Below, in pieces: positions 1 through 64,000 of a stretch of 64,000 nucleotides of DNA. The first letter of the stretch is position 1. Each line of letters begins with the position of its first letter. Both the position numbers and the translations under genes were made by a program. The notes below the pieces were generated by a model, which was given only the letters and a program-made list of their open reading frames with translations, made no database searches and was not told the DNA's origin. This DNA is from Niveispirillum irakense DSM 11586. Its GTDB lineage: Bacteria; Pseudomonadota; Alphaproteobacteria; Azospirillales; Azospirillaceae. The stretch lies in contig NZ_AUCG01000016.1 in the NCBI RefSeq assembly GCF_000429645.1, positions 310,001-374,000 of the forward strand, in the 5' to 3' direction.

Positions 1-25
1 TTGGTCGGGGGACCGATAAACCGGG

Positions 26-337
26 TCAGGAAACCTTGGTCAGCGTCACATCCCGCGCCGTGCCCGCCCGCAGCGCATCCAGTTCCTTTTGCAGCTTGTC
101 AGCCCGGCTCTGGTGCTGGCGCTCAGCCTTGCGATGGTGATGCTGCCCAACCCAGACGGTAAGCCCCCCCAGAAGGAACCCGACCACCAGCGTCACCAAC
201 ACCAGCGCGAAGGCCGGCACCTCCACAAAGAAGGGGAACGGCCACAGGCTGAGTTGTACCGGCATCAGGTTGGAGACGGCGAAGGAGATGGCGATGACCG
301 TGAGCGGCAAGGTGATCAGCCAGGACAGGTAACGCAC
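26..337 (-). CDS. LapA-domain (DUF1049) inner-membrane protein
   Basis: Small predicted inner-membrane protein of the LapA family, 103 residues, the usual family size. Two hydrophobic segments, about residues 5-25 and 41-63, flank a short loop with the family-like SNLMPVQLSLWPF stretch. The tail after residue 66 is rich in His, Arg, Lys and Glu and is probably a cytoplasmic coiled coil. In E. coli the LapA/LapB pair tunes LpxC turnover and so LPS synthesis; that role is transferred from the family only, and no lapB is visible in the window. The start is GTG at 335-337. The gene runs towards the window edge and lies behind a separate terminated small gene, so it probably has its own promoter. 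Confidence 0.8.
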   Translation of the reverse strand: MRYLSWLITLPLTVIAISFAVSNLMPVQLSLWPFPFFVEVPAFALVLVTLVVGFLLGGLTVWVGQHHHRKAERQHQSRADKLQKELDALRAGTARDVTLTKVS

Positions 338-380
338 GGGGCTTGCTCTCTCTTGTTATCGGCCCGGATAGGGCGCCTGG

Positions 381-418
381 AAAAAAAGACGGCCCCGAAG
401 CATAACGCCGGGGCCGTC
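381..418 (-). terminator. Intrinsic terminator of the 46-residue membrane-protein gene
   Basis: A perfect 10-bp stem (388-397 with 409-418, GACGGCCCCG paired with CGGGGCCGTC) encloses an 11-nt loop. On the minus strand it is followed by seven consecutive T residues (A-run at 381-387 on the plus strand). This is a classic Rho-independent terminator for minus-strand transcription, about 90 bp after the stop of the gene at 505-645, and it separates that gene from the LapA-like gene. Confidence 0.85.
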
Positions 419-504
419 AAAAGTTTCCAGCAAATCCGCCATAACGGAGAATTTGGCGGAACAGGTGGCATGCGCAGAACAGGGACCAGACGCATGCCGG
501 GGGA

Positions 505-645
505 TCACACGATCATCGCCCCGATCAGCAGGGCGAAGGACAAGCCCAGCAGGGCGGTGGATACACGTTCCAACCGCTCCAGGCGCTCGCGCGCGCTACG
601 CAACGATCCGGCCATCTCGGCATAGGCACGTTGGGGTTGTGGCAT
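505..645 (-). CDS. Small single-span membrane protein, 46 residues
   Basis: Unrecognised small protein. From the ATG at 643-645 it has a charged amphipathic N-terminal half (AEMAGSLRSARERLERLERV, coiled-coil-like) and one C-terminal transmembrane segment (about residues 27-45, STALLGLSFALLIGAMIV), so it should be tail-anchored with the helix in the cytoplasm. Support for it being a real gene: a GGAGGG ribosome-binding site about 8 nt before the ATG and a strong intrinsic terminator just downstream. The longer in-frame version starting at 744 lacks a good ribosome-binding site. The heptad-like helix plus membrane anchor suggests an oligomerising accessory protein; function unknown. Confidence 0.6.
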   Translation of the reverse strand: MPQPQRAYAEMAGSLRSARERLERLERVSTALLGLSFALLIGAMIV

Positions 646-846
646 CCTCGACCCTCCATGGCAGACGCCTCGCAAGAGGCGCTGGTCGTAAAAAGCCGGT
701 CCGGCCACAATCGGGAGGGAGTTGCTGGGGGGCCTTTCTGTCACCCGGCTGCAACCGAACCGTCATGAAAGACTGCCCCCAATCGGGATCGGCCACAAGA
801 GATAAAGTCAGATTATAACCTTCTGTATCGGATTTCCGAAATTTCC

Positions 847-1473
847 TTAGTTGCGGCGCAACAGGAAAAGGCCCTGCTCCCCCAACCAATTGGCACGCGC
901 AGAAGCGGCAGGATGGGGCAGAGGGCGCTCGCCAGCGCCCAGAATGACACTGCGTTCTATCGATATGCCCGCATCATCGCACAGGGTGATGAAATCGCGG
1001 ATGGTGCAGAAGTGGATATTGGGCGTCTCATACCATTGATGGCCCAGCCGGTCGGTAACCGGCATCCGCCCCCGCAGCAACAATTCCATCCGCACCCGCC
1101 AATAGCCGAAATTGGGCAGGGAGATGATGGCATAGCGGCCAATCCGCACCAGATGTTCCAGCACCTCACGCGGGCGGCGGGTGGCCTGGAGCGTCTGGGA
1201 CAGGATGACATAGTCGAACCCGTCGGACGGATAATCCTTCAGGTCGGTATCAGCATCGCCCTGGATAACCGGCAGCCCATGACCGACGGAACAGCGCACC
1301 CCGTCCATCGACAGTTCCAGCCCCCGCCCGTCCACCTGCTTGCGGCGGACCAAAGCATGCAGCAATTCACCATCGCCGCAGCCGACATCCAGCACACGGG
1401 CGCCCGGCTGCACCCATTCGACAATCCGTTCCAGATCGGGCCTTATATGCCCGTTCGTCTCATGCCCCGCCAT
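847..1473 (-). CDS. metW: Methionine biosynthesis protein MetW
   Basis: SAM-dependent methyltransferase-fold protein of 208 residues, the normal size for MetW. The glycine-rich SAM motif ARVLDVGCGDGELLHAL lies at about residues 25-41, followed by the MetW-typical FDYVILSQTLQATRRPREVL region. MetW is found with MetX in many proteobacteria and is needed for full homoserine O-acyltransferase function, but its exact activity is not settled. It follows metX by about 7 bp on the same strand and is almost certainly cotranscribed with it. The start ATG at 1471-1473 immediately follows the metX stop. Confidence 0.93.
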   Translation of the reverse strand: MAGHETNGHIRPDLERIVEWVQPGARVLDVGCGDGELLHALVRRKQVDGRGLELSMDGVRCSVGHGLPVIQGDADTDLKDYPSDGFDYVILSQTLQATRRPREVLEHLVRIGRYAIISLPNFGYWRVRMELLLRGRMPVTDRLGHQWYETPNIHFCTIRDFITLCDDAGISIERSVILGAGERPLPHPAASARANWLGEQGLFLLRRN

Positions 1474-1480
1474 GATCAGA

Positions 1481-2695
1481 TCACCCTACCCTGGCGGCCA
1501 GGCCGCGCCGTTCCGCATTGCCATCCACGAATCCGCGCACGACCTGATAAAATTCCGGCTCATCCAGCAGGAAGGCGTCATGCCCCTTGTCGGTCGTGAT
1601 CTCCACGAAGCTGACATTGGCCGCCACGGAATTCAGCGCATGCACAACCGCGCGGCTTTCGCTGGTCGGGAACAGCCAGTCGGACGAGAAGCTGACCAGA
1701 CAGAAGCGCACCGGCGTGCCTGTGCGCTTGCCGTCCGGCCCCGTCACCTGGAAGGCATTGGCCAGCACCCCGCCATGGTCAGCCGCCAGATCGAAATAAT
1801 CCATGGCACGGGTGATATAGAGATAGGAGTTGGCGTCAAACCGCTCCACGAAGCTGATGCCCTGGTGGCGCAGATAGCTTTCCACCTGGAAATCGGCATC
1901 AAAGCCGAAGGTGACAGCCTTGCGATCCTGCAGGTTGCGGCCGAATTTGCGGTGCAGCGCCGCCTCGGACAGATAGGTGATGTGCGCCGCCATGCGCGCA
2001 ACCGACAGGCCCTTGGTCGGCTTTGTGCCCTTGTTCAGGTAATCACCGCCACACCATTCCGGATCGGCCATGATCGCCTGGCGGCCAACCTCATGAAAGG
2101 CGATGTTCTGGGCGCTGTGCCGGGCGGCGGTGGCGATGGGCAGGCAGCAATAAACCTTGTCCGGGTAGGAGACGGCCCATTGCAACACCTGCATCCCGCC
2201 CATGGACCCGCCAATGACGCAGAAAAGCTGGTCAACGCCCAGATACTCCACCAGCAGGCGCTGGGCCCGCACCATGTCTGCAATGGTGATGACGGGGAAA
2301 TCCAGCGCCCAGGGCTTGCCGGTGACGAGGTTCAGTTCCTTCGGCCCCTCGCTGCCCATGCAACTGCCGATGACGTTGGAACAGATGACGAAATAACGAT
2401 CGGTATCGATCGGCTTGCCGGGGCCGACCATCAGGTTCCACCAGCCGGGCTTGCCCGTCACCGGATGCTTTTCGGCAACGTAATGATCACCGGTCAGTGC
2501 ATGGCAGACCAGCACCGCGTTGGTGCGGTCGGCGTTCAATGTGCCATAGGTCTGATAGGCGATGCGGAAGCCGCCCAGTTCCACCCCGCTATCCAGCCGG
2601 AACGGCGTATCCTGGCCCAGAACGACGATCCTGGCCGGGGAAAGGGGCGGATTTCCAGGGGAAAGAACCTTGGTATCGGGAAGCGCGGCGGTCAT
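1481..2695 (-). CDS. metX: Homoserine O-acetyltransferase MetX
   Basis: Alpha/beta-hydrolase that acylates homoserine, the committed step of methionine synthesis in the cytoplasm. The nucleophile elbow GGSMGGMQ is present (Ser about 164), with the expected catalytic Asp about 339 ([10 protein letters not shown]) and His about 372 ([13 protein letters not shown]). The motif [14 protein letters not shown] is typical of the family, as is the 404-residue length. Whether the acyl donor is acetyl- or succinyl-CoA cannot be decided by eye. First gene of the metX-metW unit, divergent from the chorismate mutase gene across a 164-bp gap. No convincing SAM-II riboswitch was found in that gap. Confidence 0.95.
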
Positions 2696-2755
2696 TACAA
2701 GTCCTGCACAAACCGCGCCGATTGCCGGGCGGCGGCATCGGCGGCCGGGTGCCTA

Positions 2756-2785
2756 CAGCTAGGGAACCGGCCCGGCGGGTGTCAA
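2756..2785 (-). promoter_or_regulatory. Candidate sigma-70 promoter for metX-metW
   Basis: On the minus strand a perfect -35 TTGACA (2780-2785) is followed after 18 bp by TAGCTG (2756-2761), or after 17 bp by CTAGCT. It lies about 60-90 bp upstream of the metX start in the divergent spacer. The -35 is strong and the -10 only fair. Confidence 0.45.
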
Positions 2786-2859
2786 TGTTTTCTTTGCTTT
2801 TGGAACAGTGCCCGCTTACTACTATCCGGCCCTGTACGGTAGATTTTTTCCGGCTTTCC

Positions 2860-3726
2860 ATGTCCCCCACACCCACGCTGGACGACCTGCGCCGCGAGAT
2901 CGATGAGATCGACGTGGCCATCCACAAGCTCCTGATGCGGCGCACCGAAGTGGTGCAGGAAGTCGCCAAGGTGAAGCCGGCGGGACGTCCCTCCATCCGG
3001 CCCGGCCGGGAGGCGGAGATTATCCGTGCCCTGGTCACCCGCCATGACGGCCTGTTCCCGGTGCCGGCCCTGGTCCGCATCTGGCGGGAGATGGTGGCCG
3101 CCTTGACCCGCATCCAGGGGCCACTCGCCGTCGCCGTCGTCTGCCCGGACGATCAGCGCAGCGCCCTGTGGGACAATGCCCGCGACCATTTCGGCAGTTC
3201 CACCCCGGCTTTTGCCGTCAACACCCCCATGGCCGCCATGCGCGCCGTGTCGGATGGTAATGCCGTGCTGGCCGTCGTGCCCTGGCCGGAGGAAGAGGAT
3301 CAGGACGCCTGGTGGCGCTTCCTTGTCTCCCCCGACCCGAAAACGCCGCGCATCATCGCCCGCCTGCCTTTCCTGCGCTATACCGGCCAGCAGGTCGGGC
3401 GCGAGGGGGGGGACGCCCTGGTCCTGGCTGCTGTGCCCATGGAAGCCACCGGCGATGACCGCACCCTGCTGGCGGTGGAATTCACCCAGGATATCAGCCG
3501 TGGCCGGTTGAAGGATGTGCTGGAGGCGGTGGGCTTCACCACCTTGCAGCTCCGCACCCATCATCTGCCCGGCGGGGCCGGGGCCGTGCATCTGGTCGAG
3601 GTGGTCGATTTCGTCCCCTCCGACGATCCGCGTCTGGCGGCGGTTGCGGCCAAGCTGGGCGACAATGCCGTGCGCGTGCTGCCCATCGGCGCCTATGCCA
3701 CCCCCATCATGCTGACCCGGCCCTGA
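2860..3726 (+). CDS. Chorismate mutase (AroQ) with P-protein-like C-terminal region
   Basis: A 288-residue protein. Residues about 5-92 are an AroQ-type chorismate mutase helix bundle (LRREIDEIDVAIHKLLMRR, then VAKVK and REAEIIRAL), converting chorismate to prephenate. Residues about 95-195 resemble the first lobe of a prephenate dehydratase (a VVP stretch after AVSDGNAVLA, compare GVVPIEN). Residues about 200-285 look like an ACT domain (TLLAVEFTQDISRGRLKDVLEAVGF ... VEVVDF). The second dehydratase lobe with its TSR/TRF signature is not seen, so the protein is probably a mutase with a degenerate P-protein tail that may sense an aromatic amino acid. Start ATG at 2860 fits the homologous region; the frame upstream is not protein-like. 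It is followed after 69 bp by hisC. Confidence 0.82.
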   Translation: MSPTPTLDDLRREIDEIDVAIHKLLMRRTEVVQEVAKVKPAGRPSIRPGREAEIIRALVTRHDGLFPVPALVRIWREMVAALTRIQGPLAVAVVCPDDQRSALWDNARDHFGSSTPAFAVNTPMAAMRAVSDGNAVLAVVPWPEEEDQDAWWRFLVSPDPKTPRIIARLPFLRYTGQQVGREGGDALVLAAVPMEATGDDRTLLAVEFTQDISRGRLKDVLEAVGFTTLQLRTHHLPGGAGAVHLVEVVDFVPSDDPRLAAVAAKLGDNAVRVLPIGAYATPIMLTRP

Positions 3727-3795
3727 TCTGTCCTGATCAAGGACAGGTCGCCCGGCCCTAAGCCTTTCCACCGTCCTCCTGCCAAGGTTGCCTTC

Positions 3796-4893
3796 ATGAC
3801 CGGCCCGATCCCCAATCCCGGTATCCTGGACATCGCCCCCTATGTCGGCGGGGAGGCCCATGCCCCCGGTGCCGACCGGTTGATCCGGCTGGCCTCCAAT
3901 GAAGGCGCCCTGGGTCCCAGCCCCAAGGCGATGGAAGCCTATCGCAACCTGACGGGGGAGCTTCACCGCTATCCCGATGGCACAGCCAAGGCCCTGCGGG
4001 AGGCGATCGGACGCCGCTATGGCTATGATCCGGCGCGCATCGTCTGCGGCGCTGGCTCGGACGAGCTCCTGCAGCTTCTCGCCAAATGCTATGCCGGGCC
4101 GGGGACGGAGGTACTTTATTCCCGTCACGGCTTCCTGATCTATCCGATTGCCGCCAAGTCGGTGGGCGCCACCGCCGTGGCCGCCCCGGAAACGAACCTG
4201 AAATCCGATGTGGATGCCCTGCTGGCGCGGGTGAATGAACGCACGCGCATCGTCTTCATCGCCAACCCGAACAACCCGACCGGCAGTTATCTGACCGCGC
4301 GCGAACTGACCCGCCTGCATGCCGGCCTGCCCGAGCATGTGCTGCTGGTGATTGATGCCGCCTATGCGGAATTTGTGCGCACCAATGATTACAGCTCCGG
4401 CGCGGAACTGGTGGAAAGCTTCCCCAACGTCGTCATGACGCGGACCTTCTCCAAGATTTACGCGCTGGGCGGGCTGCGGCTGGGCTGGGCCTATTGCTCC
4501 AGCAATGTGGCCGATGTGCTGAACCGGGTGCGCGGGCCCTTCAACATCTCCTCTTCCGCTATCGCCGCCGGCGTGGCCGCGATGGAGGATGTGGAATTCG
4601 TTGAGAAGTCCCGCATCCTGAATGACGAGAACCGCAACTGGTTCGTGGAACAGGTGCAGGCGCTGGGCCTGAAGGTCCATCCGTCCGTCGCCAATTTCGT
4701 GCTGGTCGATTTCAGCGAGCAGTTGGGCCAGAAGGCCGACCCGGAAGCCGCCCGGCAATTGCTGAAATCACGCGGCATCCTGGTCCGCCAGATGAGTTCC
4801 TACGGCCTGGGCAACTGCCTGCGCATCTCCATCGGCCTGCGGGAAGAGATGGAGCAGGTGGTGAAGGGCTTGGCTGATTGGGTGCATGGATAA
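3796..4893 (+). CDS. hisC: Histidinol-phosphate aminotransferase
   Basis: PLP-dependent fold-type I aminotransferase, 365 residues. Typical HisC features: LASNEGALGPSPKA near residue 32, HRYPDG at 57, the NPNNPTG signature at about 157-163, and the PLP-binding lysine in TFSKIYALGGLRLGW (Lys about 220). It should transaminate imidazole-acetol phosphate in histidine synthesis. In this gene order, between a chorismate mutase and a prephenate dehydrogenase, this HisC type often also serves aromatic amino acid transamination; that dual role is inference. Same strand as both neighbours, with gaps of 69 and 98 bp, so an operon is likely. Confidence 0.94.
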   Translation: MTGPIPNPGILDIAPYVGGEAHAPGADRLIRLASNEGALGPSPKAMEAYRNLTGELHRYPDGTAKALREAIGRRYGYDPARIVCGAGSDELLQLLAKCYAGPGTEVLYSRHGFLIYPIAAKSVGATAVAAPETNLKSDVDALLARVNERTRIVFIANPNNPTGSYLTARELTRLHAGLPEHVLLVIDAAYAEFVRTNDYSSGAELVESFPNVVMTRTFSKIYALGGLRLGWAYCSSNVADVLNRVRGPFNISSSAIAAGVAAMEDVEFVEKSRILNDENRNWFVEQVQALGLKVHPSVANFVLVDFSEQLGQKADPEAARQLLKSRGILVRQMSSYGLGNCLRISIGLREEMEQVVKGLADWVHG

Positions 4894-4916
4894 TCCCAGC
4901 CCCATCGGCATCGTTG

Positions 4917-4950
4917 TGCCGGCCATGGGATTGGATGATCCCGGCCGGCA
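4917..4950. repeat. Imperfect hairpin between hisC and tyrC
   Basis: Inverted repeat of 13 paired bases with a 2-nt bulge: TGCCGGCC (4917-4924) with GGCCGGCA (4943-4950), and inner GGGAT (4927-4931) with ATCCC (4938-4942). No T-run follows, so it is not a clear terminator. It may attenuate or process the hisC-tyrC transcript. Confidence 0.5.
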
Positions 4951-4991
4951 TGATAGTGACGGTGGCTTAACTCCCCGAAGGTAGCTTTCCC

Positions 4992-5876
4992 ATGACCGCC
5001 CCGCTTTTTACCCGCGTCGCCATTGTCGGCTTCGGCCTGATCGGTTCCTCGATCGCGCGGTGCGTGGCGGAATATCCGGGGCTGGCCGGGGATGTTGTCT
5101 GTATCGACCGCAGCCAGGCCGTTTGCGACCGGGTGATGGAACTGGGGCTGGCCGCCACCGCCAGCCCGGATCCGGCGCTCGCCGCCACGGCTGATCTGGT
5201 GGTGCTGGCCACACCCATCGGGGCCTTCGCCGATCTGGGCGCCGTGATCTGCCCGCATCTGAAGCCCGGCACCATCCTGACCGATGTCGGGTCGGTGAAA
5301 CAGTCGGTGCTGCGTGATATCGGCCCGCATGTGCCCGAGGGCGTGCATTTCATCCCCGGCCATCCGCTGGCCGGCACCGAACATTCCGGCCCCGATGCCG
5401 GGTTTGCCGCCCTGTTCAAGAACCGCTGGTGCATCCTGACCCCGCCTCCGGGCGCGAACCCGGATGCGGTGGAGAAGCTGGCCGCCTTCTGGCGCGGCTG
5501 CGGCAGCCAGTTGGAGATGATGGAGCCCGGCCACCATGACCGGGTGCTGGCCATCACCAGCCATCTGCCGCACTTGATCGCCTATACCATCGTCGGCACG
5601 GCGACCGATCTGGAAGACCATCTGAAATCGGAAGTGATCCGGTTTTCCGCCAGCGGCTTCCGCGATTTCACCCGCATCGCCGCCAGCGACCCCGTGATGT
5701 GGCGCGACATTTTCCTGAACAACCGGGAAGCCGTGCTGGAAGTGATCCAGCGCTTCACGGAAGATTTGACCGCGTTGCAGCGTGCCATCCGCTGGGGCGA
5801 GGGGGAAAAGCTGGAAGAATTATTCACCCGCACCCGCGCCATCCGCCGGTCCATCATCGACGCGCGGCAGGCCTGA
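4992..5876 (+). CDS. tyrC: Prephenate/arogenate dehydrogenase
   Basis: Oxidative decarboxylase of tyrosine synthesis, 294 residues, matching the TyrA/TyrC family. The N-terminal Rossmann motif VAIVGFGLIGSSIAR is at about residues 9-23. LATPIGAFADL and TDVGSVKQSV follow, then the catalytic-region motif HFIPGHPLAGTEHSG, where His contacts the substrate in characterised homologues, and a C-terminal helical dimerisation region. There is no chorismate mutase or ACT fusion; the mutase is a separate gene upstream. Substrate choice (prephenate or arogenate) cannot be told from sequence. Last gene of the CM-hisC-tyrC block. Confidence 0.93.
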   Translation: MTAPLFTRVAIVGFGLIGSSIARCVAEYPGLAGDVVCIDRSQAVCDRVMELGLAATASPDPALAATADLVVLATPIGAFADLGAVICPHLKPGTILTDVGSVKQSVLRDIGPHVPEGVHFIPGHPLAGTEHSGPDAGFAALFKNRWCILTPPPGANPDAVEKLAAFWRGCGSQLEMMEPGHHDRVLAITSHLPHLIAYTIVGTATDLEDHLKSEVIRFSASGFRDFTRIAASDPVMWRDIFLNNREAVLEVIQRFTEDLTALQRAIRWGEGEKLEELFTRTRAIRRSIIDARQA

Positions 5877-5944
5877 GGGGCCCTTCCCCCCTCCCCCTCA
5901 TCCGAATGACCCGGCCGCCCTCCCCCGATGACGGCATGCGCCAT

Positions 5945-5973
5945 CTTGTAAGCCCCGGCCACTTTGATAGGCT
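5945..5973 (+). promoter_or_regulatory. Candidate promoter for eutBC-kinase operon
   Basis: CTTGTA (5945-5950) and TAGGCT (5968-5973) are separated by 17 bp, about 35 bp upstream of the GTG start of eutB. Both boxes are moderate matches. The 130-bp gap is too short for a cobalamin riboswitch and none is seen. Confidence 0.35.
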
Positions 5974-6006
5974 GGCGCCACATTATCGTCGCCAGGGGGA
6001 TTAAGC

Positions 6007-7392
6007 GTGGGCTTCGCCGCGACACTGGGCCGGACACAATACCGGTTCGATGATCTGGGCACCCTGCTGGCCAAGGCAGGGCCCGCCCGTTCCGGCGATG
6101 TGCTGGCCGGGGTCGCTGCCGCCAGCGATGCTGAACGGGTAGCCGCCCGGCTGGCGCTGGCCGATGTGCCGCTGAAAACCTTCCTGTCCACTGACCTGAT
6201 CCCCTATGAGGCGGATGAGGTGACGCGCCTGATCATGGACAGCCATGAGGGTACCGCCTTCGCGCCTGTATCCGCGATGACGGTGGGGCAGTTCCGCGAC
6301 TGGCTGCTGTCGGATGCGGCGGATGGCCCGGCCCTGGCCGCCTTATCGCCCGGCCTGACCCCGGAAATGGTGGCCGCCACATCCAAGCTGATGCGCAACC
6401 AGGACCTGATCGCCGTGGCGCGCAAATGCCGGGTGGTCAGCCGCTTCCGCACCAGCATCGGCCTGCCCGGCCGCCTGTCCGTGCGCTTGCAGCCCAACCA
6501 CCCGACGGATGATCCAACGGCCATTGCCGCCGCCATCCTGGATGGGTTGATGTATGGCTGCGGTGATGCCGTGATCGGCATCAACCCCGCCACCGACACG
6601 GTCGGCAGCAGTCTGGACCTTCTGTCCATGATGGACGAGATGCGGCGGCGCTGGGATGCGCCGGTGCAGACCTGCGTGCTGGCCCATGTCACCACCATGA
6701 TGCAGGTGATGGAGCGCGGCGGCCCGGTTGATCTGGTCTTTCAGTCCATTGCCGGGTCGCAGGCCGCCAACCGCGCCTTCGGTGTGGATTTATCCCTGCT
6801 GGCCGAAGCGCAGGAGGCCGCATTGGCCCTGAAGCGCGGCACCATCGGCGACAATGTGATGTATTTTGAAACCGGCCAGGGCAGCGCCCTGTCCGCTGAT
6901 GCCCATCACGGGCTGGACCAGCAGACGATGGAGGTGCGGGCCTATGCCGTGGCACGGCACTTCCGCCCGCTGCTGGTCAACAGCGTCGTCGGCTTCATCG
7001 GGCCGGAATATCTTTATGACGGCAAACAGATCACCCGCGCCGGGCTGGAGGATCATTGCTGCGGCAAGCTGCTGGGCCTGCCGATGGGGGTGGATGTCTG
7101 CTACACCAACCATGCAGAAGCCGATCAGGATGATATGGACAATCTGCTGACCCTGCTGGGGGTGGCCGGCTGTTCCTACATCATGGGCGTGCCGGGGGCC
7201 GATGACATCATGCTGTCCTACCAGAGCACATCCTTCCATGATGCGCTTTATGTCCGCTCGGCCCTGGGCCTGCGCCCGGCACCGGAATTTGAGGCCTGGC
7301 TGGCCCGGATGGGGGTGATGGATGGCAACGGTCGGATGCGCCCGGCCTTGGACGGCACCGGCGCCGGACGCCTGCTGGCGGGAACGCTTTGA
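6007..7392 (+). CDS. eutB: Ethanolamine ammonia-lyase large subunit
   Basis: Catalytic subunit of the adenosylcobalamin-dependent enzyme that splits ethanolamine into acetaldehyde and ammonia. At 461 residues it covers the whole family length and starts with the family-typical pattern TQYRFDDLGTLLAKAGP-RSGDVLAGVAA. Other recognisable stretches are VGSSLDLLSMMDEM, MQVMERGGPVDLVFQSIAG and GMCYTNHA-like DVCYTNHAEADQDDMDN. The start is GTG at 6007, preceded by AGGGGG at a good distance; an ATG would lose conserved N-terminal residues. It overlaps eutC by one base. No microcompartment shell, permease or reactivase genes are near, so this is the minimal, carboxysome-free form. Confidence 0.96.
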   Translation: MGFAATLGRTQYRFDDLGTLLAKAGPARSGDVLAGVAAASDAERVAARLALADVPLKTFLSTDLIPYEADEVTRLIMDSHEGTAFAPVSAMTVGQFRDWLLSDAADGPALAALSPGLTPEMVAATSKLMRNQDLIAVARKCRVVSRFRTSIGLPGRLSVRLQPNHPTDDPTAIAAAILDGLMYGCGDAVIGINPATDTVGSSLDLLSMMDEMRRRWDAPVQTCVLAHVTTMMQVMERGGPVDLVFQSIAGSQAANRAFGVDLSLLAEAQEAALALKRGTIGDNVMYFETGQGSALSADAHHGLDQQTMEVRAYAVARHFRPLLVNSVVGFIGPEYLYDGKQITRAGLEDHCCGKLLGLPMGVDVCYTNHAEADQDDMDNLLTLLGVAGCSYIMGVPGADDIMLSYQSTSFHDALYVRSALGLRPAPEFEAWLARMGVMDGNGRMRPALDGTGAGRLLAGTL

Positions 7393-8195
7393 TGAGCGAT
7401 AACGAGGCTTTCGACGGTCCTTGGGCGCGGCTGCGGCGGATGACGCCGGCCCGTGTCGGGCTGGGACGCACGGGTGACGGGCTGCCCACAGCCCGGCTGC
7501 TGGAATTTCAGGCCGCCCACGCCCTGGCGCGCGATGCCGTTCACCAGCCGCTGGATGCCGATGCGCTGGCTGACCAGCTTTGCTCCGAACCCCATCTGAT
7601 GGTGCGCAGTCAGGCGCCGGACCGGGCGACATATCTCCAGCGGCCCGACCTGGGCCGGCGGCTGCATCCGGAGGACGCCACCGCGCTGTCGGCGATGAGT
7701 TGCCCGTCCGGGGGCCGGCACGATGGATATGCGGCCGTGATCGTGCTGGCGGACGGGCTGTCCGCCCGCGCGCTGCATGATCATGGCGTCCCGCTGCTGC
7801 GCGCCCTGCTGCCGCATCTGGAAGGCTGGGAACTGGCCCCTATCGTCATTGCCCGTCAGGCGCGCGTGGCCCTGGGCGATGATGTCGCCGCTGCGCTGAA
7901 CGCGCGCATGGTGCTGATGCTGATCGGGGAGCGGCCAGGATTGAGCGCGGCCGACAGTATCGGCGCCTATCTGACCTTCCAGCCGCGACCGGGCATGAGC
8001 CGGGATGCCGAGCGCAACTGCGTATCCAACATCCGTCCCGACGGGCTGCCCCTGGCCGTCGCCGCCGATACCATCGCCTTTCTGATGCGGGAGGCACAGC
8101 GCCTGAAGCTGACCGGTATCGGCCTGAAAGCGGACCGCCCGCCGGCTCTGGGCGAAACCATCAAGTCCCCCGCCACCCTGACGGCGCCACAATGA
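7392..8195 (+). CDS. eutC: Ethanolamine ammonia-lyase small subunit
   Basis: Light chain of ethanolamine ammonia-lyase, 267 residues from the ATG at 7392 (a TTG one codon earlier is also possible). The signature ARVGLGRTGDGLPTARLLEF and the following AHALARDAVHQPLD are strongly conserved in EutC. Later FQPRPGMSRDAERNCVSNIR and GLPLAVAADTIAFLMREA close the subunit. It helps bind the cobalamin cofactor in the heteromeric enzyme. The eutB stop TGA (7390-7392) and the eutC ATG share a base, and the eutC stop overlaps the kinase start (ATGA), so translational coupling across three genes is likely. Confidence 0.95.
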   Translation: MSDNEAFDGPWARLRRMTPARVGLGRTGDGLPTARLLEFQAAHALARDAVHQPLDADALADQLCSEPHLMVRSQAPDRATYLQRPDLGRRLHPEDATALSAMSCPSGGRHDGYAAVIVLADGLSARALHDHGVPLLRALLPHLEGWELAPIVIARQARVALGDDVAAALNARMVLMLIGERPGLSAADSIGAYLTFQPRPGMSRDAERNCVSNIRPDGLPLAVAADTIAFLMREAQRLKLTGIGLKADRPPALGETIKSPATLTAPQ

Positions 8196-10486
8196 ACAGC
8201 ACAAGGCGGCTTGCCCTGGCCGCAAGCGCCATTGCCCTTCCCATGCTGGTTTTTGCCGGTACCCTGGTCGGCGTGCTGGACCGGGACCGCGAACGACAGG
8301 CAGAGGCCGCCGTGCGCACGGTGGCCCAGGACGGTCTTGCCGCCGTGGAAGCGGAACTGGCGGCGGAACTGGCCACCTTGCAGGCACTGGCCAGCACGCC
8401 GGGCCTTGCCCGGTCGCAGCCAGAACCCTTCATCGCCTATGCTAACCGCATGCTGGCATTGCGGCCCGGCTGGTGCGCCGTGATCCTGTTCGACAGTGAC
8501 GGCACGGTTCAGGCTCAGGCCGGGCGGGAGGGGCAGGTTCAGGCACCGATCCTGCCAGCCCCGGAGCAGCCGCGTATCAGTTCCCTTTTCCAACCATCCG
8601 AATGCGGGGATGGACCGGGCATCGCGCTGGATATCGCCATCGGCCGGCAGGGCCAGCAATTACGGGCAGTGGTGCGCCCCGCCGTGCTGGCTGGCGGCCT
8701 GGAGGAAATCGCAGCCCCCACCGGCTGGGTGGTTGGCCTGCTGGATAAGGACCAGCAGATCCTGGCGCGCCTGCCCAACCCGGAAAAATATATCGGCCGG
8801 TCAATCTCCCCCAGTCTGGCGACGCGCCTGCACGAGATGGCCACATCCGGCAGACAAGCCGATTTTTTCTACACCGCCAGCCAGGCGACGGGTGAGAACA
8901 TGGCGGTCGCCATGCTGCGCGGCGACCGCAGCGGCTGGTGGGTAATCGCCGCTGCACCGGCCGCCACGCTTGAGGAACCGCAACTGCGATTCCGCCTGAC
9001 CATGCTGGCAGCAGGGGGGATCAGCATCGCCATGGTGCTGGTGCTGGCGCTGGCCTTTGGCCACACCACCGCCCGCCGCCGGGAGGCGGAACTGGCATTG
9101 GCCCGGTTGCGGGGGGAAAAGCGGGAGGAAAAGCGGCTGACGGAGGTGGCCAGCAACCTGCCGGGCATCATCTATCGCCGGGTGCGCCACCCGGACGGGT
9201 CGGTCACCTATCCTTACCTCAGCGCCGCTGCCGCGCCCTTGCTGGGGGTGTCGGTTCAACCGGGCGGCCTTTCGGGCGAGGATATGGAAAAGCTGATCCT
9301 GCCCGAAGAGCGCGCCCTGTGGGCTGCTGAACTGGACCGGTCGGCGCGGCTGTTGCTGCCTTATCGGGTAGAGGCGCGCATCCGCCGTCCGGATGGCAGC
9401 ATCCGCTGGCTGCGCAGCGGCGCATCGGCCCGGGCGCTTGGCGATGGCAGCATCATCTGGGATGGCGTCGCCATCGACATTACCGACCTGAAGGAGGCGG
9501 AAGGCGCGTTGCGGACGCAGCAGCATATGCTGACTGTTGCCATGCGCTCCGGCCGGCTGATGCTGTGGTCAGTTGATCTGGAAACGGATGGGGTGACCTG
9601 CGCCCCCGAACTGGCAAACCTGTTCGGCCTGTCCCATCTGGAACAGCCCTTCCCGGTCCACCACATCTTCGACCGGATCGTCCCGGAGGAACGGGAGGCG
9701 ATCCAGGCCGATTATGAAGCGGCAGCACGTGAAGGCGGCGACTATCAGCATGAATTCCGCGTGCTGGATACGGGTGACGGGCCGCGCTGGCTGGCCGTTT
9801 CCGCCCAGGCGGACACCACCCCGGATGGACGCCCCTTGCGCATGGTGGGCGTGACCCGCGACATCACCGCCCGCAAAAAAGCCCAGGCCCGGCAGGAATT
9901 GCTGATGCGGGAGGTGGATCATCGCGCCAAGAATGTGCTGGCCGTGGTGCAATCCCTCGTTCGCCTGACCCGCGCCGACAGCCAGCAGGCATTCGTTGCG
10001 GCGGTGGAAGGCCGGGTTTCCGCCCTGGCGCGGGCCCATGCGCTGCTGGCCCGCAACAAATGGAAGGGTGCATCGCTCAGGGCCCTGGCAGAAGAGGCAC
10101 TTGCGCCCTATCTGGGCGCCGATGCCCTGGACCGCACCCGGCTGACCGGGCCGTCGCTGGATGTGGGGCCGGATGCCACCCAGGCCGTCGGCATGATCTT
10201 CCATGAACTGGCGACCAATGCCGCCAAATATGGCGCGCTCGCCACCCCATCGGGGCGGGTGGCGGTGGATTGGGAAATCGTGGCGGGGGATCTGCACCTG
10301 ATCTGGCGCGAAAGCGGCGGGCCACCGGTGCAGCCACCGGCAGGCCGGGGCTTCGGTTCCCAGATGATCGATGCCAATGTCCGCATGCAGCTACGCGGCC
10401 GGCTGGAGATGCAATGGCACACGGATGGGCTTCTCTGCCATATCGTGCTGCCGCTCGCCGCCCTGACCGGCACCGCGCCGGACTAG
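8192..10486 (+). CDS. HWE-family sensor histidine kinase with PAS domains
   Basis: Membrane sensor kinase of 764 residues. It has an N-terminal transmembrane helix (about 8-30), a periplasmic domain to about residue 260 and a second helix (about 268-290). Two PAS/PAC regions follow (about 305-435 and 440-555, the second ending GVTRDITARKKAQ), then an HWE kinase core. The H-box is REVDHRAKN with His about 577, the N-box is FHELATNAAKYGAL with Asn about 676, and the family-defining W-x-E appears as IWRES. It autophosphorylates on His and should pass phosphate to an unlinked response regulator; none adjoins it. Its start overlaps the eutC stop by four bases, so it is made with ethanolamine ammonia-lyase. 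Its stop TAG lies inside the 104-bp repeat. Confidence 0.9.
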   Translation: MNSTRRLALAASAIALPMLVFAGTLVGVLDRDRERQAEAAVRTVAQDGLAAVEAELAAELATLQALASTPGLARSQPEPFIAYANRMLALRPGWCAVILFDSDGTVQAQAGREGQVQAPILPAPEQPRISSLFQPSECGDGPGIALDIAIGRQGQQLRAVVRPAVLAGGLEEIAAPTGWVVGLLDKDQQILARLPNPEKYIGRSISPSLATRLHEMATSGRQADFFYTASQATGENMAVAMLRGDRSGWWVIAAAPAATLEEPQLRFRLTMLAAGGISIAMVLVLALAFGHTTARRREAELALARLRGEKREEKRLTEVASNLPGIIYRRVRHPDGSVTYPYLSAAAAPLLGVSVQPGGLSGEDMEKLILPEERALWAAELDRSARLLLPYRVEARIRRPDGSIRWLRSGASARALGDGSIIWDGVAIDITDLKEAEGALRTQQHMLTVAMRSGRLMLWSVDLETDGVTCAPELANLFGLSHLEQPFPVHHIFDRIVPEEREAIQADYEAAAREGGDYQHEFRVLDTGDGPRWLAVSAQADTTPDGRPLRMVGVTRDITARKKAQARQELLMREVDHRAKNVLAVVQSLVRLTRADSQQAFVAAVEGRVSALARAHALLARNKWKGASLRALAEEALAPYLGADALDRTRLTGPSLDVGPDATQAVGMIFHELATNAAKYGALATPSGRVAVDWEIVAGDLHLIWRESGGPPVQPPAGRGFGSQMIDANVRMQLRGRLEMQWHTDGLLCHIVLPLAALTGTAPD

Positions 10487-10587
10487 AGTCCATCCGATGC
10501 TGATTGAAGCATCGGATGGACTCTAAGTTTTTGTTTTGTCGTGTAATTCATGGTTCAAATGATTCCATTTGAACCGATAACACTCTA
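10484..10587 (+). repeat. 104-bp palindromic repeat R1, copy A
   Basis: Element bounded by TAGAGT and ACTCTA. Hairpin 1 is a perfect 17-bp stem (10484-10500 with 10509-10525, loop TGATTGAA), followed by a T-rich stretch (TTTTTGTTTTG) and hairpin 2 (10552-10561 with 10566-10575, loop ATTC). The reverse complement of 23367-23470 matches it at 99 of 104 positions, so it is a dispersed repeat. The stem plus T-run should terminate the eut-kinase transcript. Its first three bases are the kinase stop codon TAG. Confidence 0.92.
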
Positions 10588-10604
10588 TGGGCGCGGGGGC
10601 CGGG

Positions 10605-11831
10605 TCAGCCCGGCGGCGCGCCCTTGGTCGCCATGGCCCGCACCCGGTGGCTGCCGGGGGCGCCCGGCGGCAGGCGCCGTTCCAGCGCCCAGATCAAGGG
10701 CGGGCCAAGCAGGGTGGGCACCAGTGTCAGCAGGGCAACAAGCTCCATATGGATCAACTTTCCATCGGAGGCCGTTTCCAGGATCAGACTGGAAAGCAGG
10801 GCCGCCATGCCCCCGGCAATCTGCGTCACCGACTGGACCAAAGCCATGAAACCGGCCCGGTCAGCCGGGGCCGGCACCTTGGACACGACCGTGCTCTGCG
10901 CCACCATGCGGGCGGTATTGAACAGCATGAAACCCGGCACCAGCGCCAGGATCGGCAAGCCCAGCCAGAACCAGTCATAATAAAGCACCCAGGTCAGCAA
11001 CCCGATGCAGAGGGCCGTGACCAGGGTCACGGGCGCGGCGCCATAGCGGTCGACCATCACGCCCGTGGCGCGCATCCCGAAGAAGGAAACGACCCCGCCG
11101 ATCATATAAAGCAGGCCAAGCTGTTCACGCGGGAAACCCAGGTTGAACTGCACGAAGATCGCCATGTTGGTGATCAGCATGAAACCCGGCAGGATGGAGA
11201 CGAAAGCCAGCATAAAGGCCAGCCTTGGCAGGGGCCCATGCGCGATGCGGAACAGGCGCAGCGGTGCATCGGCCAGCCGGCCAGTCCCTTCCGGGGTGAT
11301 ATGGGCGCGCTGCGGCGGCATCAGCACCATGGCAATGGCAATGATGACCAGCCCCAGGCCCGCCACCACGAAGAATGGTGCCCGCCAGCCGAACAGATGC
11401 GCGATTTCCAGGGCGGCCGGTATGCCCAGCACACTGGACAAGGACAAGGCACCCATGACCATGCCAATCGCCTTGCCCCGCCGCTCCGGCGGGACATTGT
11501 CGGCGACGATGGCCACGGACAGGGCCCCCGCCGGCCCACCGAACACGCCCGCCATGGCGCGGGCCGCCACCAGGGTCCAGAGATCGACCGCGAAGGCCGC
11601 CGCCAGATTGCAGACCATCAGCCCGACCATCGCCACACCGATGGCTGGCCGCCGGTCAAACCGGTCCAGCACCATGGCGGCCAGCAGGCCTGAAATGGCC
11701 GATGATCCCGTATAGGCCGCCAGCACCCAGCCGACCCGCGCCGGATCAATCCCCAGATCGGGTGCGAAATCCGGCCCCAGCGGCACCACGACCATGAAGG
11801 AGAAGACGGACACGAACTGCACCGCCGTCAT
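10605..11831 (-). CDS. MFS transporter
   Basis: Major facilitator superfamily permease of about 408 residues with roughly 12 hydrophobic segments. It contains the MFS loop motif after TM2 (VLDRFDRRPAIG) and a glycine-rich half near residues 100-130 (GVFGGPAGALS...VPPERRGKAIG). The substrate is unknown; the family style is that of proton-driven drug or metabolite exporters. The first ATG at 11831 sits right at TM1 (TAVQFVSVFSFMVVVPLGP), yet the same frame upstream encodes a plausible cytoplasmic N-terminus (EAALSLTAQEKRIAWL) back to about 11890 with no ATG, GTG or TTG. Either a CTG start is used or the N-terminus has been damaged. Converges with the kinase gene across repeat R1. Confidence 0.88.
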   Translation of the reverse strand: MTAVQFVSVFSFMVVVPLGPDFAPDLGIDPARVGWVLAAYTGSSAISGLLAAMVLDRFDRRPAIGVAMVGLMVCNLAAAFAVDLWTLVAARAMAGVFGGPAGALSVAIVADNVPPERRGKAIGMVMGALSLSSVLGIPAALEIAHLFGWRAPFFVVAGLGLVIIAIAMVLMPPQRAHITPEGTGRLADAPLRLFRIAHGPLPRLAFMLAFVSILPGFMLITNMAIFVQFNLGFPREQLGLLYMIGGVVSFFGMRATGVMVDRYGAAPVTLVTALCIGLLTWVLYYDWFWLGLPILALVPGFMLFNTARMVAQSTVVSKVPAPADRAGFMALVQSVTQIAGGMAALLSSLILETASDGKLIHMELVALLTLVPTLLGPPLIWALERRLPPGAPGSHRVRAMATKGAPPG

Positions 11832-12037
11832 CAGCCAGGCGATGCGCTTTTCTTGCGCGGTCAGGGACAGGGCCGCCTCCGTCTTTTCATCAAGCCCCCG
11901 CGTGCACCCTGAAGGCGCCGCGGGGCACCCGCCGTTGATACGGGATAGGTCCGGACATCTTCAATGGTTCAATGCAATGGGCATGACATAAAGATGCGCA
12001 TGCCCACGCAATGGAGGGGGTGAACAGAAGCCACCTC

Positions 12038-12748
12038 CTAATGCCCTTTGCGCCACGCCTTCAGGGGCGCGGGCATCTCCCACGGCAGCGATCCGTCCAT
12101 CAGCCGCCTCTCCATCCAGTCGCCGGCAAGGGTGGCCCCCAGCGTCAGCATCAGCACCAGGCCCAACGCCAGGATCAGATATCGCCAGGGACGCAGGCCC
12201 AGCGTGCCCGCCGCCTCCGTCATTCGCCGCGACGTGGAGACGAGAGGGGTATCGCCAGCGACAAAGGCCGTGCCCGTTGCCAGCAGGGCTGCGCGGCTGA
12301 CCCCAAACTCGACATGGTGCATCTCCACACCGGCCAGAACCGTCGCCCCCATCTCCGCCGCCTGTTCGCGCAGGCGCAGCAGCGCCTCCCGCCTTGCCTG
12401 TTCCAGCAGGCGCACGCCATTGACGCTGTACCCGCCGATAAGGCGGCGCAGACGCTGTGACAGGCGTCCCAGCAAAGGCGGGCTCAGCACGACGCTGGCG
12501 GTCAGCAGATGCGGCGTCCCGGTGACACCAGGGGGTAGCGGCCCTGCCAGCAGCAGAATACCAGCCGCCGGGCCCGTGACATGGGCCAGCCTCTGTTCCA
12601 GCCGCCTTTCCATCATGGCGCTGAAAACCAGCACCCCGCCATTGAACAGCAGAACCGACAGCACACCCAGCAGCCAGAACGCGCCGGCCATTTCCTGCCA
12701 GACAACCATGCCGGCCATGACCCAGTTCAGGACCTCGCTACTGTTCAT
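12038..12748 (-). CDS. Membrane-anchored UPF0145 (YbjQ)-like protein
   Basis: A 236-residue protein with an N-terminal hydrophobic segment (about residues 20-45), a central soluble part and a C-terminal hydrophobic helix (about 188-210, YLILALGLVLMLTLGATLAG). The central stretch from about 103 to 172 (LIGGYSVNGVRLLEQARREALLRLREQAAEMGATVLAGVEMHHVE) has the YbjQ/UPF0145 layout also seen in the next gene upstream. Its ATG overlaps that gene's stop (ATGA), so the two are cotranscribed and probably related by duplication and membrane capture. The UPF0145 fold assembles into pentamers; its biochemical role is unsettled and I do not assign one. Confidence 0.6.
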   Translation of the reverse strand: MNSSEVLNWVMAGMVVWQEMAGAFWLLGVLSVLLFNGGVLVFSAMMERRLEQRLAHVTGPAAGILLLAGPLPPGVTGTPHLLTASVVLSPPLLGRLSQRLRRLIGGYSVNGVRLLEQARREALLRLREQAAEMGATVLAGVEMHHVEFGVSRAALLATGTAFVAGDTPLVSTSRRMTEAAGTLGLRPWRYLILALGLVLMLTLGATLAGDWMERRLMDGSLPWEMPAPLKAWRKGH

Positions 12749-13080
12749 GGGCTGGGGGTCGCCCCGGGCGACAAGCGCACAGCCGTACCGTAAACCAGGA
12801 TTTCCGCCGCCTTGCCGCCAATATTGGCGGCGCCGAAACGGATGGACAGGATGGCATCAGCACCCAGTTCCTCCGCGGCAGCACACATGCGGGCCACCGC
12901 TTCTTCCCGCGCTTCATTCAGCAGTTCGGTATAGCCCCGCAACTCACCACCGACCAATTCCTTGACGCTGGCCATGATATCCCGCCCCAGATGCTTGGTG
13001 CGCACAGTGCTGCCCTGGACCAGCCCCAGATGTTCGACGACCCGGTAGCCCGGCACCCCGTCCAAGGTCGATGTCAGCAT
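12745..13080 (-). CDS. UPF0145 (YbjQ) family protein
   Basis: Small cytoplasmic protein of 111 residues, the usual YbjQ size. Family-typical features are the N-terminal LTSTLDGVPGYRVVEHLGLVQGSTVRTKHLGRDI, the central LREGY-like TELLNEAREEAVARMCAAAEELGADAILSIRF and a closing VYGTAVRL strand. The start was placed at the ATG 13078-13080, which has a GGGGGGAT ribosome-binding site; the frame upstream to 13185 is not protein-like. Stop overlaps the start of the membrane-anchored paralogue. Sometimes called a heavy-metal-binding domain protein on weak evidence; function open. Confidence 0.83.
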   Translation of the reverse strand: MLTSTLDGVPGYRVVEHLGLVQGSTVRTKHLGRDIMASVKELVGGELRGYTELLNEAREEAVARMCAAAEELGADAILSIRFGAANIGGKAAEILVYGTAVRLSPGATPSP

Positions 13081-13253
13081 GAATCCCCCCCATTGCTTGG
13101 CGGCCCATGATGGGGGGCAAGGAGAAAGTCCGGCAAGCCCCTGGCTGTAACAGGGGTGTGACAGGCAAGTAAGGGACAGCGCCAACAGGGTAAAACTGTA
13201 ACTTCAGCCTTCCGCCGGCTGGCGAATGGCGCTATACCGGGCGCCGTGGTTTT

Positions 13254-13330
13254 GCGTCCGTAGCTCATCAGGATAGAGCGCCGGTTTCCTAAACTGGAGG
13301 CAGCAGGTTCGAGTCCTGCCGGGCGCACCA
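13254..13330 (+). tRNA. tRNA-Arg (anticodon CCT)
   Basis: A 77-nt cloverleaf including an encoded CCA tail. Acceptor stem GCGTCCG (13254-13260) pairs with CGGGCGC (13320-13326) with one G-T pair. D-arm TAGCTCATCAGGATAGAGC, anticodon arm with loop TTCCTAA giving anticodon CCT (reads AGG), and T-arm with GGTTCGAGTCC are all present. No integrase, direct repeat of the 3' end or other island mark is seen next to it. Confidence 0.96.
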
Positions 13331-13508
13331 CAATTCCCGCTTGCAGGGGGCTGCACGCGCCAATTCTTCACATGTGCTGAACTTCCATCCAATGGCCGGC
13401 CACAATTTGTGCCGGTTGCCCGGCTTTCTTCGCACTTGCGGGAATATTAAACTCGGGTTACGGATCAAATCGGTCGCCCTGACGCGGCCGATGCTGGAAA
13501 ATATAGCC

Positions 13509-14219
13509 ATGCCCGATTCGATTGCCGAGGCCGCGCCCCGCACCTATGCCGGGTTCCTGTTCGACATGGACGGTACGGTGCTGAGTTCCATTGCCGCCAC
13601 AGAGCGGGTCTGGACGCGCTGGGCCCTGCGGCATGGGCTGGATGTAGAGCAGTTCCTGCCGACCATCCATGGCGTTCGCGCCGTGGAGACGGTGCGCCGC
13701 CTGGGCCTGCCGGGCGTTGATCCGGAGGCCGAGGCCGCCTTGCTGACAGCGGAAGAGATGCAGGATGTGGGCGGTATCGCCCCCATCGCCGGGGCGTTCG
13801 ATTTCCTGGCCGCCCTGCCATCGGATCGCTGGGCCATCGTGACATCCGCACCGCGCGCCCTGGCGCTGCGCCGCATTGCCGCCGCCGGGCTGCCTGTGCC
13901 GGAAGTGCTGGTCGCGGCAGAGGATGTGCGCAACGGCAAGCCGGCGCCGGATTGCTTCCGGCTGGGGGCCGATCGCCTGGGCCTGGCGGTGGAGGATTGC
14001 CTGGTGTTTGAGGATGCGCCCGCCGGCATCCAGGCCGCAGAGGCAGCCGGGGCGGATGTAATGGTGGTGACCGCCGCCCATCAGCATCCGGTTGTAACAC
14101 CCTATCCGATGCTGGATAGCTATCAGATGCTATCGCCCCTTATGGTGGCTGACGGCATCCGTCTGGAATGGACCGCCGCCCCGCTTCAATCATCCCCGCC
14201 CATCGCCATGGCGGGATAA
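13509..14219 (+). CDS. HAD-IA family sugar-phosphatase-like hydrolase
   Basis: Haloacid dehalogenase superfamily phosphatase, 236 residues. Motif I is FLFDMDGTVLSS (nucleophile Asp near residue 17 and the D+2 acid/base). Motif II is the Ser/Thr of IVTSAPRALALR, motif III the Lys of RNGKPAPDCFRLGAD, and motif IV EDAPAGIQAAEAAGADVMVV. The helical cap between motifs I and II places it with HAD-IA sugar phosphatases such as the E. coli YfbT/YniC type; the substrate is not predictable. ATG 13509 was chosen because the upstream frame runs back towards the tRNA and is not protein-like; 13491 is an alternative. Its 3' end overlaps the convergent next gene by 34 bp. Confidence 0.87.
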   Translation: MPDSIAEAAPRTYAGFLFDMDGTVLSSIAATERVWTRWALRHGLDVEQFLPTIHGVRAVETVRRLGLPGVDPEAEAALLTAEEMQDVGGIAPIAGAFDFLAALPSDRWAIVTSAPRALALRRIAAAGLPVPEVLVAAEDVRNGKPAPDCFRLGADRLGLAVEDCLVFEDAPAGIQAAEAAGADVMVVTAAHQHPVVTPYPMLDSYQMLSPLMVADGIRLEWTAAPLQSSPPIAMAG

Positions 14220-15226
14220 GGCACCGCTGCCGGGGCGCGGAAGGCGGCGACCGGCATCGCCGGCCGTTCCGGGCGGAAGACCCCGTGATGGATCGCCAGA
14301 TCCAGCACCCAATCCAGATACATCTCGATCATGCCGGCAACGTGGAAGGCCGGGCAACCGGTATAAAGCCGGTCATGACCCGTGCTGAAAGGCTGGATGG
14401 GCCGGCTGTCCAGCCGCAGCCGCACCCCGTCTTCCGTCTCCTCAATCCGGAAGGCGCAGGCCTCCCCCGACGTCGGGTTCACGGCACTCTCCCCCTCCGG
14501 CTCCAGATGGGAGGCGTGGAGGAAGGTGACGATCATGCCCAGCGAGCCGGCAGCCAGGGTCTTCAACTCCTTACGGCTGCGCCACATGGCGTCGCGCCAT
14601 TCCGCCGCCGGCAGGTCAAGGCGCAGATGCAGCCCGGCTTCCACCAGGCTGAAGCACATATGCAGCGCCGTATTGCTGCCGGTCTTGGAGATGGACACCA
14701 TGTCATGGTCGGCGCGGGCATAAAGCGCCGACCCTTTGAAAAAGCCCTGCGCGAAACGGGCCAGCCGGGCGAAGGGGCAGGCCGGCATCGGCTTGCCCGC
14801 CAGATCAGCCGCCCAGACATCCAGCACCCGGTTCAGGCTGATACAGCTTTGTGAGCGCAGCCAATTCAACCGCTGTGCCTGGCTCAGCCCCGGCGGCAGG
14901 GGCATGAAGGGGCCGGTGCCGGCCGCCTTTTCCGCCGCCATATGGGCGCGCAGCTTTTCCCGCAGATCATGGAACAGGAAAGCCAGGAAGACATTGCCCT
15001 TCACCCGATCCAGATTGTCCGGGGTGATGGGGGCGCCATCCTCAATGCGTGCATCGATCCCGTCCGCCGCGCCACCGCGCCCGGTCAGCCAGTCCAGCAG
15101 GGCCGCGACCCCCAACCGCGACAAGCCGGCCTTGCCATGGGCGTGCCGGTAAAGCTGGGCGAAGCTGCCATCCGCCTCACCGCCATCAATGCCCTGTTCC
15201 AGCCTGAGATGCGCGCCGCCGTCCAT
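14186..15226 (-). CDS. Protein of unknown function, 346 residues
   Basis: Not recognised. No signal peptide or long hydrophobic segment, so probably cytoplasmic. It is mixed alpha/beta with repeated acidic/basic stretches and several Cys (QSCISLN, MPACPF, MCFSLV, YTGCPAF) but no clear metal-site spacing. The ATG at 15224-15226 has a GGGGAT ribosome-binding site; a TTG 13 codons upstream (15265) is possible. Codon usage matches neighbours and no frame break occurs over more than 1 kb, which supports a real gene. It overlaps the HAD gene tail-to-tail by 34 bp. Nothing in its neighbours hints at a role. Confidence 0.72.
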   Translation of the reverse strand: MDGGAHLRLEQGIDGGEADGSFAQLYRHAHGKAGLSRLGVAALLDWLTGRGGAADGIDARIEDGAPITPDNLDRVKGNVFLAFLFHDLREKLRAHMAAEKAAGTGPFMPLPPGLSQAQRLNWLRSQSCISLNRVLDVWAADLAGKPMPACPFARLARFAQGFFKGSALYARADHDMVSISKTGSNTALHMCFSLVEAGLHLRLDLPAAEWRDAMWRSRKELKTLAAGSLGMIVTFLHASHLEPEGESAVNPTSGEACAFRIEETEDGVRLRLDSRPIQPFSTGHDRLYTGCPAFHVAGMIEMYLDWVLDLAIHHGVFRPERPAMPVAAFRAPAAVPYPAMAMGGDD

Positions 15227-15333
15227 GATGATCCCCGCAATGGTTGCTGCCTTGACGGCAAGCAAGCCGTGGGCCAGGGGATCATCAGAATAAAATCAAT
15301 ATCTTAAGAAACTCTCTCCAGCGACGTTTCCAG

Positions 15334-15358
15334 CAGCCGGGCAGATTCTGCCCGGCTG
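15334..15358 (-). terminator. Hairpin just after ubiG, possible terminator
   Basis: Perfect 11-bp inverted repeat, CAGCCGGGCAG (15334-15344) with CTGCCCGGCTG (15348-15358) around a 3-nt loop, starting two bases after the ubiG stop on the minus strand. No T-run follows on the minus strand, so termination there would be factor-assisted or weak. Confidence 0.4.
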
Positions 15359-15360
15359 TT

Positions 15361-16113
15361 TCAGCCCCGCACGCCCCACAGCATGTAATTCACGTCCAGG
15401 TCCTTGGGCGCCAAGCTGAATTTGTCGCTGATCGGGTTGTAGCCGACACCGCAAATATCCCGCACATCCACGCCTGTCCGGCGCAGGCCACCGGCCAGTT
15501 CCGACGGGCGCAGGAACTTTTTCCAGTCATGGGTGCCGCGCGGCAGCCAGCGCAGCACATATTCCGCCGCGACAATGCCCAGCAGCCAGGATTTGGTCGT
15601 GCGGTTCAGCGTGGCCATGAAGACCAGCCCGCCGGGCCGGGCCAGGGCCGTGACCGCCTGAAGGAACAGATCGACATCGGCGACATGCTCCACAATCTCC
15701 ATCGCCAGCACCACGTCGAATCGCTCTCCCGCCGCCGCCAGATCCTCCGCCGTCGTCGCCCGGTAATCCACCGTCACACCGGTTTCAGCGGCATGGGTGG
15801 CCGCCGTCTTCACATTCTTTTCCGCCGCATCGATGCCGGTGACAATGGCCCCCATCCGGGCCAGCGGTTCCGCCAGCAGCCCGCCACCACAGCCGACATC
15901 AACGATGCGCAACCCTTCCAGCGGCTTCAACGCCTGCGGGTCACGGCCAAAGGCGGCGCAGATGGCATCGCGGATATAGCCCAGGCGCACGGGGTTGAAC
16001 TTGTGCAGCGGCTTGAACTTGCCGGCAGGGTCCCACCATTCCGCCGCAATGCGGCTGAACCGTTCGATCTCACCCTGGTCGATGGTGGTGCGGGCGGTGG
16101 CGGCTTGGCTCAT
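15361..16113 (-). CDS. ubiG: Ubiquinone O-methyltransferase UbiG
   Basis: SAM-dependent methyltransferase that carries out the two O-methylations of ubiquinone synthesis; 250 residues, normal length. The opening motif [31 protein letters not shown] is diagnostic for UbiG. Then the SAM motif [21 protein letters not shown] (about residues 68-88), [22 protein letters not shown] and the late [25 protein letters not shown] region follow. It works at the inner membrane on polyprenylated quinol intermediates. It lies divergent to lysC with a small membrane-protein gene between, a gene order frequent in alphaproteobacteria. Confidence 0.96.
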
Positions 16114-16194
16114 GGTGACAGGCTCCTGAAGGTTCCGGCCGTGGCTTCAATCATAAATGTAGGGCGCCCGGCGCAAGGGCGTAGGGGGCAGTGA

Positions 16195-16479
16195 TCACAG
16201 GCGGCGTTTCTGTGCCTTGGCGTACAGCAGCGACCAGAGGAAAATCACCACCAGATTGATGCCACCGCGCAGCATCGGCCGTTCGGCAATATCGGGGATC
16301 AGCAGCGGCAGGCCCACCATCACCCCCACCGCCAGCACCATGAACAGCACCAGCTCCAGCAGGATGATGAAGGCGCGGGCAAGGCCGGTGAAGGTCCGGC
16401 CCGTTGCCCATTCGGTCAGGCTGGTGAAACGCGGGGTCGGCTGGGTCAAAGCTGTTTCCAATCCAATGGGACAGGCCAT
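16195..16479 (-). CDS. Small membrane protein, 94 residues
   Basis: Unrecognised protein with two or three predicted transmembrane segments (about 33-62 and 70-90: LARAFIILLELVLFMVLAVGV, INLVVIFLWSLLYA) and a basic C-terminus (KAQKRRL). ATG at 16477-16479 has an AAGGCAGG element in front; the same frame continues open far upstream opposite lysC but that part is an antisense shadow. It lies between ubiG and lysC, on the ubiG strand. Function unknown. Confidence 0.6.
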   Translation of the reverse strand: MACPIGLETALTQPTPRFTSLTEWATGRTFTGLARAFIILLELVLFMVLAVGVMVGLPLLIPDIAERPMLRGGINLVVIFLWSLLYAKAQKRRL

Positions 16480-16626
16480 GCCTGCCTTGAAAATGTTGCG
16501 GATGGCACCCGCTTGCGCGCAATTTTGTGCCAGAGTATGGATAGCCCGCTCTGGCGGGCAAGGTTGGCAACGTCCGTACCGCCGCCAGCGCATCATGTCT
16601 ACCTTATCCTTGGCGGAAATGGCGTT

Positions 16627-17862
16627 ATGGCGCGGCTTGTCCTGAAATTCGGCGGCACTTCGGTTGGCGATATTGAACGCATCAAGAATGTCGCCAAGAA
16701 GGTCAAACAGGAGGTCGATGCCGGCCACGAGGTGGCGGTGGTCGTCTCCGCCATGTCCGGCGTGACCAACCAGTTGGTGGATTATTGCCGCCAGATATCC
16801 CGGGTGCATGACCAGGCCGAATATGACGCCGTTGTCGCGTCGGGCGAGCAGGTCACCTCCGGCCTGCTGGCGATTGCCTTGCAGGAAATCGGCATTCCGG
16901 CCCGGTCCTGGCAGGGCTGGCAAATCCCGCTGATCGCGGACGAGACGCATGGCAAGTCCCGGATTGAGCGGATCGAGACCACCCCTCTGTCGGAAAACAT
17001 GTCCCAGGGTGTGGTCGGCGTCGTCGCCGGTTTCCAGGGCGTGACAGAGAAGGGCCGCATCGCCACGCTGGGCCGTGGCGGGTCGGATACCTCTGCCGTG
17101 GCGCTGGCCGCCGCCTTGGGTGCCGACCGCTGCGATATCTATACCGACGTGGACGGGGTCTATACGACCGATCCGCGCATCGTGAAGGCGGCGCGCAAGC
17201 TGCACCGCGTCACGTATGAGGAAATGCTGGAAATGGCGTCGCTGGGCGCCAAGGTTTTGCAGACCCGCTCGGTCGAAATGGCGATGAAGCACCGGGTGCG
17301 GGTCCAGGTGCTGTCAACCTTTGAAGAGGCGCCGGGCAGCGACCTGCCGGGCACCCTAGTCGTGGACGAGGACGAAATCGTGGAACAGGAACTGGTCAGC
17401 GGCATCGCCTACAGCCGGGATGAGGCGAAGATTACCCTGGTGGGCGTGGCCGACCAGCCGGGCGTTGCCGCCCGTATCTTCGGCCCGCTGACGGATGCCG
17501 CCATCAATGTCGACATGATCGTGCAGAACGTGTCGGAAGACGGCACCACCACCGACATGACCTTCACCGTCGGCAAGGCCGATCTGGACCGCGCCGTCCA
17601 GGTGCTGGAAAAGTCCAAGACGGAGCTGAATTTCCGCCGCCTGATCTCCGACGCCAATGTCGTGAAGGTGTCGGTCATCGGGGTTGGCATGCGTTCCCAT
17701 GCCGGTGTTGCGCAACGCATGTTCAAGGCGCTGGCGGATCGCGGCATCAATATCCAGGTCATTTCCACCAGCGAGATCAAGGTCTCCGTCCTGATCGCCG
17801 AGGAATATACCGAGCTGGCCCTGCGCTCCCTGCACACGGCCTATGGGCTGGACAAGGCGTAA
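16627..17862 (+). CDS. lysC: Aspartate kinase
   Basis: Phosphorylates aspartate, the first step to lysine, threonine, methionine and diaminopimelate. 411 residues from the ATG at 16627, which gives the canonical N-terminus [20 protein letters not shown]. The kinase domain includes [30 protein letters not shown] and [17 protein letters not shown]. Two C-terminal ACT domains (about residues 265-335 and 345-405, the last with [11 protein letters not shown]) form the allosteric feedback site. The ORF is open further upstream to 16513 but that part is not homologous-looking. Monofunctional, without homoserine dehydrogenase. Confidence 0.96.
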
Positions 17863-17942
17863 CCGGACGCGGTTCTCCTGGCCGGTTGTGTAAAGCATCC
17901 TGCCAGGGTTTTATTGCTGCATTTCAGACTAGGAGCCGGCCC

Positions 17943-18500
17943 ATGGTCAAAAGCACGAAGGGTCGGGTTTTCATGATCCTGATGGTGCTGATGGCCTTTT
18001 GGTCGGGCTGGCGATTATGGGAGAGAAACTCCCCCCATGCGCCAACCCGTCTGGCGGCTGAGATTGCCTGGTTTAACGCTACCGGGCAGATTTATCCCAT
18101 CCGTTCACTGCAGCCCGATGAATTCTCCTATCTCTGCGTACTTGGCCCCTATAGGTCAGCAGAGTGGACCCGTGGCCCTTATGCTGATCTGCTGTTACCA
18201 TCTCTTTCCGCCGTGAAACCGGTGGAGGATGAGGGACATATAAAGCTGCTACTGCTCCGGCCCGATAGAAGGCAGATGAAGGACGGCAAGCCGGTTTTCA
18301 CTGTTGAAGATATAGAGATAAACCGCAGCCTGCAGTTTGACCTGTGGGAGACTAGACGCCATGATTGGCCGGCAACACCACCAGCAGGGTTCAGGCCGAT
18401 GGATTGTGCAGCCGTGGAGAAGGCCAGTTTCCTACGGATGAATCCTGGGGCTTATGGTCGGCAATATTTCATTTTCGGCGAACGAACGGTTGGGGAATAG
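17943..18500 (+). CDS. Orphan signal-anchored protein, 185 residues
   Basis: Not recognised. The ATG at 17943 has a good ribosome-binding site (AGGAG about 8 nt upstream) and opens with a basic stretch and one hydrophobic segment (about residues 9-24, VFMILMVLMAFWSGWRLW). A soluble region with many aromatic and charged residues follows, presumably periplasmic. Two Cys (YLCVLGPY, MDCAAVEK) could form a disulfide. Codon use is visibly less GC-biased than in lysC and the next gene (codons such as TTA, ATA and AGA occur), suggesting a recently acquired or weakly constrained gene inserted between lysC and ptsP. Function unknown. Confidence 0.65.
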   Translation: MVKSTKGRVFMILMVLMAFWSGWRLWERNSPHAPTRLAAEIAWFNATGQIYPIRSLQPDEFSYLCVLGPYRSAEWTRGPYADLLLPSLSAVKPVEDEGHIKLLLLRPDRRQMKDGKPVFTVEDIEINRSLQFDLWETRRHDWPATPPAGFRPMDCAAVEKASFLRMNPGAYGRQYFIFGERTVGE

Positions 18501-18592
18501 CCGCTCCGCCCCTCCCATCCCTTGACCTGCCGATGGCGCGGCGCTAGTGAACCCCGATCTTTCGATCCTTACAGCGAATAGGGGCCCCGCTG

Positions 18593-19603
18593 ATGAACGC
18601 TCGCCAACGGCTGGAACAACTCTGGGCGCGCGGGCGCGATTATCTGGGCACGGAGCGCGCCATCATGGGCGGCGCCATGACCTGGGTGTCGGACCGTAAT
18701 CTGGTTGCCGCCATCTCCAATGCCGGTGGTTTCGGCGTCATCGCCTCGGGCTCCATGTCGCCGGACCTGCTGCGGGCGGAAATCCAGGCCACGCAAGCCC
18801 TGACCACCAAGCCCTTCGGCGTCAACCTGATCACCCTGCATCCGCAACTGGACCAGTTGGTCCAGGTCTGCCTGGAAGAGAAGGTCGGGCATATCGTGCT
18901 GGCCGGTGGCCTGCCGCCCGGCGCCGCCATCAAGGCGGCCCGCGATGGTGGCGCGCGCGTCATGTGCTTTGCCCCGGCCCTGGTGATTGCCAAGAAGCTG
19001 ATCCGCAGCGGTGCCGATGCCATCGTGATCGAAGGGGCGGAAGCCGGCGGCCATATCGGCCCCGTCTCCACCTCCGTCCTGGCGCAGGAAATCCTGCCGG
19101 AAATCCGGGATGTGCCCGTGTTCGTGGCCGGCGGTATCGGTCGGGGTGACGCCATCGTCTCTTACCTGGAGATGGGGGCCGCTGGTGTGCAGTTGGGCAC
19201 CCGCTTCGTCTGCGCCACGGAATGCCGGGCCCACCCGAAATTCAAGCAGGCCTTCATCCGCGGCCATGCGCGTGAGGCTCTGGCCTCCGTCGCGCTGGAT
19301 GCCCGCTTCCCCGTCATCCCCGTGCGTGCCTTGCAGAATGAAGGCACCAAGCGCTTCATGGAAAAGCAGCGCGAGGTGATCGCCCGGTTTGATGCCGGTG
19401 AACTGGACCAGAAGGCCGCCCAGCTTGAGATCGAGCATTACTGGGCCGGCGCGCTGCGCCGCGCCGTGATCGACGGCGATGTGGAAAACGGCTCCCTGAT
19501 GGCCGGCCAGTCGGTCGGCATGGTGACGAAGGAACAGCCGGTGGCCGAGATCCTGGCCGAACTGGTGGAACAGGCCGAAACCGCGCTGGCCCGGCGCGGG
19601 TAA
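18593..19603 (+). CDS. Nitronate monooxygenase (2-nitropropane dioxygenase family)
   Basis: FMN-dependent TIM-barrel oxidoreductase of 336 residues. Recognisable features are MGGAMTWVSDRNLVAAISNAGGFGVIA near the N-terminus, KPFGVNLI, the phosphate-binding IVIEGAEAGGHIGP and a second FMN-phosphate motif VFVAGGIGRGDAIVSYLEMGAAGVQLGTRF. It oxidises alkyl nitronates and propionate-3-nitronate in characterised members; some relatives are enoyl-ACP reductases (FabK), which have a similar fold, so substrate is not certain. It stands alone between the orphan gene and ptsP. Confidence 0.88.
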   Translation: MNARQRLEQLWARGRDYLGTERAIMGGAMTWVSDRNLVAAISNAGGFGVIASGSMSPDLLRAEIQATQALTTKPFGVNLITLHPQLDQLVQVCLEEKVGHIVLAGGLPPGAAIKAARDGGARVMCFAPALVIAKKLIRSGADAIVIEGAEAGGHIGPVSTSVLAQEILPEIRDVPVFVAGGIGRGDAIVSYLEMGAAGVQLGTRFVCATECRAHPKFKQAFIRGHAREALASVALDARFPVIPVRALQNEGTKRFMEKQREVIARFDAGELDQKAAQLEIEHYWAGALRRAVIDGDVENGSLMAGQSVGMVTKEQPVAEILAELVEQAETALARRG

Positions 19604-19754
19604 GAAGCAGGGGGCGGGGTACAGCCCTTCCCCCTCTATTCCCTAAAAATTCACTGCCAATTTGCCTGACGCGGCGGGTGCAAACCTGCTATCCATCGGA
19701 AAGGGGTCTGTCGGTCACAGCCCCTTCCCGTCCGTGGCCTGTCGGTTAGGAAGA

Positions 19755-22058
19755 ATGGTTAAGATGACGATCTCGTCGGGCGCCCGCGACCAGGGCCATG
19801 ACCCCGGTGCTGGCGCACGCCGGTTGCTGGCGCGCCTGCGCGACATCATGGCCGGCAGCGGCTCCGCGCAGGACCGACTGGACAAGATCGTCAAAACCAT
19901 TGCCCATGAAATGTCCGCCGATGTCTGCTCCTGCTATGTCATGCGGGCGGGCGAGGTGCTGGAACTGTTCGCCACCATCGGTCTGAACCCCGATGCCGTT
20001 CACAAAACCCGCATGCGGGTGGGCGAGGGCCTGATCGGCGATGTCGCCGCCCATGCGCGGCCCGTGGCCATGGCGAACGCGCAGAGCCACCCCAATTTCG
20101 CCTATCGTCCGGAAACGGGGGAAGACCCGTTCCATGGCTTCATGGCCGTGCCCATCCTGCGCGGGGGCCGGGTGCGCGGCGTGCTGGCCATCCAGCATAA
20201 GGACCGCCGCGATTACCACGAACAGGAAGTGGAGACGCTGCAGACCATCGCCATGATCGTGGCCGAACTGGTGGTGACGGGCGAGCTGGTGGACAGCCGC
20301 GAACTGTCCATCGCCAATGATCTGGTGCTGCTGCCGTCGCGCCTGGAGGGGATTTCGCTGAATCGCGGTGTGGCGATGGGGCTGGCCGTGCTGCACCGGC
20401 CGCAACTGACCATCCGCCAGATGGTGGCCGACGATCCGGAGGCCGAACTGGCGCGGCTGAAGGAGGCGGTGGAGAGCATGCACTCCGCCATCGACCAGAT
20501 GCTGATCGCGGTTGGCGAATCGGACAGTGAACATGCCGAGATCATGCAGACCTACCGCATGGTCGCCGCCGACCGGGGCTGGCTGAACCGCATCCGGGAG
20601 GCGATCCGGTCCGGCCTGACGGCGGAAGCCGCCGTGCAGCGGGTGCAGAATGACAATAATGTCCGCATGGCCCAGGTGGCGGATGCCTATATCCGCGACC
20701 GGCTGCTGGACCTGAACGACATCACCAACCGGCTGTTGCAGCATCTGGCCGGCAAGCCGGTGGAAACGCTGGGGGCCACCCTGCCGGATGAATTCATCCT
20801 GGTGGCGCGCAATCTCGGCCCCGCCGAATTGCTGGATTATGACCGCCGCCGCCTGCGCGGGCTGGTGATGGAGGAAGGCTCGGCCTATTCCCACGTCTCC
20901 ATCGTCGCCCGCGCGCTGGATATCCCCGTGGTCGGGCAGGCCGCCGATGTGCTGCGGCGGGTGGAGCCGCTGGATTACCTGATCGTCGATGGCGATAATG
21001 GTCAGGTCTTCGTGCGGCCCGCCGATGATATCCAGGATGCGTTCAGCAAAAGCCTGGCCGTGCGCGCCCAGCGCCAGGCCGAATATGCCCAGCTTCGCGA
21101 CCTGCCCGCCCAGACGGCGGATGGGGAGGCGGTGGAGCTTCTGCTGAATTGCGGGCTGCTGATCGACCTGCCGCATCTGGAAACGACGGGGGCCGACGGG
21201 GTGGGCCTGTACCGGACCGAAATACCCTTCATGGTCCGCCCCTCCTACCCCGATGTGGAAACCCAACACGAGACCTATGCCAGGGTGCTGGACGAGGCGA
21301 AGGGCAAGCCCGTCGTCTTCCGCACCCTGGATGTGGGCGGTGACAAGACCCTGCCCTATTTCCCCGAACTGGGGGAGGAGAACCCGGCACTCGGCTGGCG
21401 CGCCATCCGCATCGGCCTGGACCGGCCGTCCATGCTGCGCAAGCAGGTGCGCGCCATGCTGATGGCGGCGGCGGGACGGGAAATGCGCATCATGTTCCCC
21501 ATGATCGCCACCGTGGCCGAGTTCATCCAGGCCCGTCGCATCCTGGATCTGGAGGTGGCGCGTCTGGCCGCCGCCGGCCAGCCCGGCCCTACCCGCCTGA
21601 AAGTGGGCGTGATGATGGAAGTGCCGGCGCTGCTGTTCCAGTTGGATGCGCTGCTGCCCCTGATCGACTTCATGTCCATCGGGTCCAACGACATGCTGCA
21701 ATATCTGTTCGCCAGTGATCGCGGTAACCCGATGATGAATAACCGCTACGACCTGCTGTCACCGGCCATGCTGCGGGTTGTGCGGATGCTGGTGCAGAAA
21801 TGCGATGCGGCGGGCGTCGCCTTGTCGCTCTGCGGGGAAATGGCCAGCAAGCCGCTGGATGCCATGGCGCTGTTGGGGGTGGGCCTGCGCCGGCTGTCCA
21901 TGTCCGCGCCCGCCTTCTTTGAGGTGAAGGGCATGGCCCGATCCCTGAAGGTGCGGGAGTTGGAGACCTATATGGAAAGCCTCTACAACCGCCCCGACCG
22001 CTCCGTCCGCGCCCACCTCCGCGCCTGGGCCGCCGACCATGGGGTGCGGCTGGGGTAG
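19755..22058 (+). CDS. ptsP: Nitrogen-PTS phosphoenolpyruvate phosphotransferase (EI-Ntr)
   Basis: First component of the regulatory nitrogen phosphotransferase system. It takes phosphate from phosphoenolpyruvate onto a histidine and passes it to NPr. About 767 residues: an N-terminal GAF domain (about 20-165, sensing glutamine or 2-oxoglutarate in homologues), then the EI N-domain, the phospho-histidine in MEEGSAYSHVSIVARAL (His about 380) and the PEP-binding barrel (GLYRTEIPFM, TLDVGGDKTLPYF, EVPALLFQLD, SIGSNDMLQYLFASDR, CGEMASKP). Start ATG 19755 follows an AGGAAG element; 19764 has better spacing and is a close alternative. The npr and ptsN partners are not in this window. Confidence 0.95.
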   Translation: MVKMTISSGARDQGHDPGAGARRLLARLRDIMAGSGSAQDRLDKIVKTIAHEMSADVCSCYVMRAGEVLELFATIGLNPDAVHKTRMRVGEGLIGDVAAHARPVAMANAQSHPNFAYRPETGEDPFHGFMAVPILRGGRVRGVLAIQHKDRRDYHEQEVETLQTIAMIVAELVVTGELVDSRELSIANDLVLLPSRLEGISLNRGVAMGLAVLHRPQLTIRQMVADDPEAELARLKEAVESMHSAIDQMLIAVGESDSEHAEIMQTYRMVAADRGWLNRIREAIRSGLTAEAAVQRVQNDNNVRMAQVADAYIRDRLLDLNDITNRLLQHLAGKPVETLGATLPDEFILVARNLGPAELLDYDRRRLRGLVMEEGSAYSHVSIVARALDIPVVGQAADVLRRVEPLDYLIVDGDNGQVFVRPADDIQDAFSKSLAVRAQRQAEYAQLRDLPAQTADGEAVELLLNCGLLIDLPHLETTGADGVGLYRTEIPFMVRPSYPDVETQHETYARVLDEAKGKPVVFRTLDVGGDKTLPYFPELGEENPALGWRAIRIGLDRPSMLRKQVRAMLMAAAGREMRIMFPMIATVAEFIQARRILDLEVARLAAAGQPGPTRLKVGVMMEVPALLFQLDALLPLIDFMSIGSNDMLQYLFASDRGNPMMNNRYDLLSPAMLRVVRMLVQKCDAAGVALSLCGEMASKPLDAMALLGVGLRRLSMSAPAFFEVKGMARSLKVRELETYMESLYNRPDRSVRAHLRAWAADHGVRLG

Positions 22059-22071
22059 GGGCCATAGCCAC

Positions 22072-22548
22072 TCACCCCATCCCCGGCAGCGGCAGTTCCG
22101 TCGTCTCCTTCACGGTGGAGACGGAGATCATGGAGTTGATTTCGCGCACGCCCGGCAGCTTCGACAGTTTCTCGAAGAAAAGCTGTTCATAGGCTTCGAT
22201 ATCGCGGGTGACGATGCGCAGCAGGAAATCCACCTGCCCCATCAGCACGAAACATTCCTGCACCTCCGGGATGCGGCGGATGGAGGCGCGGAAATCATCC
22301 AGCAGGTCGCCGCTATGCGCTTCCAGCTTCACATGGCTGAAGATCAGCACATTCAGCCCGATGGCCTTACGGTCCAATAGCGCCACCCGGCGCTTGATGA
22401 TCCCATCTTCTTCCAAACGCTGGATGCGGCGCCAGCAGGGGCTTTGGCTCAACCCCACCTGTTCAGCGATCTCTGCCGCCGTGGCGGACCCGTCGCGCTG
22501 AAGATGCGCCAGGATACGCCAGTCCAATCCATCCAGCGGTTTCTGCAT
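22072..22548 (-). CDS. Lrp/AsnC family transcriptional regulator
   Basis: DNA-binding regulator of 158 residues. The N-terminal winged helix-turn-helix is about residues 5-60 (LDWRILAHLQRDGSATAAEIAEQVGLSQSPCWRRIQRLEEDGII), followed by the RAM/ligand-binding domain (PEVQECFVLMGQVDFLLRIVTRDIEAYEQL...LPGVREINSMISV). Such proteins form octamers that respond to amino acids. It is transcribed divergently from a two-gene unit containing an ACT-domain protein, and a perfect palindrome lies about 25-45 bp in front of its ATG. Autoregulation and control of the divergent genes are likely but inferred. Confidence 0.93.
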   Translation of the reverse strand: MQKPLDGLDWRILAHLQRDGSATAAEIAEQVGLSQSPCWRRIQRLEEDGIIKRRVALLDRKAIGLNVLIFSHVKLEAHSGDLLDDFRASIRRIPEVQECFVLMGQVDFLLRIVTRDIEAYEQLFFEKLSKLPGVREINSMISVSTVKETTELPLPGMG

Positions 22549-22572
22549 GACAATCTCCCATTTCTCTCATTT

Positions 22573-22591
22573 TGTGCATTACGAATGCACA
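22573..22591. promoter_or_regulatory. Palindromic candidate Lrp operator
   Basis: Perfect inverted repeat TGTGCATT-ACG-AATGCACA (8-bp arms, 3-bp centre), between the Lrp-type regulator and the divergent gene at 22687. Position and symmetry fit an autoregulatory site for a dimeric winged-helix protein. No second copy was noticed. Confidence 0.55.
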
Positions 22592-22686
22592 GATTATGCC
22601 CTGACCTGCCAACTTGCAAAAAAATACCCGCGATATGGCGCTATTCTCCGGCCGCTTGAAACCTGATCCCACTTGAGAGCCAGCCC

Positions 22687-23031
22687 ATGTCCGCCTTTGA
22701 CAGCCATGCCAGTCTTACCGTCTATCGCGATGATGCGACGGGGACGAAGATCGCCCTTGCGGTCCACCGGGCGGCCAAGGGCGTGATTACGCCCGTACCC
22801 TGGCAGCGACTGCCCGGCGTGCCCCTGGAAGAGGCGGTGGATGCCGCCTTGCGGGCCGCCCGCCAGACCCGCGTCTTCGCCATGCTGGTGCCCGATGGCG
22901 ATGAGGTGGACGGCGACGATCCCGTCAGTGTGCTGTCCCGCTGCCTGAGCCGCACCGACAATGACCAGCTTGCCGTTGGGCCGGAAATGCGCGGCGCTTC
23001 CAAACAGACCCCCTTCCTGGCCGCGGAGTGA
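22687..23031 (+). CDS. Unknown 114-residue cytoplasmic protein
   Basis: Not recognised. It has an N-terminal beta-rich half (SLTVYRDDATGTKIALAVHRAAKGVITPVPW) and a central alpha/beta part with an acidic patch (VPDGDEVDGDDPVSVLSRCL). No signal sequence or membrane segment. Its stop overlaps the next gene's possible GTG start (GTGA), which points to translational coupling with the ACT-domain protein. Divergent from the Lrp-type regulator across a palindromic site, so it is probably a target of that regulator. Confidence 0.68.
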   Translation: MSAFDSHASLTVYRDDATGTKIALAVHRAAKGVITPVPWQRLPGVPLEEAVDAALRAARQTRVFAMLVPDGDEVDGDDPVSVLSRCLSRTDNDQLAVGPEMRGASKQTPFLAAE

Positions 23032-23036
23032 GACGG

Positions 23037-23369
23037 ATGCCCGCCCCCACCCTGACCCCGCCGCCGCAGGAAGCCCGCCCCACCGATCCCAACCGCACGG
23101 CCTGCTTCGCCGTGGTGGCGGAGCCGGACCCGGCCAGCCTGCCCCGCGTGCTGGAACTGTTCGCCAAGCGCGGGCTGATCCCGTCCTCGGTGCAGTCCCG
23201 TCTGTTTGATGGCGAGGATTCGTTGCAGGTTGACCTTCAGGTGCCGACCCTGACGCGCGACGAATCCGACTATGTCGCCCGTTGCCTGCGGGCCATCCCC
23301 CTGGTCCGGCAGGTGCTGACCTCCGAACGCCACCGCGCCGTGGTAGGGCCGGAGGCGCTGACGGCCTAG
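23037..23369 (+). CDS. ACT-domain protein, acetolactate synthase small-subunit-like
   Basis: Protein of about 110 residues whose region 22-95 reads as a single ACT domain: CFAVVAEPDPASLPRVLELFAKRGLIPSSVQSRLF, then SLQVDLQVPTLTRDESDYVARCLRAIPLVRQV. The DPASLPRVLELFAKRGL stretch matches the ligand-binding loop and first helix of IlvM/IlvN-type subunits, though no ilvB/ilvG large subunit adjoins it. It may be a free amino-acid sensor. Start: ATG 23037 (GTG 23028 overlapping the previous stop is an alternative). Its stop codon TAG (23367-23369) is the first three bases of repeat R1 copy B. Confidence 0.72.
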   Translation: MPAPTLTPPPQEARPTDPNRTACFAVVAEPDPASLPRVLELFAKRGLIPSSVQSRLFDGEDSLQVDLQVPTLTRDESDYVARCLRAIPLVRQVLTSERHRAVVGPEALTA

Positions 23370-23470
23370 AGTGTGATCGGTTCAAATGGAATCATTTGAA
23401 CCGTGAATCACACGACAAAACAAAAGCTTAGAGTCCATCTGATGCTTCAATCAGCATCGGATGGACTCTA
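23367..23470 (-). repeat. 104-bp palindromic repeat R1, copy B (inverted)
   Basis: Second copy of the TAGAGT...ACTCTA element, in opposite orientation to copy A; 99 of 104 positions agree. Hairpin 2 here is extended by outer arms GTGTGAT/ATCACAC, and hairpin 1 has one mismatch (A for G). The T-rich stretch after hairpin 1 faces the minus strand. It begins in the ACT gene stop codon, and its last three bases (CTA) are shared with the start of the structured element R2. Confidence 0.92.
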
Positions 23471-23627
23471 ATACCAACCCCCCTTGATCTTGACCGATCA
23501 AGGGAGGTTTCATGTTCCCTCAACGCCGGGCGCTGCCTCCGGCAGCTTGGCTTACGCGCCCATGGGGGCGCGGGCTGGCGGTCGCCAGCCTCCATTCTGC
23601 CTAAAGATCAAGCTTTAGGCAGAATGG
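23468..23627 (+). repeat. Structured element R2, copy 1 (five hairpins)
   Basis: About 160 nt beginning CTAATACCA, with five hairpins in a row. H1: 23476-23489 with 23496-23509 (one mismatch). H2: GCTGCC/GGCAGC at 23532-23546. H3: CGCGCCC-ATGG-GGGCGCG. H4: 23573-23590, GGCTGGC-GGTC-GCCAGCC. H5: perfect 15-bp stem, 23592-23606 with 23613-23627. The minus-strand element at 45251-45400 has the same hairpin order, loops and short conserved landmarks (CTAATACCA, TGACCGAT, CGCCGG, TTGGCT, ACGC) at nearly equal spacing but different stem sequences. No coding frame runs through it. Bases 23628-23723 beyond it, up to polA, show nothing definite. Confidence 0.8.
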
Positions 23628-23723
23628 TTAAGCACAGACACCTGCTGGTGGCCATCGCTGGACAGCGGCGGCGGCATGGGCCATGTTCCGGGCGTGAACG
23701 CACCCGGAACGACAGGTCTCCCC

Positions 23724-26645
23724 ATGCCCACCGACATCACAGCCGCTGACACCGCCGCCGCCCTTCCGGTCGCCGATGGCAGTCCGCTTTATCTGGTGGA
23801 TGGGTCTGGCTTCATCTTCCGGGCCTATCACGCGCTGCCGCCGCTGAACCGGCCGGACGGCACGCCCGTCAATGCCGTGATGGGCTTCACCAACATGCTG
23901 ATGAAGCTGCTGGCGGAGTTGAAGGCCGATGCCGTGGCCATCATCTTCGACGCCAAGCGGCTGAATTTCCGCAATGAATTCTATCCCGACTATAAGGCCC
24001 ACCGCCCTGACCCGCCTGAAGATCTGAAGCCGCAATTCGCCCTGATCCGGGAAGCGGTGGATGCCTTCTGCCTGCCCTGCCTGGAGATGGAAGGGTATGA
24101 GGCGGACGACCTGATCGCGACATATGCCCGCCAGGCCCGCGCCCAGGGCCGGCCCGTCACCATCGTGTCATCGGACAAGGATCTGATGCAGTTGGTGTGC
24201 GATGGCGTGCGCCTGCTGGACCCGATGAAGAACCGGCTGATCGGCCCGGATGAGGTGTTCGAGAAATTCGGCGTCACACCCGACAAGGTGGTGGATGTGC
24301 AGGCGCTGGCCGGCGACAGCGTGGATAATGTGCCGGGCGTGCCCGGCATCGGCGTGAAAACCGCCGCACAATTGATCACCGAATATGGCTCCCTGGAACA
24401 GTTGCTGGACCGGGCGAGTGAGATCAAGCAGGCCGGTCGCCGGCAGAAGCTGATGGAGAATGCCGAACTGGCCCGCATCTCCAAGCGGCTGGTGCAGTTG
24501 GACGGCAATGTGCCGGTAACGACCCCGGTGGAGGACCTGAAGGTCCGCGAGCCGGATGCGGAAAAGCTGCTGACCTGGCTGGCGACCCAGGGCTTCCGCT
24601 CCATCATCGCCAAGGTGAAGGCGGAGATCGCCGCCGATGGCACCCTGGCCGATGGGGTGGTTGCCCGCGCCATCGCCGCCGGCGGATCAGACCAGAATCG
24701 CCGCGACCTGCGCGCAGCCTTGGATGGCCGTACCTATGCGCCATCCGCCCCGGCGGAAGTGCGCGCCGATGCCCATATTCCCCGCCCGGAAAAGGTGGAG
24801 CATGTGCTGGTGGTGGAGGAGAGCGACCTCGCCGCCTGGGTGGCGGAAGGGCTGGAAGCTGGCGTGGTCGCCGTGGATACGGAAACCGACGGGCTGACGC
24901 CCACCCGCTGCAATCTGGTGGGCATCTCGCTGGCCACCAGACCGGGCCGGGCCTGCTATATCCCCATTGCCCATATCGATCCTTCCACACCGAAGGGTGA
25001 CCAGGGCGGCCTGGATTTCGGCACCGCCCCGCCGCCGCCGAAACAGATTGCGTGCGACCGTGCCATGGACATTTTGCGTCCGTTGCTGGAACAGCCGGGC
25101 GTGCTGAAGGTCGGGCATAATATCAAGTTCGACCTTCAGATGTTCGCCAAGCATGGCGTCACCGTCGCCCCCATCGACGATACGATGCAGCTTTCCTATG
25201 TCATTGGCGGCGGCAAACATGGCCATGGCATGGATGAATTGGCCCAGCGCCATCTGGGCGTCACCTGTATTTCCTATGACGAGGTGACGGGCACCGGTAA
25301 GGCCCGCGTCACCTTCGACCGGGTGCCCCTGGACAAGGCCACGGCTTACGCAGCGGAAGATGCCGATATCACCCTGCGCCTGTGGCATGTGCTGAAACAT
25401 GACGTGCTGGCCGACCATATGGTGACCGTCTATGAGACGATCGAACGCCCCCTGATCCCCGTCGTGGCGCAGATGGAACGCGAAGGCGTGCTGATTGACC
25501 GGGGGGTGTTGCGGGAGCTTTCCAGCGATTTCGCCAAATGGATGGCGGCACTGGAGACCGAAATCCACGCGCTCGCCGGCCGCAGCTTCAATGTCGGCAG
25601 CCCCAAGCAGTTGGGCGAAATCCTGTTCGACGAGATGAAACTGTCCGGCGCCAAGAAAAGCGCCAAGACCGGCGCCTATTCCACTGACAGCTCGGTGCTG
25701 GAAGATCTGGCCGACCAGGGCGTGCCGATTGCCCAGAAGGTGCTGGACTGGCGCCAGTTCGCCAAGCTGAAATCCACCTATACCGACGCCCTGGCCGAGC
25801 AGATCGACGCCAAGACGGGCCGTGTCCATACCAGCTTCGCGCTCGCCGCCACCTCCACCGGCCGGCTGTCCTCCACCGAGCCGAACCTGCAGAACATCCC
25901 GATCCGCACGGAGGAGGGGCGCAAGATCCGCCGCGCCTTCGTCGCCGCCCCCGGCCATGTCATGCTGTCGGTGGATTACAGCCAGATCGAGTTGCGGCTT
26001 GTGGCGGAAATGGCCGGCATCCCGGCCCTGCAGCGGGCCTTCCGCGATGGGATCGACATTCACGCCATGACGGCGAGCCAGGTGTTCGGCGTGCCGCTGG
26101 ACCAGATGACGTCGGAAATCCGCCGCCGCGCCAAGGCGATCAATTTCGGCATCATCTACGGCATTTCCAGCTTCGGCCTGTCACGCCAGTTGGGCATCAC
26201 ACCGGGTGAGGCTGGCAGCTTCATCAAGGCCTATTTCGAGCGGTTCCCCGAATTGCAGGCCTATATGGACAAGACCAAGGCGGAAGCGCACGCCCAGGGT
26301 TATGTCACCACGATGCTGGGCCGCAAATGCTGGATTCCCGGCATTCAGGAGAAAGGCGCCCGGCGCTCCTATGCCGAGCGTCAGGCCATCAACGCCCCCA
26401 TCCAGGGCACCGCCGCCGACATCATCAAGCGCGCCATGATCCGCCTGCCACACGCGCTGAAAGGCGCCGGGCTGAAGGCGCGCATGCTGCTTCAGGTGCA
26501 TGACGAATTGCTGTTCGAAGTGCCGGAAGCGGAGATTGAGGCCACATCCACCCTGGTGAAACGGGTGATGGAAGGGGCGGCGGAGATTGGCATTCCGTTG
26601 GTGGCGGAAGCCGGTCACGGCCCCTCATGGGCAGAGGCGCATTAA
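23724..26645 (+). CDS. polA: DNA polymerase I
   Basis: Repair and Okazaki-maturation polymerase, 973 residues from the ATG at 23724. The N-terminal 5'-3' nuclease is about residues 20-300 (LYLVDGSGFIFRAYHALPPL, YEADDLIATYA, SSDKDLMQLV, GVPGIGVKTAAQLI). The 3'-5' exonuclease is about 370-570 with an intact D-x-E (VVAVDTETDGL) and later Asp motifs, so proofreading should be active. The Klenow polymerase follows, with TSTGRLSSTEPNLQNIP, SVDYSQIELR (motif A), RRRAKAINFGIIYG (O-helix) and LLQVHDELLFE (motif C). The ORF is open back to 23676, but the ATG at 23724 gives the usual short leader. A repeat cluster lies directly upstream. Confidence 0.97.
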   Translation: MPTDITAADTAAALPVADGSPLYLVDGSGFIFRAYHALPPLNRPDGTPVNAVMGFTNMLMKLLAELKADAVAIIFDAKRLNFRNEFYPDYKAHRPDPPEDLKPQFALIREAVDAFCLPCLEMEGYEADDLIATYARQARAQGRPVTIVSSDKDLMQLVCDGVRLLDPMKNRLIGPDEVFEKFGVTPDKVVDVQALAGDSVDNVPGVPGIGVKTAAQLITEYGSLEQLLDRASEIKQAGRRQKLMENAELARISKRLVQLDGNVPVTTPVEDLKVREPDAEKLLTWLATQGFRSIIAKVKAEIAADGTLADGVVARAIAAGGSDQNRRDLRAALDGRTYAPSAPAEVRADAHIPRPEKVEHVLVVEESDLAAWVAEGLEAGVVAVDTETDGLTPTRCNLVGISLATRPGRACYIPIAHIDPSTPKGDQGGLDFGTAPPPPKQIACDRAMDILRPLLEQPGVLKVGHNIKFDLQMFAKHGVTVAPIDDTMQLSYVIGGGKHGHGMDELAQRHLGVTCISYDEVTGTGKARVTFDRVPLDKATAYAAEDADITLRLWHVLKHDVLADHMVTVYETIERPLIPVVAQMEREGVLIDRGVLRELSSDFAKWMAALETEIHALAGRSFNVGSPKQLGEILFDEMKLSGAKKSAKTGAYSTDSSVLEDLADQGVPIAQKVLDWRQFAKLKSTYTDALAEQIDAKTGRVHTSFALAATSTGRLSSTEPNLQNIPIRTEEGRKIRRAFVAAPGHVMLSVDYSQIELRLVAEMAGIPALQRAFRDGIDIHAMTASQVFGVPLDQMTSEIRRRAKAINFGIIYGISSFGLSRQLGITPGEAGSFIKAYFERFPELQAYMDKTKAEAHAQGYVTTMLGRKCWIPGIQEKGARRSYAERQAINAPIQGTAADIIKRAMIRLPHALKGAGLKARMLLQVHDELLFEVPEAEIEATSTLVKRVMEGAAEIGIPLVAEAGHGPSWAEAH

Positions 26646-26725
26646 GGGCGGAAAGGCTGCGCGACGATCCCGAAAGCCAGGCGCGTTTCACTGGAAACCC
26701 ACCTGGCTCTCGACCCTTGTTCAGC

Positions 26726-26774
26726 GAGCGGATTCACGCGCCAAAGCGATTCCGCTTTTGTGCGATCCGCTCTA
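26726..26774 (-). repeat. TAGAG-type palindrome at the 3' end of the RES toxin gene
   Basis: On the minus strand it starts TAGAGCGGAT and ends ATCCGCTC (outer arms 26765-26772 with 26726-26733), with an inner near-palindrome around AAAGCGATTCCGCTTT. The architecture resembles the AGAGC...GCTCT intergenic palindromes common in alphaproteobacteria (recalled from general knowledge). Its first three bases TAG (26772-26774) are the stop codon of the RES gene. It separates polA and the toxin gene, which converge here. Confidence 0.75.
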
Positions 26775-27296
26775 CCGCCAGGACGCATCGTCGCGCGGCA
26801 GCCGGCCCGCATCATCCACCACCTGCACCTGATGCGGCGGAACGGGCGACCAGCGCCAGAAAATCGCGTTCACATCGCCCGGCTGCGCACCCGCCGCGAA
26901 ACTGGGTGCCAGAATGCCGGCACAGCCTTCGCCAATCAGCCGCCTTGCCAGTGCCCAGCTTGGTGGTTCCTGCCCCCGGTCAGCCACATCCTCCCAGGCG
27001 CAGGCCAGATCGGCCCCGGTAACCCCCAAGGCCGCTAGAATCGCGGCATCGGTCAGATCGACCATATCCGCACAATCCACCTGATAGGCCATCAGTGTCA
27101 TGGGCTGGGCCTTGAAGGGAAAACCCTGCTGCGCCTCCGTCCACGCCCCCTGCAGGCGCAGGGCCGTATAAAGGGCGGGCGTGCCCAAGGGGTTGAAGCG
27201 CCCGCCGAACCGCGCCGCGCCCTCCCCACTATCCGGCGCGAAGGCCCAGCGCGGATGATGGGCGCGGTAAACCACGCCTGCCCAATGCTGCTTCAC
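26772..27296 (-). CDS. RES-domain toxin (NAD+ phosphorylase family)
   Basis: Toxin of a RES/Xre type II toxin-antitoxin system, 174 residues. Characterised RES toxins break down NAD+ and stop growth. The fold's key residues are visible: Arg in YRAHHPRWAF, GEGAARFGGRFNPLGTPALY with Arg/Tyr, Glu in AWTEAQQGF, and a late Ser in APSFAAGAQPGDVNAIFWRW. The start is GTG (27294-27296) and overlaps the antitoxin stop as GTGA, so synthesis is coupled to the antitoxin. Its stop TAG lies in a palindromic repeat. Length is typical, with no sign of decay. Confidence 0.88.
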   Translation of the reverse strand: MKQHWAGVVYRAHHPRWAFAPDSGEGAARFGGRFNPLGTPALYTALRLQGAWTEAQQGFPFKAQPMTLMAYQVDCADMVDLTDAAILAALGVTGADLACAWEDVADRGQEPPSWALARRLIGEGCAGILAPSFAAGAQPGDVNAIFWRWSPVPPHQVQVVDDAGRLPRDDASWR

Positions 27297-27658
27297 GCGA
27301 AGCCGCCCAGCGCCAGCCGGGACAGATAGCGCTTCACGGCTTCCGCCCGCCCCTCCCGCACCAGATCTTCCGCGGTCTGATCCCCGAAGGAGGGCAGCGG
27401 CTGCGAGCGATACCAGGCGAAAGCCTGCTGCACCGACCCTGCCCAGGGTTGCGCCCGGTTGATGATCTCCACCAGATCGCGCAGGCGGGCCTGCGTGTTG
27501 CGGCTGTGCAGGCGTGCGGTCTTGGAGACGGCATCACGCGACAGGCCCGCCGCCTGCGCCAGTTCTGCCTTGGTCAGATGCAGATGATCAGCCAACCGAT
27601 CCGTGGCGACCACACCATCCGGCAAGATCATGTCACCCAGGATAGATGCGACAGCCAT
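27293..27658 (-). CDS. Xre/MbcA/ParS-type antitoxin of the RES module
   Basis: 121-residue partner of the RES toxin. The N-terminal half carries a helix-turn-helix (LADHLHLTKAELAQAAGLSRDAVSKTARLHSRNTQARLRDLVEIINRAQPW, about residues 22-72). The C-terminal part (AFAWYRSQPLPSFGDQTAEDLVREGRAEAVKRYLSRLALGGFA) is the MbcA/ParS-type toxin-binding domain that blocks the NAD+ site in homologues. ATG 27656-27658 follows AGGGG at about 8 nt. The frame continues open far upstream, but only as a shadow of the rnr gene. Antitoxin first, toxin second, is the usual order; autorepression is expected. Confidence 0.87.
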   Translation of the reverse strand: MAVASILGDMILPDGVVATDRLADHLHLTKAELAQAAGLSRDAVSKTARLHSRNTQARLRDLVEIINRAQPWAGSVQQAFAWYRSQPLPSFGDQTAEDLVREGRAEAVKRYLSRLALGGFA

Positions 27659-27841
27659 TGGCAATGCCCCTGAATTTGACCCACTTCCTGGACATATGAT
27701 GGGGCATCTCATGCTTTGGCACAAGCCCACGCCTTGTCCAGCGAAAGCCATATGCGGGAAAGGCGGGGCCGGGCGGGTGGAATTGTGGCATGGTGCGCGC
27801 CACATGAACCCTTTATCTCCCCTGTCTGGATTTGCGCGCCC

Positions 27842-30124
27842 GTGAAGAACCCGAAGAAAGAAGCCCCCTTCCCCACCAAGGAACAGGTCCTGGAATTTAT
27901 CCGGGAAAGCCCGGTGCCGGTGGGCAAGCGGGAAATTGCGCGGGCCTTCCACATTACGGGCGATAACCGCGTCCTGTTGAAAGACGTGCTGCGCGACCTG
28001 GAAGGCGATGGCGCCATTGAAAAGGGCGGTCGCCGCCGTCTGGCCCCGCCGGCCAGCCTGCCGCCCGTGGGCGTGCTGATCATCAGCGATATTGATGCCG
28101 ATGGCGAAGTGATCGCCCGCCCGATGAACTGGGCCGACCCGGAGAATGATCCGCCGCGTATCGTTATGCTGCCGGAACGACGGGGTCAGGCGGGCTTTGC
28201 CATCGGCGACCGAGTGCTGGCGCGGCTGAACCGGCTGCGCGACGATTATTACGAAGGCAAAACGATCCGTAAGTTGGATGGAAACCAGCAGGCGCAGATG
28301 GTGGGCGTCTATGAGCTGGGACGTGAGGGTGGGCGGCTGCGCCCCGCCGACCGCCGCGCCAAGGCTGAATTCGTCATCCTGCCGCAGAATGCCGGCGACG
28401 CGAAGCCCGGCGATCTGGTGGTGGCCGAAGTGCTGCCCTCTTCCCGCCTGGGCCTGAAACAGGCCCGCGTGGTGGAGGTGTTGGGCGGCATTGATGAACC
28501 CCGCGCCATCAGCCTGATCGCCATCCACCAGCACGGCATCCCCACCATTTTCCCCAGCGCTGCCCTGGAAGAGGCGGCAGCGGCGGAGGAACCGACGCTG
28601 GCCGGTCGCACCGACCTGCGCGATTACCCGCTGGTGACGATCGACGGCGCCGATGCCCGCGATTTCGACGATGCGGTCTTTGCCGAACCGGACACGGACC
28701 CGAACAACAAAGGCGGCTTCCATCTGCTGGTGGCGATTGCCGATGTCAGCTTCTATGTCCGCCCCGGCAGCGCGCTGGACCGGTCGGCCTATGAGCGGGG
28801 GAATAGCTGCTACTTCCCCGACCGGGTGGTGCCGATGCTGCCCGAGGCGCTGTCGAACGAGCTGTGCAGCCTGAAGCCGAACGTCAACCGCGCTTGCCTG
28901 GCCGTGCATATCTGGATCGACGCATCGGGCCAGATCAAGCGGCACAAATTCGTGCGCGGGCTGATGCGGTCCGCCGCGCGGCTGGTCTATGAGCAGGTAC
29001 AGGCGGCCCAGGATGGGCAGCCGGACGAGGTGACCGGCCCGCTGCTGGACCCGGTGATCCGCCCGCTTTACCAGGCCTATGAAGTGCTGGCGCATGCGCG
29101 GTCGCGCCGGGGCACGCTGGAACTGGATCTGCCGGAACGCAAGGTGGCGATCGGGGAGGATGGCAAGGTGGCCAGCATCGGCGTGCGCGCCCGGTTGGAC
29201 AGCCACCGGCTGGTCGAAGAATTCATGATCGCCGCCAATGTGGCCGCCGCCGAAGCCCTGGAAGCGAAATCCAGCCCCTGCATGTACCGCGCCCATGCCG
29301 AACCCGCCCTGGACAAGCTGGAACCGCTGCGCGAGTTCCTGAAAAGCATGGGCTATAATCTGGCCAAGGGTCAGGTGCTGCGCCCCGCCGCCTTCACCAA
29401 CATATTGGAGAAGGCCAAAGGCACGCCGGAATCGGAACTGATCTCCACCGTCATCCTGCGGTCCCAGGCCCAGGCGGTCTATCAGCCGGATAATATCGGC
29501 CATTTCGGGCTGGCGCTGACCCGCTACGCCCATTTCACCAGCCCCATCCGCCGCTATGCCGATCTGCTGGTCCATCGCGCCCTGGTGCGCGCCTATGGGC
29601 TGGGTGATGGCGGCCTGACGGATGAGGAGATGGGCCGGTTCGACAAGATGGGTGAGCAGATTTCCGGTACCGAGCGCCGCGCCGCTGAGGCGGAACGTGA
29701 CGCGCTGGACCGTTATGTCGCTGCATATCTGTCCGACCGGGTGGGCGCGCTTTTCAGCGGCAAGACCAGCGGGGTCACCCATTTTGGCCTGTTCGTCACG
29801 CTGGACGAGACGGGGGCGGAGGGCATTATCCCCATCTCCACCCTGCCCGATGATTTCTATGACCATGACGAAATCCACCATGCCCTGATCGGGCGCCGTC
29901 ACCGCCGGGTCTTCACCCTGGGCGACCGGGTGAAGGTGCGGTTGATTGAGGCTGACGCCATCACCGGTTCCATGGTCTTCCGCCTGCTGCACGATGATGG
30001 GTCGGAAATGCCGGCCGGCCGGGGCAGCGGCGCCGGGGCCAGCCATCGCGGCAAGGGCAAGCGGGGCGAAGAAGCGCCGCCCACCAGCATCGACGCTCCC
30101 CGGCCCGCCCGTCGCCGGCGGTGA
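27842..30124 (+). CDS. rnr: Ribonuclease R
   Basis: 3'-5' exoribonuclease that degrades structured RNA, about 760 residues. Order: N-terminal winged helix (about 10-65, PTKEQVLEFIRESPVPVGKREIARAF), cold-shock/OB regions, RNB catalytic domain starting RTDLRDYPLVTIDGADARDFDDAVFAE with the metal-binding aspartates, then GLALTRYAHFTSPIRRYADLLVHRAL, and a C-terminal S1 domain (GKTSGVTHFGLFVTLDETGAEGIIP). The tail is basic and glycine-rich. The start was taken as GTG 27842, because the frame before it is not homologous-looking and overlaps the antitoxin promoter area; no nearby ATG fits. Confidence 0.93.
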   Translation: MKNPKKEAPFPTKEQVLEFIRESPVPVGKREIARAFHITGDNRVLLKDVLRDLEGDGAIEKGGRRRLAPPASLPPVGVLIISDIDADGEVIARPMNWADPENDPPRIVMLPERRGQAGFAIGDRVLARLNRLRDDYYEGKTIRKLDGNQQAQMVGVYELGREGGRLRPADRRAKAEFVILPQNAGDAKPGDLVVAEVLPSSRLGLKQARVVEVLGGIDEPRAISLIAIHQHGIPTIFPSAALEEAAAAEEPTLAGRTDLRDYPLVTIDGADARDFDDAVFAEPDTDPNNKGGFHLLVAIADVSFYVRPGSALDRSAYERGNSCYFPDRVVPMLPEALSNELCSLKPNVNRACLAVHIWIDASGQIKRHKFVRGLMRSAARLVYEQVQAAQDGQPDEVTGPLLDPVIRPLYQAYEVLAHARSRRGTLELDLPERKVAIGEDGKVASIGVRARLDSHRLVEEFMIAANVAAAEALEAKSSPCMYRAHAEPALDKLEPLREFLKSMGYNLAKGQVLRPAAFTNILEKAKGTPESELISTVILRSQAQAVYQPDNIGHFGLALTRYAHFTSPIRRYADLLVHRALVRAYGLGDGGLTDEEMGRFDKMGEQISGTERRAAEAERDALDRYVAAYLSDRVGALFSGKTSGVTHFGLFVTLDETGAEGIIPISTLPDDFYDHDEIHHALIGRRHRRVFTLGDRVKVRLIEADAITGSMVFRLLHDDGSEMPAGRGSGAGASHRGKGKRGEEAPPTSIDAPRPARRRR

Positions 30125-30263
30125 TGGAAACCCCCGTGACAACAGTAAATTGTGACCTTTTGCGACCATGCACGGCTTTACGACACCGGCGCGCTGGGGC
30201 AGAGTTAACCCTATGAGGTGCGGCAGATCATAAGCGGCACCCGCCCATGGGGGAAATGTTCGC

Positions 30264-31826
30264 ATGGTGAAACGGCTGGCGCCTGTCCTGCTTCTGTTCA
30301 GCCTTATCGGGGGGTGCGCCGCCAATCATGCCGGCCCGTCGGCCACGTCCAAATCCGCCAGCGTCACGGCAGAACAGCTTTTCACCGTCGCCCTGCGCCC
30401 CATCGCCGATAATTGGCTGAAGCCGGTTGCCCTCCAGCAACTGGTGGGGGACGGGCTGCGCCGGGTGGCGGCCGCCGACAAGGCATTGTGGCTGGTGGAG
30501 GATACGGACCATTTCGTGCTGGTGCGCGATGGCAAGGAGCAGGCGCGCCTGCCCATGCCCACCGATGCCATGCCGGAGCGGTGGGCCAGCCTGACCGCAG
30601 ACATGCTGCGGGCCATGATCGCCGCCTCCCCCACCCTGGCACGCAAGGACAAGGAAGCCGTCTATCGCGACATGTTCGATGGAATGATGGCCGATCTGGA
30701 CCCCTATTCCCGCTATGCCGAACCCAACCGTGCCCAGCAGGAACGCTCGCAACGGGAAGGCTATGACGGGATCGGCATCACGATCCGGGAAGTGAACGGC
30801 TTTTACGAGGTGGCCGATCTGGTGGCCGATGGGCCGGCAGCGGAAGCCGGCGTGCGCCAGGGAGAACGTATCCTGGCCGTATCCGGCACGCGCACCATCG
30901 GCATCCCTTACGAGACGCTGGCCAGCCTGATTCAGGGGCCCGACGGCACCAGCGTGGAAATGAAGCTGGGCACCGATGAACAGCGGGCGCGGACCCTGAC
31001 GGTCAAGCGCCGCCATCTGGTGCCCAATACGGTGAAGGCCAGCCTGGAAAACGGCATCGCCGTCCTGCGGATCGAACGGTTCAACAATGGCACCCAGGAT
31101 TATGTCCGCGCCGCGCTGACCAAGGCCCAGGCATCGCCCGGCGGGCTGAAGGGTGTGGTCATGGATCTGCGCGGCAATCCCGGCGGCGTGATGGTTCAGG
31201 CCGTGGGCGTGGTCAACCTGTTCGTGAACCAGGGCCGCATCATCACCACGCGCGGCCGCCACCCCAATTCCGTGCAATGGTTCGAGGCGCAGCGCTCGGT
31301 CGCCGCCTTCCCCGATGTGCCGCTGGTCGTGCTGATTGACGGGCATACCGCGTCATCGGCGGAGATTGTCGCCGCTTCCCTCCAGGATGCCGGGCGCGCC
31401 ATGCTGATCGGCACGTCCAGCTTCGGCAAGGGCAGTGTCCAGCTTGTCAGCCAATTGCCCAATGGCGGGGAGCTGTTCATCACCTGGTCGCGAATCTATG
31501 CCCCCAGCGGCTATAGTTTCGACCTTCAGGGCGTGCAGCCCAATCTTTGCATCGCCCGGCCGGGTGTGACGCGCGAGTCGTTGCTGGCCGCGGCGGCACG
31601 ACCGGACCAGGGCGCACAAACCACACTGGTCCGCCAGCGGATGGCAGCATCGGATGATGCCCAGGCCCTGGCCGCCTTGCGTGAGGCCTGTCCGGCCAGC
31701 CTTCCAGCCGATGGCGGGATGGTCACGGCGGAAACCGGCCTGTCGCTGGCCCGGTCGCTTTTGGCCGATACCGGGCTTTACCGGCAAGCCTTGGCATCCC
31801 GTCACATCAACGTTGCGGAACGATAG
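30264..31826 (+). CDS. S41 family C-terminal processing protease, lipoprotein
   Basis: Periplasmic serine protease of the CtpA/Prc group, 520 residues. The N-terminus is a lipoprotein signal with lipobox LIGGC (Cys about residue 19). A PDZ domain covers about 170-240 (DGIGITIREVNGFYEVADLVADGPAAEAGVRQGERILAVSG). The peptidase S41 core follows: MDLRGNPGGVMVQAVGVVNLF, the nucleophile Ser in DGHTASSAEIVAASLQ and the catalytic Lys in GTSSFGKGSVQ. The sorting residue after the lipobox Cys is Ala, so outer-membrane placement is expected. Substrate unknown. Same strand as rpmG, which has its own promoter. Confidence 0.88.
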   Translation: MVKRLAPVLLLFSLIGGCAANHAGPSATSKSASVTAEQLFTVALRPIADNWLKPVALQQLVGDGLRRVAAADKALWLVEDTDHFVLVRDGKEQARLPMPTDAMPERWASLTADMLRAMIAASPTLARKDKEAVYRDMFDGMMADLDPYSRYAEPNRAQQERSQREGYDGIGITIREVNGFYEVADLVADGPAAEAGVRQGERILAVSGTRTIGIPYETLASLIQGPDGTSVEMKLGTDEQRARTLTVKRRHLVPNTVKASLENGIAVLRIERFNNGTQDYVRAALTKAQASPGGLKGVVMDLRGNPGGVMVQAVGVVNLFVNQGRIITTRGRHPNSVQWFEAQRSVAAFPDVPLVVLIDGHTASSAEIVAASLQDAGRAMLIGTSSFGKGSVQLVSQLPNGGELFITWSRIYAPSGYSFDLQGVQPNLCIARPGVTRESLLAAAARPDQGAQTTLVRQRMAASDDAQALAALREACPASLPADGGMVTAETGLSLARSLLADTGLYRQALASRHINVAER

Positions 31827-31837
31827 GGTCTTTACCC

Positions 31838-31865
31838 TTGACAGATGGGGGCGGATCAGTAGATT
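31838..31865 (+). promoter_or_regulatory. Promoter for rpmG
   Basis: Perfect -35 TTGACA (31838-31843), 16-bp spacer, then TAGATT (31860-31865). It starts about 10 bp after the protease gene stop and about 130 bp before the rpmG ATG, leaving a leader of roughly 95 nt. One of the best sigma-70-like matches in the window. Confidence 0.72.
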
Positions 31866-31968
31866 CCGCCGCTGTACCGTGTCGGGATAGCTCGTCGCGG
31901 AGAGGATTGTTTTGGATCGGCCGCGCGTCCTTGCGGTGGCCGCAAGTCAGACGCAGGTAGGATTTATC

Positions 31969-32136
31969 ATGGCTAAGCAGAACACTGTGCTGATCAAGTT
32001 GGTGAGCACCGCCGACACGGGCTACTTCTATGTGAAGAAGAAGAACCCGCGGAAGACCACCGAGAAGCTGGAATTCAACAAGTATGATCCGGTGGCCCGC
32101 AAGCACGTTGCCTTCAAGGAATCCAAGATGAAGTAA
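31969..32136 (+). CDS. rpmG: 50S ribosomal protein L33
   Basis: 55-residue basic protein of the large ribosomal subunit, E-site region. The sequence [40 protein letters not shown] is typical for L33. It has no zinc-ribbon CxxC pairs, so it is the Cys-free (C-minus) form. ATG at 31969 has AGGTAGGA upstream. Flanked by a strong promoter and a strong terminator, it is a single-gene unit. Confidence 0.97.
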
Positions 32137-32173
32137 TCTTCCCCTATGGGAAGATGCCATCTGGCTCCGACAG

Positions 32174-32205
32174 AACCCCGCCCTCACCGGCGGGGTTTTT
32201 GTTTT
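32174..32205 (+). terminator. Intrinsic terminator after rpmG
   Basis: Perfect 9-bp stem AACCCCGCC (32174-32182) with GGCGGGGTT (32189-32197), 6-nt loop, followed by TTTTTGTTTT. It lies about 40 bp after the rpmG stop. Confidence 0.9.
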
Positions 32206-32296
32206 GGCGCTTCGGCTAGGGGGGCGGCGCTGAAGGCCCTCAGCAGGCGGGCGCGCCACCCCTCTTTGACAAAGCCATCTGCTTGGTGAAATTAAT

Positions 32297-32315
32297 ATTG
32301 ATTCTCAAAATCAAT
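32297..32315. promoter_or_regulatory. Fur-box-like operator upstream of the TonB receptor
   Basis: 19-bp near-palindrome ATTGATTCTCAAAATCAAT, very close to Fur-family operators (alternating AT-rich half sites around a TCTCA core). It overlaps a possible -10 (CAAAAT, 32306-32311) placed 17 bp after TTGGTG (32283-32288). That arrangement predicts iron-dependent repression of the receptor-DUF6607 unit. Whether Fur or Irr binds cannot be told from sequence. Confidence 0.7.
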
Positions 32316-32367
32316 CGCATTATCAAATTGCGAGTAGTTCGCAACTGATGATGAAGGCGCCCGACAA

Positions 32368-34551
32368 ATGCGGCGGAGTATGACGGCACTTCCCCTGGTG
32401 ATGATGGCCCTGGCCGGCCCGGCGCACGCCCAGACGGCAGAGCAGGCCCAACAGGTGGCGGAAGCCCCCACCCAGGTGAGTGAGATCACGGTGATCGCCA
32501 CCCGCACCCCGAAGGAAACGGTGGATGCGCCCGCCACGGTCAGCGTGATCGACGCCAAGCGAATCGACGATCTGCTGGTCAAGGACATTAAGGATCTGAT
32601 CCGGTATGAGCCGGGCGTGTCCGTGCGTACCGCACCCGCCCGCTTCACCGCCGCTGGCGCCAATACCGGCCGCGATGGCAATAGCGGTTTCAATATCCGT
32701 GGCCTGGAAGGCAACCGCGTCCTGATCCAGACTGACGGCATCCGCGTGCCGGATGCCTTTGCCTTTGGCGGCCAATCGGTCGGGCGGGGTGATTATGTCG
32801 ATCTGGACCTGATGAAGTCGGTGGAAATCCTGCGCGGCCCGGCATCGGCGCTCTATGGCAGCGATGGCCTGGCCGGTGCCGTCAGCTTCGTCACCAAAGA
32901 CCCGGCCGATTTCCTGAAAGACGGGAAATGGTATGGCGGTCAGGTGAAGGTTGGCTATGCCGGGGCGGATGATAGCTGGTCCAAGGGCATGGTCTTCGCC
33001 AGTGGCAGCGGCGCCTGGGGGGCGATGGTCGCCTATAACCGGCGCGACAGCAAGGCGACCGAGAATCAGGGCGATGTCGGCGGCACGGGTGCGGCCCGCA
33101 CCAAGCCCAACCCGCAGGATATTGGCAGCAATAGCGGCTTGGCCAAGCTGGTTTTCCAGCCCAACGACGCCCATCGCCTGCGCTTTACCTATGACCATAG
33201 CGACAGCGACATGACAGCCGATGTGCTGACATCGGCCAGCGCCACGGTCACCGGCACCCGCGTGCATGACACATCCTCGCGCGACCGGATCAGCCTGGAC
33301 CATGAATATCAGGCCAATCTGCCGGCGCTGGAAGCACTGCATTGGACCGCCTATCATCAGGATAGCGACACGCGGCAATATTCGTTGGAAGATCGCACGG
33401 TTCTGGCCGACCGGGTGCGCGACAATTATTTCGATAACAAGGTCACCGGCATCAATCTCGATGCCCGTACCCGCCTGAAGGGCGATGGCGTAGAGCATCT
33501 GCTGGTCTATGGCGGCGATTACTCCCTCACCAAGCAGGTTGGCACCCGTGATGGCACCCTGCCGCCGGTGGGGGAGACCTATCCGACCCGCGCCTTCCCG
33601 ACGACAGATTACACGCTGGCCGGCCTGTTCCTGCAGGATGAGGTGACGCTGCTGGGCGGTGATCTCTCCCTGTTCCCGGCCCTGCGCTACGACTATTACA
33701 AGCTGGACCCGCAGAATGACCCGATGTTCGTCGGCACCCCGACAGGACAGAGCGATGACCGGCTGTCGCCGAAATTCAGCGCGCTTTACTGGGTAGACCC
33801 GATGGTCGGCCTGTTTGGCAATTATGCTGAAGGCTTCAAGGCCCCCGCGCCCAGCCAGGTGAATAACGGCTTCGCCAACCCGGTGATGAATTACCGCTCC
33901 ATCTCCAACCCCGACCTGCGGCCGGAAACCAGCCGCACGGTGGAAGGCGGCTTCCGCTTCAAGGGTGAGGACTGGAATGCCAGCGTCACCGCCTATGCCG
34001 GCTGGTACAAAAACTTCATTGAGCAGGTGATGGTATCCGGCAATTTCACCCCCACCAACCCGGCAACATACCAGTTCGTCAATCTGGCGCGGGTGGAGAT
34101 CAGCGGTGTGGAGGCCAAAGGCCATCTGAAACTGTCTGAAGGCTTCGGCCTGATCGGGGCCGCCGCCTATGCCAAGGGGGACGAGAAGGAAGATGGGGTC
34201 AAGACGCCACTGGCTAGCGTCGATCCGTTCAAGCTGACCGTCGGCCTGACCTGGCAGGAGGAGGAGGACCGGTTCGGCGGTCAGGTGATCGGCACCTACA
34301 GCGCCGGCAAGTCATCGGGCCGCGTGGCCAGCACCACGGCCTTCCGCCCGGATGATTTCCTGCTGCTGGATGCCACCGCCTATTGGAACATCTCCGAAAA
34401 CGCCACGCTGCGCGCCGGCCTGTTCAATATCTTCGACAAAAAATACTGGTGGTGGAGCGATGTGCGCGGCGTGGCCGCCACCTCCAGCACGCTCGACAGC
34501 TACACCCAGCCCGGTCGCAATATCAGCGCCTCGCTGACGATCAAGCTGTGA
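32368..34551 (+). CDS. TonB-dependent receptor, haem/haemoglobin type
   Basis: Outer-membrane active transporter, 727 residues including a Sec signal (about 1-21, ending AHA-QT). The plug domain is about 38-165 (VIATRTPKETVDAPATVSVIDAKRI, NIRGLEGNRVLIQTDGIRVPD, VEILRGPASALYGSDGLAGAV), followed by a 22-strand barrel. A FRAP-like EGFKAPAPSQVNNGF and NPDLRPETSRTVEGG put it near the haemoglobin/haem receptor group. A Fur-box-like site lies 53-71 bp upstream. It forms an operon with a DUF6607 gene starting a few bases after its stop and ending in a strong terminator. No haem-specific ABC transporter genes are in the window. Confidence 0.9.
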   Translation: MRRSMTALPLVMMALAGPAHAQTAEQAQQVAEAPTQVSEITVIATRTPKETVDAPATVSVIDAKRIDDLLVKDIKDLIRYEPGVSVRTAPARFTAAGANTGRDGNSGFNIRGLEGNRVLIQTDGIRVPDAFAFGGQSVGRGDYVDLDLMKSVEILRGPASALYGSDGLAGAVSFVTKDPADFLKDGKWYGGQVKVGYAGADDSWSKGMVFASGSGAWGAMVAYNRRDSKATENQGDVGGTGAARTKPNPQDIGSNSGLAKLVFQPNDAHRLRFTYDHSDSDMTADVLTSASATVTGTRVHDTSSRDRISLDHEYQANLPALEALHWTAYHQDSDTRQYSLEDRTVLADRVRDNYFDNKVTGINLDARTRLKGDGVEHLLVYGGDYSLTKQVGTRDGTLPPVGETYPTRAFPTTDYTLAGLFLQDEVTLLGGDLSLFPALRYDYYKLDPQNDPMFVGTPTGQSDDRLSPKFSALYWVDPMVGLFGNYAEGFKAPAPSQVNNGFANPVMNYRSISNPDLRPETSRTVEGGFRFKGEDWNASVTAYAGWYKNFIEQVMVSGNFTPTNPATYQFVNLARVEISGVEAKGHLKLSEGFGLIGAAAYAKGDEKEDGVKTPLASVDPFKLTVGLTWQEEEDRFGGQVIGTYSAGKSSGRVASTTAFRPDDFLLLDATAYWNISENATLRAGLFNIFDKKYWWWSDVRGVAATSSTLDSYTQPGRNISASLTIKL

Positions 34552-34565
34552 GGGGGATGATGACC

Positions 34566-35585
34566 ATGCTGAAGCGCCGCCACCTTCTCGCCGCCGCCCT
34601 GGCCCTGCCGCTGTTCTCGAGCGTGCCCGCCCTGGCGCAGAATGCCGCTGCCCCGGCAGCGGATTGCGGCAAGCCCGACTGCACGCAGTTCAACCGCGAC
34701 CGTGCCGCTATCCTTTCCATGACCGGCACCTACCGCGTCACCTTCCATTTCCATGAAACCGCCGCCTTCGTGCCCGGCTATGAACCGCTGGAGCCCAAGC
34801 GCTCCGGCGGGTTCGAGGCGGTGCGGGTGATTGAGGATACGGGCCGCACCATCCGGTTACAGCATTTGCTGGTGGTGAAGGATGAGGAAGATAAGCCCTT
34901 CATCATCAAGCATTGGCGCCAGGACTGGACCTATGAGCCGGAAAGCGTACTGACCTATGCCGGCCCCGACCAGTGGAAGGTAAAGCAAGTGGATGCCGCC
35001 AAGCGCGAAGGTGCCTGGGCACAGACCGTATGGCAGACGGACGATTCGCCCCGCTATGGCGGGGTCGGCCACTGGTCCTATGATCGCGGCGAAACCCGCT
35101 GGATCAGCGATGAAACCGCCCGCCCGCTGGCCCGCCGCGATGCCGTCCGCAAGCCGGTTTATGACCATTATATCGGCACCAACCGCCATGCGCTGACCCA
35201 TGAGGGATGGGTGCATGAGCAGGATAATGCCAAGGTCGGCACCCGTGACGGTCAGCCCCAGACCATCGTGCATGAGGTGGTGCTGAACAGCTATCGCCCG
35301 TCGACCGAGTTCGATTTCGCCGCCGCCGACAGCTATATGGCCAAGACCGCCACCTTCTGGGCCGCCGTCCGGCGCGCCTGGGACGAGGTGGCAGCCCAGA
35401 CCGGCGGCATCCATCTGGTGCAGGAAGCCGAGAATGGCTCCTCTACCGGTAAGCAGTTGATGGAATTGGCCGATGCCGTGAATGACGGCAAGACGGCGAC
35501 CAATGATGCCGTGGCGCAGGCCAAAGCCCTGATTGCCAAAGCCACGGCCCCGGAACCGGCGAAAGCCGGCGCGTCGCGGGGGTGA
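34566..35585 (+). CDS. DUF6607 family exported protein
   Basis: Secreted protein of about 339 residues with a Sec signal (MLKRRHLLAAALALPLFSSVPALA). The mature part contains FHFHETAAFVPGYEPLEPKRSGGFEAVRVIEDTGRTIRLQHLLVV and HWRQDWTYEPESVLTYAG, which I recognise as the DUF6607 family, function undescribed. His and Trp are frequent (HFHETA, HWRQDW, GVGHWSYDRGETRW), consistent with ligand or metal binding. ATG 34566 is best placed relative to AGGGGG (34551-34556); 34557 and 34560 are alternatives. Cotranscription with a Fur-box-controlled haem-type TonB receptor suggests an accessory role in iron or haem uptake (inference). Confidence 0.8.
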   Translation: MLKRRHLLAAALALPLFSSVPALAQNAAAPAADCGKPDCTQFNRDRAAILSMTGTYRVTFHFHETAAFVPGYEPLEPKRSGGFEAVRVIEDTGRTIRLQHLLVVKDEEDKPFIIKHWRQDWTYEPESVLTYAGPDQWKVKQVDAAKREGAWAQTVWQTDDSPRYGGVGHWSYDRGETRWISDETARPLARRDAVRKPVYDHYIGTNRHALTHEGWVHEQDNAKVGTRDGQPQTIVHEVVLNSYRPSTEFDFAAADSYMAKTATFWAAVRRAWDEVAAQTGGIHLVQEAENGSSTGKQLMELADAVNDGKTATNDAVAQAKALIAKATAPEPAKAGASRG

Positions 35586-35674
35586 CGCGGGACCGGGCGG
35601 GGATGGAACCTGAAGCCCCCATCCCCGCCGGTCCGTCTTCTCTTATGACTACTCTCAACCTGGAAAGTCCCCTG

Positions 35675-35708
35675 ACCCCGGAAGCCGCCGCTTCCGGGGT
35701 ACTTTTTT
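35675..35708 (+). terminator. Intrinsic terminator of the receptor-DUF6607 operon
   Basis: Perfect 11-bp stem ACCCCGGAAGC (35675-35685) with GCTTCCGGGGT (35690-35700), 4-nt loop CGCC, then AC and six T residues. It lies about 90 bp after the DUF6607 stop. Confidence 0.92.
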
Positions 35709-35736
35709 GGGGAAGACGAACGGGACAGCGCTGGAA

Positions 35737-36279
35737 TCAAGCCGGCAACCAGTGGCTTTGTGCTGATGTCCGTGATTTCTGAAAGACAGTAGCGGTCTTG
35801 CCCGGCCCCCGTCCCATGACTGACGTGTCAAATCCCATATGGGCGTAAAATCCGCGCTGGTCGGCGGCCGGAAGGGCCACCTCCATATCAGACACATGGC
35901 GGGATGTAATTTCCTTTGCCATGGCAAAGACCAGCAGAGCACCAACGCCCTTCAGGTCATCATACCCATGACCCTTTGTTTCAATATGCATCAAGTAGGC
36001 AATTGGGGATTCTTTATGGTTATTATAATATTGTATTTCGAATTTTATGAACATATCCGTCAGTTTTCCATCAACAAAGACGGAAACCTTGAAATTCCGA
36101 CACATCCCCTTACGATTTGTGGCGACTGATTTACTCTGGATCAGCGTGAGGAAGCGATTTTTTGAAAAAAATCCTGTATGCGCATATTTAAAGCGCAATT
36201 GATCACCATGAACCACCCCAGACGATTCCGCCTGCTGGCGCGCTGCAATAGCCCCCATATCCTCCATTTCGACCTCCAT
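35737..36279 (-). CDS. AT-rich GNAT-like orphan protein
   Basis: About 180 residues from the ATG at 36277-36279, which has AGGA about 7 nt upstream. The C-terminal half looks like a GNAT acyltransferase: LKGVGALLVFAMAKEI resembles the acetyl-CoA-binding turn of motif A and GFYAHMGFD resembles motif B. The N-terminal half (HTGFFSKNRFLTLIQSKSVATNRKG...FKVSVFVDGKLTDMFIKFEIQYYNNHKESP) matches nothing I recognise. Base composition around 35950-36200 is clearly AT-richer than its surroundings, and codon use differs, so recent transfer is likely. Its substrate is unknown. The frame runs open to 36453 but that part is low-complexity and Pro/His-rich. Confidence 0.65.
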   Translation of the reverse strand: MEVEMEDMGAIAARQQAESSGVVHGDQLRFKYAHTGFFSKNRFLTLIQSKSVATNRKGMCRNFKVSVFVDGKLTDMFIKFEIQYYNNHKESPIAYLMHIETKGHGYDDLKGVGALLVFAMAKEITSRHVSDMEVALPAADQRGFYAHMGFDTSVMGRGPGKTATVFQKSRTSAQSHWLPA

Positions 36280-36589
36280 CGGAGGGTCCTGGAAAAAGGG
36301 CTGTAAGACCCTGCCCCGACTGAAATGGGGATGGTGGCGGTGAGCTAAGGGAAGGAGAGGAGAACGGCCAGCCTTCCTTTGTACTGGACCAAGTTGCCCG
36401 TGGCCTGTTGGCCAGGAAATGGGCGGGGGTGGGTAGCGTTTCATAGACCGCAACCTCCAATGACCAGATCATCCAGTCAGACAGGTCAGCGGCCTTCTGT
36501 CAATTTCCAGGCACGGAAAGGCCCGGCTTCAACCTCCAAGCGGGACGGCCCTCGCACAAGGAGGGCCGTCCGCTCAAAAGATCAAGCCA
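36280..36589. other. Gene-free stretch with one strong hairpin
   Basis: No convincing gene between the GNAT-like orphan and gcvPB. It holds a perfect 11-bp inverted repeat, GGACGGCCCTC (36543-36553) with GAGGGCCGTCC (36561-36571), 7-nt loop, about 20 bp beyond the gcvPB stop. No T-run follows on the minus strand. It is likely the 3' boundary of the glycine cleavage operon but not a textbook terminator. Confidence 0.5.
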
Positions 36590-38143
36590 TCAAGCCGCCG
36601 GCTTCACCCAACGCAGCACCGGCTTGCGAGCCGCCTGGGTTTCGTCCAGGCGCTTGCGCGGGGTCAGGCGCGGGCTGGCCTGGAAATGGGCCAGATCGCC
36701 GGCCTTCGCCTTTTCCGTCAGATGGCGCATGGTGGCGATGAAACGGTCCAGCGTCTGCTTGCTTTCCGTTTCCGTCGGCTCGATCAGCAAAGCCCCATGC
36801 ACGACCAGCGGGAAATACATGGTCATGGGGTGATAGCCCTCGTCGATCATCGCCTTGGCGAAGTCCAGCGGCGTGACGCCGGTGCCCTTCAGGAAGCGAT
36901 CATCGAACAAAGCCTCATGCATGCAGGGGCCGTCGAACGAGGCCGACATGACATCCTTCAGGCTGGCCAGCACGTAATTGGCATTCAGCACCGCATCGGA
37001 TGCCACCTGCCGCAGCCCATCCGCCCCGTGGGACAGGATATAGGCCAGCGCGCGCACGAACATGCCCATCTGGCCGTGGAAGCCCTTCAGCCGGCCGAAC
37101 GGCTGGGCCTTGCCGGCATCCTTGGCATGTTCGACCAGCGTGAACCCATCCTTGCCATGCACCACGAAGGGCAGCGGGGCATAGGGAGCCAGCGCGTCGG
37201 ACAGGACCACCGGGCCGGAGCCCGGACCGCCGCCGCCATGCGGGGTGGAGAAGGTCTTGTGCAGGTTGATATGCATGGCGTCCACGCCCAGATCGGCGGG
37301 GCGGACCCGGCCGACGATGGCGTTGTAATTGGCACCGTCGCAATAGAAATAGCCGCCCGCCGCATGAACGGCATCGGCGATTTCCCGGATCTGCGGTTCG
37401 AACAGGCCGCAGGTATTGGGGTTGGTCAGCATGATGCAGGCGACATCATCGCCCAGCTTGGCCTTCACCGCCTCCACACTGACGCGGCCATTTTCTTCCG
37501 CCGGGATGGTGTCCACGGTGAAGCCGCAGAAAGCTGCCGTTGCCGGGTTGGTGCCATGGGCCGATTCCGGCACCAGCACGCGGCGCCGATGGCTTTCGCC
37601 CCGCGCATCCAGGGCGGCATGAATGGCCATCAGGCCGCACAGTTCGCCATGGGCACCAGCACCGGGCGACATGGCGATGGCGGGCATCCCCGTCAGCGTC
37701 TTCAGCCAATGGGCCAGCTGGTCGATCAGCTCCAGCGCCCCCTGCACGGTTTCCACCGGCTGGAGCGGGTGGATATCGCCAAAGCCCGGCAGCCGCGCCA
37801 TCTTTTCATTCAGGCGCGGGTTATGCTTCATCGTGCACGACCCCAGCGGGTACATGGTCGTGTCGATGGCAAAATTCTTCTGGGACAGCCGGGTGTAATG
37901 GCGCACCACATCCGGCTCGGCCAGGGAGGGCAGGCCGACGCCGGCGCGGGTCTTCACCCCACCCAGGCGGGTCTTGGTGGTGACCGGGGCTTCCAGGTCA
38001 ACGCCGACAGCGCCGGGGTTATCCAGCTCAAAAATCAGCGCTTCTTCCTGCTGCAACGCCTTGTTGCCGGTGAAGGTGACAAACTCGCCGGCGACCGTCA
38101 CGGCATGGGGGGTGCTGTCGCGACCCTGATTATTCATGGCCAT
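36590..38143 (-). CDS. gcvPB: Glycine dehydrogenase (decarboxylating) subunit 2
   Basis: PLP-bearing subunit of the two-gene P-protein of the glycine cleavage system, 517 residues. The PLP lysine lies in DAMHINLHKTFSTPHGGGGPGSGP, with YCDGANYNAIVGRVRP just before it. LGSCTMKHNPRLNE near residue 85 and MSPGAGAHGELCGLMAIH are also diagnostic. It decarboxylates glycine and passes the aminomethyl group to the lipoyl arm of GcvH. It overlaps gcvPA by one base (38143). Last gene of the gcvT-gcvH-gcvPA-gcvPB unit. Confidence 0.96.
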   Translation of the reverse strand: MAMNNQGRDSTPHAVTVAGEFVTFTGNKALQQEEALIFELDNPGAVGVDLEAPVTTKTRLGGVKTRAGVGLPSLAEPDVVRHYTRLSQKNFAIDTTMYPLGSCTMKHNPRLNEKMARLPGFGDIHPLQPVETVQGALELIDQLAHWLKTLTGMPAIAMSPGAGAHGELCGLMAIHAALDARGESHRRRVLVPESAHGTNPATAAFCGFTVDTIPAEENGRVSVEAVKAKLGDDVACIMLTNPNTCGLFEPQIREIADAVHAAGGYFYCDGANYNAIVGRVRPADLGVDAMHINLHKTFSTPHGGGGPGSGPVVLSDALAPYAPLPFVVHGKDGFTLVEHAKDAGKAQPFGRLKGFHGQMGMFVRALAYILSHGADGLRQVASDAVLNANYVLASLKDVMSASFDGPCMHEALFDDRFLKGTGVTPLDFAKAMIDEGYHPMTMYFPLVVHGALLIEPTETESKQTLDRFIATMRHLTEKAKAGDLAHFQASPRLTPRKRLDETQAARKPVLRWVKPAA

Positions 38144-39492
38144 CAGAGAACCTCCTCCAGGCCGCGCACCAGCGCGTCCATGTCTTCCAGGCTGTTGACC
38201 TCGGTGCTGGCGACCAGCAACAAATCTTCCAGCCCTTCCATATCCGGGTAGAAGCGGCTGACCGGCACACCGGCCAGGATGCCGCGTTCGGCCAGCTTGG
38301 ACACGACCTTGGCCGCCTTCTTGGGCAGCTTCACGGTGAATTCGTTGAAGAACCCGTCATTGACGAGTTTCACACCCTTCACCGCTTCCAGCTTGTCAGC
38401 CAGGGTCACGGCATTGGCGTGGTTCACCTGGGCCAACTGGGTCAGCCCCTGTTCGCCCAGCAGCGACAGGTGGATGGTGAAGGCCAGCGCGCACAGGCCG
38501 GAATTGGTGCAGATGTTCGACGTGGCCTTCTCGCGGCGGATATGCTGCTCGCGCGTCGACAGCGTCAGCACGAAGCCGCGCTTGCCATCGGCATCCACCG
38601 TCTGGCCGCAGAGGCGACCCGGCATTTGGCGCACATATTTGTCGCGGGTGGCGAACAGGCCGACATAGGGGCCGCCGAAATTCAGCCCATTGCCGATGCT
38701 TTGCCCTTCGCAGACGACGATATCGGCACCCATCTCACCCGGCGGGGTCAACAGGCCCAGCGACACCACCTCCGTCACCACCACGATGACCAGCGCACCC
38801 TTTGCATGGGCGGCCTCGCACAGGGCGGTGAAGTCACGCAGGTGGCCGAACAGCGACGGCGTCTGCACCACGATGCAGGCGGTCTCGCCATCGATCAGGG
38901 CGGACAGATCCTCGGCATTCTTCCAGTCCGGGGCCTGGGCGCGGATATCCATGCCCATGACGCCGCAGGTGGTTTCCACCACCGACCGGTAATGCGGGTG
39001 CAGCCCGCCGGACAGGATGACCTTGTTGCGCTTATTGATGCGGGCGGCCATCAGCACGGCTTCCGCCGTGCCGGTCGCCCCGTCATACATGGAGGCGTTG
39101 GCCACATCCATACCGGTCAGCAGCGCCACCTGGGTCTGGAATTCAAACAGGTACTGCAAAGTGCCCTGGGTGACTTCCGGCTGATACGGCGTATAGCTGG
39201 TCAGGAATTCCCCGCGCAGCAGCAACTGGTCGACCGAAGCCGGCACATGATGCTTATAGGCGCCGCCGCCGATGAAGAACGGCACGGTGGAGGCGGTGGT
39301 GTTCTTGGCGGCCAGACGGGACAGATGGCGTTCCACCGCCAACTCGCCCATATGGTCGGACAGGCCCGCGATGGGGCCCTTCAGGCGGGCCTGTTCGGGC
39401 ACGTCACGGAACAGGGCATCCACGCTGTCCACCCCGATGGTGGCCAGCATGGCGCTGCGGTCGGTTTCGGTCAGCGGCAGGTAACGCATCAC
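38143..39492 (-). CDS. gcvPA: Glycine dehydrogenase (decarboxylating) subunit 1
   Basis: Partner subunit of the split P-protein, 449 residues. It opens with the family pattern [27 protein letters not shown] and has [69 protein letters not shown] and the [21 protein letters not shown] stretch. It forms the heterotetramer with GcvPB. Its start overlaps the gcvH stop by four bases and its stop overlaps gcvPB by one, indicating coupled translation. Confidence 0.96.
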
Positions 39493-39860
39493 AGCCCCGC
39501 GATGAAGGACTTGTAGGCGGCCTCGTCCAGCAGCGCCTCAAACTGGGCCATGTCCTTGATCTTCATCTTGAAGAACCAGCCGGCCCCTTCCGGATCGGTG
39601 TTGACCAGCGACGGCTCGTCGGCGACGGCTGCATTGCCTTCCACCACGGTGCCATCGACCGGGGCATAGACCTCAGAGGCGGCCTTCACCGATTCGACCA
39701 CGGCGGCATCCTTGCCCTTGGTCAATTCGCGGCCGGCTTCCGGCACCTCAACAAACACCACATCGCCCAGCGCCTGCTGGGCATAATCGGTGATGCCGAC
39801 GGTGGCGACATCGCCGTCAAGCTTGATCCACTCATGGTCCTGGGTGAAACGGATGGTCAT
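39489..39860 (-). CDS. gcvH: Glycine cleavage system H protein
   Basis: Lipoyl carrier protein, 123 residues from the ATG at 39858-39860. The lipoyl-lysine motif is [17 protein letters not shown] (Lys about residue 61). Flanking [35 protein letters not shown] and the closing WFFKMKI are standard. It shuttles the aminomethyl group from the P-protein to the T-protein. Overlaps gcvPA by four bases. Upstream, a long inverted repeat separates it from gcvT. Confidence 0.96.
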
Positions 39861-39933
39861 GGTCGGGTCTTTCGGGTCTTGGGGGATAAATGACGTGTCG
39901 TTGGTGAAAAGGGACTGTCGGCTTTGCTCTCTC

Positions 39934-40021
39934 AACCGTCACCCCGGCGTAGGCCGGGGTCCAGTTTCGTAGAGAAAAGCGCCTCTGGCCCTGGACCCCG
40001 GCCTTCGCCGGGGTGACGGTT
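39934..40021. repeat. Long inverted repeat between gcvT and gcvH
   Basis: Two 31-nt arms (39934-39964 and 39991-40021) match as reverse complements with one mismatch, around a 26-nt loop; each arm carries the core GTCACCCCGGCG and CCGGGGTCCAG. Such GTCACCCCGGC...GGGGTCCAG repeats are familiar from alphaproteobacterial intergenic regions (general knowledge). Within an operon the hairpin could stabilise or attenuate the distal part of the message. Confidence 0.9.
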
Positions 40022-40041
40022 AGGGCGAGGCGCGGCCCGTC

Positions 40042-41160
40042 TCACCCCTTGAAATAACGATGCGGTGCGAACGGCAGGGCCGCGACGGTGGCCGGCAAAG
40101 CCTTGCCGCGCACGATCAGTTGCACGCGCGTGCCCACAGCGGCGGAAGCGGCCGTGACATAGCCCATGGCGACGGGGCCGCCGGCGGTGGGGCCGAAGCC
40201 GCCGCTGGTGATCTCCCCGATGCGGTTGCCGTCCAGGTCCTGGATTTCGGTATGTTCGCGGGCAGGGGCCTTGCCTTCCGGCTGGATGCCCACGCGCTTG
40301 CGGGCCGGGCCTTCCGCCAACTGCGCCTGCACGATGGCGGCACCGGGGAAGCCACCTTCCGTGCGGCGACGCTTGGAGATGGTCCAGGTCAGGACGGCTT
40401 CCACCGGGCTGGTGCCGGTGTCGATATCATGGCCATAGAGGCACAGCCCGGCTTCCAGACGCAGCGAATCGCGCGCGCCCAGCCCGATGGCCTCCACTTC
40501 CGGCTCGGCCAGCAACAGGCGGGCCAGCTTCTCGGCATCGGCGGCACCGACGCTGATCTCATACCCATCTTCACCGGTATAGCCGGACCGGCTGATCTGT
40601 ACCGGGATGCCCTGGATGGTGGCCGTCCGGGCGCTCATGAAGCCCAGGGTGGCAGCTTCCGGCAGCAGGCGGGCCATCACCGTTGCCGCCGCCGGGCCCT
40701 GCAGGGCCAACAGGCCGGCATCGTCACCCAGATACTCAATCTCCACACCCGCCGGCAGACCGGCCTTCAGATGCGCCAGATCGTCTACCTTGCAGCCGGC
40801 ATTGATGACGACATAGAGGTGATCGTCGAACCGCGTCACCATCAGATCGTCCAGAATGCCAGCCTGATCATTGGTGAACATGGTGTAGCGGATGCGGCCG
40901 GGCGCGAGTGCGGCGATATCACCCGGTACCAGCGCTTCCAGCGCCTTGATGACGGCATCAATATCGGCCCCGCGCAGGCGCACCTGGCCCATATGGGAAA
41001 CGTCGAACAGGCCCGCCTTCTCGCGGGTATGCAGATGTTCCTTCAGCACGCCCAGCGGGTACTGCACCGGCATGTCATAGCCGGCGAACGGCACCATCTT
41101 GGCGCCCAGTTCGACATGGAGATCGTAAAGCGGCGTGCGCAGCAGGCTGGTGTCACCCAA
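40042..41160 (-). CDS. gcvT: Glycine cleavage system T protein (aminomethyltransferase)
   Basis: Transfers the methylene unit from the lipoyl arm of GcvH to tetrahydrofolate, releasing ammonia; 372 residues. It begins with the family-typical LLRTPLYDLHVELGAKMVPFAGYDMPVQYP, then GLFDVSHMGQVRLRG, SRSGYTGEDGYEISV, and LGARDSLRLEAGLCLYGHDI with the folate/aminomethyl-binding Asp. The start appears to be TTG at 41158-41160: the frame is closed by a stop seven codons upstream and a GGGAG element sits about 9 nt before the TTG. A weak start downstream of a riboswitch fits translational control. First gene of the operon. Confidence 0.94.
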   Translation of the reverse strand: MGDTSLLRTPLYDLHVELGAKMVPFAGYDMPVQYPLGVLKEHLHTREKAGLFDVSHMGQVRLRGADIDAVIKALEALVPGDIAALAPGRIRYTMFTNDQAGILDDLMVTRFDDHLYVVINAGCKVDDLAHLKAGLPAGVEIEYLGDDAGLLALQGPAAATVMARLLPEAATLGFMSARTATIQGIPVQISRSGYTGEDGYEISVGAADAEKLARLLLAEPEVEAIGLGARDSLRLEAGLCLYGHDIDTGTSPVEAVLTWTISKRRRTEGGFPGAAIVQAQLAEGPARKRVGIQPEGKAPAREHTEIQDLDGNRIGEITSGGFGPTAGGPVAMGYVTAASAAVGTRVQLIVRGKALPATVAALPFAPHRYFKG

Positions 41161-41221
41161 GGCGGGACACTCCCATCAGGACAGGTTACGGCCGTCGCGG
41201 GGATCGTCCCCGCGGCGGTTG

Positions 41222-41438
41222 CCCCCCTCTGTCCTGGCCCCTGAGAGATTCGCCGCGTGATTTACACGTCGGCTTACTCCGTCGGTGGGCTGTCGGCCGG
41301 GGTGGAACCCCTGCCCGCCTGCTTTCCAGATGCGCCTACCCTGAGCGGTCCTTTTGCCTGAGAGTTTCCGGGGGCGGTTGCTCCTTCGGCGCTGTCTTCC
41401 CTCTCTGTCCACCAGATCAGGGCAACAGTCTCTCCCGC
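41222..41438 (-). ncRNA. Tandem glycine riboswitch upstream of gcvT
   Basis: On the minus strand two glycine aptamer signatures are visible. The first runs from CGGGAGAGAC through GCGCCGAAGGAGCAA to CTCTCAGGCAAAAGGAC. The second ends with AATCTCTCAGGGGCCAGGAC followed by AGAGGGG. The spacing and placement, about 60 nt before the gcvT start, match the cooperative two-aptamer gcvT element. Glycine binding should switch on the gcv operon. Exact ends are approximate. Confidence 0.93.
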
Positions 41439-41464
41439 AAAGGGTAATCGGCTATGCACGCGCC

Positions 41465-41492
41465 AAACTAGCCATAAGTCGGCTTCTGTCAA
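41465..41492 (-). promoter_or_regulatory. Promoter of the riboswitch-gcv operon
   Basis: Minus-strand TTGACA (41487-41492), 16-bp spacer, TAGTTT (41465-41470), about 25-30 bp before the first riboswitch helix. Position and -35 quality are good. Confidence 0.68.
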
Positions 41493-41556
41493 GCCGCCAT
41501 ATGCTGCCCGTCGGGAGCAGGCGGATCAGACCACCCGCACCCGATGACAGGCAGTC

Positions 41557-42111
41557 TTACTGACCCTGGTTGCGGGCGCGGTTGGCGTCCACTTCGGCCG
41601 GGTCCATCTGGAAGCCGACCATCACCTCGTACCAGCGGGCATCCACGGTCTTGGGTGCGGGGATCGACTGTTCCAGCGTCTCCTGCACCGATCCGGTGCC
41701 GCCATCCAGCGGCACGCTGGTGGTGAAGGTGCGCTTGGTCAGGATATTGCGGTTGGGGTCGGTGATGGCGACGAAATAGGTCACCGGCAGCGACGTGGCC
41801 GACCCGCCTTCCACCGCGCGACCGGTGATCAGCAGGTTGGCGGCCACCTTGACCGACGTATCATCATAGGCGCAGGTCGCCACAAGGCTGGACAGCACCG
41901 CCACACCCTGGTCGGTGCGCAGCGTGCCGGCATCGCGCAGCACGCCCACATTGGGGCAGCCGGCAACCATGGCATCATTTTCGGCACAGCCGGCAAGCGC
42001 CAGCATGGCCAGTCCCGCACAGGCGGCCATGCGCCAGGACCGGGCGGCTTTCCTGGCCGGCGAACCTATATTATGGTCAATCCGGCGCGTCATCATGCAG
42101 GGGCTGGTCAT
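41557..42111 (-). CDS. Predicted lipoprotein of unknown function
   Basis: About 184 residues from the ATG at 42109-42111 (several in-frame ATGs exist from 42144 to 42093; none has a strong ribosome-binding site). A hydrophobic stretch [15 protein letters not shown] ends in a lipobox, so the mature protein should be membrane-anchored through Cys. The mature part has two more Cys ([16 protein letters not shown]) and a beta-rich immunoglobulin-like pattern ([13 protein letters not shown]...[28 protein letters not shown]), close to periplasmic envelope lipoproteins seen in Rhodospirillales. Function unknown. Divergent from ispH. Confidence 0.7.
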
Positions 42112-42248
42112 CAAGCGTCCGTTCACTTCCGTCATCCGGGACATGTTCCGTACCGGCGGAGCCGGAACCGATCCAGCCCGCCGCGGCGCGGCCACGCGAC
42201 AATATAGAGGCCCAACCGGCGGCACAAGCCTGCCAGAAGGGCCTTTTC

Positions 42249-43277
42249 ATGGCACACCTACTTACACGCAGCGTCAGGGAACTTCCCAGCATCATGATCG
42301 ACAAAGCCGCACCCGTCTCTTCCCGCCCGTCGGACCTGCCGCCGCTGCATGTGCTGCTGGCAGCCCCGCGCGGCTTCTGCGCCGGGGTGGACCGGGCCAT
42401 CCAGATCGTGGAAGTGACGCTGCAGAAGTTCGGCGCGCCGGTCTATGTCCGGCACGAGATCGTGCATAATCGCTTCGTGGTGGAAAGCCTGGAGGCCAAG
42501 GGGGCGGTCTTCGTGAAGGAACTGGATGAGGTGCCGGACGACCGGCCCGTCATCTTCTCCGCCCATGGCGTGCCCAAATCCATCCCGGCGGAAGCCCAGC
42601 GCCGCAACATGATTTATGTCGATGCCACCTGCCCCCTGGTATCCAAGGTGCATCGGGAAGCCGAGCGCCATCACGAGACCGGCCGCACCATCATCCTGAT
42701 CGGCCATGCCGGCCATCCGGAGGTGGTGGGCACCATCGGCCAGTTGCCGCCGGGCGCCGTGCATCTGGTGGAAACGGTGGAGGATGTGGCGAGCCTGGAG
42801 GTGGCCGATCCCGACAATCTGGCCTTTGCCACCCAGACCACCCTGTCGGTCGATGATACGGGCGCCATCGTGGAGGCGCTGCGCGACCGGTTCCCCACCA
42901 TCGCCGGGCCGAAGAAAGAGGATATCTGCTACGCCACCACCAACCGGCAGGCAGCGGTGAAGGCGATTGCGCCAAAGGCCGATGCGTTGCTGGTGCTGGG
43001 GGCGCCCAATTCGTCGAACTCCGTCCGGCTGGTGGAGGTGGCGCGCGTACATGGCTGCACCCGCGCCATGCTGGTGCAGCGGGCCTCCCAGATTGACTGG
43101 GACCGGCTGGAAAAAATCCGCAGCCTGGGCATCACCGCCGGCGCATCGGCCCCGGAAGTGCTGGTGGATGAAGTATTGGAAGCCCTGCGCCAGCGCTTCC
43201 AGGTGACGGTGGAAGAGGTGGTGACCGCAACTGAAAACGTGTCCTTCAAGCTTCCCCGCGTGCTGGCGGCGGAGTGA
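42249..43277 (+). CDS. ispH: 4-hydroxy-3-methylbut-2-enyl diphosphate reductase
   Basis: Last enzyme of the MEP isoprenoid pathway, a [4Fe-4S] protein making IPP and DMAPP. 342 residues from 42249, or 327 from ATG 42294. The three cluster cysteines are in [24 protein letters not shown] and [39 protein letters not shown] and [18 protein letters not shown] are diagnostic. The upstream start has AAGGG at good spacing, so it was kept; the shorter form begins closer to the conserved core. Confidence 0.96.
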
Positions 43278-43524
43278 ACTGGAGTAATCCACTTTGAAAG
43301 CAAATGGTTAGGGAGTGTTTCAGACAACCAGAGTGACGGGGCGCACAGCAGGGGAAATGACGGGCGATTAATGTCAGCGACGTTCCGGGCTGGATATTCA
43401 CGCCGGTCCGCACTCCATCCATAATCGCTGTCATCGTCCGCCGCCCCGACCGGCCCATGGCGTTGAGAGTATTATCCATTCATTTCCGCCCCTCGGCCCT
43501 CTGGTCGGGGCCGACAGGGAGGAT

Positions 43525-44028
43525 ATGCCGATGCTTGCCCCATCCCCGATGATCGCTGCCTGTCTGGCCCGCGAACTGGTGCCGGTGGACGATATCCTGG
43601 CCCGTGCCATCGCCGCGCCGCTGGCCAGTGATGGCAATGGCGGCGCCCTGACCAGCTTTCAGTTGCGCCGCGTGGTGCTGTTCATAGAACAGAACCTGGA
43701 TGCCGATCTGTCCCTGAACCGGCTGGCCGCTGTCACCAGCCTCAGCCCCAGCCATTTCGCCCGCCGTTTCAAGGGCGCCACGGCCATGGCCCCCCACCAA
43801 TATGTGCTGGCCCGCCGGATCAACGGCGCCAAGCAGTTGCTGCTGGAAACAGAAATGAAACTGGCGGAGATCGCCATTGCCACCGGCTTTTCCAGCCAGG
43901 CCCACCTGACCGGGATGTTCGGTCGGACGGTGGGCATGACACCGGGCGCCTACCGCACCCGCCGCGATGCCTGCCACGCCTTCCTGGCGGCGCAGGGCGG
44001 GGAGAAACAGATGGTAACGGCGGCGTAA
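43525..44028 (+). CDS. AraC family transcriptional regulator
   Basis: 167 residues, mostly the C-terminal AraC DNA-binding domain. First helix-turn-helix about 62-83 (ADLSLNRLAAVTSLSPSHFARRFKGATAMAPHQYVLARRI), second about 108-132 (LAEIAIATGFSSQAHLTGMFGRTVGMTPGAYR). The N-terminal 50 residues are too short for a sugar-binding cupin, so it may lack a ligand domain, as in SoxS/MarA-like regulators. ATG has GGGAGG upstream. A GC hairpin (43494-43513) lies in the leader. Target unknown; it neighbours ispH and the PhoD-like phosphatase gene without overlap. Confidence 0.9.
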   Translation: MPMLAPSPMIAACLARELVPVDDILARAIAAPLASDGNGGALTSFQLRRVVLFIEQNLDADLSLNRLAAVTSLSPSHFARRFKGATAMAPHQYVLARRINGAKQLLLETEMKLAEIAIATGFSSQAHLTGMFGRTVGMTPGAYRTRRDACHAFLAAQGGEKQMVTAA

Positions 44029-44057
44029 GAAGCGCCGCCGTCCTTGTCACCAAGCTT

Positions 44058-45173
44058 TCAGGCCACCCGCAAATCCGCCAGTTTCAGCTTCTGTTCCAGC
44101 CGCTGACCGCCCGTGACATCGCGGATGGTGATGGTCACGCTCCCGGCAGGCCAATCGATCTCGATCAGGCCGAAATTCTGGGATCGGTACGCCTCCCCCA
44201 CCCGCCGCGCATTGGGCGGCAGTACGGGCCACACCTCTGTCAGTCCGGAAGAAGTGAAGTCCCACAGTGGATAGGGCACGTTCAAATCCAGGCGGGAAAG
44301 TTCCGCATAATGCGTATCGCCGGAAATGCAGAACAGGCCCTGGGCCCGCTTGGCGCGGATGGCCTGGATCAGGCGCTGGTGATCATGGGTGAAGTTGATC
44401 CAGGCTTCCCAGCCGGGGAAATCTGACACGACCTGAAGCGAGGATGCCAGGATGCGCAGGTCAGCCGGCTGGGCCAACCGATCCTCCAGCCAGCGCCACT
44501 GGCTTTCGCCCAACTGACTGACCTCATCCTCCGGCTGGCGCTCATAGGGGCCGGGAACGCTTTGGCCCGCCGCATGCCGCGCCTTGGCCCAATGTTCATA
44601 ATCCTGCCCGCCCATGTCGATGGTCTTCAAGGGCGCGCGGTTCCAGCGCAGATCGGGCAGGATGATCTGCAAGCGCTGGCCCGGGGGCCCGAACAGGTAA
44701 TCGGTGTAGATGCCATCGGGCCGGCTGCGGCGGATACTGTCCGCCGGCTCCCCGAAAAAATCGCAGAACAGCTTCCGGGACTCATGTTTCATGGGGTAAT
44801 CGGCGCCGGCATCATTCTCCCCGAAATCATGATCGTCCCAGGTCGCCACGATGGGCACCGCATCGCGCAGGCGCTGGAAGCCGGGCTTGGCTGCCAGCAT
44901 GGCGTATTTGGCCTTCATGTCATCGACATTGCGGGTGTCGAGATAGACATTGTCGCCCAACAGGATCATCAGGTCCGGCTTTGCCGCCAGGATGGCATCC
45001 CAGATCGGCTGATCCTTGCTCTGGTGCGCGCAGGAACCAAACGCGATGCGGGTCGGGCTGGCATCCGGCGCCAGCCGCCGGGCGGGGGTGCTACTTGCCT
45101 GGGGGGCGACGGTGGCGGCAGCGGAGAAGGCCGCCATCCCGGTCAGCAGCGCACGGCGGTCAAGCGATGACAT
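44058..45173 (-). CDS. PhoD-like alkaline phosphatase
   Basis: Exported phosphodiesterase/phosphatase of the PhoD family, about 371 residues, at the short end for the family. The start MSSLDRRALLTGMAAFSAAA resembles a twin-arginine signal (DRRALLTG), the usual route for PhoD. Metal-ligand motifs are present: FGSCAHQSKDQPIWDAI, MILLGDNVYLDTRN, ATWDDHDFGENDAG and ISGDTHYAELSRL. ATG 45171-45173 was preferred over the 45263 start, whose extra residues do not look exported. It probably releases phosphate from esters in the periplasm. The upstream neighbour is a TonB receptor on the same strand, about 220 bp away. Confidence 0.88.
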   Translation of the reverse strand: MSSLDRRALLTGMAAFSAAATVAPQASSTPARRLAPDASPTRIAFGSCAHQSKDQPIWDAILAAKPDLMILLGDNVYLDTRNVDDMKAKYAMLAAKPGFQRLRDAVPIVATWDDHDFGENDAGADYPMKHESRKLFCDFFGEPADSIRRSRPDGIYTDYLFGPPGQRLQIILPDLRWNRAPLKTIDMGGQDYEHWAKARHAAGQSVPGPYERQPEDEVSQLGESQWRWLEDRLAQPADLRILASSLQVVSDFPGWEAWINFTHDHQRLIQAIRAKRAQGLFCISGDTHYAELSRLDLNVPYPLWDFTSSGLTEVWPVLPPNARRVGEAYRSQNFGLIEIDWPAGSVTITIRDVTGGQRLEQKLKLADLRVA

Positions 45174-45200
45174 CGGATAAACCTCACTGAACAAGAAAGA

Positions 45201-45226
45201 CGCCGGGCGGAGAGAACCGCCCGGCG
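45201..45226 (-). terminator. Hairpin upstream of the PhoD gene, terminator-like
   Basis: Perfect 10-bp stem CGCCGGGCGG (45201-45210) with CCGCCCGGCG (45217-45226), 6-nt loop. On the minus strand it is followed by TCTTTCTTGTT, a T-rich but interrupted tract. It could end transcription from the TonB receptor gene upstream, insulating phoD. Confidence 0.55.
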
Positions 45227-45250
45227 CTGGTAGGGTCTTCAACCGCCCTA

Positions 45251-45400
45251 TACGATCGGTCAAAATTCTTGACCGATCGTACGGCGGCGACTGCCGCCGC
45301 GCCGCTCATGCGGCGTAGCCAAGTCGCTGGATGGCGACGCCGGCGATCGAGGTGCACGAAAGCGTGACCATCGGTCATGATTTCGTGCCGCTGGTATTAG
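45251..45400 (-). repeat. Structured element R2, copy 2 (five hairpins)
   Basis: 150 nt on the minus strand beginning CTAATACCA, whose TAA is the stop codon of the TonB receptor. Five hairpins: H1 GCACGAAA/TTTCGTGC enclosing TGACC-GAT-GGTCA; H2 GTCGC/GCGAC; H3 GCCGC-ATGA-GCGGC; H4 CGGCGGC-AGTC-GCCGCCG; H5 a perfect 13-bp stem (45251-45263 with 45269-45281). TGACCGAT begins 23 nt after the element start in both copies, and the next 47-48 nt lead to TTGGCT in both. H2 to H5 have different stem sequences from copy 1 but remain fully paired. Confidence 0.8.
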
Positions 45401-47652
45401 AACTGCTTCTTCAGCGACACGAAGAATTGCTGCGGCGCGCCCGGCAGCAGCGTCTGGGCATTGCCCGACGGATCGCTGTTGGTGAAGCCGTTGGAGCCGA
45501 TGGTGGCGATGTACTTCTTGTCGAACAGGTTGGTGGCATTGGCCTGGATCACCAGACCTTCCATCCAGGGGGAACCCTGGAACCGGTAGCCGATGCTGGC
45601 TTCCACCAGCGTGTAGCTGTCGACCGAGGCATCGTTCAGATAGGTGTAATAGCGCTTGGACGTGTAGTTGGCGCCGATGGAACCGAACAGGTTGCCATCA
45701 TCATAACCGACCTCGCCCTTCAGCAGATGCTTGGGCGTGTTGACGACTGTTTTACCATCGGTGCGGACGGTGGTGGTGCCATCCACCACATCATCGTCAT
45801 AGGTGCTGTCATTGTAGGTGTAGGAACCGAACAGCGACAGCTCGTCAGTCAGGTTATAGGTGCCGGCGGTTTCCACACCACGGGTGGAGACGCCACCCAC
45901 ATTCTGCAGCGACGGCGGCAGGCCCTGAATGCCGGAACCGACGGTGACCGTCAGCAGGCGGTCATCAAACTGCACATCATAGGCAGCAACCACGCCCTGG
46001 AAATTCTCGGTCCGGAAACGCCAGCCCAGTTCGATGGTACGGCTGGATTCCGGCTCCAGCCCGTCGCGGATACGGTTGAAGGCATCCGCCGTCGTGCTGA
46101 ACGGGCCGCCGGTGCCGGAGGATTCGAAGGCACGCATATTCTCGGTATAGGAGGCGAAAATCTGGTGCTCGTTGTTGATATCGTAGAGCACACCGGCCTG
46201 GGGCAGGAAATTATCCTTGGCCTTGATGGAGCCGGTCTTGACCGGGCCGACCAGCGTGTCGGCCTTGTTCTCCACATTCACTGACTTGAAGCCGGCGGTC
46301 AGGGTCAGGTCTTCCATCACTTTCCACGCGTCCGACAGGTGGAACTGCGTGGTCTTGGTGTTGAAGCTATATTCCCACTGGGTGGCGAACGGGCCGGTCT
46401 GGAACTCAGTGGAGAAGCGGCCCGGCGAGGCGCGGTTCAGCCCGTAAAAGCGCCGGGCATGGTTGAAATCATTATCCTCGTACCAGAAGCCGCCATTGAT
46501 CGTGTGATCGCCCAGCGTCACCGTCAGGCCACCCGTGGCCCCATAGCGCTCAATGTCATATTCGGTGGTGCGGATGGACATCGGCGCGCCGCCCGGCGTC
46601 GGCACGTAAGGGGTGAACCACACGCCCTGGCCATCATTGGTATGGCCATAACCGGTCAGATCGACACTGACGATATCGCTGATCGGATAATTCAGGGTGA
46701 CGGCGCCGATCGTGTCCTTGCGCAGGCCGGCGGCATCGTAATAGGCATCATCCACCGTCTGGACCGGGGCCGGGTAAGGACCGGTGGCCAGACCGTTATA
46801 GATATCGGCAACCTGAAGGGCCAAAGCCCAGTTCTTGGCGAAATTGTCCCAGTCATGGCCGAGGCGATTGATCATCGACTCCGACATGTCCTGGTAATCA
46901 TTTTCACGCCGGTCGGACCAGTTGATCCAGCCGGTCAGCGTACCCTCACCGACATTCTGGACCGCCTTGAAATTGAACTGGTCCTGCTTCTGGATGCCGT
47001 TGCCTTTCCACTTCTCGCCATTCTGGCGCATGTAGCTGAGATAGGCGCGGGTGCCGGTTTCCAGCTCACCCGTATCCAGGCGCACGAAACCGCGACCGGT
47101 ATTCTCACTGCCATAGGAACCGGCGACATAGGCCCCGGCGTCTTGCGACGGATCGCGGGAGATGAACTGTACCGTGCCGCCCAGATTGCTGGTGGAAGGC
47201 GTGGCCAGCGAACCCGCGCCCTGGGCCACCGTCACGGTGCCGATATTTTCAGAGCTGATGGCGCGGCTGATATGCAGGCCATTATGGTTGCCATAGGACA
47301 TGTCGCCCAGCGGCACGCCATCCAGCGTGAAGCCCAACTGGTTCTGGTTGAAGCCGCGGATGCTGATACGGGCCGACCATTCATAGGCGCCGAACGCATC
47401 GGCTGACTGGAAGCTGACACCCGGCAGCTTGTCGATCGCCTTCAAGGGGCTGGTGCCCGGCGCTTCCAGCGCGATGGCAGCCTGGCTGATCCCCTGGACC
47501 TGACGGGCTTCCCCCCGGCCAAAGACGATGATTTCCTCCAGCATTTCACCCGCATCGGCGACCTGTGCTTGCGGAGCGGTCTGGCCCATGACGGGCGAGA
47601 CGAGGATCAGCGTAGCCAGCGCCGTGCCGGCCAGAAGACGATCATGTTTCAT
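45397..47652 (-). CDS. TonB-dependent receptor, substrate unknown
   Basis: Outer-membrane transporter of 751 residues from the ATG at 47650-47652 (AGGGAAG upstream). Sec signal about 1-24. The plug has an unusual VFGRGEARQVQGISQAAIALEAPGTSPLKAIDKLPGVSFQSADAFGAYEWSARISIRGF, then FTLDGVPLGDMSYGNHNGL and STSNLGGTVQFISRDPS. The barrel ends in NLFDKKYIATIGSNGFTNSDPSGN...LPGAPQQFFVSLKKQF with the terminal Phe needed for assembly. Next to a PhoD-like phosphatase, so it may import a phosphate ester or its product; in some alphaproteobacteria such pairs respond to phosphate. A direct repeat CGTCAA spaced 22 bp lies upstream. Its stop codon lies in element R2. Confidence 0.9.
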   Translation of the reverse strand: MKHDRLLAGTALATLILVSPVMGQTAPQAQVADAGEMLEEIIVFGRGEARQVQGISQAAIALEAPGTSPLKAIDKLPGVSFQSADAFGAYEWSARISIRGFNQNQLGFTLDGVPLGDMSYGNHNGLHISRAISSENIGTVTVAQGAGSLATPSTSNLGGTVQFISRDPSQDAGAYVAGSYGSENTGRGFVRLDTGELETGTRAYLSYMRQNGEKWKGNGIQKQDQFNFKAVQNVGEGTLTGWINWSDRRENDYQDMSESMINRLGHDWDNFAKNWALALQVADIYNGLATGPYPAPVQTVDDAYYDAAGLRKDTIGAVTLNYPISDIVSVDLTGYGHTNDGQGVWFTPYVPTPGGAPMSIRTTEYDIERYGATGGLTVTLGDHTINGGFWYEDNDFNHARRFYGLNRASPGRFSTEFQTGPFATQWEYSFNTKTTQFHLSDAWKVMEDLTLTAGFKSVNVENKADTLVGPVKTGSIKAKDNFLPQAGVLYDINNEHQIFASYTENMRAFESSGTGGPFSTTADAFNRIRDGLEPESSRTIELGWRFRTENFQGVVAAYDVQFDDRLLTVTVGSGIQGLPPSLQNVGGVSTRGVETAGTYNLTDELSLFGSYTYNDSTYDDDVVDGTTTVRTDGKTVVNTPKHLLKGEVGYDDGNLFGSIGANYTSKRYYTYLNDASVDSYTLVEASIGYRFQGSPWMEGLVIQANATNLFDKKYIATIGSNGFTNSDPSGNAQTLLPGAPQQFFVSLKKQF

Positions 47653-47886
47653 GTGAGACTTCCCTGGAAGGCCGCTGGTGGTTGTTTTGCTGCGGCGCAC
47701 AGGGGCGATAACATGCTAATATTGCGCTGATTTGACGCTACGGTTCCTGATTCTTGACGGTTTTTGAACGCGATTGCGAAACAGGGGATGCCACCCTTGT
47801 TGGAAAGCCCGATTGCGATAGGGCGCGGCGGCGGCTAGAACAGCCGCATCATCTTTCTTCCATGTGCCGGAAAGGGGCGGAGTTCC

Positions 47887-48756
47887 ATGCAGCCGATGTG
47901 GCGTGTCGCGTTCGAGGTGCCAGAGGCGCTGGTTCCGGTCTTTGCCGATATGGTTGAACCGCATGTCGATGCTGTTTCCACCTTCGAATTGCAGGAAGGC
48001 GGTCAATGGCTGATCGAATGCACCTCCTATAACGAGCCGGACACCACCCGGATCGGCATGAAGCTGGCCGTGCTGGCCGCCGCCCATGGCATTGCCGAGC
48101 CGCAACTGACCAAGGAACCGCTGGCCCCCATCGACTGGGTGACCCAGACCTATCTCTCCTTCCCGCCGATTGAGGCCGGGCGCTTCTTCATCCATGGCAG
48201 CCATCACAAAAAGCCCGTGCCGAAGGGCAAAATGGGCCTGCAGATCGAAGCCGCCATGGCGTTCGGGTCGGGTGAGCATGCCACCACCCAGGGCTGCCTG
48301 CGCGCCATCTCCGAACTGGCGGCCAAGGGCGGCATCCGCAATGCCCTGGATATGGGCTGCGGTTCCGGCATCCTGGCCTTCGCGCTGGCCAAGCTGGCCC
48401 GCATCCCCGTGATCGGCGTCGATATTGATGAATTGTCGATCGAGATCGCGACGGAAAATGCCGAGTTGAACCGGGTGGATAAGCTGGTGAAGCTCTATGC
48501 CGCCAATGGTTACGCGGCGGAAGCCGTGCGCCGCCATGGCAAGTTTGACCTGATCGTCGCCAATATCCTGGCCCGCCCCCTGGCCAAGATGTCGCCCGAC
48601 CTGCGCCGCTATTTGCAGCCCGGCGGCACGGCCATCCTGTCCGGCCTGCTGCACCGGCAGGAACCGCTGGTGATCAACGCCCACCGGGCCCAGGGCCTGC
48701 GGCTGGTCAAGCGCTACCGTCTGGGTGACTGGTCCACCCTGGTGCTGAAGGGCTGA
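47887..48756 (+). CDS. prmA: Ribosomal protein L11 methyltransferase
   Basis: SAM-dependent enzyme that trimethylates L11, 289 residues. The N-terminal substrate-recognition domain ([23 protein letters not shown]) is followed by the methyltransferase core: [16 protein letters not shown], the SAM motif [18 protein letters not shown], and [33 protein letters not shown] with the NILA motif that replaces NPPY. Start ATG 47887 gives the canonical N-terminus. Divergent from the TonB receptor; ynfA follows after 5 bp. Confidence 0.93.
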
Positions 48757-48761
48757 GGGCT

Positions 48762-49097
48762 TTGCCCTCCCCTGCGCTTCTTCTGATCTATGGCGGGGCA
48801 GCGTGCGCGGAAATCGCCGGCTGCTTCGCCTTCTGGGCCTGGCTGCGGCTGGACCGGTCGGTCTGGTGGCTGGCGCCGGGCATGGTATCGCTGGCCTTGT
48901 TCGCCTGGCTGCTGACACGGGTGCCCGCCGATGTCGCCGGGCGCGCCTATGCCGCCTATGGCGGTGTTTATATCGTAGCCTCCCTGGTCTGGATGGGACT
49001 GGTGGAAGGCCAGCGCCCCGACCGCTGGGACCTGATCGGCGCCGCCTTCTGCCTGATCGGCGCCGCCATCATCCTGCTGGGACCGCGCAGCGGTTAG
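48762..49097 (+). CDS. YnfA/UPF0060 family membrane protein
   Basis: 111-residue protein with four transmembrane helices, matching UPF0060: [87 protein letters not shown]. Relatives act as small-multidrug-resistance-like exporters. Start is TTG at 48762, five bases after the prmA stop; the frame has no ATG before the first conserved helix. Probably cotranscribed with prmA and ended by the bidirectional terminator downstream. Confidence 0.85.
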
Positions 49098-49154
49098 GGT
49101 TTTCAGGATCGGGGTGAAGCCCCACCCGCTCTTACCCAAGCCTGACATAGCTTT

Positions 49155-49193
49155 AAAAAAGGCCCGGAGAGGTTACCCCTTCCCGGCCTTTTC
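49155..49193. terminator. Bidirectional intrinsic terminator between ynfA and pepP
   Basis: Stem AAAAGGCCCGG (49157-49167) with CCGGCCTTTT (49183-49192), one bulged C, with an inner AGG/CCT pairing. T-run on the plus side and a run of six A on the left (T on the minus strand) make it usable from both converging genes. Confidence 0.85.
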
Positions 49194-49214
49194 ATCCTTT
49201 CCTAAACGGCGATG

Positions 49215-51245
49215 TCAGATCGCCGCCGTTGCCTGCTGCAGCCAGGCCAGATCAGCCCCCTCCACCATGGGGGACAAAGCCGCCGCCACGCGGGCGTGAT
49301 AGGCGTTCAGCCAGTCGCGTTCTTCCGCACTCAACAGGCTGGCATCGACCATGCGGGTGTCGATCGGGCACAGGGTCAGCGCCTCGAAGCCCAGCATGGG
49401 ACGTTCGGCACCAGGGATATCCAGCGGCACCACCAGTTCCAGATTCTCCACCCGGATGCCGTAGGAACCAGCCAGATAATAGCCCGGCTCGTTGGACAGG
49501 ATCATGCCCGGCAACAGGACGACGCTGTTGGGCATCTTGGCAATGCGCTGCGGCCCTTCATGCACCGACAGGTAGGAGCCGACGCCATGGCCCGTGCCAT
49601 GGTCGTAATCCAGCCCCGCCTGCCACAGGAATTGCCGCGCCAGCACGTCCAACTGGCTGCCCACCGTCCCCGCCGGGAAGCGGGCGCGGTTGATGGCGAT
49701 ATGGCCTTTCAGCACCAGGGTGAAATGGCGGCGCGCCTGGGCACCCGGATCACCCACGGCCAGGGTGCGGGTAATGTCGGTCGTGCCGTCCAGATATTGC
49801 CCGCCGCTATCCAGCAGGAACACGCTGTTGGGTTCAATCCGGCGGTTGGATTTGGCGCTCACCCGGTAATGGACGATCGCGCCATTGGGGCCGGCACCGC
49901 TGATCGTGTCGAAGCTGGGGCCGCGGAAATCGGCGGCCCCCCGGCGATAGGCCAGCAGCGTCTCCACCACGGTCAGTTCGTCCAGGGCGCCCTTGGGCGC
50001 TTCCTCGTCAAACCAGCGCAGGAAGCGAACCAGGGCGGCACCATCGCGCTGATGGGCCGCCTTGGTGCCGGCAATTTCCACCGCGTTCTTGGCCGCCTTG
50101 GGCAGCACGCAGGGATCGCCCCCCAGATCGACACTGGCGCCGGCCTGTTCCAGCCGGTTGATCACCCACAGCGCCGCTGTATTGCCATCCAGCCGTACAT
50201 GGGCCTGTGCCGCGCCCAGCGCATCCAGGGCCGAGGCCAGATCATCCGGTGCACGGATGGCCACGCCATTACCCAGATGCAGTTCCAGCCCCGGTGCCAG
50301 CTTGCGGGCATCGACAAACCAGTCGACCTGCCCATCCTTGCCGATGATGGCGAAGGAGAGGGGCAGCGGCGTGCAGGGCACATCGGCACCGCGCACATTC
50401 AGCAGCCAGGCGATGCTGTCCGGCTGGGTCAGCACGGCGGCATCGGCGCGGTTGCGTTCCAACTGCGCGGCGATATCGGTCCGCTTGTCGGCGGAGGACC
50501 GACCGGTGACGGAAAGCGGCTGGATATTCACCACCCCCAGCGGCGGTGGCGGCTGATCTTCCCATACAGCATCAATCGGGTTGCCGTCGGTCGGGACCAG
50601 CGCAATCCCTGCCGGGTCCAGCGACGCACGCATCTTCTCCGCCCAGCCGGCGGTGTGCATCCAGGGATCAAAGCCCAGCTTGGCCCCGGCCGGCAGGTTG
50701 GCCGCCGCCCAATCGCCGTGGAACTCCTCCGTCAGATGGTGATAGCTGAAATAGTCAGCCGATACTTCCTGGCGTACCTGGATCGTGTAGCGCCCATCAG
50801 CAAAGACGGCTGCCTTGTCCAGCAGCACGACCACCGCCCCGGCGGAGGCCGTAAAACCGCTGATCCAGGCCAGACGGCTGCCGCGAAGGGGCACATATTC
50901 GCCCTGATATTCATCGGCGCGCGGCACGACGAAGCCATCCAGGCCCAGGCGCTTCAATTCCGACCGCAAGGCCGCCAGACGGGCGCCATGGTCGCCGGCC
51001 GCCGGATCAGCCGGCCGCGCGATGGTGGCGCGCAAGGCCAGCAACTGTTCCGTCAATTCCGGTGACCGGCGGGCGGCAACCAGGTCCAGCCAGGCATCCG
51101 GCAATTCCCCATCCGGGGCGGCATTGACGCCGGCGATCAGGTCGCGAATGGCGGTGACATCGGCGGCAACGCCATTGTCGCGTAGCAGACGGTCCAGGGT
51201 CGCATCACCCTGATAGGTGGCAGGCGTGGAAGGGACGGCGTTCAA
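49215..51245 (-). CDS. Xaa-Pro aminopeptidase (M24B)
   Basis: Metallopeptidase cleaving N-terminal residues before proline. About 676 residues, the long three-domain form resembling eukaryotic aminopeptidase P1. Two N-terminal creatinase-like domains (ALRSELKRLGLDGFVVPRADEYQGEYVP... and FVDARKLAP...) precede the C-terminal pita-bread domain, whose metal ligands lie in LLDSGGQYLDGTTDITRTLAVG, DYDHGTGHGVGSYLSVHEGP and LSNEPGYYLAGSYGIRVENLELV. The start is probably TTG at 51243-51245 with GGGAG about 7 nt upstream; another TTG at 51293 would add 16 residues. Cytoplasmic. Confidence 0.9.
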   Translation of the reverse strand: MNAVPSTPATYQGDATLDRLLRDNGVAADVTAIRDLIAGVNAAPDGELPDAWLDLVAARRSPELTEQLLALRATIARPADPAAGDHGARLAALRSELKRLGLDGFVVPRADEYQGEYVPLRGSRLAWISGFTASAGAVVVLLDKAAVFADGRYTIQVRQEVSADYFSYHHLTEEFHGDWAAANLPAGAKLGFDPWMHTAGWAEKMRASLDPAGIALVPTDGNPIDAVWEDQPPPPLGVVNIQPLSVTGRSSADKRTDIAAQLERNRADAAVLTQPDSIAWLLNVRGADVPCTPLPLSFAIIGKDGQVDWFVDARKLAPGLELHLGNGVAIRAPDDLASALDALGAAQAHVRLDGNTAALWVINRLEQAGASVDLGGDPCVLPKAAKNAVEIAGTKAAHQRDGAALVRFLRWFDEEAPKGALDELTVVETLLAYRRGAADFRGPSFDTISGAGPNGAIVHYRVSAKSNRRIEPNSVFLLDSGGQYLDGTTDITRTLAVGDPGAQARRHFTLVLKGHIAINRARFPAGTVGSQLDVLARQFLWQAGLDYDHGTGHGVGSYLSVHEGPQRIAKMPNSVVLLPGMILSNEPGYYLAGSYGIRVENLELVVPLDIPGAERPMLGFEALTLCPIDTRMVDASLLSAEERDWLNAYHARVAAALSPMVEGADLAWLQQATAAI

Positions 51246-51729
51246 AGGGAGGCTCCCATTCTGGGCGGTTTGATCACGGATTGCTGGCGCCAAAGCTAGA
51301 GCGGCGGCACCGCCCGCGCAAGGCCGCGCAAGGGCTCGCGATCAAGCCACCCTGCCGGCTGGCCAGTATGCCCCCTCGCTTCAGTAAATATCGGATCGGG
51401 GTATAGGGCCGACATATGTGAAAAGGAATATGAAAGCCTTCCAAAGAGGATACGCAGAAAAATCCCATCTTCTGCGCACAGTTTTGCCCTAATTGTCGTC
51501 AAATCTCCGATCCGTCGCAGATAAGATTGAGACCGGTTACTTGGGACGGTGACATTCTTGGGCACATCGCCTGCCGTGTTGCTGAATTAACACAGTTAAG
51601 ATCAGAGAATGAATGCAGAGTTCTTGATCCGGAACTGATCCCAAAAAGCCGACGTTATCTGCCGCGAAACGGGAGTTGATGATTGACCTTGGTTCACAAG
51701 GGCGATCCCTTTCAGGAGGAAGTACAGAA
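51246..51729. other. Gene-free divergent region upstream of ompA
   Basis: 484 bp between the divergent pepP and OmpA-family genes. No ORF with good codon bias, tRNA or clear repeat was seen. The half nearer ompA (about 51400-51660) is AT-richer and contains AATTAACACAGTTAAGATCA, suitable for a promoter, but no box pair was convincing. It probably holds the ompA promoter and a long 5' leader. Confidence 0.4.
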
Positions 51730-52848
51730 ATGAAGAAGCTGCGCCCGATGCTGGTATCAGCGGCATCCGCCGTCGCGCTGCTGGCCGCCATCCCGGCGGT
51801 CGTCCAGGCACAAGAGACGAACACCAATGTCGTTGAGGGCCCCTATATTGGCCTCCAGGGTGGTTATCTCTGGAACCGCGACATGGAGGTGAATGCCGGC
51901 ACCGCGTCCAACGAGATTTCGTTCAAGGATGGCTGGACCGGTATCGTCGAGGGCGGCTACCGCTTTGATAACGGCCTCCGCCTGGGCCTGGAAAGCGGCT
52001 TTAACCGGAATTCCGTGAAGGAAATTACCGGCGGCCCGACCGGCCGCGCCGGCGATTTCGGTCGCGTCGACGCCATCACCATGATGGGTGTGGCGAATTA
52101 TGAATTCGACACGAACAGCCCGCTGCGCCCCTATGTCGGCGCTGGTGCCGGTGTCGCCCGCCTGCATTTCAACAATGTCGGCGACCTGTCCACACCCGGC
52201 CTGCGTTATAATGATTGGGATACGGCCTTCGCCTGGCAGATCGGTGCCGGTTTCTCCTACGCCGTGTCGCCCAATGTCGACCTGTCCGTGGGCTATCGCT
52301 ATCTCGACACCGCCGCCGTCACCATGAAGGAAGCGGGCCAGCGCGCGAAGTTCGACTATAATAACCATGCACTGCTGATCGGTGCCCGCTACACGTTCGG
52401 CGCCCCGGCACCGGAGCCGGTGGCGACCACGACGGTAGCTCCCCCGCCGCCCCCGCCCCCGCCGCCTCCCCCCCCCCCGCCGCCCCCGCCGCCGTCGATC
52501 ACCCGTAACTTCACGGTCTTCTTCGACTTCGACAAGGCCACGCTGTCGCCAGACGCCGAGGGTGTGCTGCGCAACGTGATCCGCGATGCCGAGGCCGGCA
52601 AGATCGTCAGCATCACCGTCAACGGCCATGCCGACACCTCCGGCTCAACCCGGTATAATGAGGAACTGTCGCGTCGCCGTGCGGAATCGGTGCGTGAATA
52701 TCTGGTGAGCCAGGGCCTGGGCAATGCCCAGATCTCGGTTGAAGCCAAGGGTGAAACGGACCTGCTGGTCCCGACCGCCGATGGTGTGCGTGAGCCGTCC
52801 AACCGCCGCGCCGTCATCATCTTCCCCGAAGGCGGCCCGAACAGCTAA
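51730..52848 (+). CDS. OmpA-family outer-membrane protein
   Basis: 372 residues: signal peptide (about 1-27, VVQAQ), an eight-stranded OmpA-like barrel (about 35-225, GPYIGLQGGYLWNRD ... DLSVGYRYLD ... HALLIGARYTF), a linker of 18 consecutive prolines (about 238-255), and a C-terminal OmpA peptidoglycan-binding domain (about 257-370) with FFDFDKATLSPDAEGVL and NGHADTSGSTRYNEELSRRRAESVREYLVSQGL. It should tether the outer membrane to peptidoglycan. AGGAGGAAG precedes the ATG. The proline linker contains an uninterrupted run of 11 C, a possible slippage site. Confidence 0.95.
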   Translation: MKKLRPMLVSAASAVALLAAIPAVVQAQETNTNVVEGPYIGLQGGYLWNRDMEVNAGTASNEISFKDGWTGIVEGGYRFDNGLRLGLESGFNRNSVKEITGGPTGRAGDFGRVDAITMMGVANYEFDTNSPLRPYVGAGAGVARLHFNNVGDLSTPGLRYNDWDTAFAWQIGAGFSYAVSPNVDLSVGYRYLDTAAVTMKEAGQRAKFDYNNHALLIGARYTFGAPAPEPVATTTVAPPPPPPPPPPPPPPPPPPSITRNFTVFFDFDKATLSPDAEGVLRNVIRDAEAGKIVSITVNGHADTSGSTRYNEELSRRRAESVREYLVSQGLGNAQISVEAKGETDLLVPTADGVREPSNRRAVIIFPEGGPNS

Positions 52849-52871
52849 GCCCTTGGGAAATTGAGATGAAG

Positions 52872-52905
52872 AAGCCCCGGTGGAGTGATCCGCCGGGGCT
52901 TTTTT
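52872..52905 (+). terminator. Intrinsic terminator after ompA
   Basis: 12-bp stem AAGCCCCGGTGG (52872-52883) with CCGCCGGGGCTT (52890-52901; one G-T pair), 6-nt loop, then a T-run. About 25 bp after the ompA stop. Confidence 0.92.
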
Positions 52906-52933
52906 CATTCGCCGCTTCTGCCACTGACAAAGA

Positions 52934-52969
52934 AAAAGCCCGCAACCAGTTTCCTGGAAGCGGGCTTTT
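52934..52969 (-). terminator. Intrinsic terminator after aspS
   Basis: Stem AAAAGCCCGC (52934-52943) with GCGGGCTTTT (52960-52969) and an inner CCAG/CTGG pairing. The A-rich left flank gives T residues on the minus strand. It lies about 35 bp after the aspS stop and may also back up the ompA terminator. Confidence 0.85.
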
Positions 52970-53004
52970 CCCTGTTTAAGAGGCTCTGGCCGGTAGCCGG
53001 AGCC

Positions 53005-54816
53005 TTATTCCGCCGTCGTGATCTTCGGCTTCGGCAGGTCCAGCTTGATGTGCAGTTCCTTCAGCCGGTCCGGGGTGGTGGCGTTGGGGGCCTGCATCAG
53101 AAGGTCTTCGGCGCGCTGGTTCAGCGGGAACACGATAACCTCGCGGATGTTCGGCTCGTCCGCCAGCAGCATCACCATGCGGTCGATGCCGGGGGCCGAA
53201 CCACCGTGCGGCGGGGCGCCCAGCTTGAAGGCCGACAGCATGCCGCCGAACTTGGCTTCCAGAACCTCCGGCGGGTAGCCGGCAATTTCGAACGCCTTAT
53301 ACATGATTTCCGGCTTGTGGTTACGGATGGCGCCGGACGACAGTTCCACACCGTTACACACAATATCGTACTGATAGGCGTTGATGGTCAGCGGGTCCTG
53401 GTTCAGCAGCGCGTCCAGCCCGCCCTGGGGCATGGAGAACGGGTTGTGGCTGAAGTCGATCTTCTTCCGCTCTTCGTCATATTCGAACATCGGGAAATCG
53501 ACGATCCAGCAGAACTTGTAGGTGTCCTTCTCGATCAGGTCCAATTCCTCGCCGATGCGTGTACGGGCCAGGCCCGCCAGCTTGGCGGCAGGGCCTGCCT
53601 GATCGCAGACGAAGAAGACGGCATCGCCATCCTGCAGGCCCACGACCTCGCGCAGGGCCGCTTGGGCGGCTTCCGGCACGAACTTGGCGATGGGGCCCTT
53701 GCCGCCAGCGGCTTCAAACAGGATATAGCCCAGGCCGGGCGCACCCAGGCCACGGGCCCAATCGTTCAGCTTGTCGAAGAAGCTGCGCGGCTTGTCGGCG
53801 ACCGAGGGGGCGCGGATGGCGCGGACAACGCCGCCATTGGCGATCACGCCCTTGAAGGCCTTGAACTCCACATCGTCGCGCTGGAACACAGCCGTCACGT
53901 CGGTGATCACCAGCGGGTTGCGCAGGTCCGGCTTGTCATTGCCATATTTCAGCATCGATTCGGCGTAGGGGATACGCACGAACGGGTAGGAGGAGACGGT
54001 GCGCTTGGTGCCCGTGAAACCGCTGAATTCCTCAAAAATGCCGTGGATCACCGGCTCGATGGCGGCGAACACATCTTCCTGGGTGACGAAGCTCATCTCA
54101 AAATCGAGCTGGTAGAACTCACCCGGCGAGCGGTCGGCGCGGCTATCCTCATCGCGGAAGCAGGGCGCGATCTGGAAATAGCGGTCAAAGCCCGACACCA
54201 TCAGCAACTGCTTGAACTGTTGCGGGGCCTGCGGCAGGGCGTAGAACTTGCCGGGATGGTTGCGGGACGGCACCAGGAAGTCGCGCGCGCCTTCCGGGCT
54301 GCTGGCCGTCAGGATCGGGGTCTGGAATTCCACGAAACCCTGTTCGATCATGCGGCGGCGGGCCGACGCGATGACGTGGGAGCGCAGCAGAATATTCTTC
54401 TGCATCTTCTCCCGGCGCAGATCCAGGAAGCGGTAACGCAGGCGCAGTTCCTCACCGGCATCCTGTTCGCTGTTGACCTGCAGGGGTAGCGGGTCGGCGG
54501 CGGACTGCACATCCAGGTCGCGGACCTTCACCTCGACATGGCCGGTCGGCAGCTTGTCGTTCACGGTTTCGGGCGTGCGGGTCACCACCTCACCGGTGAT
54601 GGTCACAACCGATTCCAGGCGCAGGCCGTCCAGCACCTGGAAATGCGGGGACGAGGTATCAACCACGCACTGGGTGATGCCGAAATGGTCGCGCAGATCG
54701 ATGAACAGCAACTGCCCATGGTCGCGCTTGCGGTTGATCCAGCCGGACAGGCGGACATTCTGGCCGGCATGGTCCGGGCGGAGTTGGCCACAATTATGCG
54801 AGCGATAGGCGTGCAT
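53005..54816 (-). CDS. aspS: Aspartate--tRNA ligase
   Basis: Class II synthetase of the bacterial type, 603 residues from the ATG at 54814-54816. The anticodon-binding OB domain is about 1-110 ([31 protein letters not shown]). Motif 2 ([29 protein letters not shown]) follows, then the bacterial GAD insertion (about 290-420) and motif 3 (GLDR-like [24 protein letters not shown]). Whether it also mischarges tRNA-Asn, for amidation by GatCAB, cannot be told by eye. The frame extends upstream to 54924 but without homology. Confidence 0.96.
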
Positions 54817-54940
54817 GGTGGATCGACCTTGGGTGCGGATGGGCAATAGGAAAGGCTGCCAGCGGGCAGGCTGCCAGCATGGTTTGCGCCACACCACACC
54901 GGACGGGGCTTGCTTGTCAAGCACAGCCCGCGCGGTTCTG

Positions 54941-55765
54941 TCACCCTGTTACGCGCCACCGCTCCATAATGGCGCCGATGGCCCCGTTCGCCATCAGCGT
55001 CTGGCGGGCAACCTCCAGCCGCTGCGCCTTATCCTGCCGGTCCAGCGGCAGCGCGATATAGTGGGGCGAAACCGACAGCGGCTTCGGCAGGAAGCGTATC
55101 TTGTCCAGCACGCCCAGTTCCTTCGCTTTCCAGGCCAGCGCCAGCCTGTCCCCCACCACCAGATCAATGCGCCCTGCGGCCAGCTTGCGCAGCGAGAACT
55201 CATCGCTCCGGGCCGGATCCCGTGTGAAATGGGTGGCCGTGTCGAAGGCAGCACCATAATGGTTGCGCTGTGCGGTGCCGATCACCAGCCCTGTCAGATC
55301 CTCAAGCGTGTTGAAGGTCAGCGCACAATCGGCACGGGCGGCGAAGGCGATCTCCCCGTCGCGGAACGGACCGACCATCAGGAAGTCCCGGAAGCGTTGT
55401 TCCGATGGGACCAGCCCGAACAGAATATCGCATTGCCGCTGTTCCAGTTGCACCATGGCGCGGGACCAGACCATCTGCTGGAAGCGATAGGGGGCGCCGG
55501 CTTCTTCCAGCAGGGCGGTGACGATTTCCACATCCAGCCCCGCCGGGCCATGATCGGGGATGGTGAAGCAATAAGGCGGGAAATCGTCGATGCAGTTGAC
55601 GATCCAGGGCGCTTCCCGTCCCGGATCACCCTGGGCGCGGGTAGGCTGGGCCAGGGCGGACTGACGTAGAAAAAGGGGAAGACCGGCAATCCCGATCAGC
55701 AGATCGCGCCGACGCACGCCAAATATGGTCGCGGCTGATGGCGACAAAGGCCCTGTGTCCGACAT
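54941..55765 (-). CDS. Periplasmic solute-binding protein, family 3
   Basis: About 274 residues. After a basic [24 protein letters not shown] signal (twin-arginine-like or Sec) it has the SBP-3 layout: [37 protein letters not shown], then [39 protein letters not shown] and [25 protein letters not shown]. Such proteins bind amino acids for ABC importers or act as free sensors; no permease or ATPase gene adjoins it. ATG 55763-55765 with GGAAGG upstream was preferred over 55783. Divergent from rnd. Confidence 0.85.
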
Positions 55766-55874
55766 CCGGTCACCTTCCTTCACGCTTCAGACCCCTGGAA
55801 TATCTTATACGCATGCCCGCTTGCCGGATATCGGTATTCGACAGCGGCCAGCATGTCATGTATCAGTCCTGCTC

Positions 55875-57029
55875 ATGACTCTGATCACCAATACCGCCGA
55901 CCTTTCCGCCTTTATCGACCGTATCCGGGGTGCCGATTACGTCACCGTCGATACGGAGTTCATGCGGGAAAAAACCTATTATCCCCAACTCTGCCTGGTG
56001 CAGGTGGCCGGCCCCGACGATGCCGCTGCCATCGACCCGCTGGCGCCCGGCATCGACCTGACGCCGCTGTTCGATCTGATGAATGATCCGGCGGTGCTGA
56101 AGGTGTTCCACGCCGCCCGGCAGGATCTGGAAATCTTCTTCCACCTGACCGGCAAAGTCCCGGCGCCGCTGTTCGACACGCAGGTGGCGGCCATGGTCTG
56201 CGGCTTTGGCGACAGCGTAGGCTACGAAACGCTGATCACCAAGCTGACCCCGGCGCGGATCGACAAATCCAGCCGCTTCACCGACTGGTCGCAGCGCCCG
56301 CTGACCGACCGGCAATTGACCTATGCCCTGTCGGACGTGACGCATCTGCGCCCGGCTTATGAGAAAATCCGCGCCAAGCTGGCCCGCACTGGCCGCGAGG
56401 AATGGCTGGCGGACGAGATGGGCATCCTGACCGAACCGGCGACATATCGGACCGAGCCGGAAGATGCCTGGAAGCGCCTGAAGGTACGAACCGAGAAGCC
56501 GCGCTTCCTGGCCATCCTGAAGGAAGTGGCGGCTTGGCGGGAGCGGGAGTCCCAGCGCAAGGATTTGCCGCGCAACCGCGTGCTGCGGGACGAGGCGCTG
56601 GTGGAAATTGCCGCGCACGCCCCCACCAAAGTGGATGATCTGGCCCGCACGCGCGGCCTGGGCACCGGTCTGGCGCAAGGCCGTTATGGCACGGAAATCC
56701 TGGCCGCAATCCAGACAGCGCTCTCCATCCCCGACGCACAGCTTCCCCGTCCGGAACCGCGTGTTGAACCGGCCCCCGGCATCGCCCCGATCGTGGAACT
56801 GCTGCGCGTGCTGCTGAAGATGGTCTGTGACGAGAATGAGGTGGCGAGCCGTCTGGTCGCCAATTCCGCCGATCTGGAAGCCATCGCCGGCAATGACAAT
56901 GCCGATGTGATGGCCCTGAAAGGCTGGCGCCGTGACCTATTCGGCGAAGCGGCGCTGAAGCTGAAGCGCGGCCAGTTGGCCCTGGCGATTGCCGGCAAGA
57001 AGGTAAAGCTGGTGGAGTTGGAGAAGTGA
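55875..57029 (+). CDS. rnd: Ribonuclease D
   Basis: 3'-5' exoribonuclease for tRNA and stable-RNA maturation, 384 residues from ATG 55875. DEDD motifs: Exo I VTVDTEFMREKTYYPQLCLVQVA, Exo II KVFHAARQDLEIFFHL, Exo III LTYALSDVTHLRPAYEKI. An HRDC domain follows (about 205-285, RFLAILKEVAAWRERESQRKDLPRNRVLRDEALVEIA) and a second HRDC-like tail. The frame continues upstream to 55725 but overlaps the divergent gene, so the internal ATG is preferred. Confidence 0.94.
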   Translation: MTLITNTADLSAFIDRIRGADYVTVDTEFMREKTYYPQLCLVQVAGPDDAAAIDPLAPGIDLTPLFDLMNDPAVLKVFHAARQDLEIFFHLTGKVPAPLFDTQVAAMVCGFGDSVGYETLITKLTPARIDKSSRFTDWSQRPLTDRQLTYALSDVTHLRPAYEKIRAKLARTGREEWLADEMGILTEPATYRTEPEDAWKRLKVRTEKPRFLAILKEVAAWRERESQRKDLPRNRVLRDEALVEIAAHAPTKVDDLARTRGLGTGLAQGRYGTEILAAIQTALSIPDAQLPRPEPRVEPAPGIAPIVELLRVLLKMVCDENEVASRLVANSADLEAIAGNDNADVMALKGWRRDLFGEAALKLKRGQLALAIAGKKVKLVELEK

Positions 57030-57122
57030 CAGTGCCGGGCGGTGGCTGAACCGGCAAGCCTTGCCATTCGCGGCGGGAACGGCACAATGGCCGCCTTTGC
57101 CCGATGATGTGAGGTCGCCCCG

Positions 57123-58004
57123 ATGTCCGCCCCCGCCCTGCCCGCCGGTTTCGAGCCCGCCGGTTTCGAGATTGTCGAAGCGCACCGTTCTTCTGGCGGC
57201 ACACAATATGTGCTGGCCCATGACAGCACGGCCACCGGCTGCAGGATGCGGTTCGGCCTGTATCTGCCGCCCCAGTATCAGACTGCCAAGGCAAAGCTGC
57301 CGCTGCTGGTCTTCCTGTCGGGGCTGACCTGCACGGAGCAGAATTTCATCACCAAGGCCGGCGCCCAGACCCTGGCGGCGGAACTGGGGCTGGCCATCCT
57401 GGCGCCCGATACCAGCCCGCGCGGGGTGGAAATACCGGGCCAGGATGACAGCTATGATTTCGGCTCTGGCGCTGGCTTCTATGTCGATGCGACGGAGGCG
57501 CCCTGGTCGGCGCATTACCGGATGGAAACCTATGTTCTGGAACTGCTGGATGCAGTGCTGGCAGGCTTTGCCCTGGATGGCGCCCGCGTCGGCATTACCG
57601 GCCATTCCATGGGCGGGCATGGCGCGCTGACGCTGGCCATGCGCCATCCCGACCGGTTCCGCAGCCTGTCCGCCTTCGCCCCCATCGCCTCGCCCACCCG
57701 CTGCCCTTGGGGACAGAAGGCGCTGGCCGGCTATCTGGGGGGGGATGAAACCCTGTGGGCCGGGCATGATGCCAGCCTGCTGCTGACCAGCCGGGGCTGG
57801 AAAGGCGATATCCTGGTTGATCAGGGGCTGGACGACAGCTTCCTGGAAGGGCAATTGAAGCCGGAACTGTTGCAGGAAGCCGCCGCCAAGGCCGGCGTTT
57901 CCCTGACGCTGCGCCGCCAGCCCGGCTATGACCATTCCTATTATTTCATTGCCAGCTTCATGGGTGACCATCTGCGCTGGCATGCTGAACGGCTGGTGCG
58001 CTGA
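57123..58004 (+). CDS. fghA: S-formylglutathione hydrolase
   Basis: Esterase of the glutathione-dependent formaldehyde detoxification route, 293 residues, normal length. Features: LPLLVFLSGLTCTEQNFITKAGAQ, APDTSPRGVEIPGQDDSYDFGSGAGFYVDAT, and the nucleophile GHSMGGHGALTLA (Ser), with Asp in VDQGLDDSFLEGQ and His in GYDHSYYFI. The first enzyme of the route (adhC/frmA) is not in the window. A run of eight G at about 57737-57744 is in frame. Confidence 0.95.
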   Translation: MSAPALPAGFEPAGFEIVEAHRSSGGTQYVLAHDSTATGCRMRFGLYLPPQYQTAKAKLPLLVFLSGLTCTEQNFITKAGAQTLAAELGLAILAPDTSPRGVEIPGQDDSYDFGSGAGFYVDATEAPWSAHYRMETYVLELLDAVLAGFALDGARVGITGHSMGGHGALTLAMRHPDRFRSLSAFAPIASPTRCPWGQKALAGYLGGDETLWAGHDASLLLTSRGWKGDILVDQGLDDSFLEGQLKPELLQEAAAKAGVSLTLRRQPGYDHSYYFIASFMGDHLRWHAERLVR

Positions 58005-58010
58005 TCCATC

Positions 58011-59168
58011 ATGAAAGCCGGCAACAGCACCCTTTCCGCCTATGGCACCACCATTTTCGAGGTGATGTCCCGGCTGGCCGCCCAGCATCAGGCCGTCAAT
58101 CTGGGCCAGGGCTTCCCCGACGGGAACGGCCCGCCCGATCTGGTGCAGGCCGCCGCCACCTATCTGGCGGAAGGCTGGAACCAATATCCGCCGATGCTGG
58201 GCCTGCCCGCCCTGCGGCAGGCGGTGGCCGCCCATAACCAGCGTTTCTATGGGCTGGAGGTGGATTGGGCGACGGAGACGATGGTGACCAGCGGCGCCAC
58301 GGAGGCGCTGGCCGCCTGCCTGTTCGGCCTGCTGGAACCGGGTGATGAGGTGGTGCTGTTCCAGCCGCTTTATGACAGCTATGTCCCCATCATCCGCCGG
58401 GCCGGGGCCATCCCGCGCTTTGTCAGCCTGAAGGCGCCGGACTGGGGTTTCACCCGCGCCGATCTGGAGGCTGTATTCAGCCCCCGGACCAAGCTGGTGC
58501 TGGTCAATAACCCGCAGAACCCGGCGGGCAAGGTCTGGCGGCGGGAGGAACTGGACCTGCTGGCCCGCTTCATCCTGGCCCATGACACGCTGGCCGTCTG
58601 CGATGAAGTGTATGAGCATCTGGTGTTTGGCGATGCTAAGCACATCCCGCTGATGACCCTGCCCGGCATGCGGGAACGGACCATCCGCATCGGATCGGCC
58701 GGGAAAAGCTTTTCGCTGACCGGCTGGAAGGTCGGATACCTGACTGGTCCCGCCGCCCTGATGCAGCCCGTGGCCAAGGCCCACCAGTATCTGACCTTCA
58801 CCACCCCGCCCAATCTGCAGCACGCCGTGGCGCTGGGGCTGGGGAAGGACAACTCTTATTTCCAGGAATTAGCCGACGAGATGCAGCTTGGCCGGGACCG
58901 GCTGGCAAAAGGGCTGCGGCAGGCGGGCTTTACCGTGCTGGACGGGGCCGGCACCTATTTCCTGACCGTGGATTTGGCGGCCAGCGGGATCGAGGAAGAG
59001 GATGCCGCCTTCTGCCAGCGCATGGTGGTGGAAGCCGGCGTCGCCGCCATCCCGATCAGCGCCTTTTTTGAGCAGGATGCCCCAAAGCATCTGATCCGCT
59101 TCTGCTTCTGCAAAAAGGCGGAAACCTTGGACGAGGCCATCCGCCGGCTGACCGCCTGGCGGTGCTGA
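58011..59168 (+). CDS. PLP-dependent aminotransferase, class I/II
   Basis: 385 residues, fold-type I. It starts STLSAYGTTIFEVMSRLAAQHQAVNLGQGFPDG, characteristic of the methionine/kynurenine aminotransferase-like group (compare E. coli YbdL). NNPQNPAGKVW binds the cofactor and the PLP lysine is in IGSAGKSFSLTGWKVGY. Six bases separate it from fghA, suggesting cotranscription. Substrate preference (methionine, glutamine, kynurenine) is unproven. Confidence 0.9.
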   Translation: MKAGNSTLSAYGTTIFEVMSRLAAQHQAVNLGQGFPDGNGPPDLVQAAATYLAEGWNQYPPMLGLPALRQAVAAHNQRFYGLEVDWATETMVTSGATEALAACLFGLLEPGDEVVLFQPLYDSYVPIIRRAGAIPRFVSLKAPDWGFTRADLEAVFSPRTKLVLVNNPQNPAGKVWRREELDLLARFILAHDTLAVCDEVYEHLVFGDAKHIPLMTLPGMRERTIRIGSAGKSFSLTGWKVGYLTGPAALMQPVAKAHQYLTFTTPPNLQHAVALGLGKDNSYFQELADEMQLGRDRLAKGLRQAGFTVLDGAGTYFLTVDLAASGIEEEDAAFCQRMVVEAGVAAIPISAFFEQDAPKHLIRFCFCKKAETLDEAIRRLTAWRC

Positions 59169-59300
59169 CGCAAAAGGGGCAGTGGCTGACCGCAAAGGCG
59201 GCATGCAGTCGCAGGCATATCGGGCAGGCGCGGTCCACGGTAATTTCCTAACCTGGAACCTGCAATCCTGCAGGAACGCCTGCCCCCGGGTCGCTTCCCC

Positions 59301-60236
59301 ATGTCTGCCGCCACCACGTCCACCACCAGCGCCAATGGCTCTGGCGAGAATTTCATGACCGGTATCCTGCTGGCCTTCCTGGCCTTTGCCGGATACAGCA
59401 TCATGGATGTGACGGTGAAGATGCTGGTGAAGCATTATTCCGTGCCGCAGGTTATCGTTTTTAATAACCTGTTCGCCTTCGGCCCGATCCTGACCTATGC
59501 CATCATCAGCGGCGGGTTGTGGCGCAACCTGCGCACAAGGCGGCCGGGCATGCATCTGGCCCGCGCCTGCTGTGGCCTGTGCAGCGGCTTTTTGGGCTTC
59601 TACGCCTATTCCCAGATGCCCATTGCCGATGTCTATGCGCTGGCCTTCACGGCGCCGCTTTTCATCACAGCACTCGCCGTGCCGGTCCTGAAGGAACCGG
59701 TGGGCTGGCGGCGCTGGACCGCGGTGGGCGTGGGTTTCCTGGGCGTCATGGTCATGCTGCGGCCGGGCAGCGGGTTGCTGAACCCGGCGGCTTTCGCGGC
59801 CCTGGGCGGGGCCTTCTTCTATTCCATCGGCATGCTGATCACGCGGCTGATGCGGGGGACGGAAAGCAGCGTTTCCTTCGCCTTCTATTCCTCCCTGTGC
59901 GGCCTGCTGGTCTATGGCTGCATGCTGCCCTGGCTGGGCCAGATGCCGACATTGCCACATCTGGGCCTGTCGGCCCTGGGTGGCACCTTCTGCGGTATCG
60001 CCTTTGTCTGCCTGCTGACCGCCTTTCGCAAGGTGCCCGCTGCCGTCGCCGCCCCGTTCCAATATACCCAGATCATCTGGGGCGTGCTGTATGGTTATAT
60101 CTTCTTCGGCGACCGGCCGGACGGGATGCTGTTTGTCGGTGTCGCCATCGTCATCGCATCCGGGCTTTACATCCTTTATCGCGAAACCCTGCTGGGCCGG
60201 CAGGTTGCGGCACAGCCGGTCGCGGACGGGGCTTGA
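59301..60236 (+). CDS. EamA/DMT family transporter, copy 1
   Basis: Ten-helix drug/metabolite transporter, 311 residues, with two EamA repeats (about 18-150 and 160-295). Typical are FAGYSIMDVTVKMLVKHYS, ARACCGLCSGFLGFYAYSQMPIADVYALAFTAPLFITALAVPVLKEPVGWRRW and FGDRPDGMLFVGVAIVIASGLYILYRE. Substrate unknown. It starts at ATG 59301; ATG 59355 would drop a Ser/Thr-rich leader. Three bases separate it from a paralogous transporter. Confidence 0.88.
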   Translation: MSAATTSTTSANGSGENFMTGILLAFLAFAGYSIMDVTVKMLVKHYSVPQVIVFNNLFAFGPILTYAIISGGLWRNLRTRRPGMHLARACCGLCSGFLGFYAYSQMPIADVYALAFTAPLFITALAVPVLKEPVGWRRWTAVGVGFLGVMVMLRPGSGLLNPAAFAALGGAFFYSIGMLITRLMRGTESSVSFAFYSSLCGLLVYGCMLPWLGQMPTLPHLGLSALGGTFCGIAFVCLLTAFRKVPAAVAAPFQYTQIIWGVLYGYIFFGDRPDGMLFVGVAIVIASGLYILYRETLLGRQVAAQPVADGA

Positions 60237-60239
60237 TCC

Positions 60240-61142
60240 ATGGGCGCTAAATCACTGGCCGGCATCGCCTGGTTCCAGCTCGCCATCCTCTGTTTCGGGG
60301 TGATGGATGCAGCGATCAAATATCTGACGGCGGATTTCGGCACCTGGCAGATCATGTTCTTCCGGGGTTTCTTCTCGCTGATCCCCATTGCCGTGCTGAT
60401 CCGCCAGTCCGGCGGGCTGGCAACGCTGCGCACCCGGCAGCCCCTCTCCCATGTCGGCCGCGCCCTGGTGGGGATCGCGGCGGCCTTCTGCTTTTTCTAT
60501 GCCTACGCCATCATGCCGCTGGCCGATGTCTATGCCATCGGCTTTGCCGGCCCGCTTTTCATGACCGCGCTATCCGTGCCGGTGCTGGGGGAAAAGGTGG
60601 GCTGGCGGCGCTGGATCGCGGTGCTGGTCGGCTTTGCCGGCGTCATGGTGATGCTGCGGCCAGGGGAAGGGCTGTTGACCCTGACGGCGCTGATCCCGCT
60701 GGCGGCCGCTGCCTTCTATGCCCTGACCATGCTCTATATCCGGGTGCTGGCCCGGACGGAGAGCAATGCCGCCATCACCTTCTATTTCGTCGTCACCATG
60801 TCCGCCGTGGCCGGCATCGCCATGATCCCGGACTGGCGCATGCCGGTGGGCTGGCAATGGGGGCTGCTGGTGATGGTGGGGGTGATTGGCGGCGTGGCGC
60901 AGATTGCCTTTACCCAGGCCTTCCGCCTGACCAGCCCGTCGCTGCTGGCGCCGTTTGAATATACGGCCATGATCTGGGCGGTGCTGTTCGGCTATCTGCT
61001 GTTTGGCGATGTACCGGACCGGGCGATCTGGATCGGGTCCGCCATCGTCATCGCCGCCGGCCTTTACATCATCCACCGTGAAACGGTGCTGCACCGGCAG
61101 TCGATCCTGGCTGCCAAGGCGGCGACACCCCGCGAAGGGTGA
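60240..61142 (+). CDS. EamA/DMT family transporter, copy 2
   Basis: Paralogue of the preceding gene, 300 residues, ten predicted helices. Shared signature stretches: FGVMDAAIKYLTADF, FCFFYAYAIMPLADVYAIGFAGPLFMTALSVPVLGEKVGWRRW and FGDVPDRAIWIGSAIVIAAGLYIIHRE. The tandem arrangement with a 3-bp gap indicates duplication and co-expression. The pair may act as a heteromer or as two single carriers; DMT members do both. Confidence 0.88.
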   Translation: MGAKSLAGIAWFQLAILCFGVMDAAIKYLTADFGTWQIMFFRGFFSLIPIAVLIRQSGGLATLRTRQPLSHVGRALVGIAAAFCFFYAYAIMPLADVYAIGFAGPLFMTALSVPVLGEKVGWRRWIAVLVGFAGVMVMLRPGEGLLTLTALIPLAAAAFYALTMLYIRVLARTESNAAITFYFVVTMSAVAGIAMIPDWRMPVGWQWGLLVMVGVIGGVAQIAFTQAFRLTSPSLLAPFEYTAMIWAVLFGYLLFGDVPDRAIWIGSAIVIAAGLYIIHRETVLHRQSILAAKAATPREG

Positions 61143-61298
61143 AATAATCGGTGGGCAAACCATTGATTTTAGCCAACAGATACTTGGCGTCGTTCTTCCG
61201 GATTGGCATGCTAGGGGCCGGCTTGCCATGATAGGTCGTTGTCCGGATTGGCAGGACACCCGTTACGGGCAATTCGCAGGCAGGGGATCGGGCGGTCG

Positions 61299-63512
61299 AT
61301 GAGAACAACAGGCGCAGCGCGCACGATTGTCTGGCCGGGCCGGCCGAACCCGCTGGGGGCAACCTGGGACGGTTTCGGGGTGAATTTCGCCCTGTTCTCC
61401 GCCCATGCGGAGAAGGTGGAACTCTGCCTGTTCGACTCCGACGGCACGCGGGAGATTGAGCGGGTCACCCTGCCGGAATGTACCGACGATGTCTGGCACG
61501 GCTATCTGCCGGAGGCGCGGCCCGGCACGCTCTATGGCTACCGTGTCCATGGGCCCTATGATCCTGGTCGCGGCCACCGGTTCAACCCGAACAAGCTGCT
61601 GCTGGACCCCTATGCCAAGGCGCTGGAAGGGCCGATGCGCTGGTCGGACGCGCATTTCGGCTATCGCGTCGGATCGGCGAAGGAGGATCTGTCGCTGGAC
61701 CGACGCGACAATGCCCGCGGCATGCCCAAATGCCGCGTCATCGACCCCGCCTTCACCTGGGGCGGGGAGCGGCGGCCCAATGTCCCCTGGACCGACACCA
61801 TCATCTATGAGGCCCATGTCCGGGGCCATACGCTGACCCGCCAGGACCTGTCCCCCACCCTGCGCGGCACCTTCAGCGGGCTGGCCAGCCAGCCGATGAT
61901 CGACCATCTGAAGGGGCTGGGGGTGACGGCAGTGGAATTGCTGCCGGTACAGGCCTTCACCGATGACCGGCATCTGGTGGAGCGGTCTCTGCATAATTAC
62001 TGGGGCTATGCCACCATCGGCTTCTTCGCGCCGGAACCGCGCTATATGACCGGCCGGTCCACGCGCGAATTCAAAAGCATGGTCGCCCGCCTGCATGATG
62101 CCGGGATCGAGGTGATCCTGGATGTGGTCTATAACCACACGGGCGAGGGCAACCATCTCGGCCCCACCCTGTCCTTCCGTGGCATCGACAATGCCAGCTA
62201 TTACCTGCTGCAACCGCAGGACAAGCGCTTCTACCAGGATCATACCGGTACCGGAAATACCCTTAATCTCGCCCACCCCCGCGTGCTGCAGATGGTGATG
62301 GACAGCCTGCGCTACTGGGTGGGGGAGATGCATGTCGACGGGTTCCGTTTCGATCTCGCAACAAGTTTGGCGCGGGAAGCCCATGGCTATGATCCGGGCA
62401 GCGGCTTCCTGGATGCCGTGCGCCAGGACCCTCTGCTCTCCTCCGTGAAGCTGATCGCGGAGCCGTGGGATATCGGCCCCGGCGGTTACCGTGTGGGCCA
62501 GTTCCCGTCCGGCTGGAGCGAGTGGAACGACCGCTACCGCGACACGGTGCGCCGCTACTGGCGCGGGGATGAGGGGATGCTGCCGGAACTGGCGGCGCGC
62601 CTGACCGGCTCCGCCGACCTGTTCGACCATGACCGGCGGCGGCCCTGGTCCAGCATCAATTTCGTCACCTCCCATGATGGCTTCACCCTGGCTGACCTTG
62701 TGGCGTACGAGGTGAAGCACAATGAGGCAAACCAGGAAGGCAACCGCGACGGGCACGACGCCAACTTCTCCAGCAATTATGGGGTAGAGGGACCGACCGA
62801 CGATCCCGCCATCCAGGAACTGCGCCGCCGCCAGTCACGCAACCTGATGGCCACGCTGCTGCTGTCCCAGGGCACGCCGATGATCCTGGCCGGCGATGAG
62901 CTGTTGCGCAGCCAGGGCGGCAATAACAACGCCTATTGCCAGGACAATGAGGTGAGTTGGACCGACTGGGAAGGCGCCGGGGAGCCGGGGGAAGCCATGA
63001 CCAGCTTCGTCACACGGCTGACCAGCCTGCGCCGCCAGCATCCCGTCTTGCGGCGCGGGCGCTTCCTGCATGGGCGGGAAGTGTCTGCCGACGGGGTGAA
63101 GGACATTACCTGGATTACGCCGCAAGGGCAGGAAAAGGCGCCCGAGCAATGGCGCGATGGCCGCGCCCGCTGCCTTGGCCTGCTGCTGAACGGCCGGGCC
63201 GGCACCCACCTGTCGCATGATGGCACGCCGGCCCATGATGAGGTGCTGCTGCTGATCATCAATGCCGACCACGAGACGGTGCCCTTCATCCTGCCGGCGG
63301 TACCGGTGGGCAGCGAAGGCCAGGAATGGAAATGCCTGCTGGATACGGGCAGCCCCACGGGCGCGCCAACTGAGCAGCCGGGGGAATGGCAGCCGGTCAC
63401 CGGCCAGCCCCTGCCCTTGCCGGGCCGCACCACCTGGCTGTTCCAACTGACAGAACCGGCGGCCCAGCCGGATACAATGCTCTCCGGCCCGGGAGGGCGG
63501 GCCCATGGCTGA
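61299..63512 (+). CDS. glgX: Glycogen debranching protein GlgX
   Basis: Isoamylase-type GH13 enzyme removing alpha-1,6 branches from glycogen limit dextrins, 737 residues from ATG 61299. An N-terminal CBM48 (PLGATWDGFGVNFALFSAHAEKVELCLFD) is followed by the TIM barrel, with HDAGIEVILDVVYNHTGEG, the nucleophile Asp in HVDGFRFDLATSLARE, the acid/base Glu in KLIAEPWDIGPGGY, and the Asp in INFVTSHDGFTLADLV. The C-terminal beta domain is complete. No other glg gene is in view, and the response-regulator gene that overlaps its end by 7 bp is unexpected. Confidence 0.95.
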   Translation: MRTTGAARTIVWPGRPNPLGATWDGFGVNFALFSAHAEKVELCLFDSDGTREIERVTLPECTDDVWHGYLPEARPGTLYGYRVHGPYDPGRGHRFNPNKLLLDPYAKALEGPMRWSDAHFGYRVGSAKEDLSLDRRDNARGMPKCRVIDPAFTWGGERRPNVPWTDTIIYEAHVRGHTLTRQDLSPTLRGTFSGLASQPMIDHLKGLGVTAVELLPVQAFTDDRHLVERSLHNYWGYATIGFFAPEPRYMTGRSTREFKSMVARLHDAGIEVILDVVYNHTGEGNHLGPTLSFRGIDNASYYLLQPQDKRFYQDHTGTGNTLNLAHPRVLQMVMDSLRYWVGEMHVDGFRFDLATSLAREAHGYDPGSGFLDAVRQDPLLSSVKLIAEPWDIGPGGYRVGQFPSGWSEWNDRYRDTVRRYWRGDEGMLPELAARLTGSADLFDHDRRRPWSSINFVTSHDGFTLADLVAYEVKHNEANQEGNRDGHDANFSSNYGVEGPTDDPAIQELRRRQSRNLMATLLLSQGTPMILAGDELLRSQGGNNNAYCQDNEVSWTDWEGAGEPGEAMTSFVTRLTSLRRQHPVLRRGRFLHGREVSADGVKDITWITPQGQEKAPEQWRDGRARCLGLLLNGRAGTHLSHDGTPAHDEVLLLIINADHETVPFILPAVPVGSEGQEWKCLLDTGSPTGAPTEQPGEWQPVTGQPLPLPGRTTWLFQLTEPAAQPDTMLSGPGGRAHG

Positions 63513-64000
63513 TTATGACCTCCGCCCCCTCCAGGTCATTGTTGTCGATAAGGAAGGCAACACACGGCGCCTGCTGCGCGGCATCCTGGCCCGGCTGGGC
63601 CTGGACAAGGTGACGGATTACGCCGATACGACCGACGTGACGGCAGCGATGACGGCCACGCCACCCGATCTGCTGTTCATTGATGCCGACGCACCGGAAA
63701 CGGACGGGCTGCGCTTCACCCAGATGCTGCGCCATTCCCAGGCGCCGATGAACCCGTTCCTGTGCATCATCGCCATGACCTGGCAGCCCACCCAGCCCCT
63801 GCTGATGCGCTTCACCGCATCGGGGGCTGATGATCTGATGGCCAAGCCGTTCAGCGCCAAGCAGGTGCATGACCGGCTGATCAACCTGATCGATAACCGG
63901 AAAAGCTTTGTCGTCACGGCGGATTATATCGGCCCGGACCGGCGGCGGCAGCCGCGCGAAGGGGTGCAGATCCCCCTGTTCAACGTGCCCAACACGATGC
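63506..64000 (+). CDS. Response regulator receiver protein (cut by window end)
   Basis: At least 165 residues; no stop before the window ends. Receiver domain about 8-130: VIVVDKEGNTRRLLRGIL, phosphoacceptor Asp about residue 60 in LLFIDADAPETDGL, Thr in IIAMTWQPT, and the switch-region Lys in DLMAKPFSAKQVHDRL. The acidic pair is reduced (VDKE rather than VDDD). It continues with DYIGPDRRRQPR, a tail typical of Rhodospirillales single-domain or flagellar-associated regulators. ATG overlaps the glgX stop by 7 bp, with GGGAGGG upstream. Confidence 0.85.

What the first reader, a model, noticed from the sequence alone, without database searches (positions are those of the whole stretch)
23468..23627. 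Two intergenic elements with conserved five-hairpin architecture and covarying stems
The plus-strand element here and the minus-strand element at 45251-45400 align end to end. Both open with CTAATACCA, have TGACCGAT exactly 23 nt after the element start, then CGCCGG, and TTGGCT after 48 or 47 nt, ACGC, ATG and GTCGCC. Between these landmarks the same five hairpins occur in order with similar loops (H3 ATGG/ATGA, H4 GGTC/AGTC), but stem bases of H2-H5 differ and remain complementary (H4 GGCTGGC/GCCAGCC against CGGCGGC/GCCGCCG; H5 shares almost no stem sequence). Covariation of this kind implies selection on a folded RNA or on folded single-stranded DNA, for example a mobile hairpin element. I do not recognise it as a named family.
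Basis: partly seen in the sequence, partly recalled or inferred. Interest (0 to 1): 0.78.

Follow-up and report, generated by a model that had tools for sequence, protein, structure and literature searches.

The report
Hairpin-packed mini-transposon family in Alphaproteobacteria
The two look-alike hairpin stretches are copies of a small mobile DNA element that carries no gene, has spread to many places in these bacteria (often right at gene stop codons), and keeps an unusual, strongly conserved folded core whose job and whose moving enzyme are not yet known.

Summary
The two copies belong to a dispersed repeat family: 47 core hits at E<1e-6 in this genome (36 of them built the model), at least 14 in each of the 11 genomes of the genus, and hits in 12 genomes outside the family among 240 drawn from the class. 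Three central hairpins covary strongly (90 distinct copies, 254 two-sided changes against 64 in shuffles). It is a mobile element: it ends TACCA...TGGTA and is flanked by an exact 3-bp TNA target duplication (42 of 55 copies, shuffles mean 16.5, maximum 29). Element-free sites exist in congeners. It lies outside genes, and in 20 of 42 cases the duplicated triplet is a gene's stop codon. Nothing points to an RNA acting on the given strand. The likeliest account is a non-autonomous element (MITE) moved by a DDE-type transposase with TNA targets; that enzyme was not found, and no Y1/RAYT transposase is present here. Unusually for a MITE, the folded core is conserved while the ends vary, and the core also occurs without these ends as inverted pairs and tandem arrays. 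Rfam has no match.

The parts
23469..23471 (+). left target triplet TAA of copy 1
   Evidence: sequence; TNA duplication rule from 55 copies
23472..23628 (+). mobile element copy 1 (TACCA...TGGT; right tip appears to have lost two bases)
   Evidence: 97% identical copy L002 with intact ends
23476..23509 (+). hairpin H1 (left terminal module, TTGATC/GATCAA type)
   Evidence: fold
23516..23590 (+). conserved three-hairpin core (covariance model R1, 71.5 bits)
   Evidence: covariation
23525..23551 (+). hairpin H2 (GCCGG...TTGGC outer, variable inner stem)
   Evidence: pair counts
23555..23572 (+). hairpin H3
23573..23590 (+). hairpin H4 (GGCTGGC GGTC GCCAGCC)
23592..23627 (+). hairpin H5 (right terminal palindrome)
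23629..23631 (+). right target triplet TAA of copy 1, next to a small deletion
   Evidence: sequence; inference
45397..45399 (-). left target triplet TAA of copy 2, which is also the stop codon of the TonB-dependent receptor gene (45397-47700 -)
45251..45396 (-). mobile element copy 2 (TACCA...TCGTA)
45350..45392 (-). hairpin H1 (GCACGAAA/TTTCGTGC type)
   Evidence: fold
45282..45353 (-). conserved three-hairpin core (R1, 87.7 bits)
45318..45344 (-). hairpin H2
45300..45315 (-). hairpin H3
45282..45299 (-). hairpin H4
45251..45281 (-). hairpin H5 (right terminal palindrome)
45248..45250 (-). right target triplet, now TAG (left copy is TAA): degenerate duplication
   Evidence: sequence; inference

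Best explanation
The two stretches are copies of one family of small non-autonomous transposable elements, like MITEs: 141-162 bp in 55 measured copies and most often 146 bp, with no gene. Each is built as TACCA - hairpin H1 - CCTCA - three-hairpin core - palindrome H5 - TGGTA. SHOWN: copies insert into TNA triplets, duplicate exactly those 3 bp, lie between genes, and very often use the TAA or TGA stop codon of a neighbouring gene, so the gene is unharmed. INFERRED: a DDE-type transposase encoded elsewhere cuts at the TACCA tips and makes a 3-bp staggered cut at TNA, as reported for the IS1031 group of the IS5 family. INFERRED: new stem sequences arise in active source copies and spread by copying, which is why stems differ between subfamilies yet stay paired. 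INFERRED: the conserved folded core is kept because source copies need it, as a cis signal for movement or as a harmless or protective 3' hairpin cluster for the host gene.
For: Family size and spread. Covariation. Ends and duplication: 55 of 100 copies have both ends at 6 of 7 or better; 42 of those 55 carry the same TNA on both sides (shuffles mean 16.5, maximum 29 of 10,000), and none has a longer duplication. By source that is 10 of 19 in this genome and 32 of 36 in relatives, the latter taken from the best-scoring hits. Empty sites: copy L074 against G001 (AAGCCTTACTCGG uninterrupted) and copy L093 against G001 and G009. Of 19 sites in G001 compared with G009, 9 read through without the element, 7 of them with a confirmed duplication and a clean or nearly clean junction; 3 are filled in both genomes. 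The polA-upstream site of copy 1 has no core in 10 of 10 congeners. Stop-codon use: 20 of 42, against 10% of noncoding TNA sites in the window. Placement: 0 of 40 inside genes and 2 of 40 between divergent genes, against 9 of 38 divergent gaps in the window. The same TNA duplication occurs in 8 of 20 copies read in five genomes of other families (by eye). The TNA rule of the IS1031 group was read as a passage in PMC12016507.
Against: No transposase with TACCA ends was found. 30 loci (of 40 DDE_Tnp_1 matches in five genomes) showed none convincing; a loose end pattern paired up only in L222, with no inverted-repeat agreement. The TNA-duplicating IS elements seen there begin GAG. 344 kb of contiguous DNA held no longer element with these ends, but that strict test recovered only about 3 of the 14 strong cores known there, so it is weak. 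Of 23 right-end loci examined (30 fetched, 46 places) in two genomes, about 19 are attached to their own core, so no autonomous relative was seen. 45 of 100 copies have ends too decayed to test. Beyond TACCA the two ends of one copy often agree only loosely. The core is better conserved than the ends and also occurs without them, as inverted pairs and tandem arrays, which a plain transposase-recognises-ends model does not explain.
Confidence: 0.75

Rival explanations
1. A structured RNA gene or RNA regulator scattered in the genome, selected as RNA.
For: Strong covariation with conserved linkers and loops; position downstream of genes means many copies would be transcribed; the core alone is slightly more stable on the given strand in 44 of 55.
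Against: A.C departures outnumber G.T on the given strand, 28 to 10. Whole-element antisense fold more stable in 47 of 55. Copies between co-oriented genes lie both ways, 13 against 8. Sites are mostly not shared between species. No Rfam family at gathering score; at E up to 1 only a far-sub-threshold tracrRNA hit (27.1 bits, cut-off 70) touches an element.
Confidence: 0.07
2. A REP/REPIN-type element moved as folded single-stranded DNA by a Y1 tyrosine transposase (RAYT).
For: Palindromic, intergenic, downstream of genes; the core occurs in inverted pairs in other genomes.
Against: No Y1_Tnp (PF01797) match in 14 of 18 genomes searched, among them G000 and several rich in copies. A 3-bp target duplication is present. 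No GTAG or CGTC tag of the kind described in PMC3733652.
Confidence: 0.05
3. A mobile element whose hairpins were taken over by the host as 3' mRNA stabilisers, terminators or spacers, and whose structure is now kept by selection on host genes at each site.
For: Stop-codon and convergent-gene placement. REP hairpins close to stop codons affect mRNA decay and translation, as cited in PMC5082802 (passages).
Against: High turnover: 9 of 19 compared sites are empty in a congener and 3 are filled in both, and the polA site is empty in 10 of 10. Too few shared-site copies to test post-insertion selection.
Confidence: 0.2
4. Covariation without function: hairpin arms are corrected against each other during replication (template switching), so palindromes stay perfect whatever they do.
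For: Very few one-sided intermediates (12 one-sided against 254 two-sided cells); copy L313 shows an H2 whose one arm and loop look inverted in place.
Against: Linkers and loops between the stems are conserved over several families (in one search partly by construction), which correction of arms does not explain.
Confidence: 0.15

Closest known systems
Bacterial MITEs, e.g. ERIC, Correia/NEMIS, RUP (PMC10969869, PMC2229807; passages read)
   Same: Under 200 bp, no gene, terminal inverted ends, target duplication, intergenic, tens of copies, strong secondary structure.
   Different: GC-rich (62%) rather than A+T-rich; TNA 3-bp duplication; five separate hairpins rather than one end-to-end stem; core conserved more than the ends; core also found in other arrangements.
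CIR elements of Caulobacter and Brucella (described in PMC2229807; original paper not held)
   Same: Alphaproteobacterial, strictly intergenic, built of separate arms joined by linkers.
   Different: CIR has two arms and a conserved GANTC site; here five hairpins and GANTC in only 9 of 55 copies (about 0.5 per copy expected by composition). CIR sequences themselves were not compared.
CGTC- and GTAG-tagged REPs, BIMEs and REPINs (PMC3733652; abstract and passages)
   Same: Palindromic, mostly downstream of genes or between convergent genes, inverted dimers; CGTC REPs predominate in Alphaproteobacteria and apparently lack a dedicated transposase.
   Different: REPs are 20-40 bp palindromes with a GTAG or CGTC tag; here 141-162 bp with ends and target duplication.
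Br-REP1 of Bradyrhizobium (PMC5082802; abstract and passages)
   Same: Three adjacent stem-loops, alphaproteobacterial, in overlapping 3' UTRs of convergent genes.
   Different: Different consensus (CCGGAATCTCGAGATTCCGG); no target duplication described in the passages read.
IS1031 group of the IS5 family (PMC12016507; one passage)
   Same: TNA target, exclusive 3-bp duplication.
   Different: Ends of that group's ISLrh begin GAA, and of the TNA-duplicating IS elements read here GAG, not TACCA.

Membership tests
MITE (non-autonomous DNA transposon) | short, no coding gene | tested here: met
   141-162 bp in 55 measured copies; none of 40 context-checked copies lies inside a predicted gene
MITE (non-autonomous DNA transposon) | inverted terminal repeats | tested here: met
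   TACCA...TGGTA, 55 of 100 copies at 6 of 7 or better at both ends; agreement beyond 5-6 bp is loose and subfamily-specific
MITE (non-autonomous DNA transposon) | target-site duplication of fixed length | tested here: met
   3 bp TNA, 42 of 55 (10 of 19 own, 32 of 36 relatives), shuffles mean 16.5 and maximum 29
MITE (non-autonomous DNA transposon) | element-free sites in relatives | tested here: met
MITE (non-autonomous DNA transposon) | autonomous partner with the same ends | tested here: inconclusive
   none in 30 of 40 DDE_Tnp_1 matches from five genomes, in 344 kb by an insensitive test, or at 23 right-end loci; other DDE transposase families not searched
IS1031/IS5-derived element | TNA 3-bp duplication | tested here: met
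   rule from PMC12016507
IS1031/IS5-derived element | ends matching the group's IS ends | tested here: not met
   TNA-duplicating IS of relatives (L222, L235, L240) begin GAG; ours begin TACCA
REP / RAYT system | Y1 transposase in the genome | tested here: not met
   PF01797: 0 in G000; present in 4 of 18 genomes
REP / RAYT system | GTAG or CGTC tagged 20-40 bp hairpin | tested here: not met
   core consensus CCTCAnnCGCCGGGCG...CTTGGCT, no such tag, judged against PMC3733652
CIR elements | conserved GANTC in a loop | tested here: not met
   9 of 55 copies hold any GANTC
Rfam family | match at gathering score | tested here: not met
   no hit on any element; at E up to 1: one hit touching an element, far below its cut-off

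The most novel reading that the evidence does not exclude
An uncharacterised and old alphaproteobacterial transposition system in which a folded three-hairpin core, not the terminal repeats, is the conserved recognition signal. The same core serves TACCA-ended TNA-targeting elements in several families, REPIN-like inverted pairs, and tandem arrays, while the ends are exchangeable modules.
Probability: 0.2. Interest if true: 0.8.

Novelty: new variant of a known kind. Interest (0 to 1): 0.55.

Why it matters
It gives a very abundant, apparently unnamed repeat of Azospirillaceae and other Alphaproteobacteria a clear identity as a mobile element, with exact ends, a target rule and element-free sites to test against. 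It also poses a sharp question. Why should a gene-less element keep a three-hairpin core by compensatory change over several bacterial families while its ends drift? Because copies land on stop codons, it also offers natural filled/empty pairs for measuring what a 3' hairpin cluster does to a gene.

Tried and rejected
Y1/RAYT mobilisation: no PF01797 in G000. IS5-type donor with the same ends: none convincing among the 30 fetched PF01609 loci L220-L249 of 40 matches. Longer elements with the same ends in 344 kb: none, by a strict tip rule that recovered only about 3 of 14 known strong cores. Right ends without their own core: L305/L307 (one lone palindrome seen from both sides) and L309; L310 has a short decayed core; L305 was flagged as having a core only because of a neighbouring element. 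Rfam at gathering and at E up to 1: nothing near a cut-off on an element. CIR membership by GANTC: rejected. Site conservation upstream of polA: rejected. Synteny of the window with G009 and G001 was too broken for a window-wide comparison of insertions. A first synteny script took a wrong record as the window and printed no alignment (redone). A strict DNA pattern over the 84,980-genome collection found one record only, Azospirillum sp. RU38E, so that scan says nothing about spread. Plasmid searches matched only Niveispirillum cyanobacteriorum or nothing; phages nothing. The plasmid record opened had no usable annotation. Literature: ten searches, by key words and once by sequence words, found no description of this element; this covers only the open-licence library, and Chen and Shapiro 2003 (CIR) was not held. 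The A.C over G.T excess could mean that the complementary strand is the folded one, or a transcription-strand mutation bias; left open.

Full report
OBSERVATION. Copy 1 (window 23468-23627, +) and copy 2 (45251-45400, -) exist as described. The landmark spacings 23, 48/47 and 1/0 were reproduced, the alignment score is far above shuffles (48 against a maximum of 27 in 300), and both fold as five successive hairpins. Copy 1 lies between a 113-codon open frame and the DNA polymerase I gene. The region around that gene holds no core within 1.5 kb in 10 of 10 other genomes of the genus, although only the nearest one, G009, keeps the same upstream gene. Copy 2 lies between a TonB-dependent receptor gene and a PhoD-like phosphatase gene.

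FAMILY. blastn with each copy found many partial and full relatives in the same genome. Thirty-six copies were aligned (A2). RNAalifold found three hairpins (H2, H3, H4) with 13 of 22 pairs changed on both sides in at least one copy. Against 500 shuffles, two-sided changes were 113 against 36. A covariance model of this core (R1) gives 47 hits at E<1e-6 and 56 at E<0.01 in this genome; 36 of the 47 built the model. On 103 matches from nine genomes (90 distinct), 98.0% of cells pair against 84.3% in shuffles, with 254 two-sided changes against 64 and only 12 one-sided. On 115 matches from other families and from viral-collection contigs of unknown host (99 distinct), 96.4% pair against 74.0%. 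Many of those were found by a pattern that fixes the linkers and part of H2, so for them linker conservation is by construction, while H3, H4 and the variable H2 positions were free. Both larger alignments were fitted to the model's structure, which leans towards it.

SPREAD. R1 matches 31 of 59 related genomes, including 11 of 11 of the genus (14 to 83 hits each, 83 being the number scored) and other genera of the family. In a class-wide draw it matches 14 of 240 genomes at E<=1e-5; 12 of the 14 are outside the family. The genus is inferred to be Niveispirillum or very close: plasmids of Niveispirillum cyanobacteriorum carry copies, and G001 has a contig of the same length as a record of Azospirillum sp. 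RU38E.

IT MOVES. Borders were read on 100 copies: 40 of this genome and 60 of relatives, the latter from the best-scoring hits. 55 have both tips at 6 of 7 positions or better. In 42 of the 55 the same TNA triplet stands on both sides (TTA 22, TCA 10, TAA 5, TGA 5); shuffling partners gives 16.5 on average and 29 at most in 10,000, and none is longer than three. The split is 10 of 19 in this genome and 32 of 36 in relatives. The other 45 copies did not pass the tip threshold and were left out. Uninterrupted sites were then sought. Of five G000 sites tried (of eleven prepared), two read cleanly through in a congener: L074 in G001, and L093 in G001 and G009. A third, L002, gives single matches across the junction in nine congeners at 67-70% identity, not inspected at the base level. 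L068 and L075 matched on one side only or were too diverged. Of 19 G001 sites compared with G009, 9 read through without the element. Seven of these have a confirmed duplication and a clean or nearly clean junction (L173 lacks one base); at L163 the junction has diverged and at L178 the duplication is unconfirmed. Five matched on one flank only and five had no good match. A model search of the fetched G009 loci shows that three of the one-flank sites are filled there too (L162, L167, L171); L164 and L179 show no core. In five genomes of other families 8 of 20 fetched copies show the same TNA duplication by eye (in G045, G078 and G260); 3 of the 20 are cut by contig ends.

WHERE IT LANDS. Of 40 copies with up to 1.5 kb of context on each side, none is inside a predicted gene: 17 lie between convergent genes, 21 between co-oriented genes and 2 between divergent genes. 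In the window, 9 of 38 gaps are divergent and 6 convergent. Genes were called with a simple codon model of my own, so these counts are approximate. In 20 of 42 duplication-confirmed copies the triplet is the stop codon of the neighbouring gene, 16 times on the right side and 4 on the left; about 10% of noncoding TNA sites in the window are stop codons. The target reads TYA rather than TRA in the element's own orientation 32 to 10 (p 0.0009), so insertion is oriented. Copy 2 is an example: its left TAA is the stop codon of the TonB receptor gene.

MODULES. The ends come in several types whose left and right tips resemble each other, and types are mixed in some copies; L175 has a left end of one type and a right end of another. 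Short forms lacking H2 and H3 exist (L014, L023, L027, L043, L054). In viral-collection contigs the core stands in inverted pairs 62-80 bp apart (8 pairs in L362, L365, L382, L387) and in tandem runs mostly 33-41 bp apart on one contig (L355, L379, L380). So the constant part of the family is the folded core with its linkers CCTCA, CGCCGG(G)CG and CTTGGCT, not the ends. This is the opposite of an ordinary MITE and is the most unusual feature.

WHICH STRAND, WHICH MOLECULE. If the given strand acted as RNA, G.U should be commoner than A.C among departures. It is rarer: 10 against 28 in the core, with 12 other mismatches (p 0.005, cells not independent), and 2 against 8 in H5 of 45 copies, with 18 others. 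The complementary strand of the whole element folds more stably in 47 of 55 copies, although the core alone is slightly more stable on the given strand in 44 of 55. The tandem G.T pairs next to the bulge of H2 are almost invariant on the given strand. I conclude that there is no case for an RNA on the given strand and that the strand question is open.

MECHANISM. A 3-bp duplication of fixed length implies staggered cutting of both target strands (established knowledge of DDE transposases). The TNA rule with an exclusive 3-bp repeat is reported for the IS1031 group of the IS5 family (PMC12016507, one passage). IS elements with TNA duplications are resident in relatives, but their ends begin GAG. 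No Y1 transposase gene is found in this genome. The best account is therefore a MITE-like element moved in trans by an unidentified DDE transposase. Landing on stop codons spares genes. Why the core is conserved is not known: need in cis for movement, host benefit and palindrome correction remain possible.

NOVELTY. Ten literature searches of the open-licence library found no description (listed in Tried and rejected), and Rfam 15 has no family for it. MITEs, REPs and CIR elements are known kinds; this is a new variant with an unusual conserved multi-hairpin core.

Noticed in passing
window 41219-41447 (-): Tandem glycine riboswitch (two Rfam RF00504 hits, 66.9 and 32.3 bits); ordinary.
   Followed up: no
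window 23370-23471: Two further palindromic repeats directly upstream of copy 1 (AGTGTGATCGGTTCAAATGG... and TTAGAGTCCATC...GATGGACTCTAA). The second starts GAGTCC like the end of an IS5-type element in G001 (L223), so copy 1 may sit beside another small palindromic element.
   Followed up: partly
L362 (viral-collection contig), 4817-10403: Four inverted pairs of the core between terminase, portal, capsid and tail genes of what looks like a gene-transfer-agent or prophage cluster.
   Followed up: partly
L379, L380, L355: Tandem runs of the core on one contig, up to five copies 33 bp apart.
   Followed up: partly
L313 (G001): H2 reads GCCAAC-ATGCC-AACGGC, as if the loop and one arm had been inverted in place: a possible template-switch event.
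   Followed up: no
core copies of nine genomes: Excess of A.C over G.T departures in stems on the given strand; strand-specific mutation or a folded complementary strand.
   Followed up: partly
L136 (G009, upstream of polA): A different palindromic repeat beginning CGTCATTCCCGCGAAGGCGGGAATCC, which resembles CGTC-tagged REPs (recalled resemblance), stands near where G000 has copy 1.
   Followed up: no
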